Source: Desulfosudis oleivorans (GTDB taxonomy: Bacteria; Desulfobacterota; Desulfobacteria; Desulfobacterales; SURF-7). Taken from it: a stretch of DNA of 64,000 nt. The translations under genes and the position numbers were made by a program. The stretch spans positions 223,629-287,628 of the forward strand of contig DYJD01000002.1 in NCBI GenBank assembly GCA_020723325.1. Direction: 5' to 3'. The notes below the pieces were generated by a model. The model did not search any database. It worked only from the letters and a program-made list of their open reading frames with translations, and was not told the DNA's origin. Below are positions 1 through 64,000 of the stretch, piece by piece. Within the stretch, counting starts at the first letter, position 1. Each line of letters opens with the position of its first letter.

Positions 1-169
1 TGCGACCAAAGGGCCGTTGGGGCACCTGTTCCTGCACAGGGCCTGTTTTTTTTTCAAGGTCGGCCGCAGACACCGGACTTCCGCCGGCAACCAGGGCCGC
101 ACCAAGCCCCACACTACCGGTCACACGAAAAAAATCCCTCCGCGACAACACCTTTTTTTCATCAGTCAT
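1..169 (-). CDS. Tat-exported oxidoreductase, probably aldo/keto reductase (partial)
   Basis: Only the first 56 codons are in the window; the gene runs off the left edge. The ATG at 169-167 follows a strong AGGAGG ribosome site. The N-terminus has a twin-arginine signal (SRRDFFRVTG, about residues 9-18), a glycine/alanine-rich hydrophobic stretch and a possible cleavage site near VSAAD, so a folded, cofactor-bearing periplasmic protein is likely. The last visible residues (VPQRPFGR) resemble the start of aldo/keto reductase barrels, which often begin with a similar R-x-F/L-G-R-T strand; this is the only basis for the family call. It is the last visible gene of a minus-strand cluster with the polyferredoxin and DUF362 genes, which fits a redox role. 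Confidence 0.6.
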   Translation of the reverse strand, partial: MTDEKKVLSRRDFFRVTGSVGLGAALVAGGSPVSAADLEKKTGPVQEQVPQRPFGR

Positions 170-213
170 TATCAATCCTCCTTTCCTCCATCTCAAATTT
201 CAAATCTGAAATC

Positions 214-1935
214 TCAAATCCTTATCAGCGCGTGGTCCTTTTCCCGGCTTTCATTTTCCGCCGTGACCCGGATGGCCCGCCGCCCCTGCACCGGACACTC
301 GTGTTCACAAATGCCGCAGCCGATGCAGCGGGATGGCTCGACCCAGGGCCGCTGCAGACGGAGCAAGATCTCAATCCGCTCGCCCGCTGCCGGCGCCGAC
401 GTGGCTGCCAGCGTGAGGCTGTTGCCGGTATTGTTGATGATAAGCCGGGCCGGAGCTGGGTTTGTGAGGGACCGGCAGTAATAATCACCGCCATCCAAAC
501 GTTGTCCTTGTAACCCCTCATTCTCAAAAACCAGGGTGGCCGCGTTTGCCGAGGCGATCTGCAGTGCCGGTATGTCCGGCACAGGCTGAAAATGCACTTG
601 GGTCTGAATGGCTTTGGGGCTGACCGGACAATTCTCCTGGCAGACGATGCAGGGCCGGTTCATGGCCCAGGGCAGGCAGCGGCCTTGGTCGACAAAGGCA
701 AGGCCCATGCGGATGGGCCCTTGTTCCTGATAAGCGCCCCGGCCCAGTTTCCGGTCCAATTCAAGGGGGGATATGGCACCGGTGGGGCAGACATGGCCGC
801 AGGCGATGCAATTGAGCTGACAGCCGCTGGTACCCATGCGGAAATTGAGTACCGGCGTCCAGAGGGCCTCCAAACCGGATGCCAAGCCGGACGGCTGGAT
901 AATATTGGTCGGGCAGATGCGCAGGCATTGGCCGCATTTCAGACAGCGCGCGAGAAAAGCCGCTTCAGCCAGGGACCCCGGCGGCCGGATTTTATCCGGA
1001 TCCCAATTTTTCCCCAAGGAACCTTCCAGCCGCAGCAGGGGCACGGCGGACAAACCCGTTGCCAGGGCAAGGCCGAACCTGCGCCGACCCGGATCCGGCA
1101 ATAAAATTTCACCACCGGCAGAGGGGGTGGACTGAAAGGTCATCAGCGCCGGGCCGCAGGCCGGCCGGCAGTTCATGCACAGTACACATTCGCTGGTGCG
1201 GAATTCAGCGGACGGATTGCAGGCCCCTTCACAGCAAGCTTCGCATTGGAGGCAGTCCGGGCAGACCTTGACAGCTTTGCCCATGCGCCACAGGGCCAGG
1301 CGACTGAAGATTCCGAAAAGCGCCCCCAATGGGCAGACGAAGCGGCAGTAGAAGCGCGGCACCACCAGATTCATTCCCAGGGCCAGCCCCAGAATCAGGC
1401 CGATCAAGGCGGTATTGGGATAATGCCGCGGCCCGGAGCTGATGGGTATCCCGGTATATTCAAGCAGGGGCGTGATGATCAACCCCATTGAGCGATGCAG
1501 CAGCGGCAAGGGATCCAGCAGCCCGGTCTGCAAGGAGGTGATGGAACCCAAAAAGCCGATGAGCAGCAGGTATTTGATTCCCTGGGCCGGGTGATAGCGG
1601 TTCAGGGCCACCCGTCGGGCCAGGGTTTTACGGCCATGGGCGCAAAAGCCGATGAATTGATTCAGGGTGCCCAAGGGGCAAACCCAGCCGCAAAAAAAGC
1701 GCCCGAGCAGTATGGTCAGGGAAAGGGTTAAAAGCCCCCACCACAGTCCTGGGTGCAGACCGCCCGTGGTGATGGCGAATGCCAAACCCACCAGGGGGTC
1801 AAGCTGGATCAGCCAGTTCACCGGCCAGCCGCGCAACTGCCAGAATGCCTCGCCGATGGTCATGACCAGGCAGAACCAGAAGAACAGTCCCAAAAAGAAA
1901 ACCTGGGAAATGCGCCGGACGGTGATGATGGTCAT
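214..1935 (-). CDS. Membrane-bound 4Fe-4S polyferredoxin, NapH/YccM-like
   Basis: A 573-residue protein with an N-terminal membrane part (several hydrophobic helices in residues 1-220) bearing the NapH-type motifs CGWVCPLGTLNQ and CRFVCPLGALFG, followed by a long soluble part rich in ferredoxin cysteine clusters (CPDCLQCEACCEGAC, CVLCMNCRPACG, CLKCGQCLRICPTNI, CIACGHVCP, CIVCQENCP and a C-terminal CIGCGICEHECP). It most likely passes electrons between the membrane quinone pool and a periplasmic or cytoplasmic partner. The DUF362 gene lies 16 bases upstream and the Tat-exported reductase 44 bases downstream, so the set is probably one operon. The partner enzyme and electron direction are not shown by the sequence. 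Confidence 0.85.
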   Translation of the reverse strand: MTIITVRRISQVFFLGLFFWFCLVMTIGEAFWQLRGWPVNWLIQLDPLVGLAFAITTGGLHPGLWWGLLTLSLTILLGRFFCGWVCPLGTLNQFIGFCAHGRKTLARRVALNRYHPAQGIKYLLLIGFLGSITSLQTGLLDPLPLLHRSMGLIITPLLEYTGIPISSGPRHYPNTALIGLILGLALGMNLVVPRFYCRFVCPLGALFGIFSRLALWRMGKAVKVCPDCLQCEACCEGACNPSAEFRTSECVLCMNCRPACGPALMTFQSTPSAGGEILLPDPGRRRFGLALATGLSAVPLLRLEGSLGKNWDPDKIRPPGSLAEAAFLARCLKCGQCLRICPTNIIQPSGLASGLEALWTPVLNFRMGTSGCQLNCIACGHVCPTGAISPLELDRKLGRGAYQEQGPIRMGLAFVDQGRCLPWAMNRPCIVCQENCPVSPKAIQTQVHFQPVPDIPALQIASANAATLVFENEGLQGQRLDGGDYYCRSLTNPAPARLIINNTGNSLTLAATSAPAAGERIEILLRLQRPWVEPSRCIGCGICEHECPVQGRRAIRVTAENESREKDHALIRI

Positions 1936-1951
1936 AAATGGATTGCCCCCG

Positions 1952-2944
1952 TCATACGGAAAGAAAAATCGGATTCAGGGACCGATAATCGGCGGTGCCC
2001 ACTGCCGCCGCCTCGGCCAGCCGGATGAATCCCAGGGTCTGCATGTCTTTTTCCAAAATACTTGCGCCCAGGGCGTCGGCCGCCACCTGGTCCGTGCTCA
2101 CGATCAGGGTGTCGGCCTGTTTCAGATCGGCCAGGGACCCACCCGTGGGCCCGTTTTGCATCATAGCCGTGGTGCCGTCCAGCACCACCAGGGTGGGCTT
2201 GATCATGCGGGCCAGTTCCAAAATGGTCTGATGAATATCCTGATGCAGGATATTGCGCCGGCCCCCCAGCAGGCCGTACCAGTTTTTCATGGTCATGGAT
2301 GCGCCGCTGCGGTGGTGATCCTTTAAGGGCGCAAGGCCGATGAGTTTGTTGATGTTTTTAAACGGCTCATAAAAGACCGGCCAGCCGGCCAGGCGCTCGG
2401 CCCCCGGCAGCAAAAGCGGCTTGAAATCACTGGCGCGCGGCAGGACCAGACGGCCGCCCGCGGCTTTTACAGCCGCCTCCATGCCGGTCAAGGCAAAACA
2501 GGCGGCCGGGTCATTGATGGGGTTGTCGGCAACCAAAACCTGGTCCGCCCCCGCCTTTCGGCAAAGCCGGATCATTTCCGCCAGCAGCTCCGGGTGGGTG
2601 GTGGCGCCGATCAGAGGCGGCGAGGCAAAGGCGGCATTCACCTTGAGCAGCACCCGGTCGCCGGGCCGGATAAACTTTTCTATGCCGCCCAAAGCTTGCA
2701 AGGCCCTTTCAAGAGCCTTGGCCCGCTCCCCGGAAGTGACCGCCACAAGCTTGCCCGAAAGGCCCGGGACACTGAAATCCGGCCAGGAAACCCCCTCGGC
2801 CGTATCAGATGGCAGGGCCGCCCCTCTTTTGCGCAACCAGAATCCCGCGGCCCATAAAAAAAACAGCGCACCGCCGGCTTTGCCCATGCGTACCAGGCAC
2901 TCTCTTCTGCTCAGACACGGCCGGATCTGGTTTTCATTTTTCAT
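1952..2944 (-). CDS. DUF362 domain protein with N-terminal membrane anchor or signal
   Basis: The chosen start gives 330 residues: the N-terminus MKNENQ, a short basic stretch with RRECLVRMGKAGG, then a hydrophobic helix (ALFFLWAAGFWL). The arginine pair resembles a twin-arginine signal but is not a clean match. The body has the DUF362 pattern, including LLKVNAAFASPP, a TTHPELLAEMIRLCRKAGA segment and VLDGTTAMMQNGPTGG; DUF362 proteins are often iron-sulfur-linked and of unknown reaction. A longer in-frame extension to 3052 exists but lies inside the upstream gene. The gene overlaps the DUF6599 gene by 11 bases, which implies translational coupling. It probably works with the polyferredoxin encoded next. 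Confidence 0.8.
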   Translation of the reverse strand: MKNENQIRPCLSRRECLVRMGKAGGALFFLWAAGFWLRKRGAALPSDTAEGVSWPDFSVPGLSGKLVAVTSGERAKALERALQALGGIEKFIRPGDRVLLKVNAAFASPPLIGATTHPELLAEMIRLCRKAGADQVLVADNPINDPAACFALTGMEAAVKAAGGRLVLPRASDFKPLLLPGAERLAGWPVFYEPFKNINKLIGLAPLKDHHRSGASMTMKNWYGLLGGRRNILHQDIHQTILELARMIKPTLVVLDGTTAMMQNGPTGGSLADLKQADTLIVSTDQVAADALGASILEKDMQTLGFIRLAEAAAVGTADYRSLNPIFLSV

Positions 2945-3923
2945 GGCGGCCCAGATGTTCGTAAAGGTTTTTGGAAAGCTCAAGGGCTTGCTGCAGGTCC
3001 TCGGCACCGTGCACGCCGGCCAGGATGCGGCCACGACTGAAAACGATTTCATATGTATCCAGAATATTCACTGCCTTCAAGCCCGGTATATCCGTTGCCG
3101 GATTCAGGGCCTGACCGCCGAAGGCCAGTAAAAATTTTCTGTATTCATCCGAAAGCTTTTCAGCCTCCGGACCGGTGGGCCGCAGGGACAGAAAGGCAGT
3201 TAGATTAGCCGCCCCCATCCGGTATTCGGCCGTGAAAATATCACGGAAACCCTCATAGCCGAAGGCGTCGGTCCCAATTAATTTCAGACTGTTCTCAACC
3301 CGCCGGGCAGCCGGGAACAACTCCGCTTCCTGCAGCTCCGGGCCGGAAACAGGTGTGTTTTGGATCCAGTCGGCGGCAAAGGCTTTCATCCGGTCCAGGG
3401 CCGTGGTGGATGAAAACGATGCAATGATTTCCAGATAATATTGACCATGGACCAGATACAGGGCATTTTCAGTCTGGTAGGCATGGGGCGCCAAGGCCGG
3501 TTCCCGGCCGCCGCTGCGCTGCTGAAGGCTGTACACGGCAAAGGCCCGCCGGGCTTCACCCATGTCATAGACAAAGACTTCAAACCATTCCTGGCCGGCA
3601 TCCGCCAGTCTGAACCTGCGGCATTCCAAGCGCACAAAACCGTTTGTAAGATACAGGTCGGCCTTGCCGTTGATTTTATCCGCCAGGGTGTCGGTGGTGA
3701 AGATTTCCAGCGGACCGGCCGGGGGCAGTTTTTGGGATTTCCCAAGGGCGCTCCCTTGATTTGTGCTGCCGACCGGCGCCACCGGGGGCGCGGCTTTGAT
3801 GGCGACCGCCGGATTAAGTTCATACTGGGCCTTGAAAACACCTGCGGCAATTCCCATCAGAAGAAGCAGGATCATCCAGCCCAGCCATTTTTCCAGCCCC
3901 TGCGGCGTTTTGGTTGTTGTCAT
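2934..3923 (-). CDS. DUF6599-family membrane-anchored protein
   Basis: A 329-residue protein with a single N-terminal transmembrane helix (about residues 15-30, WLGWMILLLLMGIAAGVF) and a large periplasmic part. The body matches my memory of DUF6599 proteins, which recur beside DUF362 and polyferredoxin genes in Desulfobacterota; typical stretches are DKINGKADLYLTNGF and the later VNILDTYEIVFSRGRILAGVHG. No catalytic motif is visible. It is the first gene of the minus-strand cluster and overlaps the next by 11 bases. Its role is unknown; an accessory or assembly role for the exported redox proteins is inference from position only. Confidence 0.7.
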   Translation of the reverse strand: MTTTKTPQGLEKWLGWMILLLLMGIAAGVFKAQYELNPAVAIKAAPPVAPVGSTNQGSALGKSQKLPPAGPLEIFTTDTLADKINGKADLYLTNGFVRLECRRFRLADAGQEWFEVFVYDMGEARRAFAVYSLQQRSGGREPALAPHAYQTENALYLVHGQYYLEIIASFSSTTALDRMKAFAADWIQNTPVSGPELQEAELFPAARRVENSLKLIGTDAFGYEGFRDIFTAEYRMGAANLTAFLSLRPTGPEAEKLSDEYRKFLLAFGGQALNPATDIPGLKAVNILDTYEIVFSRGRILAGVHGAEDLQQALELSKNLYEHLGRHEK

Positions 3924-3988
3924 GGAAGCACCTCATCCGGCGCCTGTTCGACTTTGTTGTCTTTTCTCCTGCATACCGAATTATAAAT

Positions 3989-4151
3989 CCAAATGTCGAA
4001 AATCCGAAATTCGAAACAAATTCAAAATTTCAATGAACAAATAACCAAAAAAAACAATGGCCCAAAAACCCTACTATTTTCCAGGATTGTCTATTTGGAT
4101 TTTGGTAATTCGAACTTGTTTCGTATTTCGATATTCGTATTTCGTTATTTT
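3989..4151. repeat. AT-rich long inverted repeat (family B), copy 1
   Basis: Two imperfect arms of about 55 bases face each other: the left arm holds AATCCGAAATTCGAAACAAA, the right arm holds TTGTTTCGTATTTCGATATT and its mirror. The arms are separated by roughly 50 bases. The right arm covers the stop codon of the transketolase gene (4145-4147). The same design recurs at 40470-40629 and as one arm at 7966-8015. It can fold into a long hairpin that could end or stabilise transcripts, and it behaves like a small non-coding mobile repeat. Confidence 0.75.
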
Positions 4152-6169
4152 CTCACCAACTCCATTGCCTGCTTGGCAATCAGGTCCGCCCGGAAGCCGA
4201 ATTTTTCCAGCACGGTTCCGCCTGGGGCCGAGGCGCCGAAACGGTTGATGCCCAGCACCACGCCCTTATCCCCCACATAGCGCTCCCAACCCAGGGAAAT
4301 ACCGGCCTCAATGGCCATGCGGCATTTTACGGCCGCAGGCAGCACTTTTTCCCGATACTCCCGGGCGGTCTTTTCAAAAAGCTCCCAACTGGGCATGCTC
4401 ACCACCCGGGCGGCGATTTGATTTTCAGCCAGGATCTTTTTGGCCGCGACGGCAAGATGCACTTCCGAACCGCTGGCAATGAGAATAATGTCCGGCAAAT
4501 CAGAGGTATCCTCCAGAATATAGGCGCCCTTGGACAGATTGTTTTCCGCCCCGGCCAGGGCATGATCCAGAATGGGCAGGTTCTGCCGGCTTAATATCAT
4601 GGCCACCGGACTGCTGTTCATCTTGATGGCGAGCTTCCACGCCTCCGCCGTCTCCACCGCGTCCGCCGGCCGGATCACCGTCAAATTCGGAATGGCCCGC
4701 AAGGAGGCCAAATGCTCAACCGGCTGATGGGTGGGGCCGTCCTCACCCACAGCCACGCTGTCATGGGTGAAAACATAGATCACCGGCAGCTTCATCAGGG
4801 CCGCGGCCCGTACCGCCGGCCGCATGTAGTCGGCGAATACCAGGAAGGTGCCGCCATAGGGCCGGATTCCGCCGTGCAAAAACATACCGTTCATGACAGC
4901 GCCCATGGCATGTTCGCGCACGCCGAAACGGATGTTGCGGCCGGCATAGTTATCCTTTTGAAAATCCTTGGAGCAGCGCAGATAGGTGTTGTTGGAGGGC
5001 GCCAGATCAGCGGAACCGCCCATCAGGGTGAACAGTTTCGGCGCAATGGCATTCAAGACTTTGCCGGAGGCGGCGCGGGTGGCAATGGCCGCGTCGCCTG
5101 GTTTGAAAGCGGGGATATCCGCGTCCCAGCCGGTGGTCAGGAAAGCACTGACCGCATCCACCCATTCGCCGGCCTCTTGGGGGTATTTGCGGGTATATTC
5201 GGCATAGCGTTCCTGCCAGTCTTCCTCCGCGGCCTTGCCGTTATCCACACAACGCCGATACTCTGCCAGCACATCCTCGGGCACACAAAACTCCGCTTTG
5301 GGATCACAGCCCAGGGCCGTCTTGGTCAAGGCCACTTCCTCGGTGCCCAGGGGGGCCCCATGGGCTTCGGCCGAGTCCTGCTTGTTGGGGCTGCCGTAGG
5401 CGATATGGGAGCGGACCATGATCAAAGACGGCTTTTCCGCATCGGCCCGGGCTGCATCCAAAGCCTTGGCTATGGCTGAAAGGTCGTTGCCGTCGGCCAC
5501 GGTCAACACCTGCCAGCCGTAGGCTTGAAAGCGCAGGGCCACGTTTTCGCTAAAGGCGATATCAGTGGAACCTTCAATTGTGATTTTATTGTCGTCATAC
5601 AGGCAAATGAGTTTGGCCAGCCCCAGGTGACCGGCCATGGAAGCGGCCTCGGCCGCCACCCCTTCCATCATGTCGCCGTCGCCGCACATGACATAGGTGA
5701 AATGATCCACAATGGCATGATCCGGACGGTTGAAACGGGCCGCCAGATGGCGCTCGGCCATAGCCATGCCCACGGCATTGGCAAAACCCTGGCCCAGGGG
5801 GCCGGTGGTGGTCTCCACCCCCGGCGTATGGCCGAATTCCGGATGTCCGGGGGTCTTGCTGCCCCATTGTCGGAAATGTTTAAGATCGTCAAGGCTCAGA
5901 TCATAACCGGTGAGGTACAACAGGCTGTACAGCAGCATGGAGGCATGCCCGCCGGAAAGCACGAAACGATCGCGGTCCAGCCAGCCCGGATTTTTCGGAT
6001 TGTGTTTCAGCACCGTTGTCCACAGCACATGGGCCGCAGGGGCCATGCCCATGGGCGCTCCGGGATGACCGGAGTTGGCCTTTTGAACCGCATCCATGGC
6101 CAGGGTTCGAATGGTGTTGACACACCGGTCCTGAATTGTCTGCCGATTTGCGGGCGTACCTTCCTTCAT
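4145..6169 (-). CDS. tkt: Transketolase
   Basis: At 674 residues it is the usual transketolase length. It moves two-carbon ketol units between sugar phosphates in the non-oxidative pentose phosphate pathway using thiamine diphosphate and a divalent metal. Visible landmarks are [14 protein letters not shown] near the N-terminus, the thiamine-binding [27 protein letters not shown], the transition [11 protein letters not shown], the glutamate/phenylalanine region [13 protein letters not shown], and the substrate loop [16 protein letters not shown]. The ATG at 6169 has a GGAG site ten bases upstream. The 125-base gap behind the radical SAM gene contains an inverted repeat. The product acts in the cytoplasm. 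Confidence 0.97.
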
Positions 6170-6220
6170 TTTTCATTCTCCTTATGTAAAAATTGTTTTC
6201 TTGCTCTTACTCTTGCTCTT

Positions 6221-6284
6221 ACTCGTAATCGTAATCGACTGCCGGTGCTTTGACGGGAATTGTTGTTCAATTACGATTACGAGC
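6221..6284. repeat. Inverted repeat between radical SAM and transketolase genes
   Basis: Left arm ACTCGTAATCGTAATCGA (6221-6238) pairs with TCAATTACGATTACGAGC (6267-6284) with two mismatches over 18 bases, around a 28-base loop. A short direct repeat (CTTGCTCTTACT, 6201 onward) lies beside it. Both flanking genes read on the minus strand, so the hairpin would sit in the transcript after the radical SAM gene and before transketolase; it could end or process that message. There is no convincing T run, so a classical terminator is not claimed. Confidence 0.55.
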
Positions 6285-6294
6285 CTTGTTATAA

Positions 6295-7164
6295 TTAAAG
6301 TGCGCGCAGATATTCCGGTTTCAAGGCCACCTTGCCGGATAAGGCTGCATCAATCAGGGCCAGGGTTTTTTCCCGGTCCTGGGGGAGCTGGGCCCGAATC
6401 GGCAGATAATTGGAGGCATGGTTGGCGTGGAAAAGCCCATTGGACAGATGGGTATGGGCGATCATGGTGCGCAGTTCCCGCAGCATTTCCGCCGGATTCA
6501 GCAGGGGGAAACGGCCCTCCTCGTAATCCTGGTACATGGGGGTTCCCGGAATCAACATCAGGCTCAAGGCGCCCACATAATCAGGATCTATGGCTGACAA
6601 CACCCGGCCGGTTTCCCGGGCATGCTCTTCCGAGCGCGCCCGCCCGGCAATGCCCAGCAGCACGGTGATGGAGAGCTGCATGCCGGCCTGCTTGATTTTC
6701 AAGCCGGCCTGAATCATGCGGTCGGCATCTGCGCCCTTATGAATGGCCGCGAGGGTGTCATTGTCACCGGTTTCAAGTCCCATATAAATGATTTTGAGTC
6801 CATGGGACCGCAGGATTTTCAATTCCTCGGGGGTTTTCATGCGGATGCTCTTGGTGTTGGCATAGGCCCCTACCCGCTTTACCCAGGGAAGCCGCTTTTG
6901 GATCTGCTCAAGAATGGCAAGAAGCCTTGGCTGGGGGATGATCAAGGCATCCCCGTCACAGAGAAACAGACGCTCCTGGTTGCGGCAGTGGCGAGCGGCG
7001 AATTCAATGTCGGCCTGGATGATGTCGTCGGTCTTGATTTTAAAGCGCTCGCCCTTGTAGGCTCCGCAAAAAGTACATTTGTTGTGTGAGCATCCCACCG
7101 TGGCCTGGAGCAGGATGCTATAGGCCTCACTGGGCGGCCGGATGATATTGCCTTCGTAATGCAT
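6295..7164 (-). CDS. Radical SAM protein (COG1032-like)
   Basis: A 289-residue protein with a radical SAM barrel. The cluster cysteines are in GCSHNKCTFCG near residue 25, a spacing of C-x4-C-x2-C rather than the usual C-x3-C-x2-C; this variant is seen in a subgroup of small Elp3-like radical SAM proteins. Later motifs include LFLCDGDALIIPQ and YMGLETGDNDTLAAIHKGA, matching the family's SAM-binding strands. It presumably cleaves SAM to start radical chemistry on an unknown substrate. No partner gene is near that would identify the substrate. The ATG at 7164 has only a weak upstream ribosome site. Confidence 0.85.
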   Translation of the reverse strand: MHYEGNIIRPPSEAYSILLQATVGCSHNKCTFCGAYKGERFKIKTDDIIQADIEFAARHCRNQERLFLCDGDALIIPQPRLLAILEQIQKRLPWVKRVGAYANTKSIRMKTPEELKILRSHGLKIIYMGLETGDNDTLAAIHKGADADRMIQAGLKIKQAGMQLSITVLLGIAGRARSEEHARETGRVLSAIDPDYVGALSLMLIPGTPMYQDYEEGRFPLLNPAEMLRELRTMIAHTHLSNGLFHANHASNYLPIRAQLPQDREKTLALIDAALSGKVALKPEYLRAL

Positions 7165-7220
7165 TTTTTTCGTTCCCTTAAAAAAAATCAGCCATGGTCG
7201 CCGTTTCAGCCGTGCTCTGT

Positions 7221-7267
7221 TGTGGGAGCGGCTTCCAGCCGTGATTCAGCCCAAACAATGATCAAGA
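7221..7267. repeat. Palindromic element A, copy 1 (partial)
   Basis: Contains TGTGGGAGCGGCTTCCAGCC, the GC-rich core shared by all family A copies, followed by a degenerate GATTCAGCCCAAACAATGAT tail. The outer left arm seen in complete copies is not clear here. REP-like; no REP-associated transposase gene was recognised in the window. Confidence 0.75.
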
Positions 7268-7599
7268 CCGATAAAGCTTACTCCGGCCTGGTTGCCGAAG
7301 ATTGTATATTTACCCCAGGATGAACCGGCGACGCAACCATTTTTCGGTTATAACCATGGTTTCAACCGGTCAGGTAAATTCGAATTGCGTTTCCCTTGCT
7401 GACCCCAAGGCCCAACGCAATGGACTTATTGAACGCCTTGCAGATTGCCGAGAGATTCCCCACAATTTTGCAGGTTGGTTTGGCCATGGAAATGTCTCTC
7501 GCGAAGGTGCAAAAAACGCGAAGAAAAGCTTTTAAAACAACCGCCCTGCGGACTCGAAAACAAGAAGGGGACAAAGAAGGGTGTTGTCCCTGCACCCGT

Positions 7600-7686
7600 C
7601 TTGGTCATCGTTTCGGCTATCCACCATTGTGGCTGTTGTGGGAGCGGCTTCCAGTCGCGATACGGCCGAAAAGATAATCAAGGCCC
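7600..7686. repeat. Palindromic element A, copy 2 (near complete)
   Basis: A nested structure: an outer inverted pair (CTTGGTCATCGTTTCGGC against GGCCGAAAAGATAATCAAGG) enclosing the GC-rich core TGTGGGAGCGGCTTCCAGTC. The outer arms pair imperfectly, so the whole unit could form a cruciform or a long RNA hairpin. The best complete copy is at 59415-59494. Confidence 0.8.
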
Positions 7687-7847
7687 TTCTTTATTTTTCC
7701 GCCTACCCAACGTTTCAGGGATATGCAGCGAACCGGATTTAGAGAAAAACCTTCCCGCTTACCAATCGGGTGCTGGCGACACCTTGGTGGAAAGTGATTT
7801 GAATCCTCAAAAGCAACCTGATACCATCCGGCCAGTAGAAAACTTAG

Positions 7848-7897
7848 GACACGGATTGCGCGGATTTCACGGATTGTAAAAGAGAAAAGGGGACTGT
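7848..7897. repeat. Short direct repeat D, copy 1
   Basis: GACACGGATTGCGCGGATTT followed by CACGGATT and a purine-rich AGAAAAGGGGACTGT tail. The same run with small changes occurs at 14799-14850, each time downstream of an element A copy, so A and D may have spread together. Confidence 0.7.
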
Positions 7898-7965
7898 TGA
7901 TAAACAATTGCTTTTCAGTTGCCGATCAGAAAAGATAAAAAAGGTGCCTGTTCCTGTTGTCATTA

Positions 7966-8015
7966 TAGATTTGAATTTGTTTCGAATTTCGGATTCAGAT
8001 ATTCGGATTTAGTTA
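7966..8015. repeat. Single arm of AT-rich repeat B
   Basis: Holds TTGAATTTGTTTCGAATTTC and GATATTCGGATTTAGTTATT, closely matching the right arms at 4095-4151 and 40575-40629. The partner arm is missing, so this looks like a deleted copy. Confidence 0.65.
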
Positions 8016-8047
8016 TTGTGCCCGAAACACTGAACAAAGCCCTTTGG

Positions 8048-8076
8048 TTGACATCCCGCTGCTCCTGTATTAATTG
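8048..8076 (+). promoter_or_regulatory. Possible promoter of the Fur-FeoA gene
   Basis: A perfect TTGACA at 8048-8053 is followed after 14 to 17 bases by AT-rich TATTAATTG. The -35 box is ideal but the -10 box is poor at standard spacing, so confidence is low. It lies 31 bases before the chosen start codon. Confidence 0.25.
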
Positions 8077-8106
8077 TGGCTAATTCAGCGGCAACAGGAA
8101 CGGGAA

Positions 8107-8787
8107 ATGAAGCAAGTTCACGATCAGGAGAAAGAGCAGTTTAAAAAGCTATTTAAGCAGGAGGGCATTGACCGCTTTGAAGACCGCTTTACGGTGCTGG
8201 AGGCTTTTTTACAGACCGAAGGCCATGTGACTGCGGACGAGCTCACCCTGCAGCTTTTCCGGAACGGACACAAGCTGGAAAGCGAATTTGTGCGCGAAAC
8301 CCTGAAACAAATGTGCAATTTTGGTTTTGCCCACCAGAATCGTTTTGACAGCGGTCAGTTTTTTTACGAGCACCGGCATTTGGGCCAGCACCATGACCAC
8401 ATGATCTGCACCAAATGCCGCCGGATTATCGAATTTGAAAATCCCACCCTGGAGGCCCTGCAATTGCAGATCGCCGAGGCCAAGGGTTTTCATATGCTCC
8501 AGCACCGCATGGAGATTTACGGGATTTGCGCGGAATGCTCCAAGACCCGGGAAAAACGCCTCCCCCTGGTAATGGCCAAACCCGGAGAACGCTTGAAAAT
8601 TGTCGATTTTTCAGGAGGCGCCAGCGCCCGCCTGCGTCTCACGGCCATGGGCTTCCGGTTGGGGGATGAAATTGAAGTAGTCACCATTCAGAATACCGGC
8701 CAGTTGGTTGTTGCTGTTGATTTTAAACGTTATATTCTAGGAAGGGCTATGGCCCAGAAAATTCTGGTCATGCCCATGAAGCGTTGA
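8107..8787 (+). CDS. Fur-family metal regulator fused to a FeoA (SH3-like) domain
   Basis: A 226-residue protein. Residues 1-140 are a Fur-type repressor: winged-helix DNA-binding half (FTVLEAFLQTEGHVTADEL) and a metal/dimer half with HHDHMICTKCRRIIEF and CAECSK, giving the two Cys pairs of a structural zinc site. Residues about 150-226 are a FeoA domain (KPGERLKIVDFSGGASARLRLTAMGFRLGDEIEV and YILGRAMAQKILV), the small SH3-like partner of FeoB. The ATG at 8107 follows an AGGAACGGGA site; an upstream TTG in frame at 8074 is less likely. It probably represses iron-uptake genes; the FeoA tail may act as a second metal sensor or dimer surface. No feoB is nearby. Confidence 0.85.
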   Translation: MKQVHDQEKEQFKKLFKQEGIDRFEDRFTVLEAFLQTEGHVTADELTLQLFRNGHKLESEFVRETLKQMCNFGFAHQNRFDSGQFFYEHRHLGQHHDHMICTKCRRIIEFENPTLEALQLQIAEAKGFHMLQHRMEIYGICAECSKTREKRLPLVMAKPGERLKIVDFSGGASARLRLTAMGFRLGDEIEVVTIQNTGQLVVAVDFKRYILGRAMAQKILVMPMKR

Positions 8788-8845
8788 TGGTTAATTTAAA
8801 ATTAGGTTTTCTCCGATTTTTTCGGTATTGATAGCGATTGCCCCC

Positions 8846-9481
8846 ATGAGCAGAATATTCGCCATCGGCGACATTCACGGCTGTTTTCACAAGCTGATCG
8901 AACTGATGGCCATCATAAATATTGATTTTCAAAAGGATAAGCTGATTTTCCTAGGGGATTATATCGACCGCGGACCAGCTTCCTATGAGGTGGTTGCCTA
9001 TCTCATCGCCTTGAAGCAGCAGTATGGCAAGCTGGTGTTTCTGAAAGGCAACCATGAGGAAATGCTTCTGAAATACCTTCAAGGAACCAACCGCTTGACC
9101 TATTTGGCCAACGGCGGTCAGCAGACCATTGACAGTTATATCAAAGCCGGGCGCTCGCCGGCCACGGGGTTGATACCGCCCCATCACTTGGACTTTTTCA
9201 ATTCCCTTGAACTTTTTTACCAAACCGATAAATATATTTTCGTGCATGCCGGGTTGCAGGACAAGATCCCTGTTGAAAAACAAAACGCCGAGGATCTTTT
9301 ATGGATTCGCAACCGCTTCATCAAATCAGGCTATGATTTCGGGCGCCAGGTGGTTTTCGGGCACACCCCTTTGCCGGAGCCCCTGGTTCAGTCCAATAAG
9401 ATCGGCATTGATACAGGGGCGGTATACGGCAACAAATTAACCTGTGTGGAACTGCCGGCCCTCAAATTTTATCAGGCTTGA
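8846..9481 (+). CDS. PPP-family Ser/Thr protein phosphatase (metallophosphoesterase)
   Basis: About 211 residues with all PPP metal motifs in order: GDIHG near residue 8, GDYIDRGP near 39, GNHEEM near 70, a later FVHAGL and FGHTPLPEP. These place two metal ions for hydrolysis of phosphate esters, as in PrpA/PP1-like bacterial phosphatases. Its size fits the bacterial group. The ATG at 8846 gives MSRIFAIGDIHG; a TTG at 8828 would add six residues. It is followed 11 bases later by an SH3 protein gene and then a PfkB kinase, probably co-transcribed. The substrate is unknown. Confidence 0.88.
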   Translation: MSRIFAIGDIHGCFHKLIELMAIINIDFQKDKLIFLGDYIDRGPASYEVVAYLIALKQQYGKLVFLKGNHEEMLLKYLQGTNRLTYLANGGQQTIDSYIKAGRSPATGLIPPHHLDFFNSLELFYQTDKYIFVHAGLQDKIPVEKQNAEDLLWIRNRFIKSGYDFGRQVVFGHTPLPEPLVQSNKIGIDTGAVYGNKLTCVELPALKFYQA

Positions 9482-9491
9482 AGAACAAAGG

Positions 9492-9962
9492 ATGACCATG
9501 AAACCATACTGCAAAAATATCCCCCGAAAAATGCTGCCGGCCTTGGGCATTAACCTCATCGTCCTGTTTTGCATGACCGAGCTTTGTCTGGCGGAGCGGC
9601 TGGCTGTTTCGGCCAAAAAAGCCAACATGCGCTCCGGTCCGGGCAACCAGTTTGAAGTTCTATGGGAAGTGGAGCAATATCACCCCTTTGAAGTCGTGAC
9701 CAAAAAGGGCGAATGGCTGCGGGTGCGGGATTATGAAAATGACGAAGCCTGGGTGCACCAATCCCTTTTGCAAAAAATCGACGCAGTGATCACCAGCAAG
9801 GACAAATGCAATATCCGCTCAGCGCCCAACGGCAATGCCGACATTTTGTTCACCACGGAGAAGGGCATCCCCTTCAAGGTGATTGCCCGCCAAGGCCAAT
9901 GGGTCCAGGTGGAACATTCCGACGGCGACAAGGGTTGGGCCCACCAATCTTTGATGTGGTAA
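9492..9962 (+). CDS. Exported protein with two bacterial SH3 domains
   Basis: A 156-residue protein with an N-terminal signal peptide (hydrophobic LPALGINLIVLFCMTELCLA, probable cleavage after LCLA) and two SH3b repeats: ANMRSGPGNQFEVLWEV near residue 40 and CNIRSAPNGNADILFTTEKG near 105. Each ends with an aromatic-rich VH-Q-SLL type strand. Such domains bind peptidoglycan or cell-wall peptides, so it probably acts in the periplasm. The ATG at 9492 follows an AAAGG site and lies 10 bases after the phosphatase stop codon. The start of the following kinase gene is 11 bases after its stop. Confidence 0.85.
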   Translation: MTMKPYCKNIPRKMLPALGINLIVLFCMTELCLAERLAVSAKKANMRSGPGNQFEVLWEVEQYHPFEVVTKKGEWLRVRDYENDEAWVHQSLLQKIDAVITSKDKCNIRSAPNGNADILFTTEKGIPFKVIARQGQWVQVEHSDGDKGWAHQSLMW

Positions 9963-9973
9963 TAAGGAAGGAA

Positions 9974-10981
9974 ATGCCTTTGATGAAACCGGAAAAACAA
10001 CTGATTGTGGGCCTGGGCTCGGCCCTGGTGGATATCCTGATCCACGCGAGCGAGGATTTTCTTGCTCGGCTGGATGCGCCCAAAGGCGGCATGGTGCTGG
10101 TGGAAAAATCCCGTTTGGATGAAATCCTGTCCCAAACAGCGGCCCAAAACATCATCGTTCCCGGCGGCTCGGCCTGCAATACGGCGGTGGGTGTGGCCCA
10201 ATTGGGCGGCAAGGCCCGTTTTGTTGGAAAATACTGCCCGGATGATCTTGGAGATTTTTTTGAAACCGAGCTGATCCGGCATGGGGTGGAGCCCATGCTC
10301 TTTCAATGCTCCTCACCCACCGGCCGGGTGCTTTCCATCATAACCCCGGATGCCCAGCGCACCATGTTCACCTATCTCGGCGCCTCCGCCGAGATGAAAC
10401 CTGCCGAGATGCGGGTGAGCTGTTTTCAGAACGCGGGTATCGTGCATATCGAAGGCTACCTGCTGTTTAATCCGGATTTATTGCTGGCGGCCCTGCAAGC
10501 CGCCCGCCAAGCCGGGGCCCTCATCTCCCTTGATCTTGCGAGTTATACCGTGGTGGAAACCGCCAAAAAACTCCTGCCGGAAATTATCCGCGAATATGTA
10601 AACATTTTGATTGCAAATGAGGATGAATCCCTGGCATATACTGGCATTTCAAACGAGCCCCAAGCCCTGTCCCTGCTTGCGGAAAATGTGGACCTGGCGG
10701 TATTGAAACTGGGCAAACGGGGCAGTTTGATCGCCCAAGGGGGCCGCATCATCACCATTGCGCCCCAGGGCAGCGGACCGGCCGTGGATACTACCGGTGC
10801 TGGGGACCTTTGGGCTTCCGGCTTTTTATTCGGTCTGGCCCAGGGCCTGCCCCTTGAAGACTGCGGGGCGCTTGCCTCAGCCTGTGGTTTTGAAGTATGT
10901 CAAGTAGTGGGGGCCACCATCCCGCCTGAAGGATGGGGGCGGATTCGGGATTTGTTGGGAGAAATAAAAAAAAGTGACTAA
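9974..10981 (+). CDS. PfkB-family sugar/nucleoside kinase, adenosine kinase-like
   Basis: The 335-residue product has the ribokinase fold signatures: GGSACNTAVGVAQLGG near residue 60 (substrate lid/first PfkB motif) and DTTGAGDLWASGFLFGL near residue 270 (second motif with the catalytic Asp and anion hole). It phosphorylates a hydroxymethyl group using ATP. The annotation adenosine kinase is common for this subgroup in Desulfobacterota, and MTA phosphorylase and APRT genes lie a few kilobases downstream, but substrate choice cannot be read from the sequence. ATG 9974 follows AAGGAAGG; a longer frame to 9806 lies within the previous gene. Confidence 0.8.
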   Translation: MPLMKPEKQLIVGLGSALVDILIHASEDFLARLDAPKGGMVLVEKSRLDEILSQTAAQNIIVPGGSACNTAVGVAQLGGKARFVGKYCPDDLGDFFETELIRHGVEPMLFQCSSPTGRVLSIITPDAQRTMFTYLGASAEMKPAEMRVSCFQNAGIVHIEGYLLFNPDLLLAALQAARQAGALISLDLASYTVVETAKKLLPEIIREYVNILIANEDESLAYTGISNEPQALSLLAENVDLAVLKLGKRGSLIAQGGRIITIAPQGSGPAVDTTGAGDLWASGFLFGLAQGLPLEDCGALASACGFEVCQVVGATIPPEGWGRIRDLLGEIKKSD

Positions 10982-11063
10982 AGTTTGAAGTGACTAAAGT
11001 TGAGGAGGCGCTGCGCTTCGTCATTTTAGGTAATAAGCTTATTTTATTTTGGAGGGCGTGAAC

Positions 11064-11756
11064 ATGGCAAAATTATCCACCATATCCTTGGAACGAAAAA
11101 AAGAGCTGGAACAACCGGATGAATTTTTATCCCTGTCCAGTCGTTTGATCCAGCTCAGCATGGCCCATAAGGAAAAATTGCTCGGCGGGGTGACGGCGGT
11201 TGTGGTTCTGTGCGTCCTCATCCTTGGCTATCGGTATTTTTCCGCCCGGGCCGAGGCCAAGGCCGTGGAAATGCTCAGCAAGGAGACTTCCCGTTACAAT
11301 GAGGCCATGACCAGCAAGGGGCCGGCTGAGGCCCTGCAAGCCGTCCAGGAACAGTTCAACCTTTTGATAGACAAACACGGCGGCACCATGGCCGGCAAAA
11401 TCGCGCGGATCAAACTGGCGGACATGCTGTTTAAAGCCGGACAATATGACCAGGCCATCCAGCACTTTCAGGAAGCCGGCAAAAATTTCAGCGCTATTCC
11501 CAGTTTGCAGGATGTGGTCAACAACGGCCTGGGATGCGCCTATGAAGCCAAGGGCGATTTGCCCAAAGCTTTGGAATATTTTCAATTGGTGGCGGACAAC
11601 AAAGAGGGGACCATCCAGGATGAAGCCTTGTTTCATCTGGGAATCATCCATGCTGAAATGGGCGATAAGGAAAAAAGCCGGGCGGCCTTTAAGGCCATCA
11701 TAGACAATCACCCCGACTCCATGTACCTGCCCATTGCAAAGGAATTGTCCGCATGA
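11064..11756 (+). CDS. Membrane-anchored TPR protein (YfgM-like)
   Basis: A 230-residue protein: a basic cytoplasmic N-terminus, one transmembrane helix ([19 protein letters not shown], about residues 40-58) and a periplasmic part made of about four tetratricopeptide-like helices (for example [29 protein letters not shown] and [21 protein letters not shown]). The layout is that of YfgM-type proteins that assist outer-membrane or secretory chaperone networks. The ATG at 11064 has a perfect GGAGG site 8 bases upstream. Its stop overlaps the start of dapL by four bases (ATGA), so the two are co-translated. Confidence 0.8.
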
Positions 11757-12976
11757 TCCGTATCAATGAAAACTATCTGAAGCTGCAAGCCGCCTACCTT
11801 TTTTCCGACATTGCCAAGCGTGTCGGCCGTTTTCAGGAAACCCATCCGGACCGCAAAATCATCCGCCTGGGCATTGGGGATGTCACCCGGGCTTTGCCCC
11901 AGGCTTGTATTGATGCCTTTCACCAGGCTGTGGACGAAATGGGGGTGGACAGTTCTTTCCGCGGCTATGGCCCGGAGCAGGGCTATCTGTTTTTGCGGGA
12001 AAAAATCGCTGCCGTGGATTTTCAGGCCCGCAACGCCGATATCGCCCCCGAGGAAATCTTCATCAGCGACGGCGCCAAATGTGATACCGGCAATATTCAG
12101 GAAATTTTCGCCGCTGACACCCGCATCGCCATCCCGGACCCGGTCTATCCGGTATACATGGATACCAATGTGATGGCGGGCCGGACCGGTTTTTTTCAAA
12201 ACGGCCGCTATGAAAACGTGATCTACCTGGAAAGCACCCGGGCCAATGATTTTATTCCCGATTTTCCAAAGGTTCCGGTGGACCTGATCTATCTTTGTTT
12301 TCCCAACAACCCCACCGGTGCGGTCATCACCAAGGCCGCCCTGGAAAAATGGGTTGATTATGCCCGGGAAAACAAGGCCGTCATATTGTATGATGCCGCC
12401 TATGAGGCTTTTATCCAGGATGATGAGCTGCCCCGTTCCATCTATGAGATCAAGGGCGCCAAGGAAGTGGCCATCGAGTTCAGAAGCTATTCCAAAACCG
12501 CCGGCTTCACCGGCACCCGCTGCGCCTATACGGTTGTTCCCCAGGCCTGCATGGCTTTTGATGAAAAAGGCAATCGCCATGCCCTGCACAAACTATGGAA
12601 TCGGCGCCACACCACCAAATTCAACGGAGTCTCCTATCCGGTCCAAAGGGCTGCGGAGGCTGTCTACTCCCGGGCGGGACAAGCGCAGGTTAAAGTCCTG
12701 GTGGACTACTACATGGGCAATGCCGCGCTGATCCGCAAGGAAATGACCGACCTCGGCTATGATTGTGTGGGCGGAATCAATTCGCCTTATATATGGATCG
12801 ACACCCGCACAGACTCCTGGCAGTTCTTTGACCGCCTGCTGAACGAAGCCGCCGTGGTTTGCACGCCGGGCGCGGGTTTCGGCGCCTGCGGCCAAGGCTA
12901 CATCCGCATCAGCGCCTTTAACAGCGAGGAGAATGTCCGCGAAGCCATGGACCGCATCAAAACCGCCTTGTCCTAG
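11753..12976 (+). CDS. dapL: LL-diaminopimelate aminotransferase
   Basis: A 407-residue class I/II aminotransferase that converts tetrahydrodipicolinate directly to LL-diaminopimelate using glutamate, a one-step branch of lysine and peptidoglycan precursor synthesis. Visible signatures are [46 protein letters not shown], the PLP-contacting [10 protein letters not shown], and the Schiff-base lysine in [15 protein letters not shown]. Length and motifs match DapL. The start ATG overlaps the previous stop. This route is typical of Desulfobacterota, Chlamydiae and cyanobacteria. Confidence 0.95.
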
Positions 12977-12989
12977 GGCGCGCCCGACC

Positions 12990-14663
12990 ATGGACCTGCG
13001 AACCTGCGTGGTTCCTCCGGGCCGCTTCCGTTACGGTATTCACCGGCCGCGCTATCGTGTCCATAATTTGCGGGAAACGGATTTTACCGCGGTTCTAGGG
13101 ACAGATCCCCAGGGAAAGACCTATTCCAACGAGGCAAATTTTCCGGCCGCCGCCCTGGAAGAAGCCCAGGCCGACATAATTTATGAGATTCCCAATCCTT
13201 TTCCCTTCCGGGGCACGACCTATATTGCCAAAAGCTGGGCCGACCCCAGGGCCGATGATCCTGCAAGCATCCGTCTGCCTGCGGCGCCGGCGATTTCTTT
13301 TGATGAAATCCTGAAAAAATGGCGGTTGGAGGGAAGAGCAACCGGTCTGGAACTGGAGCAGGTGCTGGCCGATCTTCCGGAACCCCTGTTGCTGGCCCTG
13401 GCAGTCACCTCCATTGAGCCCCATGACCTGGTTTGCCTGGCCAGGCTTTGTTGCACCTTTGAATTCAAGAAGGACGGTAAGACCCCCCAAGGCCTGCAAT
13501 ATGAAATATCCGCCAGCGGCAAACCCCGGCCGCGCATCACGAACTTCCCCTTGTTCGAGGCCGTGGCCAACAATCCACATTTGCCGGATGAATATAAAAC
13601 AGCCATGGTGCTCTTCCCCGGCGCCCAGGGCGGCAGTGAAATCATGGGACAATGGCGCCGGCCGGAAAACCGGAGTCATATATTTGAATACCTGCGCCGC
13701 AACAGTTATATCCCCTGGGGCCATTATGCCGCCAACATGGCCCATGATGCCGTGCGTTACAGCATTCAGGATCTGACGGCAACGGATATGCAGGGCCTGC
13801 GGCATCTCTATTATCAGCGTACCTATGTCCGCCTGGCTGAACAGTTGGGCCTGACCCTGCCGCCTGAACGTCGAAGCCTCTCGGAAACGGAATTGGAAGC
13901 CCTGCGGTTGGACATTCAAGCAGCCCTGGCGGCCCACCCGGAATCGCTCCGGCCGACCTTTGACGCCACCCTGTGGGGCTGGAATTTTGGATTTGATTTT
14001 TCCCCCAGCCACTATCGCCTGCATGCCTCGCATCAACAGATCCACCAGCAATTCGCTCTGATTCCCCGGACCGTGCCCATGGAATATAGCGATGGACTTC
14101 GGGCAAAAGCCGGCCCGGGCATGCTGGCCGCCTTTGCCTGCGGCGATCTGGTCCATGAATTTGTCAGGGAGTACCGCCGACAGACCCAACGTAGTTTTTT
14201 CAGCGACTACTTTCAGGCCTTGCGCACCAATCGCAGGATGGATGGCCGCACGGATTGCAAGGGTGAATTGATCATTTACGAAGATGAAAAGGTCATGCTT
14301 TTTGTTCCCAAAGCCCAGACTTCCCAGTGGGAACTCCAGTTGGCTTGTCTAACGCCAGTGGGCAATATTGTCGCGGCTGATCCTGCGCTGAGAAGGTCCT
14401 TGGATCACGGAATACTCACGGCGGTCAGAATCTTGTCCGAGATGGGCGCAAGGATGATAACCACCATCGAGTATTCCAGCCGTTTCTGCCCTGCAAATGA
14501 CGATTTCCATCTGCTCTATGCCTTTCTTCCCAAACTGCCGGAGTCGCCCGGGGCCTTCAGCGAAGCCCAATTGCGCTGGATCAACGGCCATTATCCCGAG
14601 GATTTTGCCGAGGCCTGCCGGCGCTCTTTGGCGCGCTTGGACCTTACGTCGGGGTCGATATAA
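12990..14663 (+). CDS. Uncharacterised protein resembling GalT/HIT nucleotidyltransferases
   Basis: A 557-residue protein with no family I can name firmly. Two regions resemble the HIT superfamily: residues around 350 contain YRLHASHQQIHQQFALIP, and the C-terminal half has EDEKVMLFVPKAQTSQWELQ, DHGILTAVRILSEMG and FHLLYAFLPKLP followed by RWINGHYPEDFAEACRRSL, a pattern like the second half of galactose-1-phosphate uridylyltransferase. Conserved-looking aromatic stretches include GHYAANMAHDAVRY. If correct it would transfer nucleotidyl groups in the cytoplasm. The start ATG at 12990 lies 13 bases after dapL and has a poor ribosome site; an in-frame start inside dapL (12933) is less likely. Confidence 0.5.
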   Translation: MDLRTCVVPPGRFRYGIHRPRYRVHNLRETDFTAVLGTDPQGKTYSNEANFPAAALEEAQADIIYEIPNPFPFRGTTYIAKSWADPRADDPASIRLPAAPAISFDEILKKWRLEGRATGLELEQVLADLPEPLLLALAVTSIEPHDLVCLARLCCTFEFKKDGKTPQGLQYEISASGKPRPRITNFPLFEAVANNPHLPDEYKTAMVLFPGAQGGSEIMGQWRRPENRSHIFEYLRRNSYIPWGHYAANMAHDAVRYSIQDLTATDMQGLRHLYYQRTYVRLAEQLGLTLPPERRSLSETELEALRLDIQAALAAHPESLRPTFDATLWGWNFGFDFSPSHYRLHASHQQIHQQFALIPRTVPMEYSDGLRAKAGPGMLAAFACGDLVHEFVREYRRQTQRSFFSDYFQALRTNRRMDGRTDCKGELIIYEDEKVMLFVPKAQTSQWELQLACLTPVGNIVAADPALRRSLDHGILTAVRILSEMGARMITTIEYSSRFCPANDDFHLLYAFLPKLPESPGAFSEAQLRWINGHYPEDFAEACRRSLARLDLTSGSI

Positions 14664-14742
14664 TAAATTAATAATCGAATTCGTTCTCTTTCCAATCCAC
14701 ACTCCACGTTTTGGCCACACCCCCATTGCGTTTTGTGTTGTG

Positions 14743-14783
14743 TTGTGGGAGCGGCTTCCAGCCGCGATACGGCCATCAAGCCC
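14743..14783. repeat. Palindromic element A, copy 3 (core)
   Basis: TGTGGGAGCGGCTTCCAGCC followed by GCGATACGGCCATCAAGCCC. The core pairs GCGGCT with AGCCGC around a TCC loop; only part of the outer right arm is present. Confidence 0.75.
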
Positions 14784-14798
14784 TTGCTATATTTTGTA

Positions 14799-14850
14799 AG
14801 ACACGGATTGCGCGGATTTCACGGATTTTACAAAAAAAAGGGACTGTCCC
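14799..14850. repeat. Short direct repeat D, copy 2
   Basis: AGACACGGATTGCGCGGATT then TCACGGATTTTACAAAAAAA and GGGACTGTCCC. Same order of parts as copy 1 at 7848-7897. Confidence 0.7.
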
Positions 14851-15021
14851 TATTTACTGATGGGACTCCGCTGAATCTTCGGATTAACGGACTATCCTCC
14901 TCTTGACAATCAGGAACAAAAATGTTGTGTTGCCGGAGCTTAAGCCGATTTCCGGGTTGTGTGATGGCCTGCACATCTTCATCATCCGGAAACGGACAGT
15001 CAAATTAAACATACACGAAGT

Positions 15022-15106
15022 CGGCTCTTGATCATTGCTTCGCCCATGTCGCGGCTGGAAGCCGCTCCCCCAACCGGGCGGAAGGCCGAAGAGAAAATCA
15101 AGGCCC
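15022..15106. repeat. Palindromic element A, copy 4 (opposite orientation)
   Basis: Core GTCGCGGCTGGAAGCCGCTC reads on the opposite strand to copies 1-3. The outer arms CGGCTCTTGATCATTGCTTC and GGCCGAAGAGAAAATCAAGG pair imperfectly. It ends about 20 bases before the mtnP start codon and so is probably within the 5' leader of that gene. Confidence 0.75.
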
Positions 15107-15127
15107 GCTATTGCCTGAGGATGTCTT

Positions 15128-15874
15128 ATGAAAAAAATCGGTATAATCGGCGGCTCCGGCCTGGATGATCCAGCCATTCTCCAGGATGTGACCGCCCTTC
15201 AGGTGGAAACACCCTATGGCAAACCTTCTTCACGGCTGCAAGTGGGCCGCATCGACAATGTGGAGGTCGTACTGCTGGCCCGCCACGGGCGCAAACATCA
15301 ATTCAGCCCCACCCAGGTGAACTACCGGGCCAATATTCATGCCTTGATGGAGGCCGGCGTGACCCATATCCTGGCCACCACCGCCTGCGGCAGCCTGAGG
15401 CATGAGATCGGCCGGGGGGATTTTGTCATCCTGGATCAATTCATCGATTTCACCCGATACCGCAAAACCACTTTTTTCGATTCCTTTGCAGACGGGCCGC
15501 GCCATACGTCCATGGCCGATCCGTTTGATCCTGGGCTTTGCAAACTTTTATTCGAAACCGCAAAGCAGATGGGGCTGCCCGTCCACCCCCAGGGCACGGT
15601 GGTGACCATCGAAGGTCCACGATTTTCCACCAGGGCCGAATCCCGAATGTTCCGCTTGTGGGGGGCGGATGTCATCAACATGTCCATCGCTCCGGAAGCC
15701 ATTCTGGCCAATGAGGCCGGCATCCCTTATGCCGCGGTGGCCATGTCCACGGACTACGACTGCTGGAAGGAAGATGAAAAACCGGTTTCATGGGATGAAA
15801 TTCTGGCGGTTTTCAACCAGAATGCGGAAAATGTCAAAAAACTTTTAATCCAGGTCATTTCCAAAATCAAATGA
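15128..15874 (+). CDS. mtnP: S-methyl-5'-thioadenosine phosphorylase (MTAP/PNP family)
   Basis: A 248-residue phosphorylase that splits methylthioadenosine into adenine and methylthioribose-1-phosphate. Family signatures: [12 protein letters not shown] at the N-terminus (phosphate site), [52 protein letters not shown] and the base-binding [16 protein letters not shown] with STDYDCW. Related purine nucleoside phosphorylases share much of this, so inosine or guanosine use is not excluded. The adenine product would feed the APRT gene starting 8 bases downstream. The start follows a family A repeat. Confidence 0.92.
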
Positions 15875-15881
15875 GGCATTC

Positions 15882-16403
15882 ATGAATATCAAAGACAAAA
15901 TCAGAACCGTACCCAATTGGCCTATTAAAGGCGTCATGTTCCGTGACATCACCACCCTTATTCAGGATCCGGCGGCATTTAAGGCTACCTGCGATGCCTT
16001 TTACGAGCGTTACAAAAACAAGCAGCTTGACAAGATCGTGGGCATTGACGCCCGTGGTTTCATTTTCGGGGCGGTCCTGGCCTATAAGCTCAATATCGGT
16101 TTTGTACCGGTGCGTAAAAAAGGCAAGCTGCCCTATCAGACCATCAACGCGGCCTACACCCTGGAATACGGCGAAAACATTGTGGAGATGCATGCCGATG
16201 CCATTCAAAAGGGTGAAAAAGTGGTCATTATCGATGATCTCATCGCCACCGGCGGAACAATCGCCGCCGCCGCATCCCTGGTAGAAAAACTGGGTGGTCA
16301 AATCATCGAATTGGCCTTTGTCATCGAATTGCCGGACCTCAAGGGCCGCGAAAAAATAAAAGGCTATGATATATTCGCCTTAACCGAATTTGAAGGTGAA
16401 TGA
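15882..16403 (+). CDS. apt: Adenine phosphoribosyltransferase
   Basis: A 173-residue type I phosphoribosyltransferase turning adenine and PRPP into AMP. It has the N-terminal IRTVPNWPIKGVMFRDITTL typical of APRT, the GIDARGFIFGAVLAYKL segment, the flexible loop RKKGKLPYQT, and the PRPP-binding VVIIDDLIATGGT. Length is standard for bacterial Apt. It sits between mtnP (7-base gap) and dus (4-base overlap), forming a coherent salvage operon: MTA to adenine to AMP. Confidence 0.95.
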   Translation: MNIKDKIRTVPNWPIKGVMFRDITTLIQDPAAFKATCDAFYERYKNKQLDKIVGIDARGFIFGAVLAYKLNIGFVPVRKKGKLPYQTINAAYTLEYGENIVEMHADAIQKGEKVVIIDDLIATGGTIAAAASLVEKLGGQIIELAFVIELPDLKGREKIKGYDIFALTEFEGE

Positions 16404-17425
16404 GCAGCTCCCTTTCCGCCTTTTTGAAACAACCGCTGCGCATCGGCTCCAAAACCATTGAGAATCGCCTGTTGCTGGCTCCCATGGCCGGACTGACCCA
16501 TATCGCCTTCCGGGAATTGGTGGCCGGCTTCGGCGGCCATGGCCTGCTGTTCACGGAAATGTGCAATGCCCGCCTGGTGCCCCATGAAAACCGTTTTGTT
16601 TCTCCAGTGTTCAGATGGCGTGACCAGGAACTCCCCTTCCTGGTCTGCCAGCTTTTCGGCAGTGATCCCATGCAAATGGCCAAGGCCGCAGCCCGGGTGG
16701 AAAGGGAAGGCTTTTTCGGGGTGGACATCAACATGGGCTGTGCCGTTACCGGCATTTGCCGCCAGAATTGCGGCGCCGAGCTCCTGAAACAGCCCGAGCT
16801 GGCGGCCAGGATCGTTGAGGCTGTGCGCAAAACCGTGTCCATTCCGGTTTTCGTCAAATTCCGCACCGGCTGGAGCGATGATCCGGAATATGCGGTGATG
16901 CTGGCGAAATTGTTCCAGGCAGCCGGCGCCGATGCCTTGACCTTCCATCCCCGGATGGCGCCGGACCGGCGTTCCCGGCCGCCCAAATGGGACTACATCC
17001 GGCTGGTAAAAGAAAATGTGGGTATTCCCGTTTTCGGCAATGGTAATGTGTTTGACGAGCAGGATGCCCGCACCATGCTGACGTCCACGGGTTGCGAAGG
17101 TATCGCCCTCGGCCGGATCGCGGCGGCCAAGCCCTGGATATTCAGGGCCTGGACAGAAGATCAGGCTTTGCCAAAAGATATTTTCTCAAGCACCCTCTTG
17201 AAACTTACCCACCTGCTGGAAACCCATTTTGAACCCAGTTACGCAGCGAAGCTCTTCCGGAAATTCGTCCCTTATTTTTCAAGCAATTTTCGTTTTGGGC
17301 ATGACCTGCGCCGCCGGCTTTGGCGGGAGGAAAGTATGGCTGCCGTCCGGCTCACCATCCAACAGGAATTTGAGAAAGCGCCGGAATTGACCACCCGGCC
17401 CAATATCAACCTATTTTGCGCCTGA
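16400..17425 (+). CDS. tRNA-dihydrouridine synthase family protein
   Basis: A 341-residue FMN-dependent TIM barrel that reduces uridine in tRNA D-loops. Signatures: LLLAPMAGLTHIAFRELV near residue 25, the NMGCAVTGICRQNCGAELL region containing the likely catalytic cysteine and following loop, FVKFRTGW, FHPRMAPDRRSRPPKWDYI and the FMN phosphate site FGNGNVFDEQDA. The ATGA overlap with apt implies co-translation. Which Dus subfamily and which tRNA position are not evident. The C-terminal helical domain is present, so the gene appears complete. Confidence 0.9.
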   Translation: MSSSLSAFLKQPLRIGSKTIENRLLLAPMAGLTHIAFRELVAGFGGHGLLFTEMCNARLVPHENRFVSPVFRWRDQELPFLVCQLFGSDPMQMAKAAARVEREGFFGVDINMGCAVTGICRQNCGAELLKQPELAARIVEAVRKTVSIPVFVKFRTGWSDDPEYAVMLAKLFQAAGADALTFHPRMAPDRRSRPPKWDYIRLVKENVGIPVFGNGNVFDEQDARTMLTSTGCEGIALGRIAAAKPWIFRAWTEDQALPKDIFSSTLLKLTHLLETHFEPSYAAKLFRKFVPYFSSNFRFGHDLRRRLWREESMAAVRLTIQQEFEKAPELTTRPNINLFCA

Positions 17426-17467
17426 AATGGCGGCCTCCAGAACTGCCAGGGCAATCGCATATCTTTT

Positions 17468-18574
17468 TTAGGTATTTAAGATTTTCAGCATATAGCTGTT
17501 TTCCCAGCCGGCTTTAAGCCTTTTCGTTTGGATGCTGCCTTTGAAGGATTTTTCCTGTTTGATCATATTGATAACGATATGCCGTAAGATGGCCATATTC
17601 GCGGGAGCGTGATCTTTCCTCACACGGCAGCGATCCTCATCAAACGTCACATCCAGAATCCAATGCAGACTGTTTTCAATCTGCCAGTGCCCTCGAATCG
17701 CCCGAGCGATTTTGGCTGCGTCTTTATCGAGGCTGGAAATATAGTATGACATTTCGCTGCTGATTTTTCCATCGATATGGCGTTCACGCTGAACCTGGGT
17801 AATCGTTTTTAGCCCGGACCAGTGCTCTTTGCCTTGAAGCCAAGCGATATCGCTGCTGGTTGCATAACGCCGGATTTCAATGCGTCCATGATCGCCGTCG
17901 ACGGATTCAAACCGATCCAATTCGGACGGATCATATCCTTGACCCTCAAAAAACATCCGGACTTCATCATGCAGGCTGGAGTGATTGCCTTTCAGGGAAA
18001 ACACATAGTCGCCTTTCTTTGCGACAATCTGTTCAGCAATTGCCTTCTGACAGCCCATGGCATCAATGGAAACGATAGTGTTCTCCAACTCGATCTGTTT
18101 AATCAACTCCGGAATGGCGGTTATTTCGTTGGACTTTTCATCGGTTTTGATCTGACCGAGTACGATACCATTTCCCACAGCCCAGGCGCTGATCATATGA
18201 ATGGCGCCTTTTTCGGCTGCTTTGTCGTAGGATGCCCTGAGGGTTTTGCCGTCGATGGCGATTTGGTTGATAATCGACTTTATGGACTGGGACCAATTGA
18301 TAAAGGCCTCGGTGAACTGTTTGGGGTCCAGCATGGAGAAGACCCTGCCAATGGTATCGTGAGAGGGGATTCCTCCGGGTAGTTCAAGAAATTGTTTTAG
18401 CCAGTCCTGTTTCGAATCGGCGTATTGTTCGACATCGACCCAATTTTGAGCGCCACAAACTAGTGCGCAGATAGCAATAGTGATGATGTCGATCAGTTTG
18501 TGTCGAATGTTGTATTTCCGGGGATCGGTGATGTTATTGAAGTGAGAGCTGATGGCGAAATCGTTATTGTTCAT
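17468..18574 (-). CDS. ISAs1-family transposase
   Basis: A 368-residue intact DDE transposase. It has the family's N-terminal ITDPRKYNIRHKLIDIITIAICALVCGA, the SHDTIGRVFSMLD segment, the catalytic-domain strands IAIDGKTLRAS (first Asp) and VSIDAMGCQKAIAEQIV (second Asp) and the late WQIENSLHWILDVTFDEDRCR (Glu region). It is a complete reading frame and could still be active. I could not find convincing terminal inverted repeats, so the element boundaries are not given. It lies between dus and a separate IS4-type element that begins about 40 bases upstream of its start codon. Confidence 0.93.
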   Translation of the reverse strand: MNNNDFAISSHFNNITDPRKYNIRHKLIDIITIAICALVCGAQNWVDVEQYADSKQDWLKQFLELPGGIPSHDTIGRVFSMLDPKQFTEAFINWSQSIKSIINQIAIDGKTLRASYDKAAEKGAIHMISAWAVGNGIVLGQIKTDEKSNEITAIPELIKQIELENTIVSIDAMGCQKAIAEQIVAKKGDYVFSLKGNHSSLHDEVRMFFEGQGYDPSELDRFESVDGDHGRIEIRRYATSSDIAWLQGKEHWSGLKTITQVQRERHIDGKISSEMSYYISSLDKDAAKIARAIRGHWQIENSLHWILDVTFDEDRCRVRKDHAPANMAILRHIVINMIKQEKSFKGSIQTKRLKAGWENSYMLKILNT

Positions 18575-18614
18575 GGGTAACCTCCTTATATTGTGAATGA
18601 TATAAGGGCACTGC

Positions 18615-19945
18615 TGTCCGGTTAAACTTATATGAAAATGATTTATAATGATTTATATATTTAAATTATAAGCATATATTAACGAAAAATTTTGGGATCG
18701 ATTTGAATTTTCATTTTTTCCCTGCTACCTATCCAATTTTTTGCCACCGCAATGAAGAGGAGCAGGGTTATGAACCAAGGCCAATATATTTTTTCACAGA
18801 TCATGGACTTTCTTCTAAAGAAAAAATTCGCTCGCTGCGTCAATCTCTATAATGGTAACCATAGAATGCGCTCGTTTTCGTGCTTTGATCAATTCCTATG
18901 TATGGCCTTTGCTCAACTCACTTATCGTGAAAGCCTTCGATATATCGAGTGTTGTTTAAGAGCCCTTCAGAAAAAGCTTTATCACATGTGCTTCAAGGGC
19001 AAAGTATCTCGAAGCACATTGGCGGATGCAAATGAAAATCGGGATTGGCGCATTTATTGTGATTTCGCACAAATTCTAATCCAGGAGGCAAGAAGGCTTT
19101 ACGCAGATGATGACTTCGGCCTCGAATTGAAAGAAACTGTATATGCCCTTGATGCATCGACTATCGACTTATGCCTTTCCGTTTTTCCATGGGCAAGATT
19201 CCGCCAGTCAAAGGCGGCCATAAAATTGCACACTTGTTAGATCTCCGTGGAAACATTCCCTCCTTTATTTCGATTACCGACGGCAAGGTCCACGATGTAA
19301 ATATACTTGATGAACTCATTCCAGAGGCTGGTTCTATTTACGTAATGGACAGGGCCTATTTGGATTTTGACCGCCTCTATAGATTGCATTAAAATTCCTC
19401 GTTTTTTGTAACTCGGAAAAAAATAAACACTGGTTTTCGCCGAATATATTCCAGTGAAGTTGATAAAACAACCGGTCTTCAATGTGACCAACTGATTATG
19501 CTGACCGGATTTTATGCCCGGAAATCTTATCCGGAAAAGCTGCGTCGAGTAAAATACTATGACGCCGAAAACGAAAAAAGGTTAGACTTTTTGACCAATA
19601 ATTTTTCATTGCCAGCGATCACTATTGCCGCCCTTTATAAATACAGATGGCAGGTGGAATTATTTTTTAAATGGATCAAGCAGCATCTGAGAATCAAAGC
19701 CTTCTATGGCACCTCCGAAAATGCGGTAAAAACCCAGATTTGGATAGCCGTATCGGTATATGTTTTGGTTGCAATAATCAAAAAACGACTCAAAATTGAG
19801 CAAAGCCTCTACACAATTTTACAGATTTTGAGCGTGTCGATTTTTGAGAAAATGCCCATTTATAAAGCGCTCACAAGTACTACTTACGAAAAACAAATTA
19901 CTAGTGATGATAAACAATTGTATTTATTTGAATGTTAACCGGACA
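18615..19945 (+). mobile_element. IS4-type insertion sequence, inactivated
   Basis: Terminal inverted repeats frame the transposase remnant: TGTCCGGTTAA at 18615-18625 and its complement TTAACCGGACA at 19935-19945. With two mismatches the match extends six bases outward on each side (18609 and 19951). Length is about 1.33 kb, typical of the family. The transposase inside is broken by one frameshift and one stop codon, so the copy is dead in itself but might still be moved by a related intact transposase. Flanking target duplications were not recognisable. Confidence 0.8.
18752..19938 (+). pseudogene. IS4-family transposase, frameshifted and with an internal stop
   Basis: Three consecutive pieces rebuild one IS4-type transposase. 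Piece 1 (18752 to about 19232) carries SFDQFLCMAFAQLTYRESLR-like and ALDASTIDLCLSVFPWA segments. A one-base frameshift near 19232 moves the frame to LLDLRGNIPSFISITDGKVHD (piece 2). A TAA at 19390-19392 interrupts at LYRLH, just before FFVTRKKINTGFRR. Piece 3 continues to 19938 with YRWQVELFFKWIKQHLRIK, the YREK-like signature of IS4 transposases. Product and family are clear; function is lost. Confidence 0.88.
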
Positions 19946-19952
19946 CCAATGA

Positions 19953-20282
19953 TTAAAAAATAAAGAAGATTTACGATTACTATATGCTCCAATTAAAAAT
20001 TGCCAAGAAGCTTTAAGCTTTGCTATATTAACAACTGGATACTCACCTTATTTTGGATTGAAACAACATTCAGATTTGCGTTATCTTGCTAAAGAGATAA
20101 AAGATACTTATGCGATAGAAGAAGACGATGGCTTTTTAGTGAACCTTTTTTACGCTGAAACGTGCGGTTGCGGCCCTTTTACTACTTACTTGATTAAATT
20201 AAAAGTATTAAGGAATGGAGTAATAAGAAAAATATCCAAAACACCTGTTTTTCAAAAAATCAGTATGTTATGTATAGATTAG
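19953..20282 (+). pseudogene. 3' fragment of an unknown gene cut off beside the IS element
   Basis: An open frame runs from the base after a stop at 19950-19952, immediately outside the IS right end, to the stop at 20280-20282. It reads KNKEDLRLLYAPIKNCQEAL and onward through GYSPYFGLKQHSDLRYLAKE and DDGFLVNLFYAETCGCGPFT. There is no start codon with a ribosome site near its beginning. The frame continuity right up to the element suggests that IS insertion removed the 5' part. I do not recognise the family. Confidence 0.5.
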
Positions 20283-20295
20283 CCTGGCCATGGCC

Positions 20296-20339
20296 AGAGA
20301 AAATGGGGACAGTCTAAAGAGAAAATGGGGACAGTCTAA
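20296..20339. repeat. Two-copy 22-base tandem repeat
   Basis: AGAGAAAATGGGGACAGTCT occurs twice in a row (starting 20296 and 20318). The GGGGACAGTCT motif is common in non-coding DNA beside transposon remnants in these genomes; here it lies just downstream of the IS-truncated gene. Confidence 0.7.
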
Positions 20340-20416
20340 TAGCGCACACTTCCAACGAGTGCCCTGTGCCGAGCCCGCCGCGCGCGGCACTGCGCAGCAG
20401 GTTTATAAAAATCAGA

Positions 20417-20598
20417 CAGCCGCTTACCGCAAGTGAGGCCCTGCCCAGCGTGGTGCTTGCTTGCGATTACATAAATCCGAATTACGGGATGTTGCCGCCT
20501 CAAAAAGAATATACCTGATGCAATGTCCCGTAATACCCCTCGGATTATGTAAGAGACCGCAAGCAGCATGACGGGCGGGGCCTTTTAAATTGACAAGC
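20417..20598. repeat. MITE-like long inverted repeat (family C), copy 1
   Basis: Arms of about 75 bases pair imperfectly: outer part AGCCGCTTACCGCAAGTGAG against its counterpart ending ATTGACAAGCGGCTT, and inner part GCTTGCGATTACATAAATCC against GGATTATGTAAGAGACCGCA. The centre (about 20502-20520) is CCTCAAAAAGAATATACC. One related arm occurs at 29832-29893. No transposase is encoded, so it is a candidate non-autonomous element. It ends 10 bases before the ParE-type toxin gene stop codon. Confidence 0.75.
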
Positions 20599-20608
20599 GG
20601 CTTCCTTG

Positions 20609-20896
20609 TCAAATATCATCCGGTAACAGGCGTGCTCCATGAATCACCGCCAATACATCGATCTGGTCCGGTTTTATGCGGTAAATGATCCGGTACGGCT
20701 TTTCGATCAACTCCCGGATGTCCTCGACGTCGTATTCCAGCACTCTCCGGCCGGAATAAGGCTGATCGCCGATTTGTTCGGAACGTCGGGTTATTCTGTC
20801 AACAACGCGTTTGGCATAGGTCGGAGAATTCAGAAGAATGTATTCATAAATATTGGCAAGGTGCCTGATGGCGTTGTCTGTCCAGTGCACCCTCAT
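20609..20896 (-). CDS. ParE/RelE-family toxin
   Basis: A 95-residue toxin of the RelE/ParE fold: starts MRVHWTDNAIRHLANIYEYI, then AKRVVDRITRRSEQIGDQPYSGRRV and the C-terminal strands IRELIEKPYRIIYRIKPDQIDVLAVIHGARLLP. ParE members poison gyrase, RelE members cut mRNA; the ELIEKPYRIIYRI and VLAVIHGARLL pattern favours ParE. Its start overlaps the antitoxin stop by four bases (ATGA), the classical antitoxin-first order. The type II pair looks intact and probably autoregulates from a promoter upstream of the antitoxin. Confidence 0.88.
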   Translation of the reverse strand: MRVHWTDNAIRHLANIYEYILLNSPTYAKRVVDRITRRSEQIGDQPYSGRRVLEYDVEDIRELIEKPYRIIYRIKPDQIDVLAVIHGARLLPDDI

Positions 20897-21081
20897 TTGT
20901 TCAGCCCAAATCGCTTGCGCACTTCCGTGACGTCAACCGTTCGCCCCTCGTCGCTATCTTTTATCCCCGCTTCAATGGTCTGCCGAACATAAATCTGATA
21001 CATCAAATCATCCCAAGTCGCCTTATCCGGCAATTTGTCTAATAGCTGGTAGGCTTGCTGCTTTATACTCTCGGTTTGCAT
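20893..21081 (-). CDS. Antitoxin of the ParE-type pair
   Basis: A 62-residue protein starting MQTESIKQQAYQLLDKLPDK and ending VDVTEVRKRFGLNK. It is the size and position of a type II antitoxin, with a helical N-terminal part and a basic tail; the segment ATWDDLMYQIYVRQTIEAGIKDSDEG is typical of antitoxins paired with ParE-like toxins. A longer in-frame start at 21129 would add 16 residues, but the MQTES start is more typical. It overlaps the toxin gene by four bases. Expected to bind and neutralise the toxin and to repress its own operon. Confidence 0.8.
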   Translation of the reverse strand: MQTESIKQQAYQLLDKLPDKATWDDLMYQIYVRQTIEAGIKDSDEGRTVDVTEVRKRFGLNK

Positions 21082-21106
21082 ATTGTATGCTCCTTCGTTG
21101 TTTGTT

Positions 21107-21440
21107 TTACCCGTGGGCAAGTTCTTCAAATTTGTGGCGTTTGATAAACGAGTCCAGCACGGAGATCAGCGTCTCCTGGTACTCTATCGGCAACGTCTCC
21201 AATTCTTCGATTTTTTCAATGAGCTTCGCGTTTTTAAACTTTTTTGTTTTGCTGCTGCTACACTCGTATCAAGCAAAGCGCGCATTACATATACTCCTGA
21301 AAATCTTCAAGCGGTTTATCGAAATCATCGGATATCCTAATAAGCCGATCACCCGAATTAATGCCGTTTTATCGTCTTCGTCAAGAGAATCGATCAGTTT
21401 TACACGTTCTATCTGTTTAATTTTATTCGTCCGGTTCAAA
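21107..21440 (-). pseudogene. Fused fragments of several toxin-antitoxin genes
   Basis: Reading the minus strand gives, in order: KIKQIERVKLIDSLDEDDKT (about 21440-21380), like the C-terminal part of an XRE-type antitoxin; then DDFDKPLEDFQEYM and a stop (21329-21285), a typical end of a VapB antitoxin; then ATG at 21285-21283 with MRALLDTSVAAA, a typical VapC PIN-toxin start, overlapping the stop by one base; then, after a frame change, KNAKLIEKIEELETLP and SVLDSFIKRHKFEELAHG to the stop at 21107, another antitoxin-like C-terminus. No complete gene remains. The segment looks like several toxin-antitoxin genes joined by deletions. Confidence 0.6.
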
Positions 21441-21593
21441 AATAGCACAGCTGGGTGAAATGGGCAATTTTTTTGGTCTTAATGTGATATTAGCGGTTGC
21501 TCTCCAGCAGAGCCGCTCTCCGTTTCACCGGACACTTGATTTGTATTTACTCGTATTCACTTTTAGCTACCTGTGATTTCATCTATCTTTCGA

Positions 21594-22448
21594 TCAGCTA
21601 TCTTTGATATTCAGCAGCCGGGCCGCGTTCAAACCGCAAATTGCCGCGCGATCCGTGTCTGTCAAAGCATTTGCGGGCTCTGCCATTTCCTTGAAATACC
21701 GGCCGGCCCGCAGCAGGGGAAAGTCGCTGCCGAACAAAAATTTTTCCCTGCCGGCCAGGGCCACGGCTGTGGGATAAATGGCAGGCTGGTACAGAAAGGG
21801 TGAGGCGGCGGTATCAAAATACACATTGGTCAGGACCTGGCGTACTTCCTTTTTGAGCAGCAGATAGAAAAACAGTCCGCCGCCCCAATGGGCCAGGACG
21901 ATTTTGTTTTGGGGGAATTGTTTGGGCAATTGGTAGATCTGGGCCAGGGTATTGGGAGTTTTCCCTGGGTAGGCATGCCCCACGGGCTCATTGGTATGAA
22001 TCATGACCGGCACGTCTTTGGCAAGGCACAGGGCCATGATGGGTTCTAATCGTTCCAGCAGTTCCGCTTCAATGCCCGACTGATAAAAAGCCAGTTCCCC
22101 CACTCCCACCATGCCGCTGTCCAGGCAGCGCTCCACTTCCCGGCTGGCGCCCTCATCGGCCGCGTTCACGCAGCAAAAGCCTTTCAGCCGCTTGGGGTGG
22201 CGGGCCACGGCCGACAGGATATAATCATTGTGGCGCCGGATGGTTTCCGGATTCAGCCAGGGAAACCCGAAAACCACGGATACATCCACATGGTCCGCAT
22301 CCATGGCGCTAATGATTTCCGTTGCCCCGGCCAGTCTGGATTGTGGAGATTCATAGAGCAGCTTGAAGGCTGGTTCATTGTGAAAAAAAGCCGCGCGGTC
22401 TGCTCTTATTTTCTTGGAAAATAAATGGGTATGAAAATCGATGATCAT
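21594..22448 (-). CDS. Amidohydrolase family protein (COG2159-like)
   Basis: A 284-residue metal-dependent TIM-barrel hydrolase. Metal ligands are visible at the start (IIDFHTHLF), in the middle (VPVMIHTNEPVGH and KIVLAHWGGG) and the late aspartate in FLFGSDFPLLR. This is the arrangement of amidohydrolase family 2 (decarboxylases such as ACMSD or related hydrolases). The substrate is unknown. Its start overlaps the DUF1178 stop by four bases, so the two are co-translated. Start ATG at 22448 leads directly into the first metal motif, so no N-terminal part is missing. Confidence 0.88.
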   Translation of the reverse strand: MIIDFHTHLFSKKIRADRAAFFHNEPAFKLLYESPQSRLAGATEIISAMDADHVDVSVVFGFPWLNPETIRRHNDYILSAVARHPKRLKGFCCVNAADEGASREVERCLDSGMVGVGELAFYQSGIEAELLERLEPIMALCLAKDVPVMIHTNEPVGHAYPGKTPNTLAQIYQLPKQFPQNKIVLAHWGGGLFFYLLLKKEVRQVLTNVYFDTAASPFLYQPAIYPTAVALAGREKFLFGSDFPLLRAGRYFKEMAEPANALTDTDRAAICGLNAARLLNIKDS

Positions 22449-22897
22449 GCGTCTGAATTGGTTTTTTCAGCGGGGACCGGGAGCTTCAATACATCGATCC
22501 CTTCCTCCTTCAGCAGTTTTTCTTCCGCTTGGGTGCTCACGCCTCTGATGTTTCTGGGCTCGCAAACCCCATAATGAATTTTCAGGGCCTCCTTGGCAAA
22601 ATCACAGCCCACATCATCGAAATTTTTCTCCACGTAATCATACAGTTTGCGGCTCATGTGGGCCAGGGCCATCTGCTCATCGGTCAAGGACGGGGGTTGT
22701 GCTTCGGCAGGGCTTACCGTATTCTGCCGAACGCTCTTTTTAATCGCGAAATTGGTAAGTCGCCGTGAAATGGAAGTTTCGTCACAGATCGGGCAGGCAA
22801 TCAACCCTTTTCCAAGTTGCTCCTCAAAAACGGCGCTGGAGTCAAACCAGCCCTCAAAAATATGCCCGTTCTTGCATTGTAAATCATAAACCATCAT
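22445..22897 (-). CDS. DUF1178 family protein
   Basis: A 150-residue protein with the DUF1178 pattern: MMVYDLQCKNGHIFEGWFDS at the start, a CPIC pair (IACPICDETSISRRL) that with the early cysteine could bind zinc, and a helical tail including ALAHMSRKLYDYVEKNFDDVGCDFAKEALKIHYG. The reaction is unknown; homologues often sit beside hydrolases, as here with the amidohydrolase. Two ATGs (22897, 22894) give equivalent starts; a longer frame to 22987 begins with an unlikely hydrophobic run. An AGGAGG lies about 15 bases upstream. Confidence 0.82.
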   Translation of the reverse strand: MMVYDLQCKNGHIFEGWFDSSAVFEEQLGKGLIACPICDETSISRRLTNFAIKKSVRQNTVSPAEAQPPSLTDEQMALAHMSRKLYDYVEKNFDDVGCDFAKEALKIHYGVCEPRNIRGVSTQAEEKLLKEEGIDVLKLPVPAEKTNSDA

Positions 22898-23169
22898 GGC
22901 GTTGTCGGACCGTCCTCCTGATTTTTTAAAATAGATTATTACAAGAAATAATAACATAACCATGGAAAAGTTCAAATGGAATAGCACATGGTTCTGAAAA
23001 CTTATCCAAAAGGCCGAAAATTTTGCATCCGGTCCTAAATAAAAAACTTGCCGTCCTTTCCCATACGGATTATGAAATCAACCATAAATGAAAAGGCGAT
23101 GTTACCTGTCGGTTTGAATACGCTCTTCTTGAAATTGAAATTCAACATGGAATTCTGGAGAGATTTTAC

Positions 23170-23811
23170 ATGAAAATAATGACATTAATGATCACCTGGC
23201 TGGTATTCCAGACAGCCACGGCTGCCGCTGCCGGTATGTATGTGGGCGATGTGGTCAACATCTCCATGCGGACCGCTCCGGGTTTTAATCAAGATGTGAT
23301 CCAGATGATCACTTCCGGTCAGGAAATCGAAGTTATTGAAAAAACAAAAGAATGGTATTTGATACGCCTACCCGACGGCAAGGAGGGTTGGGTCCTGGGT
23401 CGCTATATCACCACTGAAAAACCCAATGTATTGATCTTGAAAAAATTGGAGGAGGAGCATCAAAAAATACTGGCCAAAGAAAATTTGCTCCAGCAGCAGA
23501 TCGACAAGTTGAAATCGGAAAACAGCCAATTGCTGGTTGAAAGAGAAAATTTCAAAAAGCAATCCATTGAAATGAAGAAGGCTTATGATGCATTAAAGGA
23601 AGACTCAGCCGCTTTTTTGGAATTGCAGTCAAAATATGAAAGCAGCGTGGCTGAAATCAATGAGCAGATTCAGAAAAACAATTCACTCGGCGAACAACTG
23701 GCCCAGCGCAATATCTTATTTTTTGTGATCGGAGCAGGTGTCCTGCTGTTCGGCTTTTTCATTGGTTTCAGCACCAACAAAAACCGTCGGCGTTCATCCC
23801 TACTATCCTAG
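23170..23811 (+). CDS. SH3-domain/coiled-coil membrane protein (TIGR04211-like)
   Basis: A 213-residue protein with a signal peptide (MTLMITWLVFQTATAAAAG), one bacterial SH3 domain (about residues 25-80, ISMRTAPGFNQDVIQMITSGQ through KEGWVLGRYIT), a long coiled coil (about 90-180, KLEEEHQKILAKENLLQQQID) and a C-terminal transmembrane helix (FFVIGAGVLLFGFFIGF) ending in a basic tail. This is the YgiM/TIGR04211 layout. It is probably a periplasmic stalk anchored by its C-terminus. GGAGAG precedes the start codon at good spacing. It lies 13 bases before nadB. Confidence 0.87.
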   Translation: MKIMTLMITWLVFQTATAAAAGMYVGDVVNISMRTAPGFNQDVIQMITSGQEIEVIEKTKEWYLIRLPDGKEGWVLGRYITTEKPNVLILKKLEEEHQKILAKENLLQQQIDKLKSENSQLLVERENFKKQSIEMKKAYDALKEDSAAFLELQSKYESSVAEINEQIQKNNSLGEQLAQRNILFFVIGAGVLLFGFFIGFSTNKNRRRSSLLS

Positions 23812-23824
23812 GTGAAAACAAAAC

Positions 23825-25456
23825 ATGGACTATCAAAGCGATTTTCTCATCATCGGCAGTGGCGTTGCCGGCCTTACCTTTGCATTGAAAGTGGCTGATT
23901 TCGGCTCCGTGGTCATCGTGACCAAGAAGGAGGCTGCGGAATCCAACACCCAGCATGCCCAGGGCGGGATTGCCTCGGTTTTCAGCCAACTGGATTCCTT
24001 TGACCTGCATATCCAGGACACCCTGGCCGCCGGGGACGGTTTATGCAATCCGGAAGTTGTTGAAAATGTGGTTAAGAGCGGACCGGAGCGCATCAAAGAA
24101 CTGATTGCCTGGGGTGTGAACTTCAATCGCAGCGCCCAAGCCGGGCAAAACGATATGAATCTATCCCTGGGCCGTGAAGGCGGGCATTCCCAAAAACGCA
24201 TCGTCCATGCCCAGGATATGACCGGCCGGGAGATTGAGACGGTTTTACTGGATCAGGTCCGCCATCATCCCGGCATTACCATTTTTGAAAATCATATTGC
24301 CATTGATCTGATTACCTACTCAACCCGCATGAAAAGAGGCCAGGTCATCACCACCCACGAGGATTTCTGCTGCGGGGCCTATGTGCTGGACCGGGAACAA
24401 AACCAGGTCAAGACCTTTTCCGCCAAAGTGACCTTGCTTTCCACCGGCGGGGCCGGCAAGGTCTATCTATACACCAGCAATCCCGACATCGCCACCGGCG
24501 ACGGCATTGCCATGGCCTATCGGGCCGGCACCGCCGTGGCCAACATGGAATTCGTTCAATTCCATCCCACTTGTCTGTACCATCCGGAGGCCAAAAATTT
24601 TCTGATATCCGAAGCCGTGCGCGGCGAAGGCGGCCGCCTCCTGACCAATGCCGGGCAACCCTTCATGCAAAAATACGACCCTCAGCAGGAGCTGGCTTGC
24701 CGGGATGTGGTTGCCAGGGCCATAGACACGGAGCTGAAAACCAGCGGACAGGATTGTGTTTATCTGGATATCTCCCATCGGCCGGCGGATTTTGTAAAGA
24801 CCCGCTTTCCCAATTTATACGCCAACTGCCTGACCTTCGGCTTTGACATGACCAAGGAGCCCATCCCGGTGGTGCCGGCGGCCCACTACATGTGCGGCGG
24901 CGTGGCCACCGACATGGTGGGCCGCACCGAGATTCAAGGCTTGTTCGCCATCGGCGAGACAGCCTGCACCGGCCTGCACGGCGCCAACCGCCTGGCCAGC
25001 AATTCCTTGCTGGAAGCCCTGGTCTATGCCCACAATGCTGCCAGTCAAGCCGTGGAGTATTTACAGACCTCGGTCTTTTCAGCCCCCGCCCTGACCCCTT
25101 GGGATGAAACCGGGACCACGGACAGCGATGAAGTCATCATGGTCACCCAGAACTGGGATGAGATCCGGCGTTTCATGTGGAACTATGTGGGGATTGTCCG
25201 CTCGGACAACCGCCTGGAGCGGGCCAAACGGCGCATCGACATGATCATGAAGGAAATCCAGGAATATTACTGGGACTTTAAAGTAACCGCGGACCTGATA
25301 GAACTGCGCAATATCGCCATGGTGGCGGATTTGATCATCCGTTCGGCCATGCACCGCAAGGAAAGCCGCGGGCTCCATTACAACATCAAATATCCCCAAA
25401 GAAACGACCTGCGCTGGCAAAAAGACACGGTGCTGCGGCGTCCCTTTGTGGGATAG
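23825..25456 (+). CDS. nadB: L-aspartate oxidase
   Basis: A 543-residue FAD enzyme that oxidises L-aspartate to iminoaspartate, the first step of NAD synthesis from aspartate. Motifs: N-terminal FAD fold IIGSGVAGLTFALKVADFG, the NTQHAQGGIASVF loop, the active-site REGGHSQKRIVHAQDMTG, FVQFHPTCLYHP, SEAVRGEGGRLL, PVVPAAHYMCGGVATD, and GETACTGLHGANRLASNSLLEALVY. Succinate dehydrogenase flavoproteins share parts of this, but the active-site loop and length fit NadB. nadA and nadC are not adjacent. It is cytoplasmic and works together with quinolinate synthase. Confidence 0.96.
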   Translation: MDYQSDFLIIGSGVAGLTFALKVADFGSVVIVTKKEAAESNTQHAQGGIASVFSQLDSFDLHIQDTLAAGDGLCNPEVVENVVKSGPERIKELIAWGVNFNRSAQAGQNDMNLSLGREGGHSQKRIVHAQDMTGREIETVLLDQVRHHPGITIFENHIAIDLITYSTRMKRGQVITTHEDFCCGAYVLDREQNQVKTFSAKVTLLSTGGAGKVYLYTSNPDIATGDGIAMAYRAGTAVANMEFVQFHPTCLYHPEAKNFLISEAVRGEGGRLLTNAGQPFMQKYDPQQELACRDVVARAIDTELKTSGQDCVYLDISHRPADFVKTRFPNLYANCLTFGFDMTKEPIPVVPAAHYMCGGVATDMVGRTEIQGLFAIGETACTGLHGANRLASNSLLEALVYAHNAASQAVEYLQTSVFSAPALTPWDETGTTDSDEVIMVTQNWDEIRRFMWNYVGIVRSDNRLERAKRRIDMIMKEIQEYYWDFKVTADLIELRNIAMVADLIIRSAMHRKESRGLHYNIKYPQRNDLRWQKDTVLRRPFVG

Positions 25457-26240
25457 CCTTAAGTGCGAGGAAGATCAAAAAAGCGAGGATGTCACTTTTG
25501 CACAGGACGCCCAACTGCCGGCGTTTGTGAAAAGTCTGTTGTAGTAATGAGCCTACAAGGGGCTGCGGACTACGCGCTTGAGATTTACGGTAAGCACGTA
25601 ATAGACTTCCCCGATGACACTGTCGGCATGCACGTCGCGATATCGATTGGAAGTCCGGTCATAATTTCAGGACCTTCTATCGCCCCCTGGCGTTGGGTGC
25701 TGTTGAGCCCCGACGGCAAGATCGAAAATGCAGTGTTATGACTGCACATCAGGCATAGACCGTGGTCGCGCCGATAGTCAAAGCAATCGATCGACAAACC
25801 AGGCTGACACTCATTACCAGTGGTCTTGATATGAGCAACAAGGGCTGCTCACTGACTTGGGAATTCATCTTTTTTCTTCCCGAACGAAACGTCAGCGTTA
25901 TGCTTAGCCTTGAGCCTGATCCGCAGTCTGCGGATAAGGAATACAGCACATCATTCAAAACAAAAGGCAGCCAACATCAATTAAAGGGTGGCAATGAGCA
26001 GGTTTCTTTGCCATGCGATGGCCGGTGATACCAACCCACCAATTCAGCATAAACTTAAACAAGGGAGAATATTCAAGCGTGAGCGTTACCGACTATATTG
26101 CAGAGAATAAAGGCCGTTGGTTTCTTGTCTGGGCTTTCCCAAGTGAGACAGAACTCAGAAAGATTAACAAATGACATCCCAACGGCATGAAGTGCGACGG
26201 CAAGAAGCCGCCGCGCTTTTTACCGAATGTTCTGTAAATC

Positions 26241-26375
26241 ATCAGGAATAAAAAGAAAAAGGGTCTTGATAAAGAATCTGTTATACAATGGCTCAACGAA
26301 TATGGTGGCTATTGTGACTGTGAAGTGATTTTCAACGTAGATGAGAAATGGGGTGAATACGTTGGTAGAGGTTAA
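26241..26375 (+). pseudogene. DUF2695 fragment
   Basis: A frame without a start codon ends at 26373-26375 and reads LDKESVIQWLNEYGGYCDCE followed by VIFNVDEKWGEYVG. The GGYCDCEV motif with an adjoining WL is characteristic of the C-terminal part of DUF2695 proteins. A stop codon directly precedes the fragment at 26235-26237. The 5' half, if it existed, is no longer in frame. Confidence 0.55.
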
Positions 26376-26466
26376 AATTACAGAACCGTTCTAATTGACA
26401 GCCTGCTCGAACTTGACTTATATAGACTAAGTCCTCTTGACTAGTTCTTTTTATGGAGAGTCAGAA

Positions 26467-26644
26467 ATGATTGTGAATATCCATGAAGCCAAAACCAATT
26501 TCTCAGTCGCACCAATTGGTGGGATTCCATAAAGATCCATTCGACCGCTATAACATATCCATGGCCTTATATGAAAAGATGAAAATACTGTCCCATGACA
26601 AAGCATTTGATTTGTATGCCGGCATTGTCCGGATTTGGGACTAA
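26467..26644 (+). pseudogene. VapB/Phd start joined to a VapC (PIN toxin) end
   Basis: ATG at 26467 gives MIVNIHEAKTNFS, a typical Phd/VapB antitoxin N-terminus, then the frame changes and the downstream part reads HQLVGFHKDPFDRYNISMAL and KILSHDKAFDLYAGIVRIWD to the stop at 26642-26644. The HKDPFDR-ISMAL and LSHDKAF motifs are the C-terminal metal-binding region of VapC PIN toxins. The middle (antitoxin C-terminus and toxin N-terminus) is missing, so a single internal deletion probably removed about 500 bases of a vapBC pair. Confidence 0.75.
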
Positions 26645-26752
26645 AACCATGCCCAGGCCGGATGCACACAAGCCGCTGGAGAATCGACGGGAAAATGCCG
26701 ACGCTTTTCCCGCGTCTCAACCCCGGCATCGGCATGAAAACAGAGGAAGAAG

Positions 26753-27481
26753 ATGACGATCCTTGTTGTTGGCGCAAGCGGGGCGACGGGAAGACTGCTG
26801 GTGCAGCAGTTGCTCAATCGCAAACAGAGCGTTAGGGCGATTGTCCGATCACCGGAAAAGCTTTCTGACGCCATCAAGAATCAAGATGGGTTATCGATGA
26901 TCAAGGCCGGTGTGCTGGATCTTCGTGATACGGAACTGGCTCAGCATGTTAGCGGATGTGGCGCTGTGGCTTCCTGCCTGGGACACAATTTGAGCTTCAA
27001 AGGGATTTATGGACAGCCACGCAGACTCGTGACCGATGCGACCCGGCGATTATGCAATGCTGTCAAGGCCACCAAGCCGGTGAGGCCGGTCCGGTTTGTC
27101 CTCATGAATACTGCCGGCAACAGTAACCGCGATCTGCATGAACCGATATCATTCGGCCAGAGGTGCGTGATTGGGATTGTTCGCCTGCTGCTGCCGCCCC
27201 ATGGGGACAACGAACGTGCAGCAGATCATTTGCGGACCAATATCGGCCAAAACCACAAGGCCATCGAGTGGGCCGTTGTCCGGCCGGACACGCTACTCAA
27301 TGAAGACGATGTCAGCGAGTATGAAGTACATCCTTCCCCCACCAGGAGTACGGTTTTCAATCCCGGCTCAACCAGTCGCATTAATGTTGCCCACTTCCTG
27401 GCGGATCTGATCACGGATGATGCCATATGGAATAGATGGAAAGGGCGGATGCCGGTGATCTACAACAAGGTATCGTCTTAG
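26753..27481 (+). CDS. NAD(P)-binding NmrA/SDR-like protein
   Basis: A 242-residue atypical short-chain dehydrogenase: VVGASGATGRLLVQQLLNR gives the nucleotide-binding GxxGxxG, VRSPEKLSDAI follows as the cofactor-specificity region, and VLDLRDTELAQHVSGCGAVASCLGHN matches NmrA-like or BVR-B-like proteins. The usual YxxxK pair is not clear, so it may bind NADPH as a sensor or reductase. The start has a good AGAGGAAGA site. The ATC hydrolase-like gene begins 27 bases after its stop. Function unknown. Confidence 0.8.
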   Translation: MTILVVGASGATGRLLVQQLLNRKQSVRAIVRSPEKLSDAIKNQDGLSMIKAGVLDLRDTELAQHVSGCGAVASCLGHNLSFKGIYGQPRRLVTDATRRLCNAVKATKPVRPVRFVLMNTAGNSNRDLHEPISFGQRCVIGIVRLLLPPHGDNERAADHLRTNIGQNHKAIEWAVVRPDTLLNEDDVSEYEVHPSPTRSTVFNPGSTSRINVAHFLADLITDDAIWNRWKGRMPVIYNKVSS

Positions 27482-27508
27482 TTTACGGACATTCTATCGA
27501 AGGCTTAG

Positions 27509-28000
27509 ATGAGCAGAATTTTAAATACACCGAAGATTACCAATTTTCTGGTAAAGGCCATCAGGGGAACGCTGGAGCATCGGGCCACCTGGTTGTATCT
27601 GTTGCTGAGGGAAGCGGAAAAGAAAGGCCTTGCCTGGGAAGATATCGGCCATCCGGCGATTCATGCCTGCGGAAACCTCCATGGCAAGGAGCTCGTTACC
27701 CGGGGCGGCACGGATAGCTTGAAAGGTCTTAAAAAAAATTTGTTCACGTTGCCTGCCCGGATCGTCTTTGAAATGAAAATCCTTGAATCAAGCGACCAGT
27801 GCCTGTCGATTGATTTCGGTTATTGCCCGTTGGTGGGCGCTTGGCAGAAACTGGGTTGCACAGATGAAGAAATTGGAAGGCTATGCGATATTGCCATGGC
27901 AGGGGATCGCGGCATTGCGGAATCCTATGGCGGGAAATTGGAACTCGGCGAAACCATCGCCCGCGGTGCTCTAAAATGTCAAATCCGCTTTGTCAAATAG
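27509..28000 (+). CDS. L-2-amino-thiazoline-4-carboxylate hydrolase-like protein
   Basis: A 163-residue protein with the pattern I associate with the ATC hydrolase family: an N-terminal helical part, a central GKELVTRGGTDSLKGLKKNL, the YCPLVGAWQKLGCTDEEIGRLCDIAMAGDRGI segment with conserved cysteine and aspartate, and a final LGETIARGALKCQIRF. Family members hydrolyse ring C-S or C-N bonds or are uncharacterised. The assignment rests on motif memory. It ends convergently 41 bases from the phosphopantetheinyl transferase gene. Confidence 0.6.
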   Translation: MSRILNTPKITNFLVKAIRGTLEHRATWLYLLLREAEKKGLAWEDIGHPAIHACGNLHGKELVTRGGTDSLKGLKKNLFTLPARIVFEMKILESSDQCLSIDFGYCPLVGAWQKLGCTDEEIGRLCDIAMAGDRGIAESYGGKLELGETIARGALKCQIRFVK

Positions 28001-28041
28001 AAGGCATCGATCAGGCCTTTGATCTATTTACTTTGAATAGT

Positions 28042-28833
28042 TCAGAAAAAATCCGAGTATTCGGCACACCAGGGCCAGTGCCGGTGTTTAAAAACAAAAT
28101 TCTCTCCTTCCACAGCCACAGCCGCGGCATAGCCGTCCTCTATCGCGATGGTCTGCAACGTCCAGGGTAGTTTATCCTGGCAGTCCCAATCCATCTTGAT
28201 TATTCGTGCCGGTTCACCAGGAAAAAAAGTCACTGAAAAGCGGTTCAGCGGGATTTGCAGCCCCTGACCGCGGGCCTTGATATATGCCTCCTTGCGGGTC
28301 CAGTAGTTGAAAAAAGCCTCGTTTTTTTGATGCTCCGGAACCTGGCGAAAAATTCGCTTTTCATCCTCGGTAAAATAGTTTTCTACGATTTCCGCGGCGC
28401 TGTCCACGGGCCGGATATATTCAATATCCACCCCGATACGCCGCTCAAGGGCCAGCCCGTAGAGGATCTGCGTACCGGAATGGGACAAATTAAAGCAAAG
28501 CCCCTGGTTGTCCAGCAAATGGGGCTTGCCGTAGCGATCACATGAAAAAGCATGGGCTTCCGGCGGCCGCGGCTGGTACAAGCTTAAAATCGTCCGCAGC
28601 ATTCCCCGGGCAATGATGAAGCGCCGACGGTCTTTTTCAAAATGAAAGCGGCCGGCCCGGGCCAGCTCATCTTCGGAAAGATAACGTTTAAGCTGCAAAA
28701 CTTGATCATCAACAGCCGTTGCTGACACGGACCAGAGGTGTACTTCCCGGCTATCCAAGGAAAGTTCACTGGCGGCATTTTTCGGATAAAGGCTGGCTGG
28801 TTTCACAGTAGTAGAATAAAATACGAGTACCAT
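28042..28833 (-). CDS. 4'-phosphopantetheinyl transferase (Sfp type)
   Basis: A 263-residue transferase that attaches the phosphopantetheine arm of CoA to a serine of acyl or peptidyl carrier proteins. Motifs: CFNLSHSGTQILYGLALERRIGVDIEYIRP (with the Mg-binding DIE) and NYWTRKEAYIKARGQGL (the W-x-x-K-E-A family signature). Length is typical of the Sfp/Gsp group rather than the short AcpS group. A natural client in this window would be the carrier protein at 56462-56872, 28 kb away; that link is inference. Confidence 0.93.
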   Translation of the reverse strand: MVLVFYSTTVKPASLYPKNAASELSLDSREVHLWSVSATAVDDQVLQLKRYLSEDELARAGRFHFEKDRRRFIIARGMLRTILSLYQPRPPEAHAFSCDRYGKPHLLDNQGLCFNLSHSGTQILYGLALERRIGVDIEYIRPVDSAAEIVENYFTEDEKRIFRQVPEHQKNEAFFNYWTRKEAYIKARGQGLQIPLNRFSVTFFPGEPARIIKMDWDCQDKLPWTLQTIAIEDGYAAAVAVEGENFVFKHRHWPWCAEYSDFF

Positions 28834-28864
28834 GAATTGTCAATATGTATTATTTCTTTTTCGC

Positions 28865-29728
28865 TTAGCGCGCTTTACGGTCAATACTTCTCCTCGGACA
28901 AAGCTTTTCGATAGTTGCCGGGTGCCATTTTCCCCGACCGGAAAAAGTCGGTTGCTTTTCTGCATTCAGTTTTTCCGCGATTTCCTGGTAAGTCGCGTTT
29001 CTTCCACGCATGTCGGAAATGATCTGCATTACTTGCTGGCGATTGGAATTCCGATTGATTTTTTTTCGACGGGCTTTGTAATCAAAATCTCTGCCGGGAT
29101 GGAGCTGTTTTATGCTGGCCGGGTGCCATTTCCCGCGACCGGAAAAAGTCGGTCGATTTTCTTGATTCAACTTGTCCGCAATTTCCTTGTATGTCGCGTT
29201 TCTCTCGCGCATCTCTGAAATGAGTCCTATTATTTGCCTTCTACAGGCTTGAAAATCGTCGGTTTTCCCCGGGGAAAGCTTTTCGACACTGGCCGGATGC
29301 CATTTTCCCCGGCCTGAAAGAGTTGGTCGATTTTCTTCATTTAATCTCTGCGCTATTTCCTTGTAAGTGGCTTTTCTTTCACGCATTGCTGAAATGACTT
29401 GAGCCAGTTGGTTTCTTAAATCAGGATCAGTCGCTTTTCGTCGAACGCGCCTGGAGATAGTCGCGCTGGTGGGCGATTTATTTTCCGTCCGGCTTTTCAG
29501 GGCGCATCTGATGCTTTCCAATAGGTTTAGTTCTTTTTCTTCAGTGAAGATTAGGCGGTTATTCGTTTCTGAAATTTTTTCGAATAAATCAGCGATGTCT
29601 GTCATTATTTCAGGAACCGTGGCAGAAACATGCTTTGGCTCAGTCATGTCGCCTTGATCCGCCTCACGATTATTCTGTTTCAGTTGCTGGTTGTTCCATT
29701 GTTTTTGGGATTTTGATTCCATATTCAA
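28865..29728 (-). CDS. Protein with three tandem recombinase-type HTH repeats
   Basis: A 287-residue protein with no resolvase catalytic domain. After a variable N-terminus with a coiled segment come three near-identical repeats, at about residues 105-150, 165-208 and 230-273. Each has the form (S/D)MRERxATYKEIA-xKLNxENRPT-SGRGKWHPAS: a short helix-turn-helix followed by the GKWHP loop. This is the pattern of the recombinase domain that follows serine recombinase catalytic domains, where it is normally present once or twice with the resolvase core. Here it seems to have been multiplied as a stand-alone DNA-binding array. The spacing between repeats is basic and poorly conserved. Confidence 0.6.
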   Translation of the reverse strand: MNMESKSQKQWNNQQLKQNNREADQGDMTEPKHVSATVPEIMTDIADLFEKISETNNRLIFTEEKELNLLESIRCALKSRTENKSPTSATISRRVRRKATDPDLRNQLAQVISAMRERKATYKEIAQRLNEENRPTLSGRGKWHPASVEKLSPGKTDDFQACRRQIIGLISEMRERNATYKEIADKLNQENRPTFSGRGKWHPASIKQLHPGRDFDYKARRKKINRNSNRQQVMQIISDMRGRNATYQEIAEKLNAEKQPTFSGRGKWHPATIEKLCPRRSIDRKAR

Positions 29729-30130
29729 TCCTGCTCATCATTTTCCATCAAATGGTCGGTTTTCAAAAAGACCGGATGGCGAAACGCTACTTTCAAAAGT
29801 TGAAACCGATATATTTTAAAGATAATCATTGTATGGATTATGCAAGAGAACGCGAAGCAGCATAGAGGGATTTTTGGAATTGACAAGCGGCTACATCGTT
29901 CTCATCCAATGCAAGCGATATAAACCAAGCACAATTCGATATCGATCTATGGCCTTTTTGTCAAGTTGAAGATGAATCGATGGAACAATCAATGCCCCAA
30001 AATTTTTTTAGCTTTTGGGCCTTCTTATGATAAGATAATATAAGTACGCGGCTTTACCAGCGCCTATTCCTGACGCGGCATTTGTGAATTTTCGTAAATT
30101 GGTTTCTGAAATGTATGCGAGGCACCTGTT
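29729..30130. other. Intergenic region with a family C arm
   Basis: About 400 bases without a supported gene. The only structure seen is the family C arm at 29832-29893. The downstream half is AT-rich (for example TTTTTTTAGCTTTTGGGC near 30003) and could hold the promoter of the AttH-like gene, but no clear -35/-10 pair stands out. Confidence 0.5.
29832..29893. repeat. Single arm of element C
   Basis: GTATGGATTATGCAAGAGAA followed by CGCGAAGCAGCATAGAGGGA and ATTGACAAGCGGCT matches the right arm of the inverted repeat at 20417-20598 (GGATTATGTAAGAGACCGCA ... ATTGACAAGCGGCTT). The left arm is missing. Confidence 0.65.
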
Positions 30131-30919
30131 TTGCTGGATAAGCATTCAAACTTTAAGCTTAAAAAATGGTATCTCGATTGTGTCAGCGAAAATGGCGAAG
30201 CATTTATTGCCTATTGTGCGGATCTGAAATGGAAGTCTTTGGGAATATCCTATGCAAGTTACCTTGCGTTTGATGGCCGACACTCCAAAACCCGTACTTC
30301 ATTGTTACAAGAACGTTTGCCGGTATCGTCGGAAAATAGCGTCTTATGGGAATCCCCAAAATTGTCATGTGCGGGAAATTGGCGGAATCGCGGGGCCCAA
30401 TTGCCCAAAATCCAATTGCTCAATGATAAAGACGGTTCCGTTGTTTGGAATCCCCGCTTCCCATTAGCGGATGTGCAAATAGATTTCGGATCACAGCCCT
30501 GGTTAACTGGTTTGGGTTATGCCGAATGCCTTGAATTAACGATCCCACCCTGGAAGCTCCCCATTGAAAAACTCATTTGGGGCCGTTTTGTTTCACAAGA
30601 CATGTATATCGTTTGGATCGAATGGCGCGGTCCCACACCTCTTACGTTGGTGTATATGAATGGCGAAAAAGTCGAAGATGCTTCTATTTCAGATTCCGGA
30701 CTGTCTTGGAGCCAAGGTTCGCTTCAGCATGCGCAGTCATCTGTATTGCGAAAGGGCGATCTCGTGAACACCGTGCTGAAGGCAATTCCAGGCGCTGAAG
30801 AAATTTTCCCAAGAAAAATTGTCAATTTATATGAATGCAAGTGGCTCAGCAGGAGCAATGTAACTCTCAATAAAACAGTATATTGTGGCTGGACTATACA
30901 TGAAATCGTTCGATTCTAA
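30131..30919 (+). CDS. AttH/CrtC-like (lipocalin-fold) protein, tentative
   Basis: A 262-residue protein. The stretch WYLDCVSENGEAFIAYCADL near the N-terminus and GLGYAECLELTIPPWKLPIEKLIWGRF in the middle resemble the carotenoid 1,2-hydratase / AttH group of double-lipocalin proteins that handle lipids or steroids. WNPRFPLADVQIDFGSQPW and YIVWIEWRGPTP also fit alternating beta strands. There is no signal peptide. It starts at a TTG or nearby start codon without a strong ribosome site. The fused membrane protein gene begins 11 bases after the stop, so they are probably one operon acting on the same lipid. Confidence 0.5.
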   Translation: MLDKHSNFKLKKWYLDCVSENGEAFIAYCADLKWKSLGISYASYLAFDGRHSKTRTSLLQERLPVSSENSVLWESPKLSCAGNWRNRGAQLPKIQLLNDKDGSVVWNPRFPLADVQIDFGSQPWLTGLGYAECLELTIPPWKLPIEKLIWGRFVSQDMYIVWIEWRGPTPLTLVYMNGEKVEDASISDSGLSWSQGSLQHAQSSVLRKGDLVNTVLKAIPGAEEIFPRKIVNLYECKWLSRSNVTLNKTVYCGWTIHEIVRF

Positions 30920-30930
30920 GAAGGAATAAA

Positions 30931-32853
30931 ATGAAAGAAATTTGTGGAAAAATTCTTTATGGTTCCCTGTTCGTAATTGTTTTACCAATTTGTCTGCTTT
31001 TCTGGCAAAGCAGGCTGGATAAGGTGCTTTCTGGACTGCCGGCATTGCACTCACCAGGGATAGGCTTCAGCCTGATCATGGTGGGAGGTGTTTTATTGGT
31101 CCTTGGCTGGCTGGCCATCATGAAACATGGCCAGGGCCTGCCGATGAATGCCTACCCTCCCAAAAAGCTCGTATCACAAAGCATTTATGCAATCATTCGG
31201 CACCCGATTTACACGGGCTTCACAATAATGATTGCAGGGTATTCCATTTTCATAGGCTCAGCAGCGGGATTATGGGTGGTGGCACCTGCCATGGCGCTTT
31301 GTTCCCTAGCGCTTGTCATGGGTTATGAGCGCATTGATATGAAAATCCGTTTTGGCACGAGCTCATGGAAAACAACCCTGCGGATTCCTTCCCCTGAAAA
31401 CCAAGCGCCGGTGATATCCGAACGGCTTTCAGCCTATATCATCGTATTTCTCCCTTGGCTGGTAATGTATGAAGCCTTTATTTATCTGGGGCCCATGCCG
31501 GATTCCGTGGATACGTATCTTGCGTTCGAGCAATCCATTCCGGTGATTGAATGGACTGAGATGATTTATGCTTCAACCTATCTGTTTGTAATAATGGCGC
31601 CTCTTTTGGCAAAACGGCGAATCGATCTGCGCAACTACATACTGATGGGTATTGGGGCCACCGCCATGGGATGCCTAGGTTTTCTTTTACTACCATTCAA
31701 GGCCACGCCGCGGCCTTTTATTCCCTCAAATATGTTTGGGCAGTTTTTGCTGATTGAACGCGGCTTGGATGGCGCGGCCTGTGCTTGCCCGGCTTTTCAT
31801 GTGGTATGGTCGCTGATTTCAGCCTGGATGTATACCCAAATTTGGCAAAGGGCAGCATTATGGTATTTTATGGCAGTCATTATTGCTTTAAGCTGTATTA
31901 CAACCGGCATGCATTCTCTTCTCGATATCAGTGCGGGTGTAGTGGTGTTTTTGGTTGCACTGAATCAAGATTGGTTATGGCACAAGTTGCTGCGCCTCAC
32001 AGAACGGTTGGCAAATTCATGGCGGGCGTGGCGAATCGGTCGAGTCCGCATCATCAATCACGGTTTTTATGTCGGAGCCGGCGCATTCCTTGGCATGGTT
32101 GCGGTTGCCCACCTGGCAGGGCCGGAGCAGATCGGTTTTGTGCTCATTACGAGTTTCACAGCTCTTTTTGGGGCCGGCATATGGGGCCAGGCCTTGGAGG
32201 GCTCTTCCAAGCTTTCAAGACCTTTTGGCTTTTACGGCGGCCTTTTGGGGATTTGTTTGGGCCTATGCGTCTCCATTGCATTTGGAGCTGCGGGCTGGCA
32301 ACTTGCCGGTGCGTTTGCGGTGGCCGGTCCCTTTGTTCAGGCCATGGGTAGGCTCAGATGCCTTGTGCAGGGTTGCTGCCATGGCAGGGAATGTTCCGAC
32401 AATCATGGGATAGTTGTTTTTCAAGAACGTTCCCGGGTGGTATATCATGCTGAGCTTGGTAACCGCCCCATTTATCCGACCCAGCTTTATTCAATTCTTT
32501 ACAACATTGGATTAGGGGCCCTGCTGGTGCGTTTGTGGACTTTGTCCGCCCCCATGCCGCTGATTGGGGGCGGATATCTTTTGCTTGGTGGGATAGGACG
32601 ATTTATAGAGGAATCCTATCGGGGTGAACCCCAAACACCAAGACCTGGTGGCCTGGCGATTTACCAATGGCTAGCCGCAGCATGCGTCCTTGCCGGGGCC
32701 ATAGTAATGACTTTTCCAGGAAAGCCCTGCCCGCTGCAGATAGCGCCCGTCCCCTTGTTTGTTTTCTTCGCAGCAATATTTGGCGCTGTGGTTACCTTTG
32801 CCATGGGCGTTGATTTTCCTGAATCAAACCGGCGTTTTTCACACCTGGCATGA
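30931..32853 (+). CDS. Fusion of ICMT-like, PAP2-like and Lgt-like membrane domains
   Basis: A 640-residue multi-spanning protein with three domains. Residues 1-165: isoprenylcysteine methyltransferase/PEMT-like, with YAIIRHPIYTGFTIMIAGY and YERIDMKIRFG. Residues about 170-350: PAP2-like phosphatase or phosphotransferase, with KATPRPFIPS, CPAFHVVWSL (the PSGH-equivalent histidine) and TTGMHSLLDISAG (second histidine and aspartate). Residues about 370-610: prolipoprotein diacylglyceryl transferase-like, with GRLRCLVQGCCHGRE and RPIYPTQLYSILYNIG. Each part also occurs alone in other proteins. All key histidines are kept, so all three may be active on membrane lipids. The order suggests a multi-step lipid or lipoprotein modification. 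Confidence 0.75.
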   Translation: MKEICGKILYGSLFVIVLPICLLFWQSRLDKVLSGLPALHSPGIGFSLIMVGGVLLVLGWLAIMKHGQGLPMNAYPPKKLVSQSIYAIIRHPIYTGFTIMIAGYSIFIGSAAGLWVVAPAMALCSLALVMGYERIDMKIRFGTSSWKTTLRIPSPENQAPVISERLSAYIIVFLPWLVMYEAFIYLGPMPDSVDTYLAFEQSIPVIEWTEMIYASTYLFVIMAPLLAKRRIDLRNYILMGIGATAMGCLGFLLLPFKATPRPFIPSNMFGQFLLIERGLDGAACACPAFHVVWSLISAWMYTQIWQRAALWYFMAVIIALSCITTGMHSLLDISAGVVVFLVALNQDWLWHKLLRLTERLANSWRAWRIGRVRIINHGFYVGAGAFLGMVAVAHLAGPEQIGFVLITSFTALFGAGIWGQALEGSSKLSRPFGFYGGLLGICLGLCVSIAFGAAGWQLAGAFAVAGPFVQAMGRLRCLVQGCCHGRECSDNHGIVVFQERSRVVYHAELGNRPIYPTQLYSILYNIGLGALLVRLWTLSAPMPLIGGGYLLLGGIGRFIEESYRGEPQTPRPGGLAIYQWLAAACVLAGAIVMTFPGKPCPLQIAPVPLFVFFAAIFGAVVTFAMGVDFPESNRRFSHLA

Positions 32854-33198
32854 AAAACAAGTGCCCTATAGCCAGTTCGAATTCCAACTGCTGTTATATG
32901 TGAAGAAGAAAATATATAATATTTAAGATGTGACCCTCGCCAGTGAAACCAGAAGAACAAATGAGCTAGTGACAAGTTGAACATCGTTTTCTGCAAAGTG
33001 TTTAAAATTTTCCGCTTAATTTCCGGGCTTGATCCTCGGTTAATTGAAATTGTGTGCGAACCATGGTGAACCTTCATGTTATCATATATGATGTGATGAT
33101 TACATGTGCCGGATCATTTGTCAATTCTGGTGAATGCGCCACAAATACGGATGGGATACTGCCTTTAGTTATCCTCCGATGCCGCCGATGAACGCAGA
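32854..33198. other. Intergenic gap, no feature seen
   Basis: 345 bases between the fusion gene and the convergent SDR gene. The only open frame (minus strand, to about 33077) overlaps the end of the fusion gene and has no domain. No A, B, C or D repeat and no clear terminator was found. Confidence 0.5.
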
Positions 33199-34758
33199 TT
33201 ATTTGTCACATGCCGGCTGGTAGGTGGATTGAAAGCGCTTGGGGCCGCTTTGAAGCCGGAAACGGGCCACACGGGCAATGGCGGACAACATACCGCCGAA
33301 AATCCAGCCGTGCAAGGGCAATAGGGAATACCAGTACAGCAAACCGCTCAAGCCTTTGGGAAGAAAGCGCGCCGTCAATTGCATATCAGCATGGCCTTGC
33401 GGCGTTTTTTCAATGCGGATATCCAACAGGGCGTCGCCGGGGGTTTTCATTTCCGCCAGCAACAGCAAGCGGCTGGGGGGCGTGACCTCCAGCGCCCGCC
33501 AGAAGTCTATGGCATCGCCGGTGCGGATTTCCTTGGTGTGCCTTCTTCCGCGCTGCAAACCGACCCCGCCCACCAAGCGGTCCAGCAGACCGCGCAAGCG
33601 CCACAGCCATGAGCCGAAATACCAACCGGTGGTTCCGCCGATGCGGGCCACAAAAGGCCAAACTTCTTCCGGTGAAGCCTGAATGATGGCCCGATAGGCG
33701 CATTGCAGGATAGCCCCGCCGCTGTATGCGGCGTCCCCGCAATAAACCCATTCCGGCGGTCTCAGGCAGGCAGCGTCGGACCAGCAAGTGTCCACAAGAT
33801 CTTCCCGAATACGCTGGATGGCCAGGCGCAGGGTTTCCCGGCAGGTGATCAGTTCCTGAGGAATGAGCTCGCGAATGCGGTTGTCCCGGCAGATCACTTC
33901 ATTTTTCAAGCCTTCTGCCAACGAGACGGCGATGGCCGACGGAATCGGCGTGATTAAGTGAATCCAGCGGGCACTCAAGCGCGGAGTCAGGAAGGACAGG
34001 GGGATGATCCGTCGCTTGGCCAGTCCGGCTTCTTCCGCATATATGTCGAACAACTCCCGGTAGGTCAGAATATCCGGGCCGCCGATGTCAAAGGTTTCCC
34101 CCAACACCGCATCGATTTCCAGGCAGCCGCGCAGGTAATGCAACACATTGCGGATGGCGATGGGTTGGCTGAGGGTGTTGACCCACTGGGGCGTGATCAT
34201 CACCGGCAGCCTTTCCACCAAATAGCGGATGATTTCAAAGGAGACGCTGCCGGAGCCCAAGATCACAGCGGCTCGCAGAAAGGTTGCGGGAACACGGCCG
34301 GATTGGAGAATATGGGCCACTTCATGACGGGATCGCAGATGCTCGCTCAGGTCCGGTCGGCTGGTGTCGCCAAGGCCGCCAAGATAAATGATCCGTTCAA
34401 GGCCCGCGGATTCAGCGGCCGCCACCATGTTATGGGCGGCCTGGCGATCCTGGGCAGCAAAATTTTTGGCATTGTCCAACATGGAATGGACCAGGTAAAA
34501 AGCGGCCCAGCAGCCTTGGGCGGCCCGGCCCAGAGACACGGGGTCGATAACATCGCCCTTGGCCATGGTAAGATGCGGATGGGAAGACCAGGGCCGGCTT
34601 TTCAGCTTGGCCAGGGAGCGCCCCATGGCGCGGACCTGGTAGCCGGATTCCAGCAACAGCGGCACCAGGCGCCCGCCAACATAACCGGTGGCGCCGGTAA
34701 CCAGAACGGGTTTTTCGTTTTTAACGGTCTTTGACATGGCTATTCTGATTGAGGTCAT
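33199..34758 (-). CDS. NAD-dependent epimerase-type SDR with C-terminal DUF2867 domain
   Basis: A protein of 512-519 residues. The N-terminal 300 residues are an extended [22 protein letters not shown] at the nucleotide site, an active-site region near [10 protein letters not shown] and an atypical [20 protein letters not shown]. The C-terminal 160 residues look like DUF2867/SRPBCC-type ([21 protein letters not shown] to [23 protein letters not shown]). This two-part architecture is common in bacteria and of unknown reaction. Two starts are possible: ATG 34758, overlapping the previous stop (TGATG), or ATG 34737 ([15 protein letters not shown]). Confidence 0.85.
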
Positions 34759-35380
34759 CCGTGATCCAAGGTTGACATGACTTTGTGCGATAGCTCCTGC
34801 ATGGAAAAGGGCTTTTGGATGAAATGCACGCTTTCCTCAATGAAACCGTTGTTCTGCTTAACAATGCCGTATACTGTGGCCAGGCCGAGCCCTGTACCGT
34901 GACCGACCGGCTTGGTAGTAAAGAAGGGCTCGAAGATGTTCGCAAGAGTTTCCGGCGCCATGCCGCAGCCGGTATCGCTCACAGCCAGCATGGCATACGG
35001 CCCGGGCATACGGTCAGCCCGGGCTCTGCAATAGTCTTCATTCAGCAGCATGTTATTGAAGTCGTGGGCCACACCTCCGGCCAAACGGCCGATGGATTCC
35101 ATCTTTTGGGCCTGAAGCAGTTGGTTTTGGAGTTTCTGCTTTTCTTCCTCGGCCATCAAGCGCTCGGTAACATCGCGATCAGCACCGCGATAACTTTGCA
35201 GTTCGCCCTTTGCATTATTTTTCGGCGCTTTCTCTCAGGGATTTCTCAGCCTGTCTTTGTTCGGCTAGCTCGGCCTGTAGCCTTTCAATGATTTGCTCCA
35301 ATTCTTAGATGCGGGTGGCCACGGATTTCTTGATTTTTATATCGCTGGTCGTTTCCGGCAAGCAGGTTACCTAATTTCAT
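34755..35380 (-). pseudogene. Remnant of a hybrid sensor histidine kinase
   Basis: The minus strand still shows the order of a large kinase, in pieces. From 35380: MKLGNLLAGNDQRYKNQEIR, then a coil (ELEQIIERLQAELAEQRQAE) with a stop in frame and a second stop in SLRESAEK; then [18 protein letters not shown], like the end of a PAS domain; then the phosphoacceptor box [15 protein letters not shown]; then a deletion straight to the ATP-lid motifs ([23 protein letters not shown] and [13 protein letters not shown]); then another deletion to a receiver-domain end ([19 protein letters not shown]). The last 134 codons (from 35159) are in frame, but the domains are too short to fold. Probably not functional. 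Confidence 0.8.
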
Positions 35381-35403
35381 GGTTAATGCATGGAACTCCC
35401 TGC

Positions 35404-35694
35404 CTAGATCTTACCTAGGGGCCGCGTAAAAGTGAACTGTGTCGGTTCTACAATCATTTTCGTAGCGGCTATTCCCACACTGTTGGCTGGGGCAGAGAAG
35501 GGCAGGGCCACCACGAACATGGTCGAACCGATTACAATGGATGCGAGCCCAAGGGGCCTTGCAATGAGCGTGTCCGCAATCATGGCGGCGGCATCCAAAT
35601 TACGCGTCTGTGCCGACACTGTGGAACCGCCACTGAAAAGCAACAGCACGACCATTGCCAGGATCAAGCCGATATTTTTTATAATAGATTTCAT
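35404..35694 (-). CDS. Small exported conserved hypothetical protein
   Basis: A 96-residue protein with a signal peptide (NIGLILAMVVLLLFSGGSTVSA) and a short mature part containing IARPLGLASIVIGSTMFVVALPFS and QFTFTRPLGKI. The RPLG...G...F...LPFS...TRPLG pattern recurs in small, uncharacterised proteobacterial proteins that I have seen only as hypothetical. A hydrophobic second helix suggests membrane association. Function unknown. It stands alone, with a 25-base gap from the upstream kinase remnant. Confidence 0.65.
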   Translation of the reverse strand: MKSIIKNIGLILAMVVLLLFSGGSTVSAQTRNLDAAAMIADTLIARPLGLASIVIGSTMFVVALPFSAPANSVGIAATKMIVEPTQFTFTRPLGKI

Positions 35695-35840
35695 ATGACT
35701 CTCTTATTAAAAATTTTCGTTTATGGCCGCAACAATACGGCCCATAGGGGAAAGGCTACGGAATATATATAGAATGGTTCTTGTTTGTCGGTCAATTGCT
35801 TTTTTTGCAGCGATTGAAATTCGAGCTATTACAATCAGCT

Positions 35841-35897
35841 CGGTCGAATCGCGGCTGGAAGCCGCTCCCACAATGGGAGATAGCCGAATCGATCAGG
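35841..35897. repeat. Palindromic element A, copy 5 (opposite orientation)
   Basis: Core GAATCGCGGCTGGAAGCCGC followed by TCCCACAATGGGAGATAGCC, the reverse orientation of copy 1. Outer arms are weak. It lies between two minus-strand genes. Confidence 0.75.
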
Positions 35898-35921
35898 TAT
35901 ACCTGAATGATGAAACGGAAG

Positions 35922-36356
35922 TTATCGCGGGGGGGCGAATGGGTGGGGCCTGCGCGGTTTTCTCAGATATGCGCAGGTCAATGTGCAAACCATAAAATAC
36001 AGGCCGATAACCATCCAGAAAGCGGCTGGGGCGTCTATCATGGTCCCGCCGTACTGGAAGAATTGAAAAACAAAACGGTTGGCCGTCTCGCAGCACAAGA
36101 AAAATAGGGTGGAAAAGAGGGCGGGAATAATCAAGGGCTCCTCGATTAAACCAAAATTGCAGAAGTATAACCATAAGAACCCGACCGTGTGAACAGGCAG
36201 GCTCCATTTCCAGCCGGCAATGGCGTCAAATCGCCACAAGTTGATGGGGAATCCAGGATTGCCTAGGGTCAGTTCTCCCAGCAGGATCAGACTTCCAAAA
36301 ATGGCTGCGGCTGAAACAAAACGGTTTTGGAAAATCTCTTCAGGCCGGCCTTTCAT
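35922..36356 (-). CDS. Small four-helix integral membrane protein, unknown
   Basis: A 144-residue protein with about four transmembrane helices (VSAAAIFGSLILLGELTLG, WSLPVHTVGFLWLYFCNFG, LIIPALFSTLFFLCCETA, FWMVIGLYFMVCTLTCAYL). I do not recognise the family. The start ATG overlaps the tatA stop by four bases, so it is the last gene of the tatA transcription unit and may belong to the same export or redox function. Tail is basic and proline-rich (RKPRRPHPFAPPR). Confidence 0.6.
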   Translation of the reverse strand: MKGRPEEIFQNRFVSAAAIFGSLILLGELTLGNPGFPINLWRFDAIAGWKWSLPVHTVGFLWLYFCNFGLIEEPLIIPALFSTLFFLCCETANRFVFQFFQYGGTMIDAPAAFWMVIGLYFMVCTLTCAYLRKPRRPHPFAPPR

Positions 36357-36529
36357 TTTTCATTTTCCAATCGTTGGGGCTCGCTTTTATCAAGCTCCAT
36401 CGCTGCCGAGCGAAAGCCTTTAATCGCTTTTCCCAAGCCGGAGCCGATTTCAGGCAGCTTGCCGGCACCGAAAATAATCATGACGATAGCCAAGATGATC
36501 AGCATTTCCGACAGGCCTATTCCAAACAT
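36353..36529 (-). CDS. tatA: Twin-arginine translocase subunit TatA/TatE
   Basis: A 58-residue protein: N-terminal helix FGIGLSEMLIILAIVMIIFG, the hinge GAGKLPEIGSGLGKAIKGFR (FGAGKLPE is the TatA/E signature) and a charged amphipathic tail. Start ATG at 36529 has an AGGAGG site seven bases upstream; the longer frame to 36622 reads through a GC-rich palindrome and is not real. TatA forms the pore through which folded twin-arginine proteins cross. It lies in a cluster with a gene encoding a Tat-signal protein (38438-39289), which supports a dedicated role. Confidence 0.92.
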   Translation of the reverse strand: MFGIGLSEMLIILAIVMIIFGAGKLPEIGSGLGKAIKGFRSAAMELDKSEPQRLENEK

Positions 36530-36566
36530 GCTTCCCTCCTCTTCTTTATCCGTATGACTTATCATC

Positions 36567-36608
36567 GGGGTCGGGGTCGATACCGATTCCGATACCGACC
36601 CCGACCCC
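36567..36608. repeat. GC-rich perfect hairpin before tatA
   Basis: GGGGTCGGGGTCG (36567-36579) is the exact complement of CGACCCCGACCCC (36596-36608), around a 16-base loop that itself contains GATACC-type repeats. On the minus strand it lies between the GMC oxidoreductase stop codon and tatA, so it could adjust the ratio of the two transcripts. There is no T run downstream on that strand. Confidence 0.7.
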
Positions 36609-36648
36609 GAAAAAAAACTCAAACAATTTACTGCCGGGGGTGCTACCC

Positions 36649-38379
36649 CTACTGGGGAAAATGCGAGACGATATGATCGGCAATCCCCTCACAAACCGCC
36701 GTGATGGTCAGGGCCGGATTGATGACCGTGGCCCGGGGCACAACGCTGCCGTCACTGATATACAAATTCGGATAATTGAACACTTCCCCATTGCCGTCAC
36801 AGACACCGTCATGGATGGTATCCGCCATGCGGCAACTGGCCAGATTGTGCACGGATACAAAATAATCCTTGTTTTTACGTTCCAGGATGGTTTCGGCTTT
36901 GCGCGTACCGCTTGGAAGCACACCACGCATTTGCTCCAATAGACCCTGATAACGGTCGAATTTGCTCAAATCCGGCTTGTTTACCGCGGTCTCGCCATTG
37001 GCGTCCAGATAGACCCTGCCGTTGCAGCCGTCTTCGCCGAAAAATGCCAAACCCAGGGCGCGTTTATGATATTTGCGGATGGCCTCTTTTTGCCTGGGGC
37101 CATACAAACTGGGGTTTTTCCAATAGGTCACTTTTTGGTTGTAGCTGTCCCACCCACCGCTCTCGGCCCAATTGGGATCATGCAACCGCACCGGGAATTT
37201 GGCGGCCACACCGATGGGCGGCCCCCACATGTCTTCCACCACAAAGCCTTCGGACTGCATCAGACTGCGGGCATAGCCCATCATGATTTCCCCCTTGAAG
37301 GCCGTGAAATTATTCTGGGTCACGGTAAGGCCGTCGGCGTTGATGGTGAAGCTGTCAGGCAGGAAAAGCCCTGAAGCATAGTCGCCGTTACCGGATAGAT
37401 TCAAACCCACCTGGGAAGACAGGTTTTGCAGGAATCCGGCATTTTTGGATTTCAACAGCAGGGCCGGGGTATTCAAAGCACCGCCGGCCAGGACAGCCAC
37501 CTTGGCATCCACCGAATATTCGCTGCCGGAAGCCTTGACGCCTAAAACAAAATGCCCGACAGAGGCATTCTTATAATAAATCCGGTAGTAGCCGTTGGGA
37601 AGCTGCTGAATCCTGGTGACCATTTTTTCCGTCCAGACCTGGGCCCCGAAATGCCGGGCCCTGGGTATATAATTCATCATCAGGGACTGCTTGGCGCCGT
37701 ATATGCATCCGAATGTGCAGTACCCGCAGGCGCGGCACCGGCCGCGGCACCCGCCGCAGGAGACGCAGGTGGGGTTGGAAGGATGCAGGCAGCGGTATTC
37801 ACCGTGCCGGACCGTCAAACGCGCCAGGGGGAAGGTATCCGGCCCTGACCCATACATTCTTTCCAGGGCATATTTTACCAAAAGGCTCCGGCGGGAGCGG
37901 TAAGTCGGAATGCTGGTCAGGATTTTATAGGGCGTGGACCAACCGCCGTTGCCGTCCTCAATTCCAATGACGCGGTCAATGAGGGCACACAGGCGATTGT
38001 AGTCCCAACCGGCGGGCCAGGGCGGGCCATAGGCATTGTCGAAAATTCTCGCCGGCGGTTTCTCGAAAATGCTGGAAAAGATGATGGACCCCCCTCCCAG
38101 TCCCATGCCGTTGGCGGTCATGAGTTTATCATTCCAGACATCCTGGTAGAGATTATACAGATACTTGGCATCCACGGCCTGTTCCAGGGATTTTCTGCCT
38201 TCGGCGTTGGTTTTAAGGGAACCGTCCGCATTGCGGTTGCCCACATTGTCCATATTGGTGAGATCCCATTCACTACCCATCTCCAGAATTAAAACACTTT
38301 TGCCGGATTTGGCGATCCGCTCCGCCGCAACCGCGCCGCCGAAACCGGAACCGATAACTACTGCATCATAAAGTGCCAT
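36649..38379 (-). CDS. GMC-family FAD oxidoreductase
   Basis: A 576-residue flavoenzyme of the glucose-methanol-choline family. FAD motif at the N-terminus (VVIGSGFGGAVAAERIAKSG), GMGLGGGSIIFSSIFEKPP, the cysteine-rich CVSCGGCRGRCRACGYCTFGC segment (unusual, suggests an iron-sulfur or zinc site), and a C-terminal VHNLASCRMADTIHDG plus NPALTITAVCEGIADHIV. The cysteine-rich segment with a neighbouring gluconate-dehydrogenase-like small subunit points to a membrane dehydrogenase that feeds electrons to quinones. No signal peptide is seen, so it may be exported as a complex with its Tat-signal partner. Confidence 0.85.
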   Translation of the reverse strand: MALYDAVVIGSGFGGAVAAERIAKSGKSVLILEMGSEWDLTNMDNVGNRNADGSLKTNAEGRKSLEQAVDAKYLYNLYQDVWNDKLMTANGMGLGGGSIIFSSIFEKPPARIFDNAYGPPWPAGWDYNRLCALIDRVIGIEDGNGGWSTPYKILTSIPTYRSRRSLLVKYALERMYGSGPDTFPLARLTVRHGEYRCLHPSNPTCVSCGGCRGRCRACGYCTFGCIYGAKQSLMMNYIPRARHFGAQVWTEKMVTRIQQLPNGYYRIYYKNASVGHFVLGVKASGSEYSVDAKVAVLAGGALNTPALLLKSKNAGFLQNLSSQVGLNLSGNGDYASGLFLPDSFTINADGLTVTQNNFTAFKGEIMMGYARSLMQSEGFVVEDMWGPPIGVAAKFPVRLHDPNWAESGGWDSYNQKVTYWKNPSLYGPRQKEAIRKYHKRALGLAFFGEDGCNGRVYLDANGETAVNKPDLSKFDRYQGLLEQMRGVLPSGTRKAETILERKNKDYFVSVHNLASCRMADTIHDGVCDGNGEVFNYPNLYISDGSVVPRATVINPALTITAVCEGIADHIVSHFPQ

Positions 38380-38437
38380 GATTTTCTTCTCCTTGCTTGG
38401 TCATGATAGTAAAAACCCTCTCCGGTCTTGTTATTGC

Positions 38438-39289
38438 CTAAAGCGTATCCGGATGAATGGACTGGGGCCAAGGGCCATAAGCAGGGCTGCAATTCGTGCA
38501 TTCCAGGTCGCCGGCCGCAAGATCGGGTGTGATGGGTTGGGGCAGGTCACCCCAGTCCGAGCCGTCATCCCGGTAGTTGAAGCCCCAGTTGGGACCATTA
38601 TACCCATTGTCGCGCATATATTGCCGCCCCTCCGGCGTGGCGTAGAAAAACAGGGCGGTCAAGCGGGCCAGGTCAAAGGCTTTTTCCGGATTGACGGAAA
38701 CCAGGCCCAAGCCGGAACCGATGGTTAAACAAAGGCTTTCATTCCAGGAAAGATATGGAGCCGGCCCCTCGTCAGCCCGGCGTGTGGAAAACGCAACGAT
38801 TCCCATTTGCTTGTTGCAGCTCAAATCGTAATAGCGTTGCCACCAGAAGCACCACTCGGCTTCAGCCAGATCCCCGTTGGCAGCCTCCAGTTCAGCCTGA
38901 TTGATCTGATAGGCGTAATAGGGATCGATCAGGTGGGCATACATTTTCTTGCCGTAAAGGGTTCCGTCCAGGACCCCCGCGCCCAAAGGCGTATTGTGGG
39001 TCCCCTGTCCCGGCAACATGCAGTTCATCAGGGCCTCGAGCCGCTTTTGCTTTGTGCCGTCAATGGCGCCGCTCACGGTGATGCAGCCGGCAGCCTGGGC
39101 CTCGGACAACAAGAAGCCGGTAACGGACAAAGCGCTCATGGAGGCAATACCGCCCTTTAAAAATTGCCGGCGATGCAGCCGAATATTTCCGATTCCACCA
39201 CCTTCTTCCCGCTCTTCACCGCCGGTCCGATCCTGGGGGTGATTATTGCCGCCGATTTCTTCTTTTTTTTCGGATTCCTTGATTTTCAT
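38438..39289 (-). CDS. Tat-signal partner subunit, gluconate 2-dehydrogenase subunit 3-like
   Basis: A 283-residue protein with a twin-arginine signal (HRRQFLKGGIASMSALSVTG) after an unusually long charged N-terminal region (about 35 residues rich in E, K, G). The mature part, including KRLEALMNCMLPGQGTHNTPLGAGVL, matches the small-subunit family of GMC-type dehydrogenases. It lies 58 bases upstream of the GMC gene on the same strand. Signature and context suggest that the folded small subunit carries the flavoprotein across the membrane (hitchhiker export). The start ATG follows a strong AAGGAGG. Confidence 0.75.
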   Translation of the reverse strand: MKIKESEKKEEIGGNNHPQDRTGGEEREEGGGIGNIRLHRRQFLKGGIASMSALSVTGFLLSEAQAAGCITVSGAIDGTKQKRLEALMNCMLPGQGTHNTPLGAGVLDGTLYGKKMYAHLIDPYYAYQINQAELEAANGDLAEAEWCFWWQRYYDLSCNKQMGIVAFSTRRADEGPAPYLSWNESLCLTIGSGLGLVSVNPEKAFDLARLTALFFYATPEGRQYMRDNGYNGPNWGFNYRDDGSDWGDLPQPITPDLAAGDLECTNCSPAYGPWPQSIHPDTL

Positions 39290-39382
39290 AACATTGGTCC
39301 TCCTTTCTGCCAGGGTTTCTATGGTTGCCTCTTCAAAAACAGTGCAATCTGAAATTGATCAGAAAAAACGCGGGAAAACATA

Positions 39383-40291
39383 TCAACCGGATTTTGTGTG
39401 CAAAAGCGCCAGGATTTCACCAGATGTTTCCGAATCTCTGTTTTCGGCATAATCCATGGCGGTCAAGCCTTTTTCGTTACGTCTGGACACATCCGCACCT
39501 TTATCGATCAACAGTTTAACCATCCCGGTATTTTCCATTACATCACAGGCGATCATCAGGGCCGTGCTGCCGTCGGCCGTGGAATGGTTGATATCCGCGC
39601 CTTTTTCGAGCAAGAGCTTGACCACATTTAAATTGCCGCCCATGATGCCGAAATGCAGCGCGGTTTGTCCTGCCTCCATTTCCACCTTAATGTCCGCGCC
39701 CATATCCAACAGCGCTTCCACCAGCCGGGCATCACCTTTGGCAGCCGCCGTCATCAGGGCTGTGCGCGATTCCGTAATCCGGTTGATGTCCGCCCCTTGT
39801 TTCACCAGCAGGGTGAGCAGGGGCAAATCTTGGTTTTCAGCAGCATGGGACAATGCCGTTGCCCCGTTTTTATCCAGGAGATCCGGATTCACCCCTTCCT
39901 GCAACAAATGCTCCAGGGTGATCAAATCGCCCTTTTTAACCGCTGCCCAAAAAGATGTGTATAATTCCAAGGGGGCTTGTGGCCTGCTTTTATCCCCAAG
40001 GCCGGGATAGTTCGCTTGGGATTGTTTTTTCGGTAAAGGGGATTGATCCATGGAATACGCTGTTTTGGAAACCGCCGGCCCTTTCTTGCGGATCATGTTC
40101 CCACGGCCAGGGTCGGAATATCGGTTGCTATTTGCAAATGTTGCCGTATCCTCTTTCAGGTCCTTTGTCTCTGACAGGAAAAAGTTTAGGCCATAAGCCC
40201 AAAGACCGAAGGCGCCGGCAATCAGCAAAGCCGCCCACAACCCTTTAAATGGATTTTTCATCTTTTTTTCATTTTGTTCCGAGAAGAACAT
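39383..40291 (-). CDS. Membrane-anchored ankyrin repeat protein
   Basis: A 302-residue protein with one N-terminal transmembrane helix (ALLIAGAFGLWAYGLNFFL) and five ankyrin repeats in the C-terminal two thirds (for example GATALSHAAENQDLPLLTLLVKQGADI, GQTALHFGIMGGNLNVVKLLLEKGADI, GSTALMIACDVMENTGMVKLLIDKGADV). The repeats form a protein-binding surface, probably in the periplasm. No enzyme domain is present. Partner unknown; it is 93 bases downstream-side of the Tat-signal protein gene and on the same strand. Confidence 0.87.
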   Translation of the reverse strand: MFFSEQNEKKMKNPFKGLWAALLIAGAFGLWAYGLNFFLSETKDLKEDTATFANSNRYSDPGRGNMIRKKGPAVSKTAYSMDQSPLPKKQSQANYPGLGDKSRPQAPLELYTSFWAAVKKGDLITLEHLLQEGVNPDLLDKNGATALSHAAENQDLPLLTLLVKQGADINRITESRTALMTAAAKGDARLVEALLDMGADIKVEMEAGQTALHFGIMGGNLNVVKLLLEKGADINHSTADGSTALMIACDVMENTGMVKLLIDKGADVSRRNEKGLTAMDYAENRDSETSGEILALLHTKSG

Positions 40292-40644
40292 GGATGCACC
40301 TCTTGATATGGACCGGGAAAGACATTGATTGATGGTGGTCTTCTACAAAATTTTTTTATTCAAATCCCGTCAAAATCAGGGTGATCTGACATTGAAAAGG
40401 GCAATTGCAGATCAATCAGGGTCGGTTTGCTGTTAGGACTGGCTTATGGTCAATATTTCGGCCGCGCCATTAAAATTTCGAATATCGAAAAACGAAATCC
40501 GAAACAAATTCAAAATTCCAATAACCAAATGATTAAAACAGTCTTGCTGAATCATTTGGCATGGCTGTTTCATTTGAATTTTGGCAATTCGAATTTGTTT
40601 CGGATTTCGATATTCGAATTTCGGATTTTTGCTATAGGTTGGGG
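40292..40644. other. Intergenic region dominated by AT-rich repeat B
   Basis: The 353-base gap between the ankyrin gene and the giant regulator gene holds the complete repeat B copy 2 (40470-40629). Nothing else recognisable; no gene is supported. Confidence 0.55.
40470..40629. repeat. AT-rich long inverted repeat (family B), copy 2
   Basis: Left arm AAAATTTCGAATATCGAAAA and AATCCGAAACAAATTCAAAA; right arm TTTGAATTTTGGCAATTCGA, ATTTGTTTCGGATTTCGATA and TTCGAATTTCGG. The arms are nearly complementary over about 55 bases. It ends 16 bases from the stop codon of the minus-strand giant gene, so it could form the 3' end structure of that transcript. Confidence 0.8.
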
Positions 40645-43600
40645 TCAATTACACTCAACAACACACCGCTCACCGCGGTATTTACTGGGTGTAACATTCA
40701 TTATTTTAAAAAACGCCCGGTTAAAGGTGGTCAAGCTGTCAAATCCGACGGCAAAAGCGATATTGATGATATTGTCATCGGTTTTTATCAGTTTATCAGC
40801 CGCATCCTTGATGCGCAGTTCATTGATATAGTCATTCACTTTTTTTCCGGTAAGTTGCTTGAAAAATTTGCCCATATGATCCGGATTGATGCCCACCGAA
40901 TCGGCCAGATATTGGCGGCACATTTTCGGCGAGGTATAATTTGTTGTAATATAAGCTATTACCTCTTTGATTTTTTCCCGGGTGAATTCCGTCAGGGACG
41001 GTTTTTTACCGTTTTCCTGGTGCTCGGTCTGGTCTTGTTGCAACAGGGGCACCACCAAATCATAGACCATGCTGGAAAGCATGCTCGCGTCTTTTGGGGT
41101 GAATACCCCGCTTGAAAGGGAGTTGTCGAAATAACACACGGCGATGGTTTTTTTCTGGGCCTTGATGGGCAGGCAGAGAATGGACTTCAAGCCCTCTTTG
41201 CGCACGGATTCATCATGGGCGTATCTGGGATCTTTGGCAGCATCCATGACTAAAACCGGCGCGCCCTTTTGCAGGACGTCTGCAATGACTTGCTTGCAAT
41301 AGCCTTTTGGATCCTGGTCAAGGGATGATTTAAAAAGATGATATGCCGGGTCCTGCCCGGGATTGTTCCCAAAAAACAAGCCCCGTTGGGCGCCGGTGAC
41401 CAGGGTGGCTTTGGAAATCATCCGCTGGATCAGTTCAGCCATATCCGCTATGCCGTCAGAGCTATCGCGCCACGCAGCAATTGCGGCAAGCCGTTCCTGG
41501 TCCACCAAATTACGGATGGGGGCTGGATTGAAATTGTCTTGCCGGAGCCCGAGCATGGCACGGATTTTTTCAACAAAGGCCTTTGAACCGATTTCATTAA
41601 AAATCTGATAGGCTGAAGCAAAACTGAGGCGGGCGTTTTTCAGGCTGCCGCTCTGGGAAAGAAAAAGACCGTATTCGTACAAGCCCCGGGCCTGTTCATA
41701 TCTTCGGCCGATTTTCTCACAATGGGCGATCATTTCTTGAAACAAACCTTCGGCATCTTTATGGTTGCCGGTCAAGGCATGGTATTTGGCACTGGCCAGC
41801 AATGCTCCGCCACGGTGGGCTGTCCAGTTGGCATTGCGGGTGTTTTTTACCGCCCTGTCGCAATATATTTTTATTTTTTTCAGGCAGCGTTTTTTTTCGC
41901 CGGGTTCCATTTTTTCCATGTGGACCGTATAGCTGGCCATCAGGGCCTCGGCCAGATAATTGTAAAGCTGAACCGTGTAGTGCTTTAAGAAATGATTGGT
42001 CCGGTACAACTCTTTGGCTTTTTTCAGATACTCCAAGGCATTCAGGACATCACCCTTTTCCAGGCAAATGCGTCCCAGCTCGATGCAAAAGATACAGTTT
42101 GGGAAGAACACTTTTCTCTCGAGACTGTAGGTATAACCCTTAACGGCAAAATATTCCGCTTTTTCAATCTCACCGGTTTCAAAATAATATGCGGTTCTGT
42201 AAATCCAGGACTCACTGATGCCGTATACATCCTTGGTCAGATGGGTGATGCGGTTATAATGATCGATCAGGCATTTTGCTTTTTCATAATCGGAAATCAG
42301 AATATAATTGTGCAGCAGCCCGCCCACGCTCATACCCAGTTCGCGCATGTCACCGATTTTTTCAAATAACTGCTTGCTCTTCTGGAAACAGGTGATGCTG
42401 CGGCGGTACTGGCCCTGCCAACTGAGGGCAAAGCCCAGAAACTGATAGGTCTGGGCAATGCCCCATTTGTCATCCAGCCGGTCTCTCAGCTTCAAAGCTT
42501 TTTTCAGATAGTCGATGGACTGGTTGTAAAGGGGAATTGAGGCCCAGATCATGGCATAGCCGGCATACACCATGCCCAGCTCCTTTGACGGTCCGATTCT
42601 CCGTTCCGCCAGATTCAGGCAGCGCAGGGCCGAGCTGGTGTATTTGAACACGTCGCTCAGGACAAAAGACCACAGCAAGGAAACATAAAACCACATGATG
42701 GTTTTAAAACCCTCGTCGGCTTTGTTTTCATGTTTGCGGATCAACAGAAAAGGCAGCATCCGGTGGAAAAGGCGGACCAGCAGTTCCTTTGAAATGGTGT
42801 AATATGCACCGCAACGGCCGGCCGGTAAATGCTCGCCCAGCAATTCCAGACCGACCCGCCCGTATTTTTCACAGGCATTGAAATCGCCCTTTTTAAAATG
42901 GGCCTGGCTGAGTTGTTTGTAAATATCTGCCTGGGCCTGGCGATCCTGGGTGTGGGGCAACAGGGTATCATACAGGGTGATGGCTTCATCATTCTTGCCG
43001 ACAATCAGAAAGGCATCCCCGAGGCCGTACATGCATTTGATCCAGATTTCCCGTTTCAAAGGGTCTACCGGCGGTTCTTTAGACCCACCCAGCAGGTCCA
43101 CGCCGCGACTGAAATAATGAATCGCCTCTTTGTTGGCATAGTTTGCCTTGGCAGCCAGGCCGGCCGGGAAGGCATATTCAATGGATTTCTCATTTTCGCC
43201 GGCAGCCAGGTAATGATCGGCCAGTTCAATGACAATCTGGTCAATTGGTTGTTGATGGTTTTGTTCTATAACAGTGGCGATGCGCAAATGATATTGCCGC
43301 CTTGATTCAGCCGGGATGCGTTCGTAGAAAACCGTTTGGATGCGTTTGTGGACGAATCGGAAAGACCCGAATGTTTTCAGATCCGGTTCGATGAGATAAA
43401 GGGCCGCGGCCTTGTCCATGAGCTGATGGACGGCGGCCTGGCCGGCCCCCTCCAGTTCTGATAACAGCTTTGGATCAAAAGTCATTCCCATGACCGCGGC
43501 GTGGGCCAACAGATCCTGTTCCGCCTCACCAAGCAATTTCATTCGACTAATCAGGATCGTTACCACCCGGGCAGCCGGCTCGATTTCAGGCAACATGGTT

Positions 43601-45132
43601 TTGTCAATATCCCAACGATTGTCCTTGAAAAAAATTACCTTTTTTTCAATCAGGGATTTGAGCAGCTCCACGGCAAAAAACAGATTTCCATGACTCTTGT
43701 TGAAAATAAACCCGGATATTGCCCGGACATCCTCTTCAGCCTCAAAGAGCACACCGGCGACAAAGCGGTTCAACTGCTCGGCCGAAAAGCGGTTCAGATG
43801 AATTCGCTCAAATTTCGTTGCTGGGCTGCCGGCCAAGGCCGGTATTCTGTCCAAAAGGCCGGCCGCACTCATTTCCTCGCTGCGATAAGCGCCGATGATC
43901 AGAAGGGGTCGCGCTTCCAGGGCGCTGATCAGCTCGTTCAAAACCAGGAGGCTTTCCTGGTCCGGTTTATGCAAATCGTCGAAAAGAACGGTTTGTCCGG
44001 GTTCGATATCATGGGCAGAGCAGGGGTTCACGGTGATGCTGCCGCCGGCGGCCGTGACCTTTTTTTGGAATTCATCCATGAGCCTGGTTTTGCCGCTGCC
44101 GATTTCACCGCTGATCAGACACAGACCGCCTTGGCCGGAAAGCAGGTTTTTGTAAGCATCAGTGAGGGTGCGCAGCTCATTTTCCCGGGCAAGCAATTTT
44201 GTCCGATAAACAGGCTGGTCATACTCACCGCAAAATTCGAGAATGAAGTTATCCTGGCCCTGGCAGAATTTTTCCAGATCGCGCAATAAACCCCGGGCGT
44301 TCTGGTAGCGTTTTTCAGGCTCTTTTTCCAGGAGTTTCAACACGATCTTTTCCAGAATGGCCGGAATCCGGGGATTCCTAAAGGTGGGCAATTCCGGGAG
44401 TTGGGCGATGTGCTGGTGAAGGATGGAAACAATGTCGGCGCCGCTGAAGGGCAATACGCCGGTCAGCAGTTGGTAGAAAAGGATGCCCAGGGAATAAAGG
44501 TCGCTTCTTTCATCGATGCGCTTTTCGACAATGCCGCCATGTTCAGGAGCCATATACCCGAAGATCCGCAACATTTCCTCTGGCGAGCGGACGGCTTTCA
44601 GCTCCTGGATGGGTGTCAAACCAAAATCGGTGAGCTTGATTTTGTATTCGCTGCTGTTTTGCAGGGCTTCGTTCTGTTTATTTCCGCTTTCCGTAATGAT
44701 GATGTTGCCCGGCTTCAGGTTGCCGTGCAGGATTCCTTTGCGGTGCAAATAATCAAGTCCCAGGCAAACCTGGCGGATGATGTCCACCGCGTCCGGCAGC
44801 GGGATGGTTTTTTGTGCAAGGCGGGCGGCAAGGCTTTCCCCGGCCACATGTTCCATGGCGATATAGTAATGGAACTCAAAGACCTCGCCGATATCATAAA
44901 CTTTAATGATATTTTGATGTTTTAATTTGGTGATGGTGTTTGCAAGGGTAGTAAACCGGATAATGCCTTCCATGCGATTAAAGGTGCCGTTGCCGTTCAA
45001 GATTTTCACTGCCAGCGGGGAACCGTTTTTCGAATGTAACCAATTGGCGAGATACAAATCACCGCTGTCGCCTGGGGCAATTTTGGTCACAAGCCGGTAT
45101 TGGCTGTTGACAATTCGGTTCGTAAAATCCAT
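40645..45132 (-). CDS. Giant regulator: Ser/Thr kinase-like, AAA ATPase, TPR, GAF and AraC HTH
   Basis: A 1,495-residue single protein. Order: protein kinase domain (about 1-270; AVKIL lysine near 43, catalytic loop HGNLKPGN, TDFGLTP, MAPEHGG), an AAA/STAND ATPase (about 310-560; Walker A SGEIGSGKTRLMDEF, acidic Walker B QTVLFDDLHK), many TPR-like repeats (about 650-1170), a GAF domain (about 1200-1370; ATLVTGAQRGLFFG to LCLPIKAQKKTIAVCYFD) and a C-terminal AraC HTH (about 1385-1480; MCRQYLADSVGINPDHMGKFF, GFDSLTTFNRAFFKIMNVTPSKY). The kinase loop has Asn in place of the catalytic Asp (HRD to HGN), so it may be a pseudokinase. It resembles STAND sensors that end in a transcription factor. It reads away from the hydantoinase gene. 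Confidence 0.85.
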   Translation of the reverse strand: MDFTNRIVNSQYRLVTKIAPGDSGDLYLANWLHSKNGSPLAVKILNGNGTFNRMEGIIRFTTLANTITKLKHQNIIKVYDIGEVFEFHYYIAMEHVAGESLAARLAQKTIPLPDAVDIIRQVCLGLDYLHRKGILHGNLKPGNIIITESGNKQNEALQNSSEYKIKLTDFGLTPIQELKAVRSPEEMLRIFGYMAPEHGGIVEKRIDERSDLYSLGILFYQLLTGVLPFSGADIVSILHQHIAQLPELPTFRNPRIPAILEKIVLKLLEKEPEKRYQNARGLLRDLEKFCQGQDNFILEFCGEYDQPVYRTKLLARENELRTLTDAYKNLLSGQGGLCLISGEIGSGKTRLMDEFQKKVTAAGGSITVNPCSAHDIEPGQTVLFDDLHKPDQESLLVLNELISALEARPLLIIGAYRSEEMSAAGLLDRIPALAGSPATKFERIHLNRFSAEQLNRFVAGVLFEAEEDVRAISGFIFNKSHGNLFFAVELLKSLIEKKVIFFKDNRWDIDKTMLPEIEPAARVVTILISRMKLLGEAEQDLLAHAAVMGMTFDPKLLSELEGAGQAAVHQLMDKAAALYLIEPDLKTFGSFRFVHKRIQTVFYERIPAESRRQYHLRIATVIEQNHQQPIDQIVIELADHYLAAGENEKSIEYAFPAGLAAKANYANKEAIHYFSRGVDLLGGSKEPPVDPLKREIWIKCMYGLGDAFLIVGKNDEAITLYDTLLPHTQDRQAQADIYKQLSQAHFKKGDFNACEKYGRVGLELLGEHLPAGRCGAYYTISKELLVRLFHRMLPFLLIRKHENKADEGFKTIMWFYVSLLWSFVLSDVFKYTSSALRCLNLAERRIGPSKELGMVYAGYAMIWASIPLYNQSIDYLKKALKLRDRLDDKWGIAQTYQFLGFALSWQGQYRRSITCFQKSKQLFEKIGDMRELGMSVGGLLHNYILISDYEKAKCLIDHYNRITHLTKDVYGISESWIYRTAYYFETGEIEKAEYFAVKGYTYSLERKVFFPNCIFCIELGRICLEKGDVLNALEYLKKAKELYRTNHFLKHYTVQLYNYLAEALMASYTVHMEKMEPGEKKRCLKKIKIYCDRAVKNTRNANWTAHRGGALLASAKYHALTGNHKDAEGLFQEMIAHCEKIGRRYEQARGLYEYGLFLSQSGSLKNARLSFASAYQIFNEIGSKAFVEKIRAMLGLRQDNFNPAPIRNLVDQERLAAIAAWRDSSDGIADMAELIQRMISKATLVTGAQRGLFFGNNPGQDPAYHLFKSSLDQDPKGYCKQVIADVLQKGAPVLVMDAAKDPRYAHDESVRKEGLKSILCLPIKAQKKTIAVCYFDNSLSSGVFTPKDASMLSSMVYDLVVPLLQQDQTEHQENGKKPSLTEFTREKIKEVIAYITTNYTSPKMCRQYLADSVGINPDHMGKFFKQLTGKKVNDYINELRIKDAADKLIKTDDNIINIAFAVGFDSLTTFNRAFFKIMNVTPSKYRGERCVVECN

Positions 45133-45216
45133 GGTGCCACCTTTAAATATTATTGGGTATATAATGAGGCTATAACAAATAGTGAAAAAGAGTCAAGTTA
45201 CAACCCAAACCGCTTA

Positions 45217-45258
45217 TTGACACCAAATTATTTTTACGTTAGTTCATTCGAGCTAACG
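45217..45258 (+). promoter_or_regulatory. Candidate promoter/operator between divergent genes
   Basis: TTGACA at 45217-45222 is followed by a perfect palindrome CGTTAG (45237-45242) and CTAACG (45253-45258), overlapping where a -10 box would lie. A T run follows. It could be an operator for the AraC-type regulator encoded divergently at 40645-45132, or an unrelated hairpin. Both are inference from position. Confidence 0.3.
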
Positions 45259-45294
45259 ACGTTTTTTACAAGCACTAATTTTAGGAAAAAAATA

Positions 45295-46992
45295 ATGATC
45301 ATAGGGCTGGATGTGGGTGGGACCCATACAGATGTGGTTTTGCTGGATCAGGAGAACCTGGTAAACCAGATCAAGGTCCGTACGGATGAGTCGGATTTGT
45401 TCCAAAGTGTTTTGGAAGGGCTTTCGCGGATTACCGAAGGTGTTGACCCCAAGCGGATCGAACGGGTGGTGCTGAGTACCACCCTGACCACCAATGCCAT
45501 AGTCCAAGGGGCCATGCCCAATGTGGGCATGATCGTTTCCAGCGGTCCGGGCATTGATCCTAAGTTTTTCCGCACCAACGAACATTATTATCCGGTGGCC
45601 GGTTCCATTGATCATCGCGGCCGCCGCATTGAGCCCCTGGACCCGGATGAAATCAAGGCCGTGGGCAAAAACCTGGCTGGGGCCGGGGTCCGGTATGTGG
45701 GCGTGGTCGGCAAGTTTTCCTCCCGCAATCCCAGCCATGAGCTGGAAATCCGCAAGCTCCTGCGGGATCAGTTTGAGCATATCTTTCTTGGGCACCGCAT
45801 CTCCGGCAACCTCAATTTTCCCCGGCGCATTGCCACCACCTTTCTGAATGCCGCGGTTTATCCGGTTCATAAGGAATTTTTCACGGCCGTGAAACGCTCC
45901 CTGGATCGCCATGGCATGAAAGTGCCGATCCACATTCTCAAGGCCGACGGCGGCACCATGAGTCTGGATTACTCCATTGATTTTCCCGGGCAGACGATTT
46001 TATCCGGCCCGGCCGCCAGCGTGATGGGCGCCTGCGCCTTTGCGCCTGAGGACAGGGATGTCATCGTCCTGGACATCGGCGGCACCACCACCGACATGGC
46101 CGTGCTCATGGGCGGTGTGCCCCTGATCGATCCTTTTGGTATCGAGTTGAGCGGGTATAAAACCTTGATCCGCTCCCTCAATACCCGTTCCATCGGGCTG
46201 GGCGGCGACAGTGTGGTCCGGGTGATTCAGGGGCAATTGACCATCGGACCGGACCGCCTAGGTCCGGCCATGGGATATGGCGGGTCGGCACCCACCCCCA
46301 CGGATGCCTTGATCGCCCTGGACATTGTAACCGATGCTGAAAAAGCCAGATCCGTGGCCGGCCTTGAGCCTCTGGCCCTGACCCTGGGTATTTCCATTGC
46401 CGAAACCGCGGAACGCATATTCAATCTGGCCTGCGATCGGATTCTTTCGGAATCCGCCAAGATGGTGGCCCAGATCAATGCCAAACCGGTCTATACCATC
46501 CATGAATTGCATGAGGGCTATCAGGTTGATCCCAAAACCATCATGGTGCTGGGCGGACCGGCGCCCTATTTTGCCAAGCGTCTTGCCCAAAACAGCTCCT
46601 ATGAAGTGCGCACCGTGCCCAGATGGAAAGTGGCCAATGCCATCGGCGCGGCCCTGGCCCGGGCTACCTGCGAGGTCACCTTGTTTGCCGATACCGAGCG
46701 GGGAATACTGACGGCGCCTGAGGAAAAATTCAAGAAAAACGTCGGCAGGGATTTTTCCAGGGATGAGGCGGTGGAAAAAGCCTTTGAGCTTTTAAAGGAA
46801 AAGGCCCTGGTGAAAGGCGAGGCCAATGCCCAGGACCTGGAGATGGAACTTCTGGAGGATCTGCAGTTCAACATGGTCAGGGGATTTGATACCACCGGAA
46901 AGAACATCCGCATCAAGGCCCAAGTCAAACCCGGACTGATTCATGGCTATGGCGCAGTGGCCAAGAAGTTGTCAGAGGAGGCCGAGCGCTAG
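45295..46992 (+). CDS. Hydantoinase/oxoprolinase family protein (HyuA-like)
   Basis: A 565-residue protein of the ASKHA ATPase fold: IGLDVGGTHTDVVLLDQENLV at the N-terminus (phosphate-1), LSTTLTTNAIVQGAMPNVGMIVSSGPG, a central DIGGTTTDMAVLMGGVPLIDP (phosphate-2) and SIGLGGDSVVRVIQGQLTIGP. Such proteins use ATP to hydrolyse cyclic amides (hydantoins, 5-oxoproline) or carboxylate ketones, often with a HyuB partner. No hyuB is seen, so the substrate is open. The ATG at 45295 is chosen because the family N-terminus starts directly there; the upstream frame from 45100 lies mostly in the neighbour's leader. Confidence 0.88.
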   Translation: MIIGLDVGGTHTDVVLLDQENLVNQIKVRTDESDLFQSVLEGLSRITEGVDPKRIERVVLSTTLTTNAIVQGAMPNVGMIVSSGPGIDPKFFRTNEHYYPVAGSIDHRGRRIEPLDPDEIKAVGKNLAGAGVRYVGVVGKFSSRNPSHELEIRKLLRDQFEHIFLGHRISGNLNFPRRIATTFLNAAVYPVHKEFFTAVKRSLDRHGMKVPIHILKADGGTMSLDYSIDFPGQTILSGPAASVMGACAFAPEDRDVIVLDIGGTTTDMAVLMGGVPLIDPFGIELSGYKTLIRSLNTRSIGLGGDSVVRVIQGQLTIGPDRLGPAMGYGGSAPTPTDALIALDIVTDAEKARSVAGLEPLALTLGISIAETAERIFNLACDRILSESAKMVAQINAKPVYTIHELHEGYQVDPKTIMVLGGPAPYFAKRLAQNSSYEVRTVPRWKVANAIGAALARATCEVTLFADTERGILTAPEEKFKKNVGRDFSRDEAVEKAFELLKEKALVKGEANAQDLEMELLEDLQFNMVRGFDTTGKNIRIKAQVKPGLIHGYGAVAKKLSEEAER

Positions 46993-47033
46993 CCCAGGGA
47001 TGGACATGGTTATTTTTTCGTCCGTCCTTAAAT

Positions 47034-47080
47034 AGTGGGAGCGGCTTCCAGTCGCGATTCGGCCGAAATGATGATCAAGA
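47034..47080. repeat. Palindromic element A, copy 6
   Basis: TAGTGGGAGCGGCTTCCAGT followed by CGCGATTCGGCCGAAATGAT. The right outer arm is present; the left is not visible. It lies in the gap between the hydantoinase gene and the deacetylase gene. Confidence 0.7.
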
Positions 47081-47154
47081 TTTAAAGGGATGAAAGTCAA
47101 GGACGGCACAGGCTTTATGGACCGCCGTTTTGTAAGGAATGCCGGAGATATATT

Positions 47155-48465
47155 ATGATAAAATCGAAAAACCGTACCGGGCTGGTTTTTTTCCCGGCCT
47201 TTGACTGGGCCATTGATCCCACCCATCCGGAACGGGAGGAACGCCTGCTTTACACCCAGGACCAGGTCTTTGAGGAAGGGATCCTGGATATTGAGGGGAT
47301 CACGGAATTCAAGCCGGATCTGGTGACGGCCACGGATATCCAACGCACGCATTTTTGTGTGCCTGATGTCTGGTCCGTCACCACCGAATCCCACTTCATC
47401 AGTGCCGGCGGCGCCAAAACCATCGGCATGGCCGTGATGGACAAAAAAATCGAGCGCGGTTTTGCCCTGGTCCGTCCGCCGGGGCACCATGCCATGCGGG
47501 TAGTGCATGGCTGCCGGGGCTTCTGCAACATCAACATCGAAGCCATCATGATTGAATACCTGCGCAAAGCCTACGGCATCCGGCGCGTGGCCATTGTGGA
47601 TACGGATTGCCATCACGGCGACGGCACCCAGGATCTTTATTGGCATGATCCGGACACACTGTTCATTTCCATTCACCAGGATGGCCGCACCCTGTATCCC
47701 GGCTCCGGTTTCATCAATGAGCTGGGCGGCCCCAATGCCTTTGGCACCACCATCAATATTCCCCTGCCGCCGTATACTTCGGAAGAAGGTTTTCTGTACA
47801 GCATTGAAAAAGTGGTGCTGCCCATTCTGGCGGATTTCAAACCGGAACTGGTCATTAATTCCGCCGGCCAGGACAATCATTATTCGGATCCCATCACCAA
47901 TATGAACTTCTCGGCCCAGGGCTATGCCCGTTTGACGGACATGCTCAAGGCCGACATCGCCGTGTTGGAAGGCGGTTATTCCATTGAGGGGGCTTTGCCC
48001 TATGTGAATGCTGGCATCATCCTGGCCATGGCCGGGATTGACTACAGCCATATCCATGAACCGGACTATGATCCGGTGCGGATGCGCCAGGCCCGCAGCA
48101 TCACCCAGCAAATCAAGGAGATCGGCGACAAGGTCTTAAGCTATTGGCAGGAGCGGGAAGCCATCAAGGAAAAACTGCGGCCCGCGGGTCCGTTCACCGA
48201 GCGCAACCGCAGAATTTTTTATGATACCGACGGTATCACCGAAACCCAACGGGAGAAAATCCGGATTTGTTCCGACTGCGGCGGCGCCTTGCGCATTGAT
48301 TCGGAAACCGATTCAGGCGCACGGATTCTGGCGGTTCACATTCCCATGCATGCTTGCCGGGCCTGCCAGGAGACCGGTTATCGCTGGTTTGGAGAAGCCA
48401 GAACAACCGACTTCGGAAAGATTTATCTCCAGGACCGGCCCAAGGATGAATACCTGGTGAAATAA
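47155..48465 (+). CDS. Histone deacetylase-like amidohydrolase with C-terminal zinc ribbon
   Basis: A 436-residue protein. Residues about 1-320 are the arginase/deacetylase fold: ERGFALVRPPGHHAMRVVHG (paired histidines), VDTDCHHGDGTQDLYW (zinc-binding Asp/His), INSAGQDNHYSDP and the LEGGYSIEGALP loop with the catalytic-type tyrosine position. Members remove acetyl groups from acetyl-lysine, acetylpolyamines or related amides. Residues about 385-420 add a compact four-cysteine element (CSDCGG ... CRACQETGY) uncommon in this family, likely a zinc ribbon. The EF-P ligase-like gene starts 48 bases downstream. Confidence 0.86.
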   Translation: MIKSKNRTGLVFFPAFDWAIDPTHPEREERLLYTQDQVFEEGILDIEGITEFKPDLVTATDIQRTHFCVPDVWSVTTESHFISAGGAKTIGMAVMDKKIERGFALVRPPGHHAMRVVHGCRGFCNINIEAIMIEYLRKAYGIRRVAIVDTDCHHGDGTQDLYWHDPDTLFISIHQDGRTLYPGSGFINELGGPNAFGTTINIPLPPYTSEEGFLYSIEKVVLPILADFKPELVINSAGQDNHYSDPITNMNFSAQGYARLTDMLKADIAVLEGGYSIEGALPYVNAGIILAMAGIDYSHIHEPDYDPVRMRQARSITQQIKEIGDKVLSYWQEREAIKEKLRPAGPFTERNRRIFYDTDGITETQREKIRICSDCGGALRIDSETDSGARILAVHIPMHACRACQETGYRWFGEARTTDFGKIYLQDRPKDEYLVK

Positions 48466-48513
48466 GCAAAGAAACAACGGACAGTCGCGATTCTTACACT
48501 TTCTCAACACAAT

Positions 48514-49398
48514 TTGCATTTGCGGGCCAGGGTGCTTCAGGCCGTGCGTGCTTTTTTTTCCAGCCGAGACTTTTTGGAAGTGGAAACCCCGTTGCGCATA
48601 CCGGCGCCGGCGCCGGAGGCCCACATCATAGCGCCGCCGGCCGGTGACTGGTTTTTGCAGACTTCGCCGGAAGTTTGCATGAAACGGCTTCTGGCAGCCG
48701 GCATTCCAAGGCTTTTTCAAATCTGCAGATGCTTCCGCCAGGGCGAACGCGGGGACCGTCATCTGCCGGAATTTACCCTGCTGGAATGGTATGCGGCCCA
48801 AATGGATTATAACGGCATGATGCAACAGTGCGAAGAACTGATCCAGGCCATTGCCCTTGGCATCGGCGGCGGCACGCAAATCCAATATCAGGGCGCGGTC
48901 ATCGACCTCACGCGGCCATGGCCGCGTTTGACCGTGGCCGAGGCTTTTGAACGTTTCACGGAGCTTACACCGGAGCAAGCCCTGGCAACGGGTTGTTTTG
49001 ACGAAATGATCGGCTGCCGCATCGAGCCCCGCCTTGGTCTTGATAAACCGGTTTTTTTGTGTGATTATCCTGTGTCCCAGGCGGCCCTGGCCCGGATCAG
49101 CCCGGATAATCCAGCGGTGGCCCAACGTTTTGAGCTGTATATCGGCGGCCTGGAACTTTGCAACGCCTTTACGGAACTGACCGATCCGGCAGAACAACGG
49201 ACACGGTTTGAATCCCAGCAGCGGCAAATGCTTGCGGCCGGTTTACTGCCATATCCCATGCCGGAAAAATTTTTGGAAGAACTGGCCGCCATGCCGCCTT
49301 CTGCCGGCAACGCCTTGGGCCTAGACCGCTTGATCATGCTGTTTGCCGATACCGCCCGGATTGACGAGGTGGTGGCTTTTACGCCGGAGGCACTTTAG
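48514..49398 (+). CDS. epmA: EF-P lysine ligase-like protein (EpmA/GenX/PoxA type)
   Basis: A 294-residue class II lysyl-tRNA synthetase-like enzyme without the anticodon domain. Motif 2 region MKRLLAAGIPRLFQICRCFRQGERGDRHLPEFTLLEWY, the lysine-activating FLCDYPVSQAALARI segment and motif 3 PSAGNALGLDRLIMLF match EpmA, which attaches beta-lysine to translation factor EF-P. The start is a TTG at 48514, in frame with no ATG upstream; the N-terminus LHLRARVLQAVRAFF aligns with the EpmA start, so the gene appears complete. The neighbouring EpmB and EF-P genes are not seen. Confidence 0.9.
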   Translation: MHLRARVLQAVRAFFSSRDFLEVETPLRIPAPAPEAHIIAPPAGDWFLQTSPEVCMKRLLAAGIPRLFQICRCFRQGERGDRHLPEFTLLEWYAAQMDYNGMMQQCEELIQAIALGIGGGTQIQYQGAVIDLTRPWPRLTVAEAFERFTELTPEQALATGCFDEMIGCRIEPRLGLDKPVFLCDYPVSQAALARISPDNPAVAQRFELYIGGLELCNAFTELTDPAEQRTRFESQQRQMLAAGLLPYPMPEKFLEELAAMPPSAGNALGLDRLIMLFADTARIDEVVAFTPEAL

Positions 49399-49445
49399 AC
49401 ATTTCACACATTTCCGGTTCGACCGGTATCATTAAGGGGGGAGAA

Positions 49446-50231
49446 ATGGCCAAACAAACCCGTATCATCGATCTCAGCATCGCCATTGAAGTGGATCTGC
49501 CCAGTGATCCGCCCATGATGATTCCCAAAATCGACTACCTGGATCACGAATCCGGGGCCGAGCAGATGCAGATGTTTTTTCAAGGACTCAAAAAAGAACA
49601 GTTGCCCAAGGGATTGGGCTGGGCTGTGGAATTTGTTTCACTCACCACCCATTCGGGCACCCATCTGGATGCGCCTTACCACTACCATCCCTTCATGGAC
49701 AACGGCCGGCCGGCCTTGACCATAGACCAGATTCCCCTGGAATGGTGCTTCAGCGACGGGGTGGTGCTGGATTTTTCCAAAAAGGAGGACGGCGCGCGCA
49801 TTACCGCCGCGGATGTGGAAAAGGAGCTGGCGCGCATCGGCTATGATCTCAAACCATTGGACATTGTATTGATCCGCACGGATGCGGACAAGGTCTGGGG
49901 CAAGCCCGAATACCTGATCAAAGGCGCGGGCATGACCCGGGAATCCACCCTGTTTTTACTGGATCAGGGCGTGAAGGTAGTGGGCACGGATGCCTGGTCC
50001 TGGGATCGCCCCCTGCCTTTTCTGTCCCAGGAATTTCAGGCCACGGGAGATCCTTCGGTGGTTTGGGAAGCCCATTTTGCCGGCATTGAAAAGGGCTATT
50101 GCCATATGGAAAAACTGGCCAACCTGGATCAGATCCCCCGGCCGTACGGCTTCAAGGTCTCCTGCTTTCCGGTGCGGATCAAATCCGCCTCAGCCGGCTG
50201 GGTGCGGGCTGTGGCTTTGGTGGAGGATTAA
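49446..50231 (+). CDS. Cyclase family protein (kynurenine formamidase-like fold)
   Basis: A 261-residue metal-dependent hydrolase of the cyclase family, with the signature VSLTTHSGTHLDAPYHYHPF (HxGTHxDxPxH) near residue 70 and a later DIVLIRTDADKVWG region. The family opens amide or ester rings (for example formylkynurenine, isatin). The context of two TRAP-type binding proteins downstream suggests a role on an imported compound, but the substrate is unknown. Strong AGGGGGGAG-type site before the ATG. Confidence 0.87.
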   Translation: MAKQTRIIDLSIAIEVDLPSDPPMMIPKIDYLDHESGAEQMQMFFQGLKKEQLPKGLGWAVEFVSLTTHSGTHLDAPYHYHPFMDNGRPALTIDQIPLEWCFSDGVVLDFSKKEDGARITAADVEKELARIGYDLKPLDIVLIRTDADKVWGKPEYLIKGAGMTRESTLFLLDQGVKVVGTDAWSWDRPLPFLSQEFQATGDPSVVWEAHFAGIEKGYCHMEKLANLDQIPRPYGFKVSCFPVRIKSASAGWVRAVALVED

Positions 50232-50367
50232 GGCGCCGGCAAGAAGCTGTTTGCAATTTTGAATGAAAAATATTATGGCGGATGCAGTCAGATGGATAAG
50301 CTTTTTCATGGGCAGGCTTACCCTGAATAATCCTTCAATCCCCCATTTGCTCTAAAGGAGTCGCGTG

Positions 50368-51417
50368 ATGAAACCAAAACTGCTGGGCCTTTTGCTTGCA
50401 ACCCACCTTTGTTTTTTCCTATGTTCCGCCGGCCTTGCCAAGGAAAACGCCAAAAACACCATCAAGATCGCCACCCTGGCGCCCCAGGGTTCCATGTCAG
50501 GTAATTTGCTGAGTGAGCTGAATGAAAAAATAATCGCCGAGACCCAAAATGATGTGGGTTTTAAAATCTATTTCGGCGGGGTCCAGGGGGATGCCCAGGA
50601 TGTGTTGCGCAAGATCAAATTCAAGCAATTGCATGGCGCCATGCTGCCGTCCTATGGTCTGGGGCAAATCGCTTCGGATATCCGTGTCACCGGTCTGCCC
50701 TACATATTCAGAAACTATGAAGAAGTGCGCTATGTCCGGGACAAACTGGAAGATCACATGAACAATGCCTTGAAGGCCAAAGGTTTTGTGGCCCTGGGAT
50801 GGTATGATATCGGGTTTGTCTACAGTTTTTCCAAGGTGCCCATCACTTCCGTGGAGATCGCCCGCCAGCAGAAATTCTGGGCCCCGGAAGGCGACCCCTT
50901 GGCCAAGAAGGTCTATGAAGTCATTGGGATCACGCCCGTATCCCTTTCCATCACGGATGTGCTGACCTCCCTCTCCACCCGCCTGGTCGACGCAGCCAGC
51001 GCTCCGCCTATTGCAGCCGTGGGCTTTCGCTGGTACACAAAATTTCAATACATGACGGAATATCCTTCCACCAATGTTGTGGGCGCCCTGGTGGTGGACA
51101 AGGAAACTTTTGATAAAATTTCGCCGGCGAACCAGGAAAAAGTCTTGGGCCTCAGCCGGGAATATTGCCTCAAGATTCAAGCCGGCCATCAAAAAGAAAA
51201 CGCCAAGAGCATCGATCTGCTGAAAAAATCGGGGATTTCCATTGTCCGCAACCAGGATGACAAGGCCTATCAAAAATTTATCGACGAAACCGCCCAAAAA
51301 ACCATGGATGGTCTAGTGGGGGAGTGTTATTCAAGAGAGCTGCTGGACAAGACCCTGGCATATCTGAAGGAATACCGTGACCTGCATCCGGAAAGCGCAG
51401 TGGCGCGAATTGAGTAG
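50368..51417 (+). CDS. dctP: TRAP transporter solute-binding protein (DctP type)
   Basis: A 349-residue periplasmic binding protein with signal peptide (LGLLLATHLCFFLCSAGLA) and the DctP fold (IKIATLAPQGS near 30, KFKQLHGAML, GLPYIFRNYEEVRYVRDKL, FWAPEGDPLAKKV, VTDVLTSL-like segment and a final YSRELLDKTLAYLKEY). TRAP systems use ion gradients to import carboxylates and need DctQ and DctM membrane partners, none of which is in this window. ATG 50368 follows AAAGGAG. A related gene follows directly. Confidence 0.9.
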   Translation: MKPKLLGLLLATHLCFFLCSAGLAKENAKNTIKIATLAPQGSMSGNLLSELNEKIIAETQNDVGFKIYFGGVQGDAQDVLRKIKFKQLHGAMLPSYGLGQIASDIRVTGLPYIFRNYEEVRYVRDKLEDHMNNALKAKGFVALGWYDIGFVYSFSKVPITSVEIARQQKFWAPEGDPLAKKVYEVIGITPVSLSITDVLTSLSTRLVDAASAPPIAAVGFRWYTKFQYMTEYPSTNVVGALVVDKETFDKISPANQEKVLGLSREYCLKIQAGHQKENAKSIDLLKKSGISIVRNQDDKAYQKFIDETAQKTMDGLVGECYSRELLDKTLAYLKEYRDLHPESAVARIE

Positions 51418-51442
51418 AACAGACTAGAATAGGGAGACCAGC

Positions 51443-52486
51443 ATGAAAAGAATCGTCTTGATCTGTGTTTGCGCTTCTATTGCACTGTTCGGCTTGATCC
51501 AGGCGGCCTGTTCCGCCGAGAAACCCAAACTGACCATTAAACTCGCCACCTTGCTCCCCAAGGATTCAGGCGGGGTCTTTGAGAAACTCAGGGCCGAAGT
51601 CGACCGGGAAACAGGCGGTGAAGTGGATTTCAGGGTATACTATGGCGGAATTCAGGGCGATGAGCATGATGTGCTGAAAAAAATCCAGTACAAGCAACTC
51701 CACGGCGGTTCTTTTACCGGCCATGGTCTGGGTAAGATCGTGCCGTCGGTGCGCGTCACGGAACTCCCCTACCTGTTCAAGAACTACGGCGAAATCACCT
51801 ATGTGCGCAGTCAGCTGGAAGAAACCATGAATCAGCTCTTCTTTCAGGAGGGGTATATCGTCCTCGGCTGGTATGAAACCGGCTTTGCCTATGTTTTTTC
51901 CAAGGTGCCCATTAAAGATGTGGAAACCGCCCGGCAGCAAAAATGGTGGATGTGGGAAGGGGACCCCATGCAAAAAGCAACCTTTGACGCCATGAATATC
52001 AGTCCGGTATCCCTGACCCTCACCGATGTCATGACCTCCCTGTCCACCAAACTCATCGATGCCGCCGCCACCACTCCTTTTGGGGCCGTGGCTTTCCGCT
52101 GGTATACCCGTTTCAGCTTTATGGGCGAATACCCCATTGCCAACGGCATTGTGGCGGTTATCGTCCACCGGGAGATCTGGGATAAAATCCCGGCAGCCAG
52201 CCAGGCAAAGATCTTGAACATTTCAAAAGGGCTGTTTGCCGGCATGGTAAAAGAAAGACGTAGCGCCAATGACAACAGCATTGACGTTTTGAAAAAAGCC
52301 GGAATTTCCATTGTGCCGTATGACATGGAAAGCGAGGCCATGAAATTTGTTCTGGCCGCTTCTCTCAAAGCCAGGGAAAACATGGTGGGCCAGCTTTATT
52401 CCAGGGAATTATTGGACCGGACATTAACCCTTTTGGCCGAGTACCGCAGCAAAAACCCGGGCAGCAATATTGTTAAAATCGAATAA
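51443..52486 (+). CDS. dctP: TRAP transporter solute-binding protein (DctP type), tandem copy
   Basis: A 347-residue homologue of the preceding protein, 25 bases after its stop. Shared landmarks are the ITLDVxTSLSTKLIDAA-type strand, KVPIKDVETARQQKWW (versus KVPITSVEIARQQKFW) and the end YSRELLDRTLTLLAEYR. The signal peptide is IVLICVCASIALFGLIQAACSA. Ligand-pocket residues differ, so the two may bind different acids. The pair looks like a tandem duplication; both lack local DctQM partners and may serve a distant transporter or sensing role. Confidence 0.88.
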   Translation: MKRIVLICVCASIALFGLIQAACSAEKPKLTIKLATLLPKDSGGVFEKLRAEVDRETGGEVDFRVYYGGIQGDEHDVLKKIQYKQLHGGSFTGHGLGKIVPSVRVTELPYLFKNYGEITYVRSQLEETMNQLFFQEGYIVLGWYETGFAYVFSKVPIKDVETARQQKWWMWEGDPMQKATFDAMNISPVSLTLTDVMTSLSTKLIDAAATTPFGAVAFRWYTRFSFMGEYPIANGIVAVIVHREIWDKIPAASQAKILNISKGLFAGMVKERRSANDNSIDVLKKAGISIVPYDMESEAMKFVLAASLKARENMVGQLYSRELLDRTLTLLAEYRSKNPGSNIVKIE

Positions 52487-52542
52487 TACCGGGAAGAGCC
52501 GCTGGCTTGGTGATATTACCTTCAGGAGGCCGGGAGCAGAAT

Positions 52543-53922
52543 ATGAATCAAAAGTGGGCCGATATTTTGCGCTCCTTACATCGGGAGCACATGCATGCCG
52601 TTTGGGAAAAAGCCAAGGAACGTAAGCTGGACGAGCTGGATGAAGATGACAAGCAGATCGCCATGATCATGCTGGATCACGCCGCTGATTTCCACAATCA
52701 ATTCGAATTCGCCGACGTGACCAAGGAGCACGAGTTCAGTCCGGAGGATGAAGTCAATCCCTTTATGCATATCTGCCTGCACCTGATTGTGGAGAATCAG
52801 TTGGCGGAACGTAACCCGCCCGAAGTTTTCCAATTTTACAACGCCATGATGAAAAAAAAATGTTCCCGCCATGAGGCCCTGCATCTCATCGCGAACATCC
52901 TTTTTCCCATGATATTCCAGGTACAGCGCTTGCAAAAGCCTTTTGATCTGGATCGTTATCGCACCCTTTTGAAAAAAATGAAAAATCATGCTCCAGAAGA
53001 GATTGCCGAAGCCGTGGAAAGCGAGCTGAATGAAATGGGTTTTTTCGATGAACTTTCCATGGGTCCATTGGAAACCATCACGAGTGAAGTCGCCAAAAAC
53101 AATCTGGATGATCTGATCGACGAAATTGCCGGCGACGGCCCGCCCAAAATACTACGCAGCAAAAGCGGCGGCGAAGCGGTGCTGCTTTCCCGGGGGGATT
53201 ATAAGTTTTTTGTGGAAGAATACACGGACGATTTTTCCGAGTTCGACGAGCTTGATGAGGATGAGGGTTTGGACGCCGTGGGCGGCAGGGCGATTACCCA
53301 GCTCAAGCCGTTGCCCCTCAATCAAAATTTTGGGCAGATCTATCGCTTTCGCGTGACTTTGGAAGCCGTCGAGCCGCCCATCTGGCGTCTGATCGAGGTT
53401 CCGGAAACCTATACTTTCTGGGATCTGCATGTGGCCATCCAGGATGCCATGGGTTGGCTGGACAGCCATCTGCATCGCTTTGAAATGAAGAATCCGGCCA
53501 GCAAAAAAAACCAGGAAATCGGTATTCCCGGCTTTGACGACCGGGAGCAAAATACCGTTGCGGGCTGGCAATGTCTGCTTGCGGATTATTTTTCCCTAAA
53601 GAATCCCAAGGCTCTTTATCTATATGATTTCGGTGATAACTGGCGTCATGAAATCAAGCTGGAGGGCATTTCAAAACGTGCGAACAAGCAAAAATATCCA
53701 TGCTGCCTGGATGGCCTGCGCGCCTGTCCGCCGGAAGACTGCGGCGGTGCCAAGGGCTACCAGGATATGCTGAAAATCCTCTCAAACCCGAAAAGCAAAA
53801 AATACGAAGAAACCATGGAGTGGCTCGGTAAAAAATACGATCCGAATTTTTTTGATTTCAAAAAGGTTTTTTTCTGGGACCCCCGCCGGCGTTGGAGCAT
53901 GGTTTTTGAAGAAAAAGAGTAG
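52543..53922 (+). CDS. DUF1841 plus plasmid pRiA4b ORF3-type protein
   Basis: A 459-residue two-domain protein. N-terminal 140 residues match DUF1841 (KWADILRSLHREHMHAVWEK to VNPFMHICLHLIVENQ, YNAMMKKKCSRHEALHLIANI). The C-terminal 180 residues match the pRiA4b ORF-3 family (IYRFRVTLEAVEPPIWRLIEVPETYTFWDLHVAIQDAMGW, LYLYDFGDNWRHEIKLEGI, YPCCLDGLRACPPEDCGG), a widespread protein with unknown function. The link between them is an acidic stretch (DDFSEFDELDEDEGLDAV). ATG 52543 with AGGAGG at -14 is preferred over an earlier frame. Confidence 0.82.
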   Translation: MNQKWADILRSLHREHMHAVWEKAKERKLDELDEDDKQIAMIMLDHAADFHNQFEFADVTKEHEFSPEDEVNPFMHICLHLIVENQLAERNPPEVFQFYNAMMKKKCSRHEALHLIANILFPMIFQVQRLQKPFDLDRYRTLLKKMKNHAPEEIAEAVESELNEMGFFDELSMGPLETITSEVAKNNLDDLIDEIAGDGPPKILRSKSGGEAVLLSRGDYKFFVEEYTDDFSEFDELDEDEGLDAVGGRAITQLKPLPLNQNFGQIYRFRVTLEAVEPPIWRLIEVPETYTFWDLHVAIQDAMGWLDSHLHRFEMKNPASKKNQEIGIPGFDDREQNTVAGWQCLLADYFSLKNPKALYLYDFGDNWRHEIKLEGISKRANKQKYPCCLDGLRACPPEDCGGAKGYQDMLKILSNPKSKKYEETMEWLGKKYDPNFFDFKKVFFWDPRRRWSMVFEEKE

Positions 53923-53938
53923 GGCTGTTGCGGATTGC

Positions 53939-54565
53939 GTGGATACCCTGACGGCAAAATTTTATGCACGGAACGCCCGCTCAAGGGCCATGGCTTACGA
54001 GCAGGCAGAGCAGAGCGATATCCACGCATTGATTCAATCCCTGGTGGATCCTGATGCCGCCATCCTTGATATCGGCGCCGGTTCCGGCCGGGACGCGGCC
54101 ATGCTGGCCGCTGCCGGCTGCCGGGTTACCATTACAGACGGCTGCCCGGAAATGCTTGCCGAAGCGCTCCGGTTGCACCCGGAGCTGGCGGATAGTGCAC
54201 GCCTGGCTGTATTTCCATTGAATCCGGAAGACCCCCTGCTGTGCTTGCGTTTCGACCTGGTGCTGTGCTCCGGTCTGATCATGCATCTTACGGATGGGGA
54301 ACTGGCGTTGCTTGCCGGCCAAATGGTCCGGATGATCAATCCGGGCGGAACCCTGCTGCTTTCCCATTCCAACGGCAGGGAAAAATTTGAAGGGGCGCGT
54401 GACGAATACGGCCGTTTAATGATCGAACGCAACGGAGATGAAATAATCCACTTGATGACGTCAAACGGTTTTACCCAGAAAAATCAGCTCCGCACCGCGG
54501 ACGGCATGGGAAGAAGCGGGCTCTATTGGATTACCCATGTCTTTTGCAAACGAGCTGGATATTAA
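53939..54565 (+). CDS. SAM-dependent methyltransferase (class I)
   Basis: A protein of about 208 residues with a class I methyltransferase fold: ILDIGAGSGRDAAMLAAAGC (motif I), ITDGCPEMLAEALRLHP (motif II) and DLVLCSGLIMHLTDGELALL with GGTLLLSHS (motifs III/IV). The target is unknown. Start is uncertain: GTG 53939 is favoured (MVDTLTAKFYARNARSRA-type N-terminus), while an ATG at 53852 would lie inside the preceding gene in another frame. Standalone; the HigBA pair follows on the opposite strand. Confidence 0.8.
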   Translation: MDTLTAKFYARNARSRAMAYEQAEQSDIHALIQSLVDPDAAILDIGAGSGRDAAMLAAAGCRVTITDGCPEMLAEALRLHPELADSARLAVFPLNPEDPLLCLRFDLVLCSGLIMHLTDGELALLAGQMVRMINPGGTLLLSHSNGREKFEGARDEYGRLMIERNGDEIIHLMTSNGFTQKNQLRTADGMGRSGLYWITHVFCKRAGY

Positions 54566-54589
54566 GCTGCGCTAATAAATCGGTACTTT

Positions 54590-54892
54590 TTAAATAACTA
54601 CCTGGCTAATCGAATTCAATTCTTCGGCTTCGGCTTGCTGGGCAAAATAAAGATCCCATCTTAGCTGAAGATTCAGCCAAAAATCCGGGGAAACCCCAAA
54701 AAATTTGGATAGCCTTAATGCTGTACTAGGGGAAACCCCTCTGCGTCCGTTGATGATCTCATTGATTCTTTGATATGGAACATGAATTGAATCTGCTAAA
54801 TCGCGCTGGCTAAGCCCCATCGGCTTTAAAAATTCCTCAGAAAGCATCTGCCCAGGATGGGTTGGCGCTCGGTGAGTCGGTATTCTTATCAT
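54590..54892 (-). CDS. higA: HigA-family antitoxin (XRE)
   Basis: A 100-residue XRE-type regulator: RIPTHRAPTHPGQMLSEEFLKPMGLSQRDLADSIHVPYQRINEII (helix-turn-helix) and LRLSKFFGVSPDFWLNLQLRWDL, the classical HigA pattern. It neutralises the HigB toxin and represses its own operon. The gene follows higB by 22 bases on the same strand, the typical toxin-first order of higBA. A stop follows within the AT-rich gap before the methyltransferase end. Confidence 0.93.
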   Translation of the reverse strand: MIRIPTHRAPTHPGQMLSEEFLKPMGLSQRDLADSIHVPYQRINEIINGRRGVSPSTALRLSKFFGVSPDFWLNLQLRWDLYFAQQAEAEELNSISQVVI

Positions 54893-54914
54893 GGTTTACC
54901 TCTAAGTAGTTATT

Positions 54915-55208
54915 TTAATGGTAATCTGTAATTTCCACATCAATCGGTCCGGTTTCCATCCACTTGAAACAAACTCTGTACTGATCATTGATGCGAATGC
55001 TATGTTGGCCTTTGCGCTCTCTTTTGAGTTCTTCTAAATGGTTTCCAGGGGGAACTCGAAGTTCATTAAGTGATACAACAGAATCAAGCTGATCAAGTTT
55101 TCGAGAGGCAATATTCCAGATATTTTTGGGACATAACTTCAAAGCAGCTTTTGTGGTTGCTCCGTTAAAAATATCTTCAGTGGCCTGATTTTTAAAGGAT
55201 TGTATCAT
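54915..55208 (-). CDS. higB: HigB-family mRNA interferase toxin
   Basis: A 97-residue RelE-type toxin: IQSFKNQATEDIFNGATTKAA, AALKLCPKNIWNIASRKLDQLDSVVSLNELRVPPGNHLEEL, and the C-terminal GQHSIRINDQYRVCFKWMETGPIDVEITDYH. The RINDQYRVCFKW stretch is characteristic of HigB toxins, which cut mRNA at the ribosome. The pair looks intact and is probably functional. A promoter upstream (about 55210-55330) would also be near the divergent fatty-acid-like operon. Confidence 0.93.
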   Translation of the reverse strand: MIQSFKNQATEDIFNGATTKAALKLCPKNIWNIASRKLDQLDSVVSLNELRVPPGNHLEELKRERKGQHSIRINDQYRVCFKWMETGPIDVEITDYH

Positions 55209-55329
55209 GTGAGCACAATAGCACGGATACCATGCTGTTGCAAATCATCGTTTGTGTTTGATTTAGAGATAATCGACAAATTGAAGAATGATAATAAGAA
55301 AAATTGTAAACCATTAATAATAGATTGGG

Positions 55330-55360
55330 TTGACAATGCGCCCCTTTTTTGTGGTATGGT
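55330..55360 (+). promoter_or_regulatory. Candidate promoter of the fatty-acid-like operon
   Basis: TTGACA at 55330-55335 and an extended -10 (TGG TATGGT, 55352-55360) with a 19-base spacer. A GGGGCCGAGGGACCAGCCCC hairpin follows at 55372-55391, in the leader before the first gene's ATG (55423). The spacing is slightly long, so confidence is moderate. Confidence 0.4.
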
Positions 55361-55422
55361 ATTTATTTAACGGGGCCGAGGGACCAGCCCCATTTTCAAT
55401 AACAGAGAGAAAGCACAAGTTT

Positions 55423-55725
55423 ATGCAAATAATCACCGGCCGTTTTGTATTCGATCCTGAGGATGTCATATATGCGGATCATTTCCCTGGTCATGGGGTG
55501 GTACCAGGCAGTCTAATCGTGCACGCCTTTTTGAAAGCCCTTCACGGCCCGCAAACTATCAGCAAGACAGTGCAAGTGGAAGATTTCCGTTTTAAACACT
55601 TCATTCCACCCGGTGATTACGACTTTGCCATTGAGAACGCCGCGGACAAGACCGGTCCCCAACCATGGTCCTGCCGGCTCATGGACCGGGGCCGGCTCGT
55701 GGCTGCCGGGACCATAGTGTTATGA
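55423..55725 (+). CDS. Hotdog-fold dehydratase-like protein (FabZ/FabA type)
   Basis: A 100-residue hotdog protein. It keeps the FabZ-type DHFPGHGVVPGSLIVHAFLKAL helix start with the active-site His in HFPG, but the usual catalytic Glu (PG-x-L-I-x-E-A) is replaced by His (LIVHAF). FabZ enzymes remove water from 3-hydroxyacyl-ACP and need His and Glu, supplied from different subunits of the dimer. The missing Glu appears in the second hotdog protein of this operon (58747). ATG 55423 is chosen over the longer frame from 55330. Overlaps the SDR gene by four bases. Confidence 0.8.
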   Translation: MQIITGRFVFDPEDVIYADHFPGHGVVPGSLIVHAFLKALHGPQTISKTVQVEDFRFKHFIPPGDYDFAIENAADKTGPQPWSCRLMDRGRLVAAGTIVL

Positions 55726-56465
55726 ATCTGCGCTTTTCCGGAAAACAAGCCTTTATCCTAGGCGGCACCTGCGACCTGGCCCTGGACCTGGCCGAGCGCT
55801 TGATTCGCGAGGACATCATGCCCACCCTCACCCATCGGAATACCCAGGGTGTTGAACGGATCCATCATAGGTTGGCGGCATATCCGGCGCGCTATCAGAC
55901 CTGTTTTCTGGACTTGGAACAGCAGGATTCCTTGCCGAATCTTTGCGGCGCCGGCGCGCCTGATCCGCAATATTTCATCGACCTGGCCCACGGGAATCTG
56001 GAAACACTGGTGGCGGCCGGCGATCATCGGGAGATCAGCGCCTATTTCAATGCCCAGGTGAGCACACGCACCCTGGTGATCCGGGAAATTTGCCGGGCCA
56101 TGCTTAAAAACCACAGCGGCCGCATGGTGTTTATCTCCTCCACCGCGGCTGTCAGCCCGAATCCGGGCCAGGGGTTGTATGCCGCGGCCAAAAACGCCAT
56201 CGAGGCCCTCTATCGTAACATCGGTTTGGAGCTGGGCAGCCGGGGCATAACCACTGTCATCCTGCGACCCGGCTATGTGGATGCCGGCCGCGGGCATCAT
56301 TATCGGCAACGCAAATCCGAGGAGATTCTGAACAAAATACCCATCCGCCGGCTGCTGTCGGTGGATGAGATATCCGCAACCATTTTATTCCTGCTCTCGG
56401 ACAGCGCCAGGGGTTTCAATGCCACGGCCCTGACCCTGGACGGCGGACTGACGGCGGGGAAATGA
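55722..56465 (+). CDS. SDR-family reductase (FabG-like)
   Basis: A 247-residue short-chain dehydrogenase. The catalytic pair appears as FISSTAAVSPNPGQGLYAAAKNAIEAL (Ser, then YAAAK) followed by GIELGS-type IGLELGSRGITTVILRPGYVDA. The cofactor motif is slightly altered (ILGGTCDLALDLAERL rather than TGGxxGIG). In the operon it would reduce a beta-ketoacyl-ACP to the hydroxy form. ATG overlaps the hotdog stop; its stop overlaps the carrier protein start, so translation is coupled. Confidence 0.85.
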   Translation: MNLRFSGKQAFILGGTCDLALDLAERLIREDIMPTLTHRNTQGVERIHHRLAAYPARYQTCFLDLEQQDSLPNLCGAGAPDPQYFIDLAHGNLETLVAAGDHREISAYFNAQVSTRTLVIREICRAMLKNHSGRMVFISSTAAVSPNPGQGLYAAAKNAIEALYRNIGLELGSRGITTVILRPGYVDAGRGHHYRQRKSEEILNKIPIRRLLSVDEISATILFLLSDSARGFNATALTLDGGLTAGK

Positions 56466-56872
56466 AATCCATGCCGGATGTGGATCAGCCTATGACTATT
56501 TTTAATGACGTGCGCGCTATTCTGGTGGACCTGCTGGATGTGGAGCCGGCCGAAATTGGTGCCGGGACATATCTGGTGCGGGACCTGGGCATTGAGTCCA
56601 TCGACTTTCTGGAACTGGCCGTGGCCCTGAATAGCCGGTTCAAGGTCCGCATTGAGGACAATGATATTTTTTTGTTCGGGCTGCGCGCGCAGCTTGCCAA
56701 GGCCGGCCCCAATCCGGCCCCGACCCCGGAAGCCCTGCAGGCAAAATTTCCTTTTCTCTCCCAACAACGCCTGATGGAAATTTTACAGGATCTGGACTAT
56801 GGGCCGGTGGTGAAAGTCGCTGATCTTGTGGCGTACATCCAGTGGCGCAAGGCAATGGAAGCCGCCGCATGA
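56462..56872 (+). CDS. Acyl carrier protein-like domain protein
   Basis: A 136-residue protein with the carrier motif LVRDLGIESIDFLELAVAL: Ser in GIES is the phosphopantetheine site (usually DSL). The ACP core (residues about 10-75) is followed by a longer C-terminal region (KFPFLSQQRLMEILQDLDYGPVVKVADLVAYIQW) that is unusual for a plain ACP and may dock partners. A Sfp-type transferase is encoded at 28042-28833. The start overlaps the SDR stop; the stop overlaps the nitroreductase start. Confidence 0.85.
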   Translation: MKSMPDVDQPMTIFNDVRAILVDLLDVEPAEIGAGTYLVRDLGIESIDFLELAVALNSRFKVRIEDNDIFLFGLRAQLAKAGPNPAPTPEALQAKFPFLSQQRLMEILQDLDYGPVVKVADLVAYIQWRKAMEAAA

Positions 56873-57519
56873 GTCTATCCCCTGTATCGGAATGGTTTGA
56901 TCAATTGGTCCGGGAACGCCGCAGCATTCGCGCTTACCGGCCGGAGGCACCGCCGGCGGATCATATCCAGGCCATGCTGGGCTGTGCCGTCTGGGCGCCG
57001 TCCGCCTCCAACAGCCGTCCGTTTCGTTTTCTGGAACTTGCCTCCCCGGCGATCCGCCGGCATCTGGAGCAGGCCATGATTGCCGGACGGGACCGCCTGC
57101 TCGCCGGGACCGCGGAAACAAAGGCAATGAAAGCCTTGCGCAACCGCATCCGCGTCTATTGGCGGTATGCGGAATTCATGTTCCAGGCGCCGGTCCTGCT
57201 GGCGGCCGGGACCGTCCGCAGCCATACCGCCTTTGCCGAACATTTGACCGCGGCCGGTTTGCGCGAAGAAGGCCCACAGCCGGAAACAGATCGTAACCTG
57301 TCACTGGGCATGGCCTTGATGGGCCTGATGCTGAAAGCCCAAACCCTGGGGCTCGGCACCTGCATTCTTACGGCGCCGCTGATATTCATGGAACCGCCCC
57401 AGGCCCTGCCGGGGCAGCCGGATTTTCAGATTAAATGTTTTGTTACCGCCGGGTTTCCAATTGAAATACCCCGGCCGCCCGCGGCACCGGCCATGGAAAC
57501 CTTTTACCGGACGATTTGA
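56869..57519 (+). CDS. Nitroreductase-family flavoprotein
   Basis: A 216-residue FMN enzyme: RERRSIRAYRPEAPPADHIQAMLG, AVWAPSASNSRPFRFLEL, LSLGMALMGLMLKAQTLGLGTC. The pattern is that of type I nitroreductases, which often act in reduction or dehydrogenation of biosynthetic intermediates. In this operon it could serve as an enoyl reductase or an oxidase that makes conjugated double bonds; that is inference from context, because it replaces the usual FabI/FabK-like enzyme. Coupled by a four-base overlap to the carrier gene. Confidence 0.85.
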   Translation: MSLSPVSEWFDQLVRERRSIRAYRPEAPPADHIQAMLGCAVWAPSASNSRPFRFLELASPAIRRHLEQAMIAGRDRLLAGTAETKAMKALRNRIRVYWRYAEFMFQAPVLLAAGTVRSHTAFAEHLTAAGLREEGPQPETDRNLSLGMALMGLMLKAQTLGLGTCILTAPLIFMEPPQALPGQPDFQIKCFVTAGFPIEIPRPPAAPAMETFYRTI

Positions 57520-57520
57520 C

Positions 57521-58732
57521 ATGGCGCAACGGGTTGTCATTACTGCCGTGGGTATTGTATCCTCCCTGGGCTGGGATATCGCACGGATCATCCAAAATCT
57601 GGAAGCGGGCAAGGTCTGCTTCGCCCGCCCGCCCTTTGAGCCCACGGTGGCGGTTGCGCCGGTGGCGGATTTTGATGCGCGTTTTCACATCGGCCGCTTC
57701 AAGCATCTGCGCTATCTGAACCGCGGCGCCCGGTTCGCCGCGGCCTCCGCCTGCCGGGCCGTGGCGCAGTCGGGCCTGACTCCGGCCAAGCTTGCCGGCG
57801 CCGGCCTTTTTGTCGGCGCCGGACCCCATCTGGATATCGGCACTGAATTTCCGGAAATTCACCAAGGCAATCTGGATTACGAAGGCCTGGCTGCCCTTTG
57901 GATGCTGCGCTTCCTGCCCAACAGCGCCGCCGCCGCCATAGCACAGCTTTGCGGCCTGCGCGGCGAAAACGCCACCATTGCCACCGCCTGCAGTGCCTCA
58001 CTCCAGGCCATCGGGGAAGCCTTCCGCCGCATCAAAGACGGCTATCTGGATGTGGCCCTGGCCGGCGGCGGCGATTCCCGTCTCAACCCCGGCGGCATCC
58101 TGGCTTACAAAAAAGCCGGTGTCCTGTCGGCATTGCCGGGCCCGCCGGAACAGGCAGGACGGCCCTTTGACGAACTTCGCCAAGGATTTGTCCCCGGAGA
58201 AGGCGGCGCTTTCCTGGTGCTGGAATCCCTCACCCATGCCCAAGAGCGGCGGGCGAGTATTTGGGGAGAAGTTTGCGGCTTGGGACTCTCCCTGGACGGT
58301 CTTACCATGACCGCCCCTGACAGCAAAGGAATTCAGGCGGAAAAAGCCGTCCGCAGTGCGCTGCAAGAAGCCGGCTTATCTTCGGAAGAAGTGGATGTCA
58401 TCTCGGCCCACGGCACCGGCACCTATCTGAATGATGCCGTGGAAGCCGACCTGATCCATAGGGTTTTTGCGCCGCGAACTCCGGCGGTCACGGCTTTCAA
58501 ATCCTGGATCGGCCATAGCGCTTCCGCTTGCGGCGCTTTGGAAACCGCGCTGCTGCTGATCAATATGCAGGCGCAACTGCTGCCGGAAATACGAAACCTG
58601 AACCGGCCCTGCCGGTCGGCGGTGAATTTCCTCAATCAAAAGCTTGCGGGGAGTATTCAGACCGCCGTCATACAAAATTTCGGCTTTGGAGGACAAAATT
58701 GCGCCCTGGTGATTCGCCGACATCAAGCTTGA
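57521..58732 (+). CDS. Beta-ketoacyl-ACP synthase (KAS II/FabF-like)
   Basis: A 403-residue thiolase-fold condensing enzyme. The catalytic triad is visible: ATACSASLQ (Cys), SAHGTGTYLNDAVEAD (His) and KSWIGHSASACGAL (His), plus the family end NFGFGGQNCALV. FabF has TACATS where this has TACSAS. It adds C2 units to the growing acyl chain on the carrier protein. A separate chain-length factor is not present. ATG 57521 begins one base after the nitroreductase stop; a frame from 57440 lies inside that gene and is not used. Confidence 0.9.
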   Translation: MAQRVVITAVGIVSSLGWDIARIIQNLEAGKVCFARPPFEPTVAVAPVADFDARFHIGRFKHLRYLNRGARFAAASACRAVAQSGLTPAKLAGAGLFVGAGPHLDIGTEFPEIHQGNLDYEGLAALWMLRFLPNSAAAAIAQLCGLRGENATIATACSASLQAIGEAFRRIKDGYLDVALAGGGDSRLNPGGILAYKKAGVLSALPGPPEQAGRPFDELRQGFVPGEGGAFLVLESLTHAQERRASIWGEVCGLGLSLDGLTMTAPDSKGIQAEKAVRSALQEAGLSSEEVDVISAHGTGTYLNDAVEADLIHRVFAPRTPAVTAFKSWIGHSASACGALETALLLINMQAQLLPEIRNLNRPCRSAVNFLNQKLAGSIQTAVIQNFGFGGQNCALVIRRHQA

Positions 58733-58746
58733 CCATCTGCACCGGC

Positions 58747-59190
58747 ATGGCCCATTTCCGGCTGGTCAATTCCATCCGGGAAGTGGATGCGACCGGCATA
58801 ATGGGTGAAGCCGGGCTGAACCAGGCCCCTCTGTTTACCGGCATAGAGTGCCTGGCCCAACTGGGGGCCTTGCATGTGCGCTATCTGTTGGATTTCGGGC
58901 AGCATGCCTTTCTGCTGAAGATACGACATTGCAGCCTGCCGGCAATGGAGAGCCTGGACGGAAACTTTTTGCTTACCGGCCGGCGCCTGCATGCCAGCGA
59001 CCGGGCCTTCCTCTACCACCTGGAAGGGCGGGACACTGACAGCACCGTCATTTGCGCCGACATGTTGTTCGCCGCCATGGATTATGACCGCCATTTTTCC
59101 CGTGAACGCCTGCAAACCCACTACCGGGAGTTGTTCAGCGGTTTATGCAACAGGCCTGGGGCACCTGTTAAAGGGCTTGTCAAGAGTTAG
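58747..59190 (+). CDS. Hotdog-fold protein with dehydratase-type glutamate
   Basis: A 147-residue hotdog protein: MAHFRLVNSIREVDATGIMGEAGLNQAPLFTGIECLAQLGALHVRYL. It carries the Glu of the FabA/FabZ helix (GIECLAQL), but has no HFPG histidine, the opposite of the protein encoded at 55423. A TTG at 58729, overlapping the KAS stop, could be an alternative start. The end (AAMDYDRHFSRERLQTHYRELFSGL) is helical. It is the last gene of the six-gene set. Function is inferred as a partner dehydratase subunit or a related hotdog enzyme. Confidence 0.65.
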   Translation: MAHFRLVNSIREVDATGIMGEAGLNQAPLFTGIECLAQLGALHVRYLLDFGQHAFLLKIRHCSLPAMESLDGNFLLTGRRLHASDRAFLYHLEGRDTDSTVICADMLFAAMDYDRHFSRERLQTHYRELFSGLCNRPGAPVKGLVKS

Positions 59191-59525
59191 TGGATCATGG
59201 CCTGCACTTCTTGTTCAGTTGGCAGTTCTTTTAAATTTTGATTTGCCATTTTTCAGGATAGAAACATTTTTTTGCCACGAAATCCACGAAAGGCACGAAG
59301 AAAAAACTTAAACTTGGCCGGCGCAGTCGGGGAAATTGCGTGTCCTGCTAAGCGGGTGGTAGAAAAAAATTAAGGTCTTTTGCTGCCAAACGGTATTTCA
59401 AATATTTCAACATCGGCCTTGATCATAGTTTCGGCCATCCTCCATTGTGGGAGCGGCTTCCAGCCGCGATAAGGCCGAAACGATGACCAAGGCCTCAACA
59501 TCCCATAGGTTATACAACAGGGTCG
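59191..59525. other. Intergenic region before the CRISPR array
   Basis: About 335 bases between the fatty-acid-like operon and the array. It holds TTTGCCACGAAATCCACGAA-type junk (59270-59289), the most complete element A copy (59415-59494) and 30 bases of unassigned sequence before the first repeat. No gene is supported. Confidence 0.55.
59415..59494. repeat. Palindromic element A, copy 7 (complete reference copy)
   Basis: Outer arms GGCCTTGATCATAGTTTCGG and CCGAAACGATGACCAAGGCC are complementary apart from a few mismatches. Between them lie TCCATTGTGGGAGCGGCTTC and CAGCCGCGATAA with an inner GCGGCT-TCC-AGCCGC hairpin. Total about 80 bases, giving a nested cruciform. This copy is the best model for the partial ones. 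Confidence 0.85.
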
Positions 59526-61032
59526 GTTTCAATGAAGCCGGAGCAGTTCTGCTCCGGAAATCAAAGGGTGTCTTTATTGCATACAAGAATCTATCGCGCT
59601 TCAATGAGGCCGGAGCAGCTCTGCTCCGGAAATCCCAAAATTCAGTGGGGGCAGTACGGCATCAATATCGTGCTTCAATGAGGCCGGAGCAGTTCTGCTC
59701 CGGAAATCCCGGGTATCAGTCTTGGTGTAAGTGCTGCCAGAATCAGCTTCAATGAGGCCGGAGCAGTTCTGCTCCGGAAATCCGGCAAAACCCTGGAGAT
59801 AGGGATAAAATGATTGCCCTGCTTCAATGAGGCCGGAGCAGTTCTGCTCCGGAAATCCACCCTGATGACACGGACTGTTTTTTGGACGGTTATGCTTCAA
59901 TGAGGCCGGAGCAGTTCTGCTCCGGAAATCTAAATAAGGCGGGGTTTTTTCAACCGCGACAAATATGCTTCAATGAGGCCGGAGCAGTTCTGCTCCGGAA
60001 ATCCTCTTGGGAATTTGTGATTAATGTGGTCAAAAGTGCTGCTTCAATGAGGCCGGAGCAGTTCTGCTCCGGAAATCTTCAAAGTGGTGATGACGATTGA
60101 GTGCCATAAATGTCGCTTCAATGAGGCCGGAGCAGTTCTGCTCCGGAAATCTATCATGCTTAAACCAGAAAGACACAGACCCAACAGCTTCAATGAGGCC
60201 GGAGCAGTTCTGCTCCGGAAATCAAGGCCCACAACCGGCTGAAGTCGCCGAGATGAATTTAGCTTCAATGAGGCCGGAGCAGTTCTGCTCCGGAAATCTG
60301 CCATAACTACCTCCACGAAAACATCAACACAAAAAAGCTTCAATGAGGCCGGAGCAGTTCTGCTCCGGAAATCGGCTTTTCTCTTCAAGTTCCGACCATA
60401 ACTTATCTAGCTTCAATGAGGCCGGAGCAGTTCTGCTCCGGAAATCCGTTCAGCCCAGGGGCGACAATAAACACGCTTAACAGCTTCAATGAGGCCGGAG
60501 CAGTTCTGCTCCGGAAATCGACTCTTGTCCCGCCTGTGGCAGCATCAATTAAACGCTTCAATGAGGCCGGAGCAGTTCTGCTCCGGAAATCCGCATTAAA
60601 TTACGTGTTTAAAAATAAACTCATAGAGCTTCAATGAGGCCGGAGCAGTTCTGCTCCGGAAATCTTGATCAAATTGAGCATCAACCCTGCGTCTATGTTT
60701 TGCTTCAATGAGGCCGGAGCAGTTCTGCTCCGGAAATCGTCAGAATGCCGGCCACCAGCTCGCCCACCACAAAAGGCTTCAATGAGGCCGGAGCAGTTCT
60801 GCTCCGGAAATCCTCACAGGGGGATTTCGCGGTTACACAAGAAAATGGGCTTCAATGAGGCCGGAGCAGTTCTGCTCCGGAAATCCTTAAAAAAGATACG
60901 CTATCAAGCCCCGAAGGCAAAGCTTCAATGAGGCCGGAGCAGTTCTGCTCCGGAAATCCTGGGTCCGACCGCAGCAGCGCTGACAGCGAATTTAAGCTTC
61001 AATGAGGCCGGAGCAGTTCTGCTCCGGAAATC
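59526..61032 (-). CRISPR. CRISPR array, 21 repeats and 20 spacers
   Basis: Direct repeats of 37 bases, seen on this strand as GCTTCAATGAGGCCGG (start), then AGCAGTTCTGCTCCGG and AAATC. Repeat starts are 59526, 59598, 59672, 59746, 59821, 59894, 59967, 60041, 60115, 60187, 60262, 60337, 60410, 60483, 60555, 60628, 60702, 60776, 60849, 60922 and 60996. Spacers are 35-38 bases and all differ by eye. The repeat contains the palindrome CCGGAGCAGTTCTGCTCCGG (9-base stem). Transcribed on the minus strand the repeat would end in ATTGAAGC, a typical crRNA 5' handle. The two leftmost repeats carry substitutions, marking the old end, so the leader is at 61033 and beyond. Confidence 0.99.
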
Positions 61033-61321
61033 GCCGCCTTTGCAATGCCATAGCGGTAAATGGTTCTATAACGCATTTTCGAGCGCTTGGCAAATGCGGC
61101 TAAATGGCGGTGATGGGTTTTGTTTATTTCCGACTGCTTCATTTTTAATTCCTAAATTTTCAAAGAACTTATCGCCTCTCGAGCGCTCACGGTGTTTTAT
61201 AGACCATTGGAGTGCTCGATTACAGGCGGCAAAAAAAAACGCAGGCAACTGCCTATTTATTCTGATCGATAAGTCCCAAACCTTTAGTCTTCAGCCTATT
61301 TACCTCAACACCTGCAACAAA
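61033..61321 (-). promoter_or_regulatory. Probable CRISPR leader
   Basis: A 289-base AT-rich, gene-free stretch between the newest repeat and cas2, where a leader is expected for an array transcribed on the minus strand. It contains CGAGCGCT direct repeats near 61079 and 61180 and a GAGTGCTCGA near 61210, possible integration-factor or promoter sites. A short frame on the plus strand through this region has no domain and is not called a gene. Confidence 0.6.
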
Positions 61322-61609
61322 TCAAACAATCACCGCCTTCCGCTCAATCGGCTCAAAGGCCTTGCCGATAAAATTTACCCGCAACCGGACATTTTCCGCC
61401 GGTCCCAGATCGATGATCAAAACATGATCGTCCTCATGATCAACGAGCGCGGAAAGCTTATCGGTCAGGCGCAACACTTTCTCCCGGCTCAGGCGGCATT
61501 GAAATACGGAAAGTTGCAGCCAATCGCCGTACCCCTTCATGGTTTTATACACCTTACGCCACCGCCGGGGTTCATGGATGTCGTAGCATACCAGGTAAGT
61601 ATGTTCCAT
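61322..61609 (-). CDS. cas2: CRISPR-associated Cas2
   Basis: A 95-residue ferredoxin-like protein: EHTYLVCYDIHEPRRWRKVYKTMKGYGDWLQLSVFQCRLS has the CYDI/Asp and RRW-K pattern of Cas2, and VLIIDLGPAE is its second strand pair. With Cas1 it forms the complex that inserts new spacers. The ATG at 61609 is preferred; a GTG at 61618 overlaps the Cas4-Cas1 stop (GTGA) and would add three residues. It lies between the leader and the cas4-cas1 gene, all on the minus strand. Confidence 0.95.
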   Translation of the reverse strand: MEHTYLVCYDIHEPRRWRKVYKTMKGYGDWLQLSVFQCRLSREKVLRLTDKLSALVDHEDDHVLIIDLGPAENVRLRVNFIGKAFEPIERKAVIV

Positions 61610-61614
61610 CCGGT

Positions 61615-63324
61615 TCACCGCGTAAGGAAATTGGGATAGCGGGGGATTTCCCCGGCCAAAAAACGGACCAGCAGTCGCGCCTGGACTTCAAACAATCGGC
61701 GGTAGCTGATCCGGTATGAAAAAATCGGATGAGTCACCTCCTGGGCCAGGCGCCGTTCAAAGGCGGCGATGAAGCGCTTACGGCCGGCCGGTTTCAGGTT
61801 GCAGCCGGCCGCGCTGTGGATGAAATCATCCGGTTTGATCTCGCCGTTATTGATGGCCATGAGCACGGTGGAATCCGCCACCAAAGGCCGGAACGGTTCC
61901 ATCATATCCAGGGCCAGGCCTGGTCGGCCGTAGCGCAACTGGTGATAAAACCCGCGGTAGGGATCGAGACCGACGGCAGACAGCGTCACGGTCCATTCGC
62001 GGGTGAGCATGGCATAGGCAAAGGACAGCAGCGCGTTTACCGGATCTTTGGGCGGCCGCCGGTTGCGGGATGTGAAGTCAAACCCTTCGGCCCCTTTGCG
62101 GCATGCCGGTGAAACCATACCCGGCAGGTTTTCAAAATAGCGCCGGGCCGCATTGCCTTCCACACCCAGCAGAACGGAAATGGATTCGGCTCTGGCTGCC
62201 TGAGCCGCATCGTTTTTCAAGGCTTGTAATACTTCCGGCGGGGCTTTGTCGGTGTCTTCATCATCCGTCGGTTTCCAATTCCGCCGCAACAAGGTGCGGC
62301 AGTTATGGATTTTGCCCACCACCAGCCAGCGAGCCAGCCGCAAGCAGGTTTGAACGTCGAAACTGGCCTGGTATTGCAGCGTCCGGGTCATGACGTTTTT
62401 ATGGCCCGTGCCCACCGTGTGGCCGATGAACCAGCCGCCGTAGCTCATGAAAGTCACGGGGATTTCCCGGCGGAAGCATTCGTGCAGGGCGGGCGTGCTG
62501 ATACCGGCATGACCGAACAACACTACCTGGGAGGTATCGTTGTAACGGGCCTCGGCCACCCGCTCCCGTTGTTCCTCCACAATGATTTGCTCACCGTCCT
62601 TTTTCAGGTAGCTTCCGGAAGATTGGATATACAGCGGCAACCCCTCCTGGACCTGGGCGAAAATCGGGCGCACACCGGCGGTTGTTTGATTCAGAAAACC
62701 GACTTCGTCTGGCAGGCATATGCCGGCCAGGGAGCAGCGGCCGCATTTGGGGCTGTCCGCCAGCGGCGCCGGCGGTTTGTCCAGATCCGCCAGGCCGCGC
62801 AGGCTGGAAATGGACGCCATGGTCAGGCCGACCAATTCCTCGTCAAACGCGACCTTGACCCGCTCCCGCGACCCGGCAAAATACAGATATCCGTATTCAC
62901 TATTGAAGGCATGTTCCCGCAACAACAATCCCTGGGCGCAGACCTGCACCCGCTCAGGGTCATAGGCCCCGGCCGCCACATGGGGCCGTTTGCCTTTCTT
63001 ATAATCCACCGGCTGCACTCCGTCCGCATCACCCTCCACCAGATCGATTTTCGCGGTAAGTCCCAAGCGCTCGGAAGTCAGATGCACCGAGCGGGCGTGG
63101 ATCTTCTCCATTTCATCCCCTTCGCCGGGCAGCTTTCCCGCGGCCTGATCCACCCGCTTGTGGCGGATAGCCCCTTCCACCGTGTCGGCATTGTGGGCGA
63201 ACTCGCCCTGGACCCACATCAGGTAGGCCAGTCGCGGGCAGTACACATACTCGTTGAGCATGCGGGCGGGAATGATATCCGCTTGGGATGGAGAGCCAAT
63301 CTTGGTTTCATCTTGCATTTTCAT
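61615..63324 (-). CDS. Cas4-Cas1 fusion protein
   Basis: About 569 residues. N-terminal third: Cas4 RecB-type nuclease with iron-sulfur cysteines (EYVYCPRLAYLMWV and KCGRCSLAGICLPD), KIDLVEGDADGVQPVDYKKGK holding metal ligands. C-terminal two thirds: Cas1 integrase with LLGVEGNAARRYFENL (Glu) and FYHQLRYGRPGLALDMMEPFR (His, Asp/Glu), plus FMSYGGWFIGHTVGTGHKNVMTRTLQY. Cas4 trims and selects prespacers by PAM; Cas1 inserts them. This fusion is characteristic of type I-G/I-U loci. ATG 63324 is favoured over an in-frame TTG at 63330. cas2 follows, nearly overlapping. Confidence 0.93.
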   Translation of the reverse strand: MKMQDETKIGSPSQADIIPARMLNEYVYCPRLAYLMWVQGEFAHNADTVEGAIRHKRVDQAAGKLPGEGDEMEKIHARSVHLTSERLGLTAKIDLVEGDADGVQPVDYKKGKRPHVAAGAYDPERVQVCAQGLLLREHAFNSEYGYLYFAGSRERVKVAFDEELVGLTMASISSLRGLADLDKPPAPLADSPKCGRCSLAGICLPDEVGFLNQTTAGVRPIFAQVQEGLPLYIQSSGSYLKKDGEQIIVEEQRERVAEARYNDTSQVVLFGHAGISTPALHECFRREIPVTFMSYGGWFIGHTVGTGHKNVMTRTLQYQASFDVQTCLRLARWLVVGKIHNCRTLLRRNWKPTDDEDTDKAPPEVLQALKNDAAQAARAESISVLLGVEGNAARRYFENLPGMVSPACRKGAEGFDFTSRNRRPPKDPVNALLSFAYAMLTREWTVTLSAVGLDPYRGFYHQLRYGRPGLALDMMEPFRPLVADSTVLMAINNGEIKPDDFIHSAAGCNLKPAGRKRFIAAFERRLAQEVTHPIFSYRISYRRLFEVQARLLVRFLAGEIPRYPNFLTR

Positions 63325-63335
63325 TTCCAATAAAA

Positions 63336-64000
63336 TTATTTTTGATGTCGGGTCATTTGATCCAACACCCTTTGCCCTCTTGCCGTGAGCCGATATTTCT
63401 GAAAACGGCTTTGGGGCTTATTGGGGATGGTTGCTTCAATAAGCCCTAATGTAAGCGCTTTAGCGAGCATGGTGGAGCGAAAATGTTCTCTATGTTTAAT
63501 ATTTAGATGCGCCATCAATTCTTTCGTGTTTTTAGGTTCCGCGCAAAATGAAATGAGCTTTAGCAAGCTCTCGGTGACTTGCTCGGTGACTTGCTCGGTG
63601 ACTTGCTCGGTGACTTGGGGGGGCTTTTCGGCTACAGCCAACCCATTAAAAACCGTGACCCGAAATCCCTCACCGATTTCCTCGAACTTGGGCAGAGGCA
63701 AGCCATTGGCTTCAAATTCCCGCAAAACTCGCCGGATGCCCGTTCCGTATTTTTCGATCAGGCCGGCCTCCTTGAACATGTCGGCGATCTTGCGGTTACG
63801 GACAGCCGACGTATAATCACCTGTGAGTAGCCGCTCAACTGTGAGACCCGACGGCAGCTTGCCGGGATTATATATTTCGATGCGGTCGTCATAAATTTTA
63901 ATAATGGAGTCCGACGAGCTGGAATAATCCCGGTGTACAACGGCATTGATGATGATTTCGCGCACGGCCTCCAGCGGGTATTCCCAGCGTTCTTCCCGTT
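63336..64000 (-). CDS. HATPase_c_4-type ATP-binding regulator with wHTH (partial)
   Basis: The 3' part of a gene that continues past the right edge (the frame stays open through EYPLEAVREIIINAVVHRDYS at 63960-64000). The visible part has the RecG-like/HATPase_c_4 stretch VREIIINAVVHRDYSSSSDSIIKIYDDRIEIYNPGKLPSGL, then YGTGIRRVLREFEANGLPLPKFEEIG, a tandem TEQV repeat (VTEQVTEQVTEQVTE) and a C-terminal winged helix. Such proteins are predicted regulators that bind ATP and often sit next to defence genes. It ends 5-11 bases before cas4-cas1, so it may be in the same transcript. Its 5' end and any AlbA_2 domain are outside the window. Confidence 0.8.
   Translation of the reverse strand, partial: REERWEYPLEAVREIIINAVVHRDYSSSSDSIIKIYDDRIEIYNPGKLPSGLTVERLLTGDYTSAVRNRKIADMFKEAGLIEKYGTGIRRVLREFEANGLPLPKFEEIGEGFRVTVFNGLAVAEKPPQVTEQVTEQVTEQVTESLLKLISFCAEPKNTKELMAHLNIKHREHFRSTMLAKALTLGLIEATIPNKPQSRFQKYRLTARGQRVLDQMTRHQK

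Follow-up and report, generated by a model that had tools for sequence, protein, structure and literature searches.

A six-gene fatty-acid-type operon with two hotdog proteins

This locus raises the question of what is made by a fatty-acid-type operon whose two hotdog proteins, HD1 and HD2, each carry one half of a FabZ-type active site. Most likely, the six genes make the carbon chain of biotin, and HD1 and HD2 seem to share one dehydratase site. In the window (the whole 64,000-nucleotide stretch of Desulfosudis oleivorans DNA that was analysed), the coupled operon of the preliminary description was confirmed as six intact ORFs on the + strand at 55423-59190, which encode HD1 (FabZ-like hotdog half 1, 55423-55725), an SDR resembling 3-oxoacyl-ACP reductases (55722-56465), a specialised long acyl carrier protein with Ser46 (56462-56872), a nitroreductase-family flavoprotein (56869-57519), a FabF-like KS (57521-58732) and HD2 (hotdog half 2, 58729-59190). 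Stop/start codon overlaps join five of the six ORFs, and the KS begins 1 base past the nitroreductase stop. The start of HD2 is a TTG overlapping the KS stop, with an alternative ATG at 58747. Since the identical gene order was found again in many genomes, the arrangement is not a product of chance.

Clear Pfam matches were obtained for the SDR, PP-binding, Nitroreductase (PF00881, 92.3 bits) and ketoacyl-synthase products. Ser140, Tyr153 and Lys157 of the SDR were each kept in 57/57 sequences, and Cys157, His297, His332 and Arg187 of the KS each in 55/55; these two sets differ from the hotdog sets, and the KS set was taken without the 20 later Desulfovibrionales-side loci. The position of the invariant Arg187 is occupied by Val, Thr or Leu in 12 FabFs. 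The nitroreductase, a candidate enoyl-ACP reductase, was absent from 20 of 52 testable loci and is thus not universal. Its presence in the operon, earlier described as unusual, stands, but such clusters had already been noted with a nitroreductase (PMC10102598).

A methyl-ester-free route to pimeloyl-ACP was predicted in 2004 (PMC545781) and was supported in 2023 by mutant fitness in Desulfovibrio vulgaris, where the cluster that holds both FabZ-like genes was reported to matter specifically in the absence of biotin (PMC10102598). The Desulfovibrio-type operon (DVU2558-DVU2565 with DORF42491; PMC545781, PMC10102598) holds a set homologous to the one in the window, with two FabZ-like genes, a KR, a special ACP and a FabF-like KS, all of which also stand in one operon here; it likewise has a BirA-type operator and an apparent absence of bioC and bioW. 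Unlike the D. vulgaris cluster, the window copy lies away from bioF, bioA, bioB and bioD and carries the nitroreductase inside the operon, whereas D. vulgaris has the unlinked nitroreductase DVU1220, described as a distant relative of the clustered type (PMC10102598).

A BirA-type operator and linkage to biotin genes

A pattern search found a predicted BirA-type operator on the + strand upstream of HD1 at 55304-55336, which reads TTGTAAACC-N15-GGTTGACAA and is one base off the consensus printed in PMC545781. The pattern matched once in the window and not at all in 100 shuffles, and this site is the only exact match in the 7.2-Mb genome (reversed control, 0). Among the relatives, 19 of the 79 loci have a box with at most one mismatch (0/79 for the reversed control), and the other 60 had none at this threshold. 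No sigma-70 promoter was found by a scan of 55150-55460.

In the relatives, bioF lies immediately behind HD2 in 68 of the 76 loci with room for it, and in 5 of the remaining 8 it is inside the locus yet beyond the distance rule. Examples of neighbours assigned by NCBIfam were bioA, bioB and bioD, all above the cut-off, and a BioF-like protein at locus L120 with 335.9 bits against a cut-off of 426.45. The only loci without any bio gene in the stretch were L130, L160 and that of the window, whose operon has no bioF, bioA, bioB or bioD next to it; we treated bio linkage as usual, not defining, for the methyl-ester-free pathway. In the same genome, birA, bioA, bioF, bioD and bioB are located on another contig with a 1-mismatch box upstream, and the BioF of this genome scores 441.8 bits. 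No pimelate gene was visible in this bioAFDB cluster.

Of the genes for alternative pimelate routes, no bioW was found among 59 relatives, and BioC was above the cut-off in 1 of the 59. A near-full-length BioC-like gene lies near bioF in four genomes (G020, G031, G034 and G037), none of which is among the 18 with an operon-type KS. In the genome of the window, which is 99.5% complete, neither BioC nor BioW had a match over the cut-off, the best of its BioC-like methyltransferases scoring 95.2 bits against the required 184.95.

HD1 and HD2 carry complementary halves of a FabZ-type site

HD1 reads HFPGHGVVPGSLIVHAF, in which the FabZ-type His is His20 (codon 55480-55482), and the FabZ Glu position, 14 residues further on, is held by His34 (codon 55522-55524). 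HD2 reads GIECLAQL with Glu40 (codon 58846-58848) and has no HFP, so that neither protein combines the HFP His and the Glu on one chain. These complementary half-sites, proposed in the preliminary description from this one locus, proved to be conserved across the family. The His was kept in HD1 of 61/61 loci, and the Glu position was non-acidic in 54 (21 H, 11 G, 7 A, 6 Q, 4 S, 2 K and one each of W, Y and M), while HD2 had the Glu in 81/81 and HFP in 0/81. Arg51 of HD2 (58879-58881) was also invariant (81/81). Where both hotdogs could be read, the His of HD1 and the Glu of HD2 were kept together in 53/53 loci, HD1 being acidic in 6 of them. In no locus were both residues found in both proteins, the case that would speak against divided sites, but HD1 alone had His and Glu in 5 of the 61 loci and His and Asp in 2, and to judge from these residues HD1 might be self-sufficient there.

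The hotdog counts were made without 10 contig-repeating loci, L191 and L192 (canonical FabZ from unlinked searches) and L172-L176, where the FabZ-like ORFs belong to other FAS-like operons. At L171, HD2 was kept in the counts and a divergent HD1-like ORF (22 bits) was left out; this ORF also carries Glu at the Glu position.

Fold and relation to known dehydratases

By Pfam, HD1 had a FabA-like match slightly below the cut-off (22.3 bits versus 23) and HD2 had no match, its tie to the FabZ fold coming only from profile comparison (best PDB FabZ, E = 0.0042) and structure. The single-chain models of both proteins are hotdogs (HD1, pLDDT 89.5 and pTM 0.82; HD2, pLDDT 89.4 and pTM 0.84). The HD1 model matched 6qsr_A with Z 12.0, level with FabZ chains, and the HD2 model matched FabZ with Z up to 14.8 and 6qsr_B with Z 12.8; within the entry 6qsr, chain A is the best fit for HD1 and chain B for HD2. 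Because the sequence profile places HD1 closer to FabZ (3.6e-6) than to 6qsr_A (0.021), the HD1/HD2 split may be independent of that in ApeI:ApeP, the complex of this entry.

The FabZ homodimer has its fold and HFPG/Glu chemistry in common with HD1 and HD2, but His and Glu stand on one chain in FabZ and on two here. ApeI and ApeP divide His and Glu between two hotdogs, and the same division was found in HD1 and HD2; to our knowledge, half-site heterodimers have so far come only from aryl polyenes. Mycobacterial HadAB and HadBC are heterodimeric dehydratases as well, but HadB alone holds both catalytic residues, so they are not split-site enzymes. ApeI:ApeP is described as a heterodimer of two unlike hotdogs with a "single active site" (PDB 6qsr; PMC8041823), and HD1 and HD2, for which we infer a heterodimer, are likewise two unlike hotdogs. 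The likeness need not mean orthology. ApeI:ApeP belongs to aryl polyene synthesis, whereas the window operon belongs to another pathway and has no CLF or acyl-ACP synthetase. Both the pathway and the split dehydratase are of known kinds; a split biotin dehydratase was not found reported in the open-access papers searched. A lead from NCBIfam to cispentacin was dropped, as it concerns a KS heterodimer (PMC10698177).

Proposed pathway and alternative explanations

The BioC-BioH route to the biotin precursor uses a methyl ester. The operon would make this C7 compound, pimeloyl-ACP, in a fatty-acid-type cycle dedicated to it, which accepts the terminal carboxylate free instead of as the methyl ester. 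In this cycle, the KS would extend malonyl on the special ACP in two rounds, the SDR would reduce the 3-oxo group, HD1 and HD2 would remove water, and the enoyl bond would probably be reduced by the nitroreductase. The HD1-HD2 heterodimer would have one composite FabZ-type site, built from His20 of HD1 and Glu40 of HD2, with the second interface site dead, and BirA would repress the operon when biotin is plentiful. Taken as a whole, a pimeloyl-ACP operon with a composite HD1-HD2 site and BirA repression is, in our judgement, a probable explanation. More tentatively, dehydration in the methyl-ester-free route to biotin may be the work of an obligate heterodimer with one composite site, and its spare dead site, together with Arg51 of HD2 and Arg187 of the KS, would be what lets this FAS-like set carry a free carboxylate at the chain end, a group rejected by ordinary FAS enzymes.

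The biotin operon could also work with HD1 and HD2 as separate homodimers, HD1 being weak or non-catalytic and HD2 a Glu-using hotdog thioesterase, while a housekeeping FabZ dehydrates. The HD2 model does resemble PaaI/4HBT-type thioesterases (Z 12.8-13.8), and five HD1 proteins have both residues. Yet the FabZ match of HD2 is no worse than its thioesterase match, the Gly, Ala, Lys or Trp found at the Glu position of HD1 are unable to serve as an acid, and release of free pimelate would require a pimeloyl ligase, whereas bioW was found in none of the 59 relatives. HD1-like and HD2 genes also occur together in 5 of 6 genomes even when unlinked, and we regard separate homodimers as unlikely. It is more improbable still that the detached window copy was recruited to another short dicarboxylic acyl product and retained its old operator. 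Such recruitment would fit a copy with no adjacent bio gene in a genome whose BioF is of a better-scoring type than the relative-linked BioFs (441.8 bits against 335.9 at L120), but the operator is intact and unique in the genome, no pimelate gene was visible in the bioAFDB cluster, and neither bioW nor a BioC over the cut-off was found.

Conjugated, coloured or otherwise modified acyl chains, the product first suggested for the operon, gave way to pimeloyl-ACP for biotin, because the gene neighbourhood, the operator and the literature point there. A specialised product of the aryl-polyene kind has in its favour the precedent of split dehydratases in aryl polyene clusters (PMC8041823; 6qsr). 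The KS-CLF pair and acyl-ACP synthetase of such clusters are not found here, the six genes including a single KS with its Cys and neither of the other two, and a coloured or conjugated product was rejected in view of the gene neighbourhood, with its bio linkage in relatives, and the BirA-type operator; we give it hardly any credence.

A split-site dehydratase for pimeloyl-ACP, if true, would account for the retention of two FabZ-like genes and for the importance of both, and this reading gives single-residue tests. It would also extend half-site heterodimers to primary metabolism, here the making of a vitamin. The detached, operator-tagged copy in D. oleivorans means that the pathway can be overlooked if a search covers bio clusters only.

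Gene content of the operon and its relatives

Re-reading of the window sequence confirmed six intact ORFs on the plus strand at 55423-59190, as placed in the preliminary description: hotdog protein 1 (HD1, 55423-55725), a putative 3-oxoacyl-ACP reductase (SDR), an acyl carrier protein (ACP), a nitroreductase, a ketosynthase (KS) and hotdog protein 2 (HD2, 58729-59190). Pfam and NCBIfam searches gave clear family assignments for SDR, ACP, nitroreductase and KS; HD1 matched the Pfam FabA-like family slightly below the cut-off, and HD2 had no match in either database. The ACP (56462-56872) is unusually long, with about 45 additional residues past the third helix region, which is common to relatives. 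A putative cyclase followed by two consecutive DctP-type solute-binding proteins lies at 49446-52486, and a HigB-like toxin gene with a helix-turn-helix partner lies just upstream of the operon on the opposite strand (54590-55208). A CRISPR-type array repeating about every 73 bases, together with minus-strand genes for a Cas4-Cas1 fusion and Cas2, occupies 59500-61030 and 61322-63330.

Operon-type KS (E below 1e-110) was found in 18 of 59 related genomes, source genome counted, and a scan of GTDB contigs added loci, mostly from Desulfobacterota. The HD2 profile matched 53 of 389 genomes in the order and 57 of 395 in the phylum at E<=0.001, many of the latter being weak FabZ-type matches, and only six places in the phylum scored below E=1e-25. 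After removal of repeated contigs, 84 loci with KS or HD2 remained. Among the 52 with both genes and at least 3.6 kb upstream, all six genes were present in 24, the nitroreductase alone was missing in 20 and other genes were missing in eight. For six genomes in which HD2 had no adjacent HD1 or the contig was truncated, a profile search located an HD1-like gene at another site in five; the sixth yielded only a canonical FabZ. Further FAS-like operons of related genomes (L172-L176) contain FabZ-like ORFs with a full site.

KS Cys157, His297 and His332 were each kept in 55/55 sequences and SDR Ser140, Tyr153 and Lys157 in 57/57, a conservation compatible with a working cycle. KS Arg187 was also invariant (55/55), 12 FabFs having Val, Thr or Leu there. 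Relative to FabF, Phe is replaced by Tyr at position 196 (55/55) and by Trp at position 127 (52/55), sites which we take to line the FabF acyl pocket. That KS Arg187 or HD2 Arg51 binds a free carboxylate is a guess.

Half-site residues and predicted structures

The complementary half-sites had been seen correctly in the preliminary description. In HD1 of the window, His20 belongs to HFPG, and the place of the FabZ Glu is taken by His34; HD2 has Glu40 and no HFP. In profile alignments of all readable sequences, the HD1 His was present in 61/61, and HD2 kept Glu in 81/81, Gln44 in 80/81, His49 in 78/81 and Arg51 in 81/81, with strict HFP in 0/81. At window 55495-55497 HD1 has Gly, versus Pro in 58/61 relatives at HFPGxP.

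The Glu position of HD1 was highly variable (H21 G11 A7 Q6 E5 S4 K2 D2 W1 Y1 M1; n=61). The column has an entropy of 2.83 bits, in a motif with invariant His, Phe, Pro and second Gly, as expected of a residue that has ceased to function. The HD1 proteins with Glu (L169, L161-L164) or Asp (L196, L187) could act alone, which counts against a split site; the pair of HD1 His and HD2 Glu was kept in 53/53 loci with both proteins, HD1 having its own acid in 6/53.

AlphaFold2 models built from 39-row (HD1) and 60-row (HD2) alignments were confident hotdog folds (pLDDT 89.5, pTM 0.82 and pLDDT 89.4, pTM 0.84, respectively). In the HD2 model, strand 23-34 passes straight into helix 35-53, so there is no room for an HFPG loop. 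The models were compared to the PDB by VIA-align, with the best chain per entry tabulated. HD1 gave 6qsr_A as the top row (Z 12.0, rmsd 2.3, 94 aligned), FabZ chains being level (11.9); HD2 gave FabZ first (Z 14.8, rmsd 1.8, 108 aligned), its best 6qsr chain being B (Z 12.8, rmsd 3.0, 117 aligned, rank 32). Within 6qsr, HD1 thus prefers chain A and HD2 chain B. This entry is titled "The Dehydratase Heterocomplex ApeI:P", and according to PMC8041823 ApeI/ApeP are dehydratases that form heterodimers with only one active site.

Link to biotin genes

Neighbour clustering revealed one ORF family that follows HD2 immediately in 53 loci, and four further families present in 36, 25, 23 and 14 loci; we read these as BioF, BioD, BioB, BioA and BirA. 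One example of each was confirmed by NCBIfam, those of BioD, BioB, BioA and BirA over a cut-off and that of BioF (335.9 bits) below the curated cut-off of 426.45. In the larger locus set, BioF was directly behind HD2 in 68/76 loci; five of the other eight have bioF within the stretch, and three (L130, L160 and the window) are without any bio gene there. The operon is a biotin operon. The product guessed previously, a conjugated, coloured or otherwise modified acyl chain, was wrong.

The predicted operator, a BirA-type palindrome at 55304-55336, stands 86 bases upstream of the HD1 start and is one base off the consensus in PMC545781. The pattern matched once in the window and in none of 100 shuffles, and the 7.2-Mb genome as a whole contained a single matching place (reversed control, none). 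Among relatives, a box with at most one mismatch was found in 19/79 loci of 4 kb or more (reversed control, 0/79). The window operon is detached from bio genes yet still tagged by a BirA-type box.

On another contig of the source genome (C82), birA, bioA, bioF, bioD and bioB lie together (L184, 7811-13051), with a one-mismatch BirA-type box upstream. No pimelate gene was seen beside these five genes, and BioF there exceeds the NCBIfam cut-off, unlike the tested operon-linked BioF.

For other pimelate routes, bioW was found in 0/59 related genomes. BioC searches gave weak methyltransferase matches in nearly all 59, with one over the cut-off (G034) and near-full-length BioC-like genes in three further genomes (G020, G031, G037). 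In all four the BioC-like gene is near a bioF, and none is among the 18 operon-type KS genomes. The best match in the source genome scored 95.2 bits versus a cut-off of 184.95.

Discussion

In Rodionov 2004 (PMC545781), FAS-like genes of the Desulfovibrio bio operon were predicted to form a new pimeloyl route. According to PMC10102598, ten D. vulgaris genes are specifically important without biotin, nine within DVU2558-DVU2565, a cluster including two FabZ-like ORFs, the tenth being the nitroreductase DVU1220; the paper also points out a nitroreductase-like gene in comparable clusters from Syntrophobacter and Desulfobacter, and nowhere uses the term "heterodimer". Our search of open-access papers found no later biochemistry on the pathway.

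The pathway is already known, and the window operon is a new, detached member. We see a good case for a heterodimeric, split-site dehydratase in this pathway, of the same type as ApeI:ApeP. Because boxes lie both at the window operon and upstream of the C82 cluster, we infer that the pathway in the source genome is split over two places sharing one operator type.
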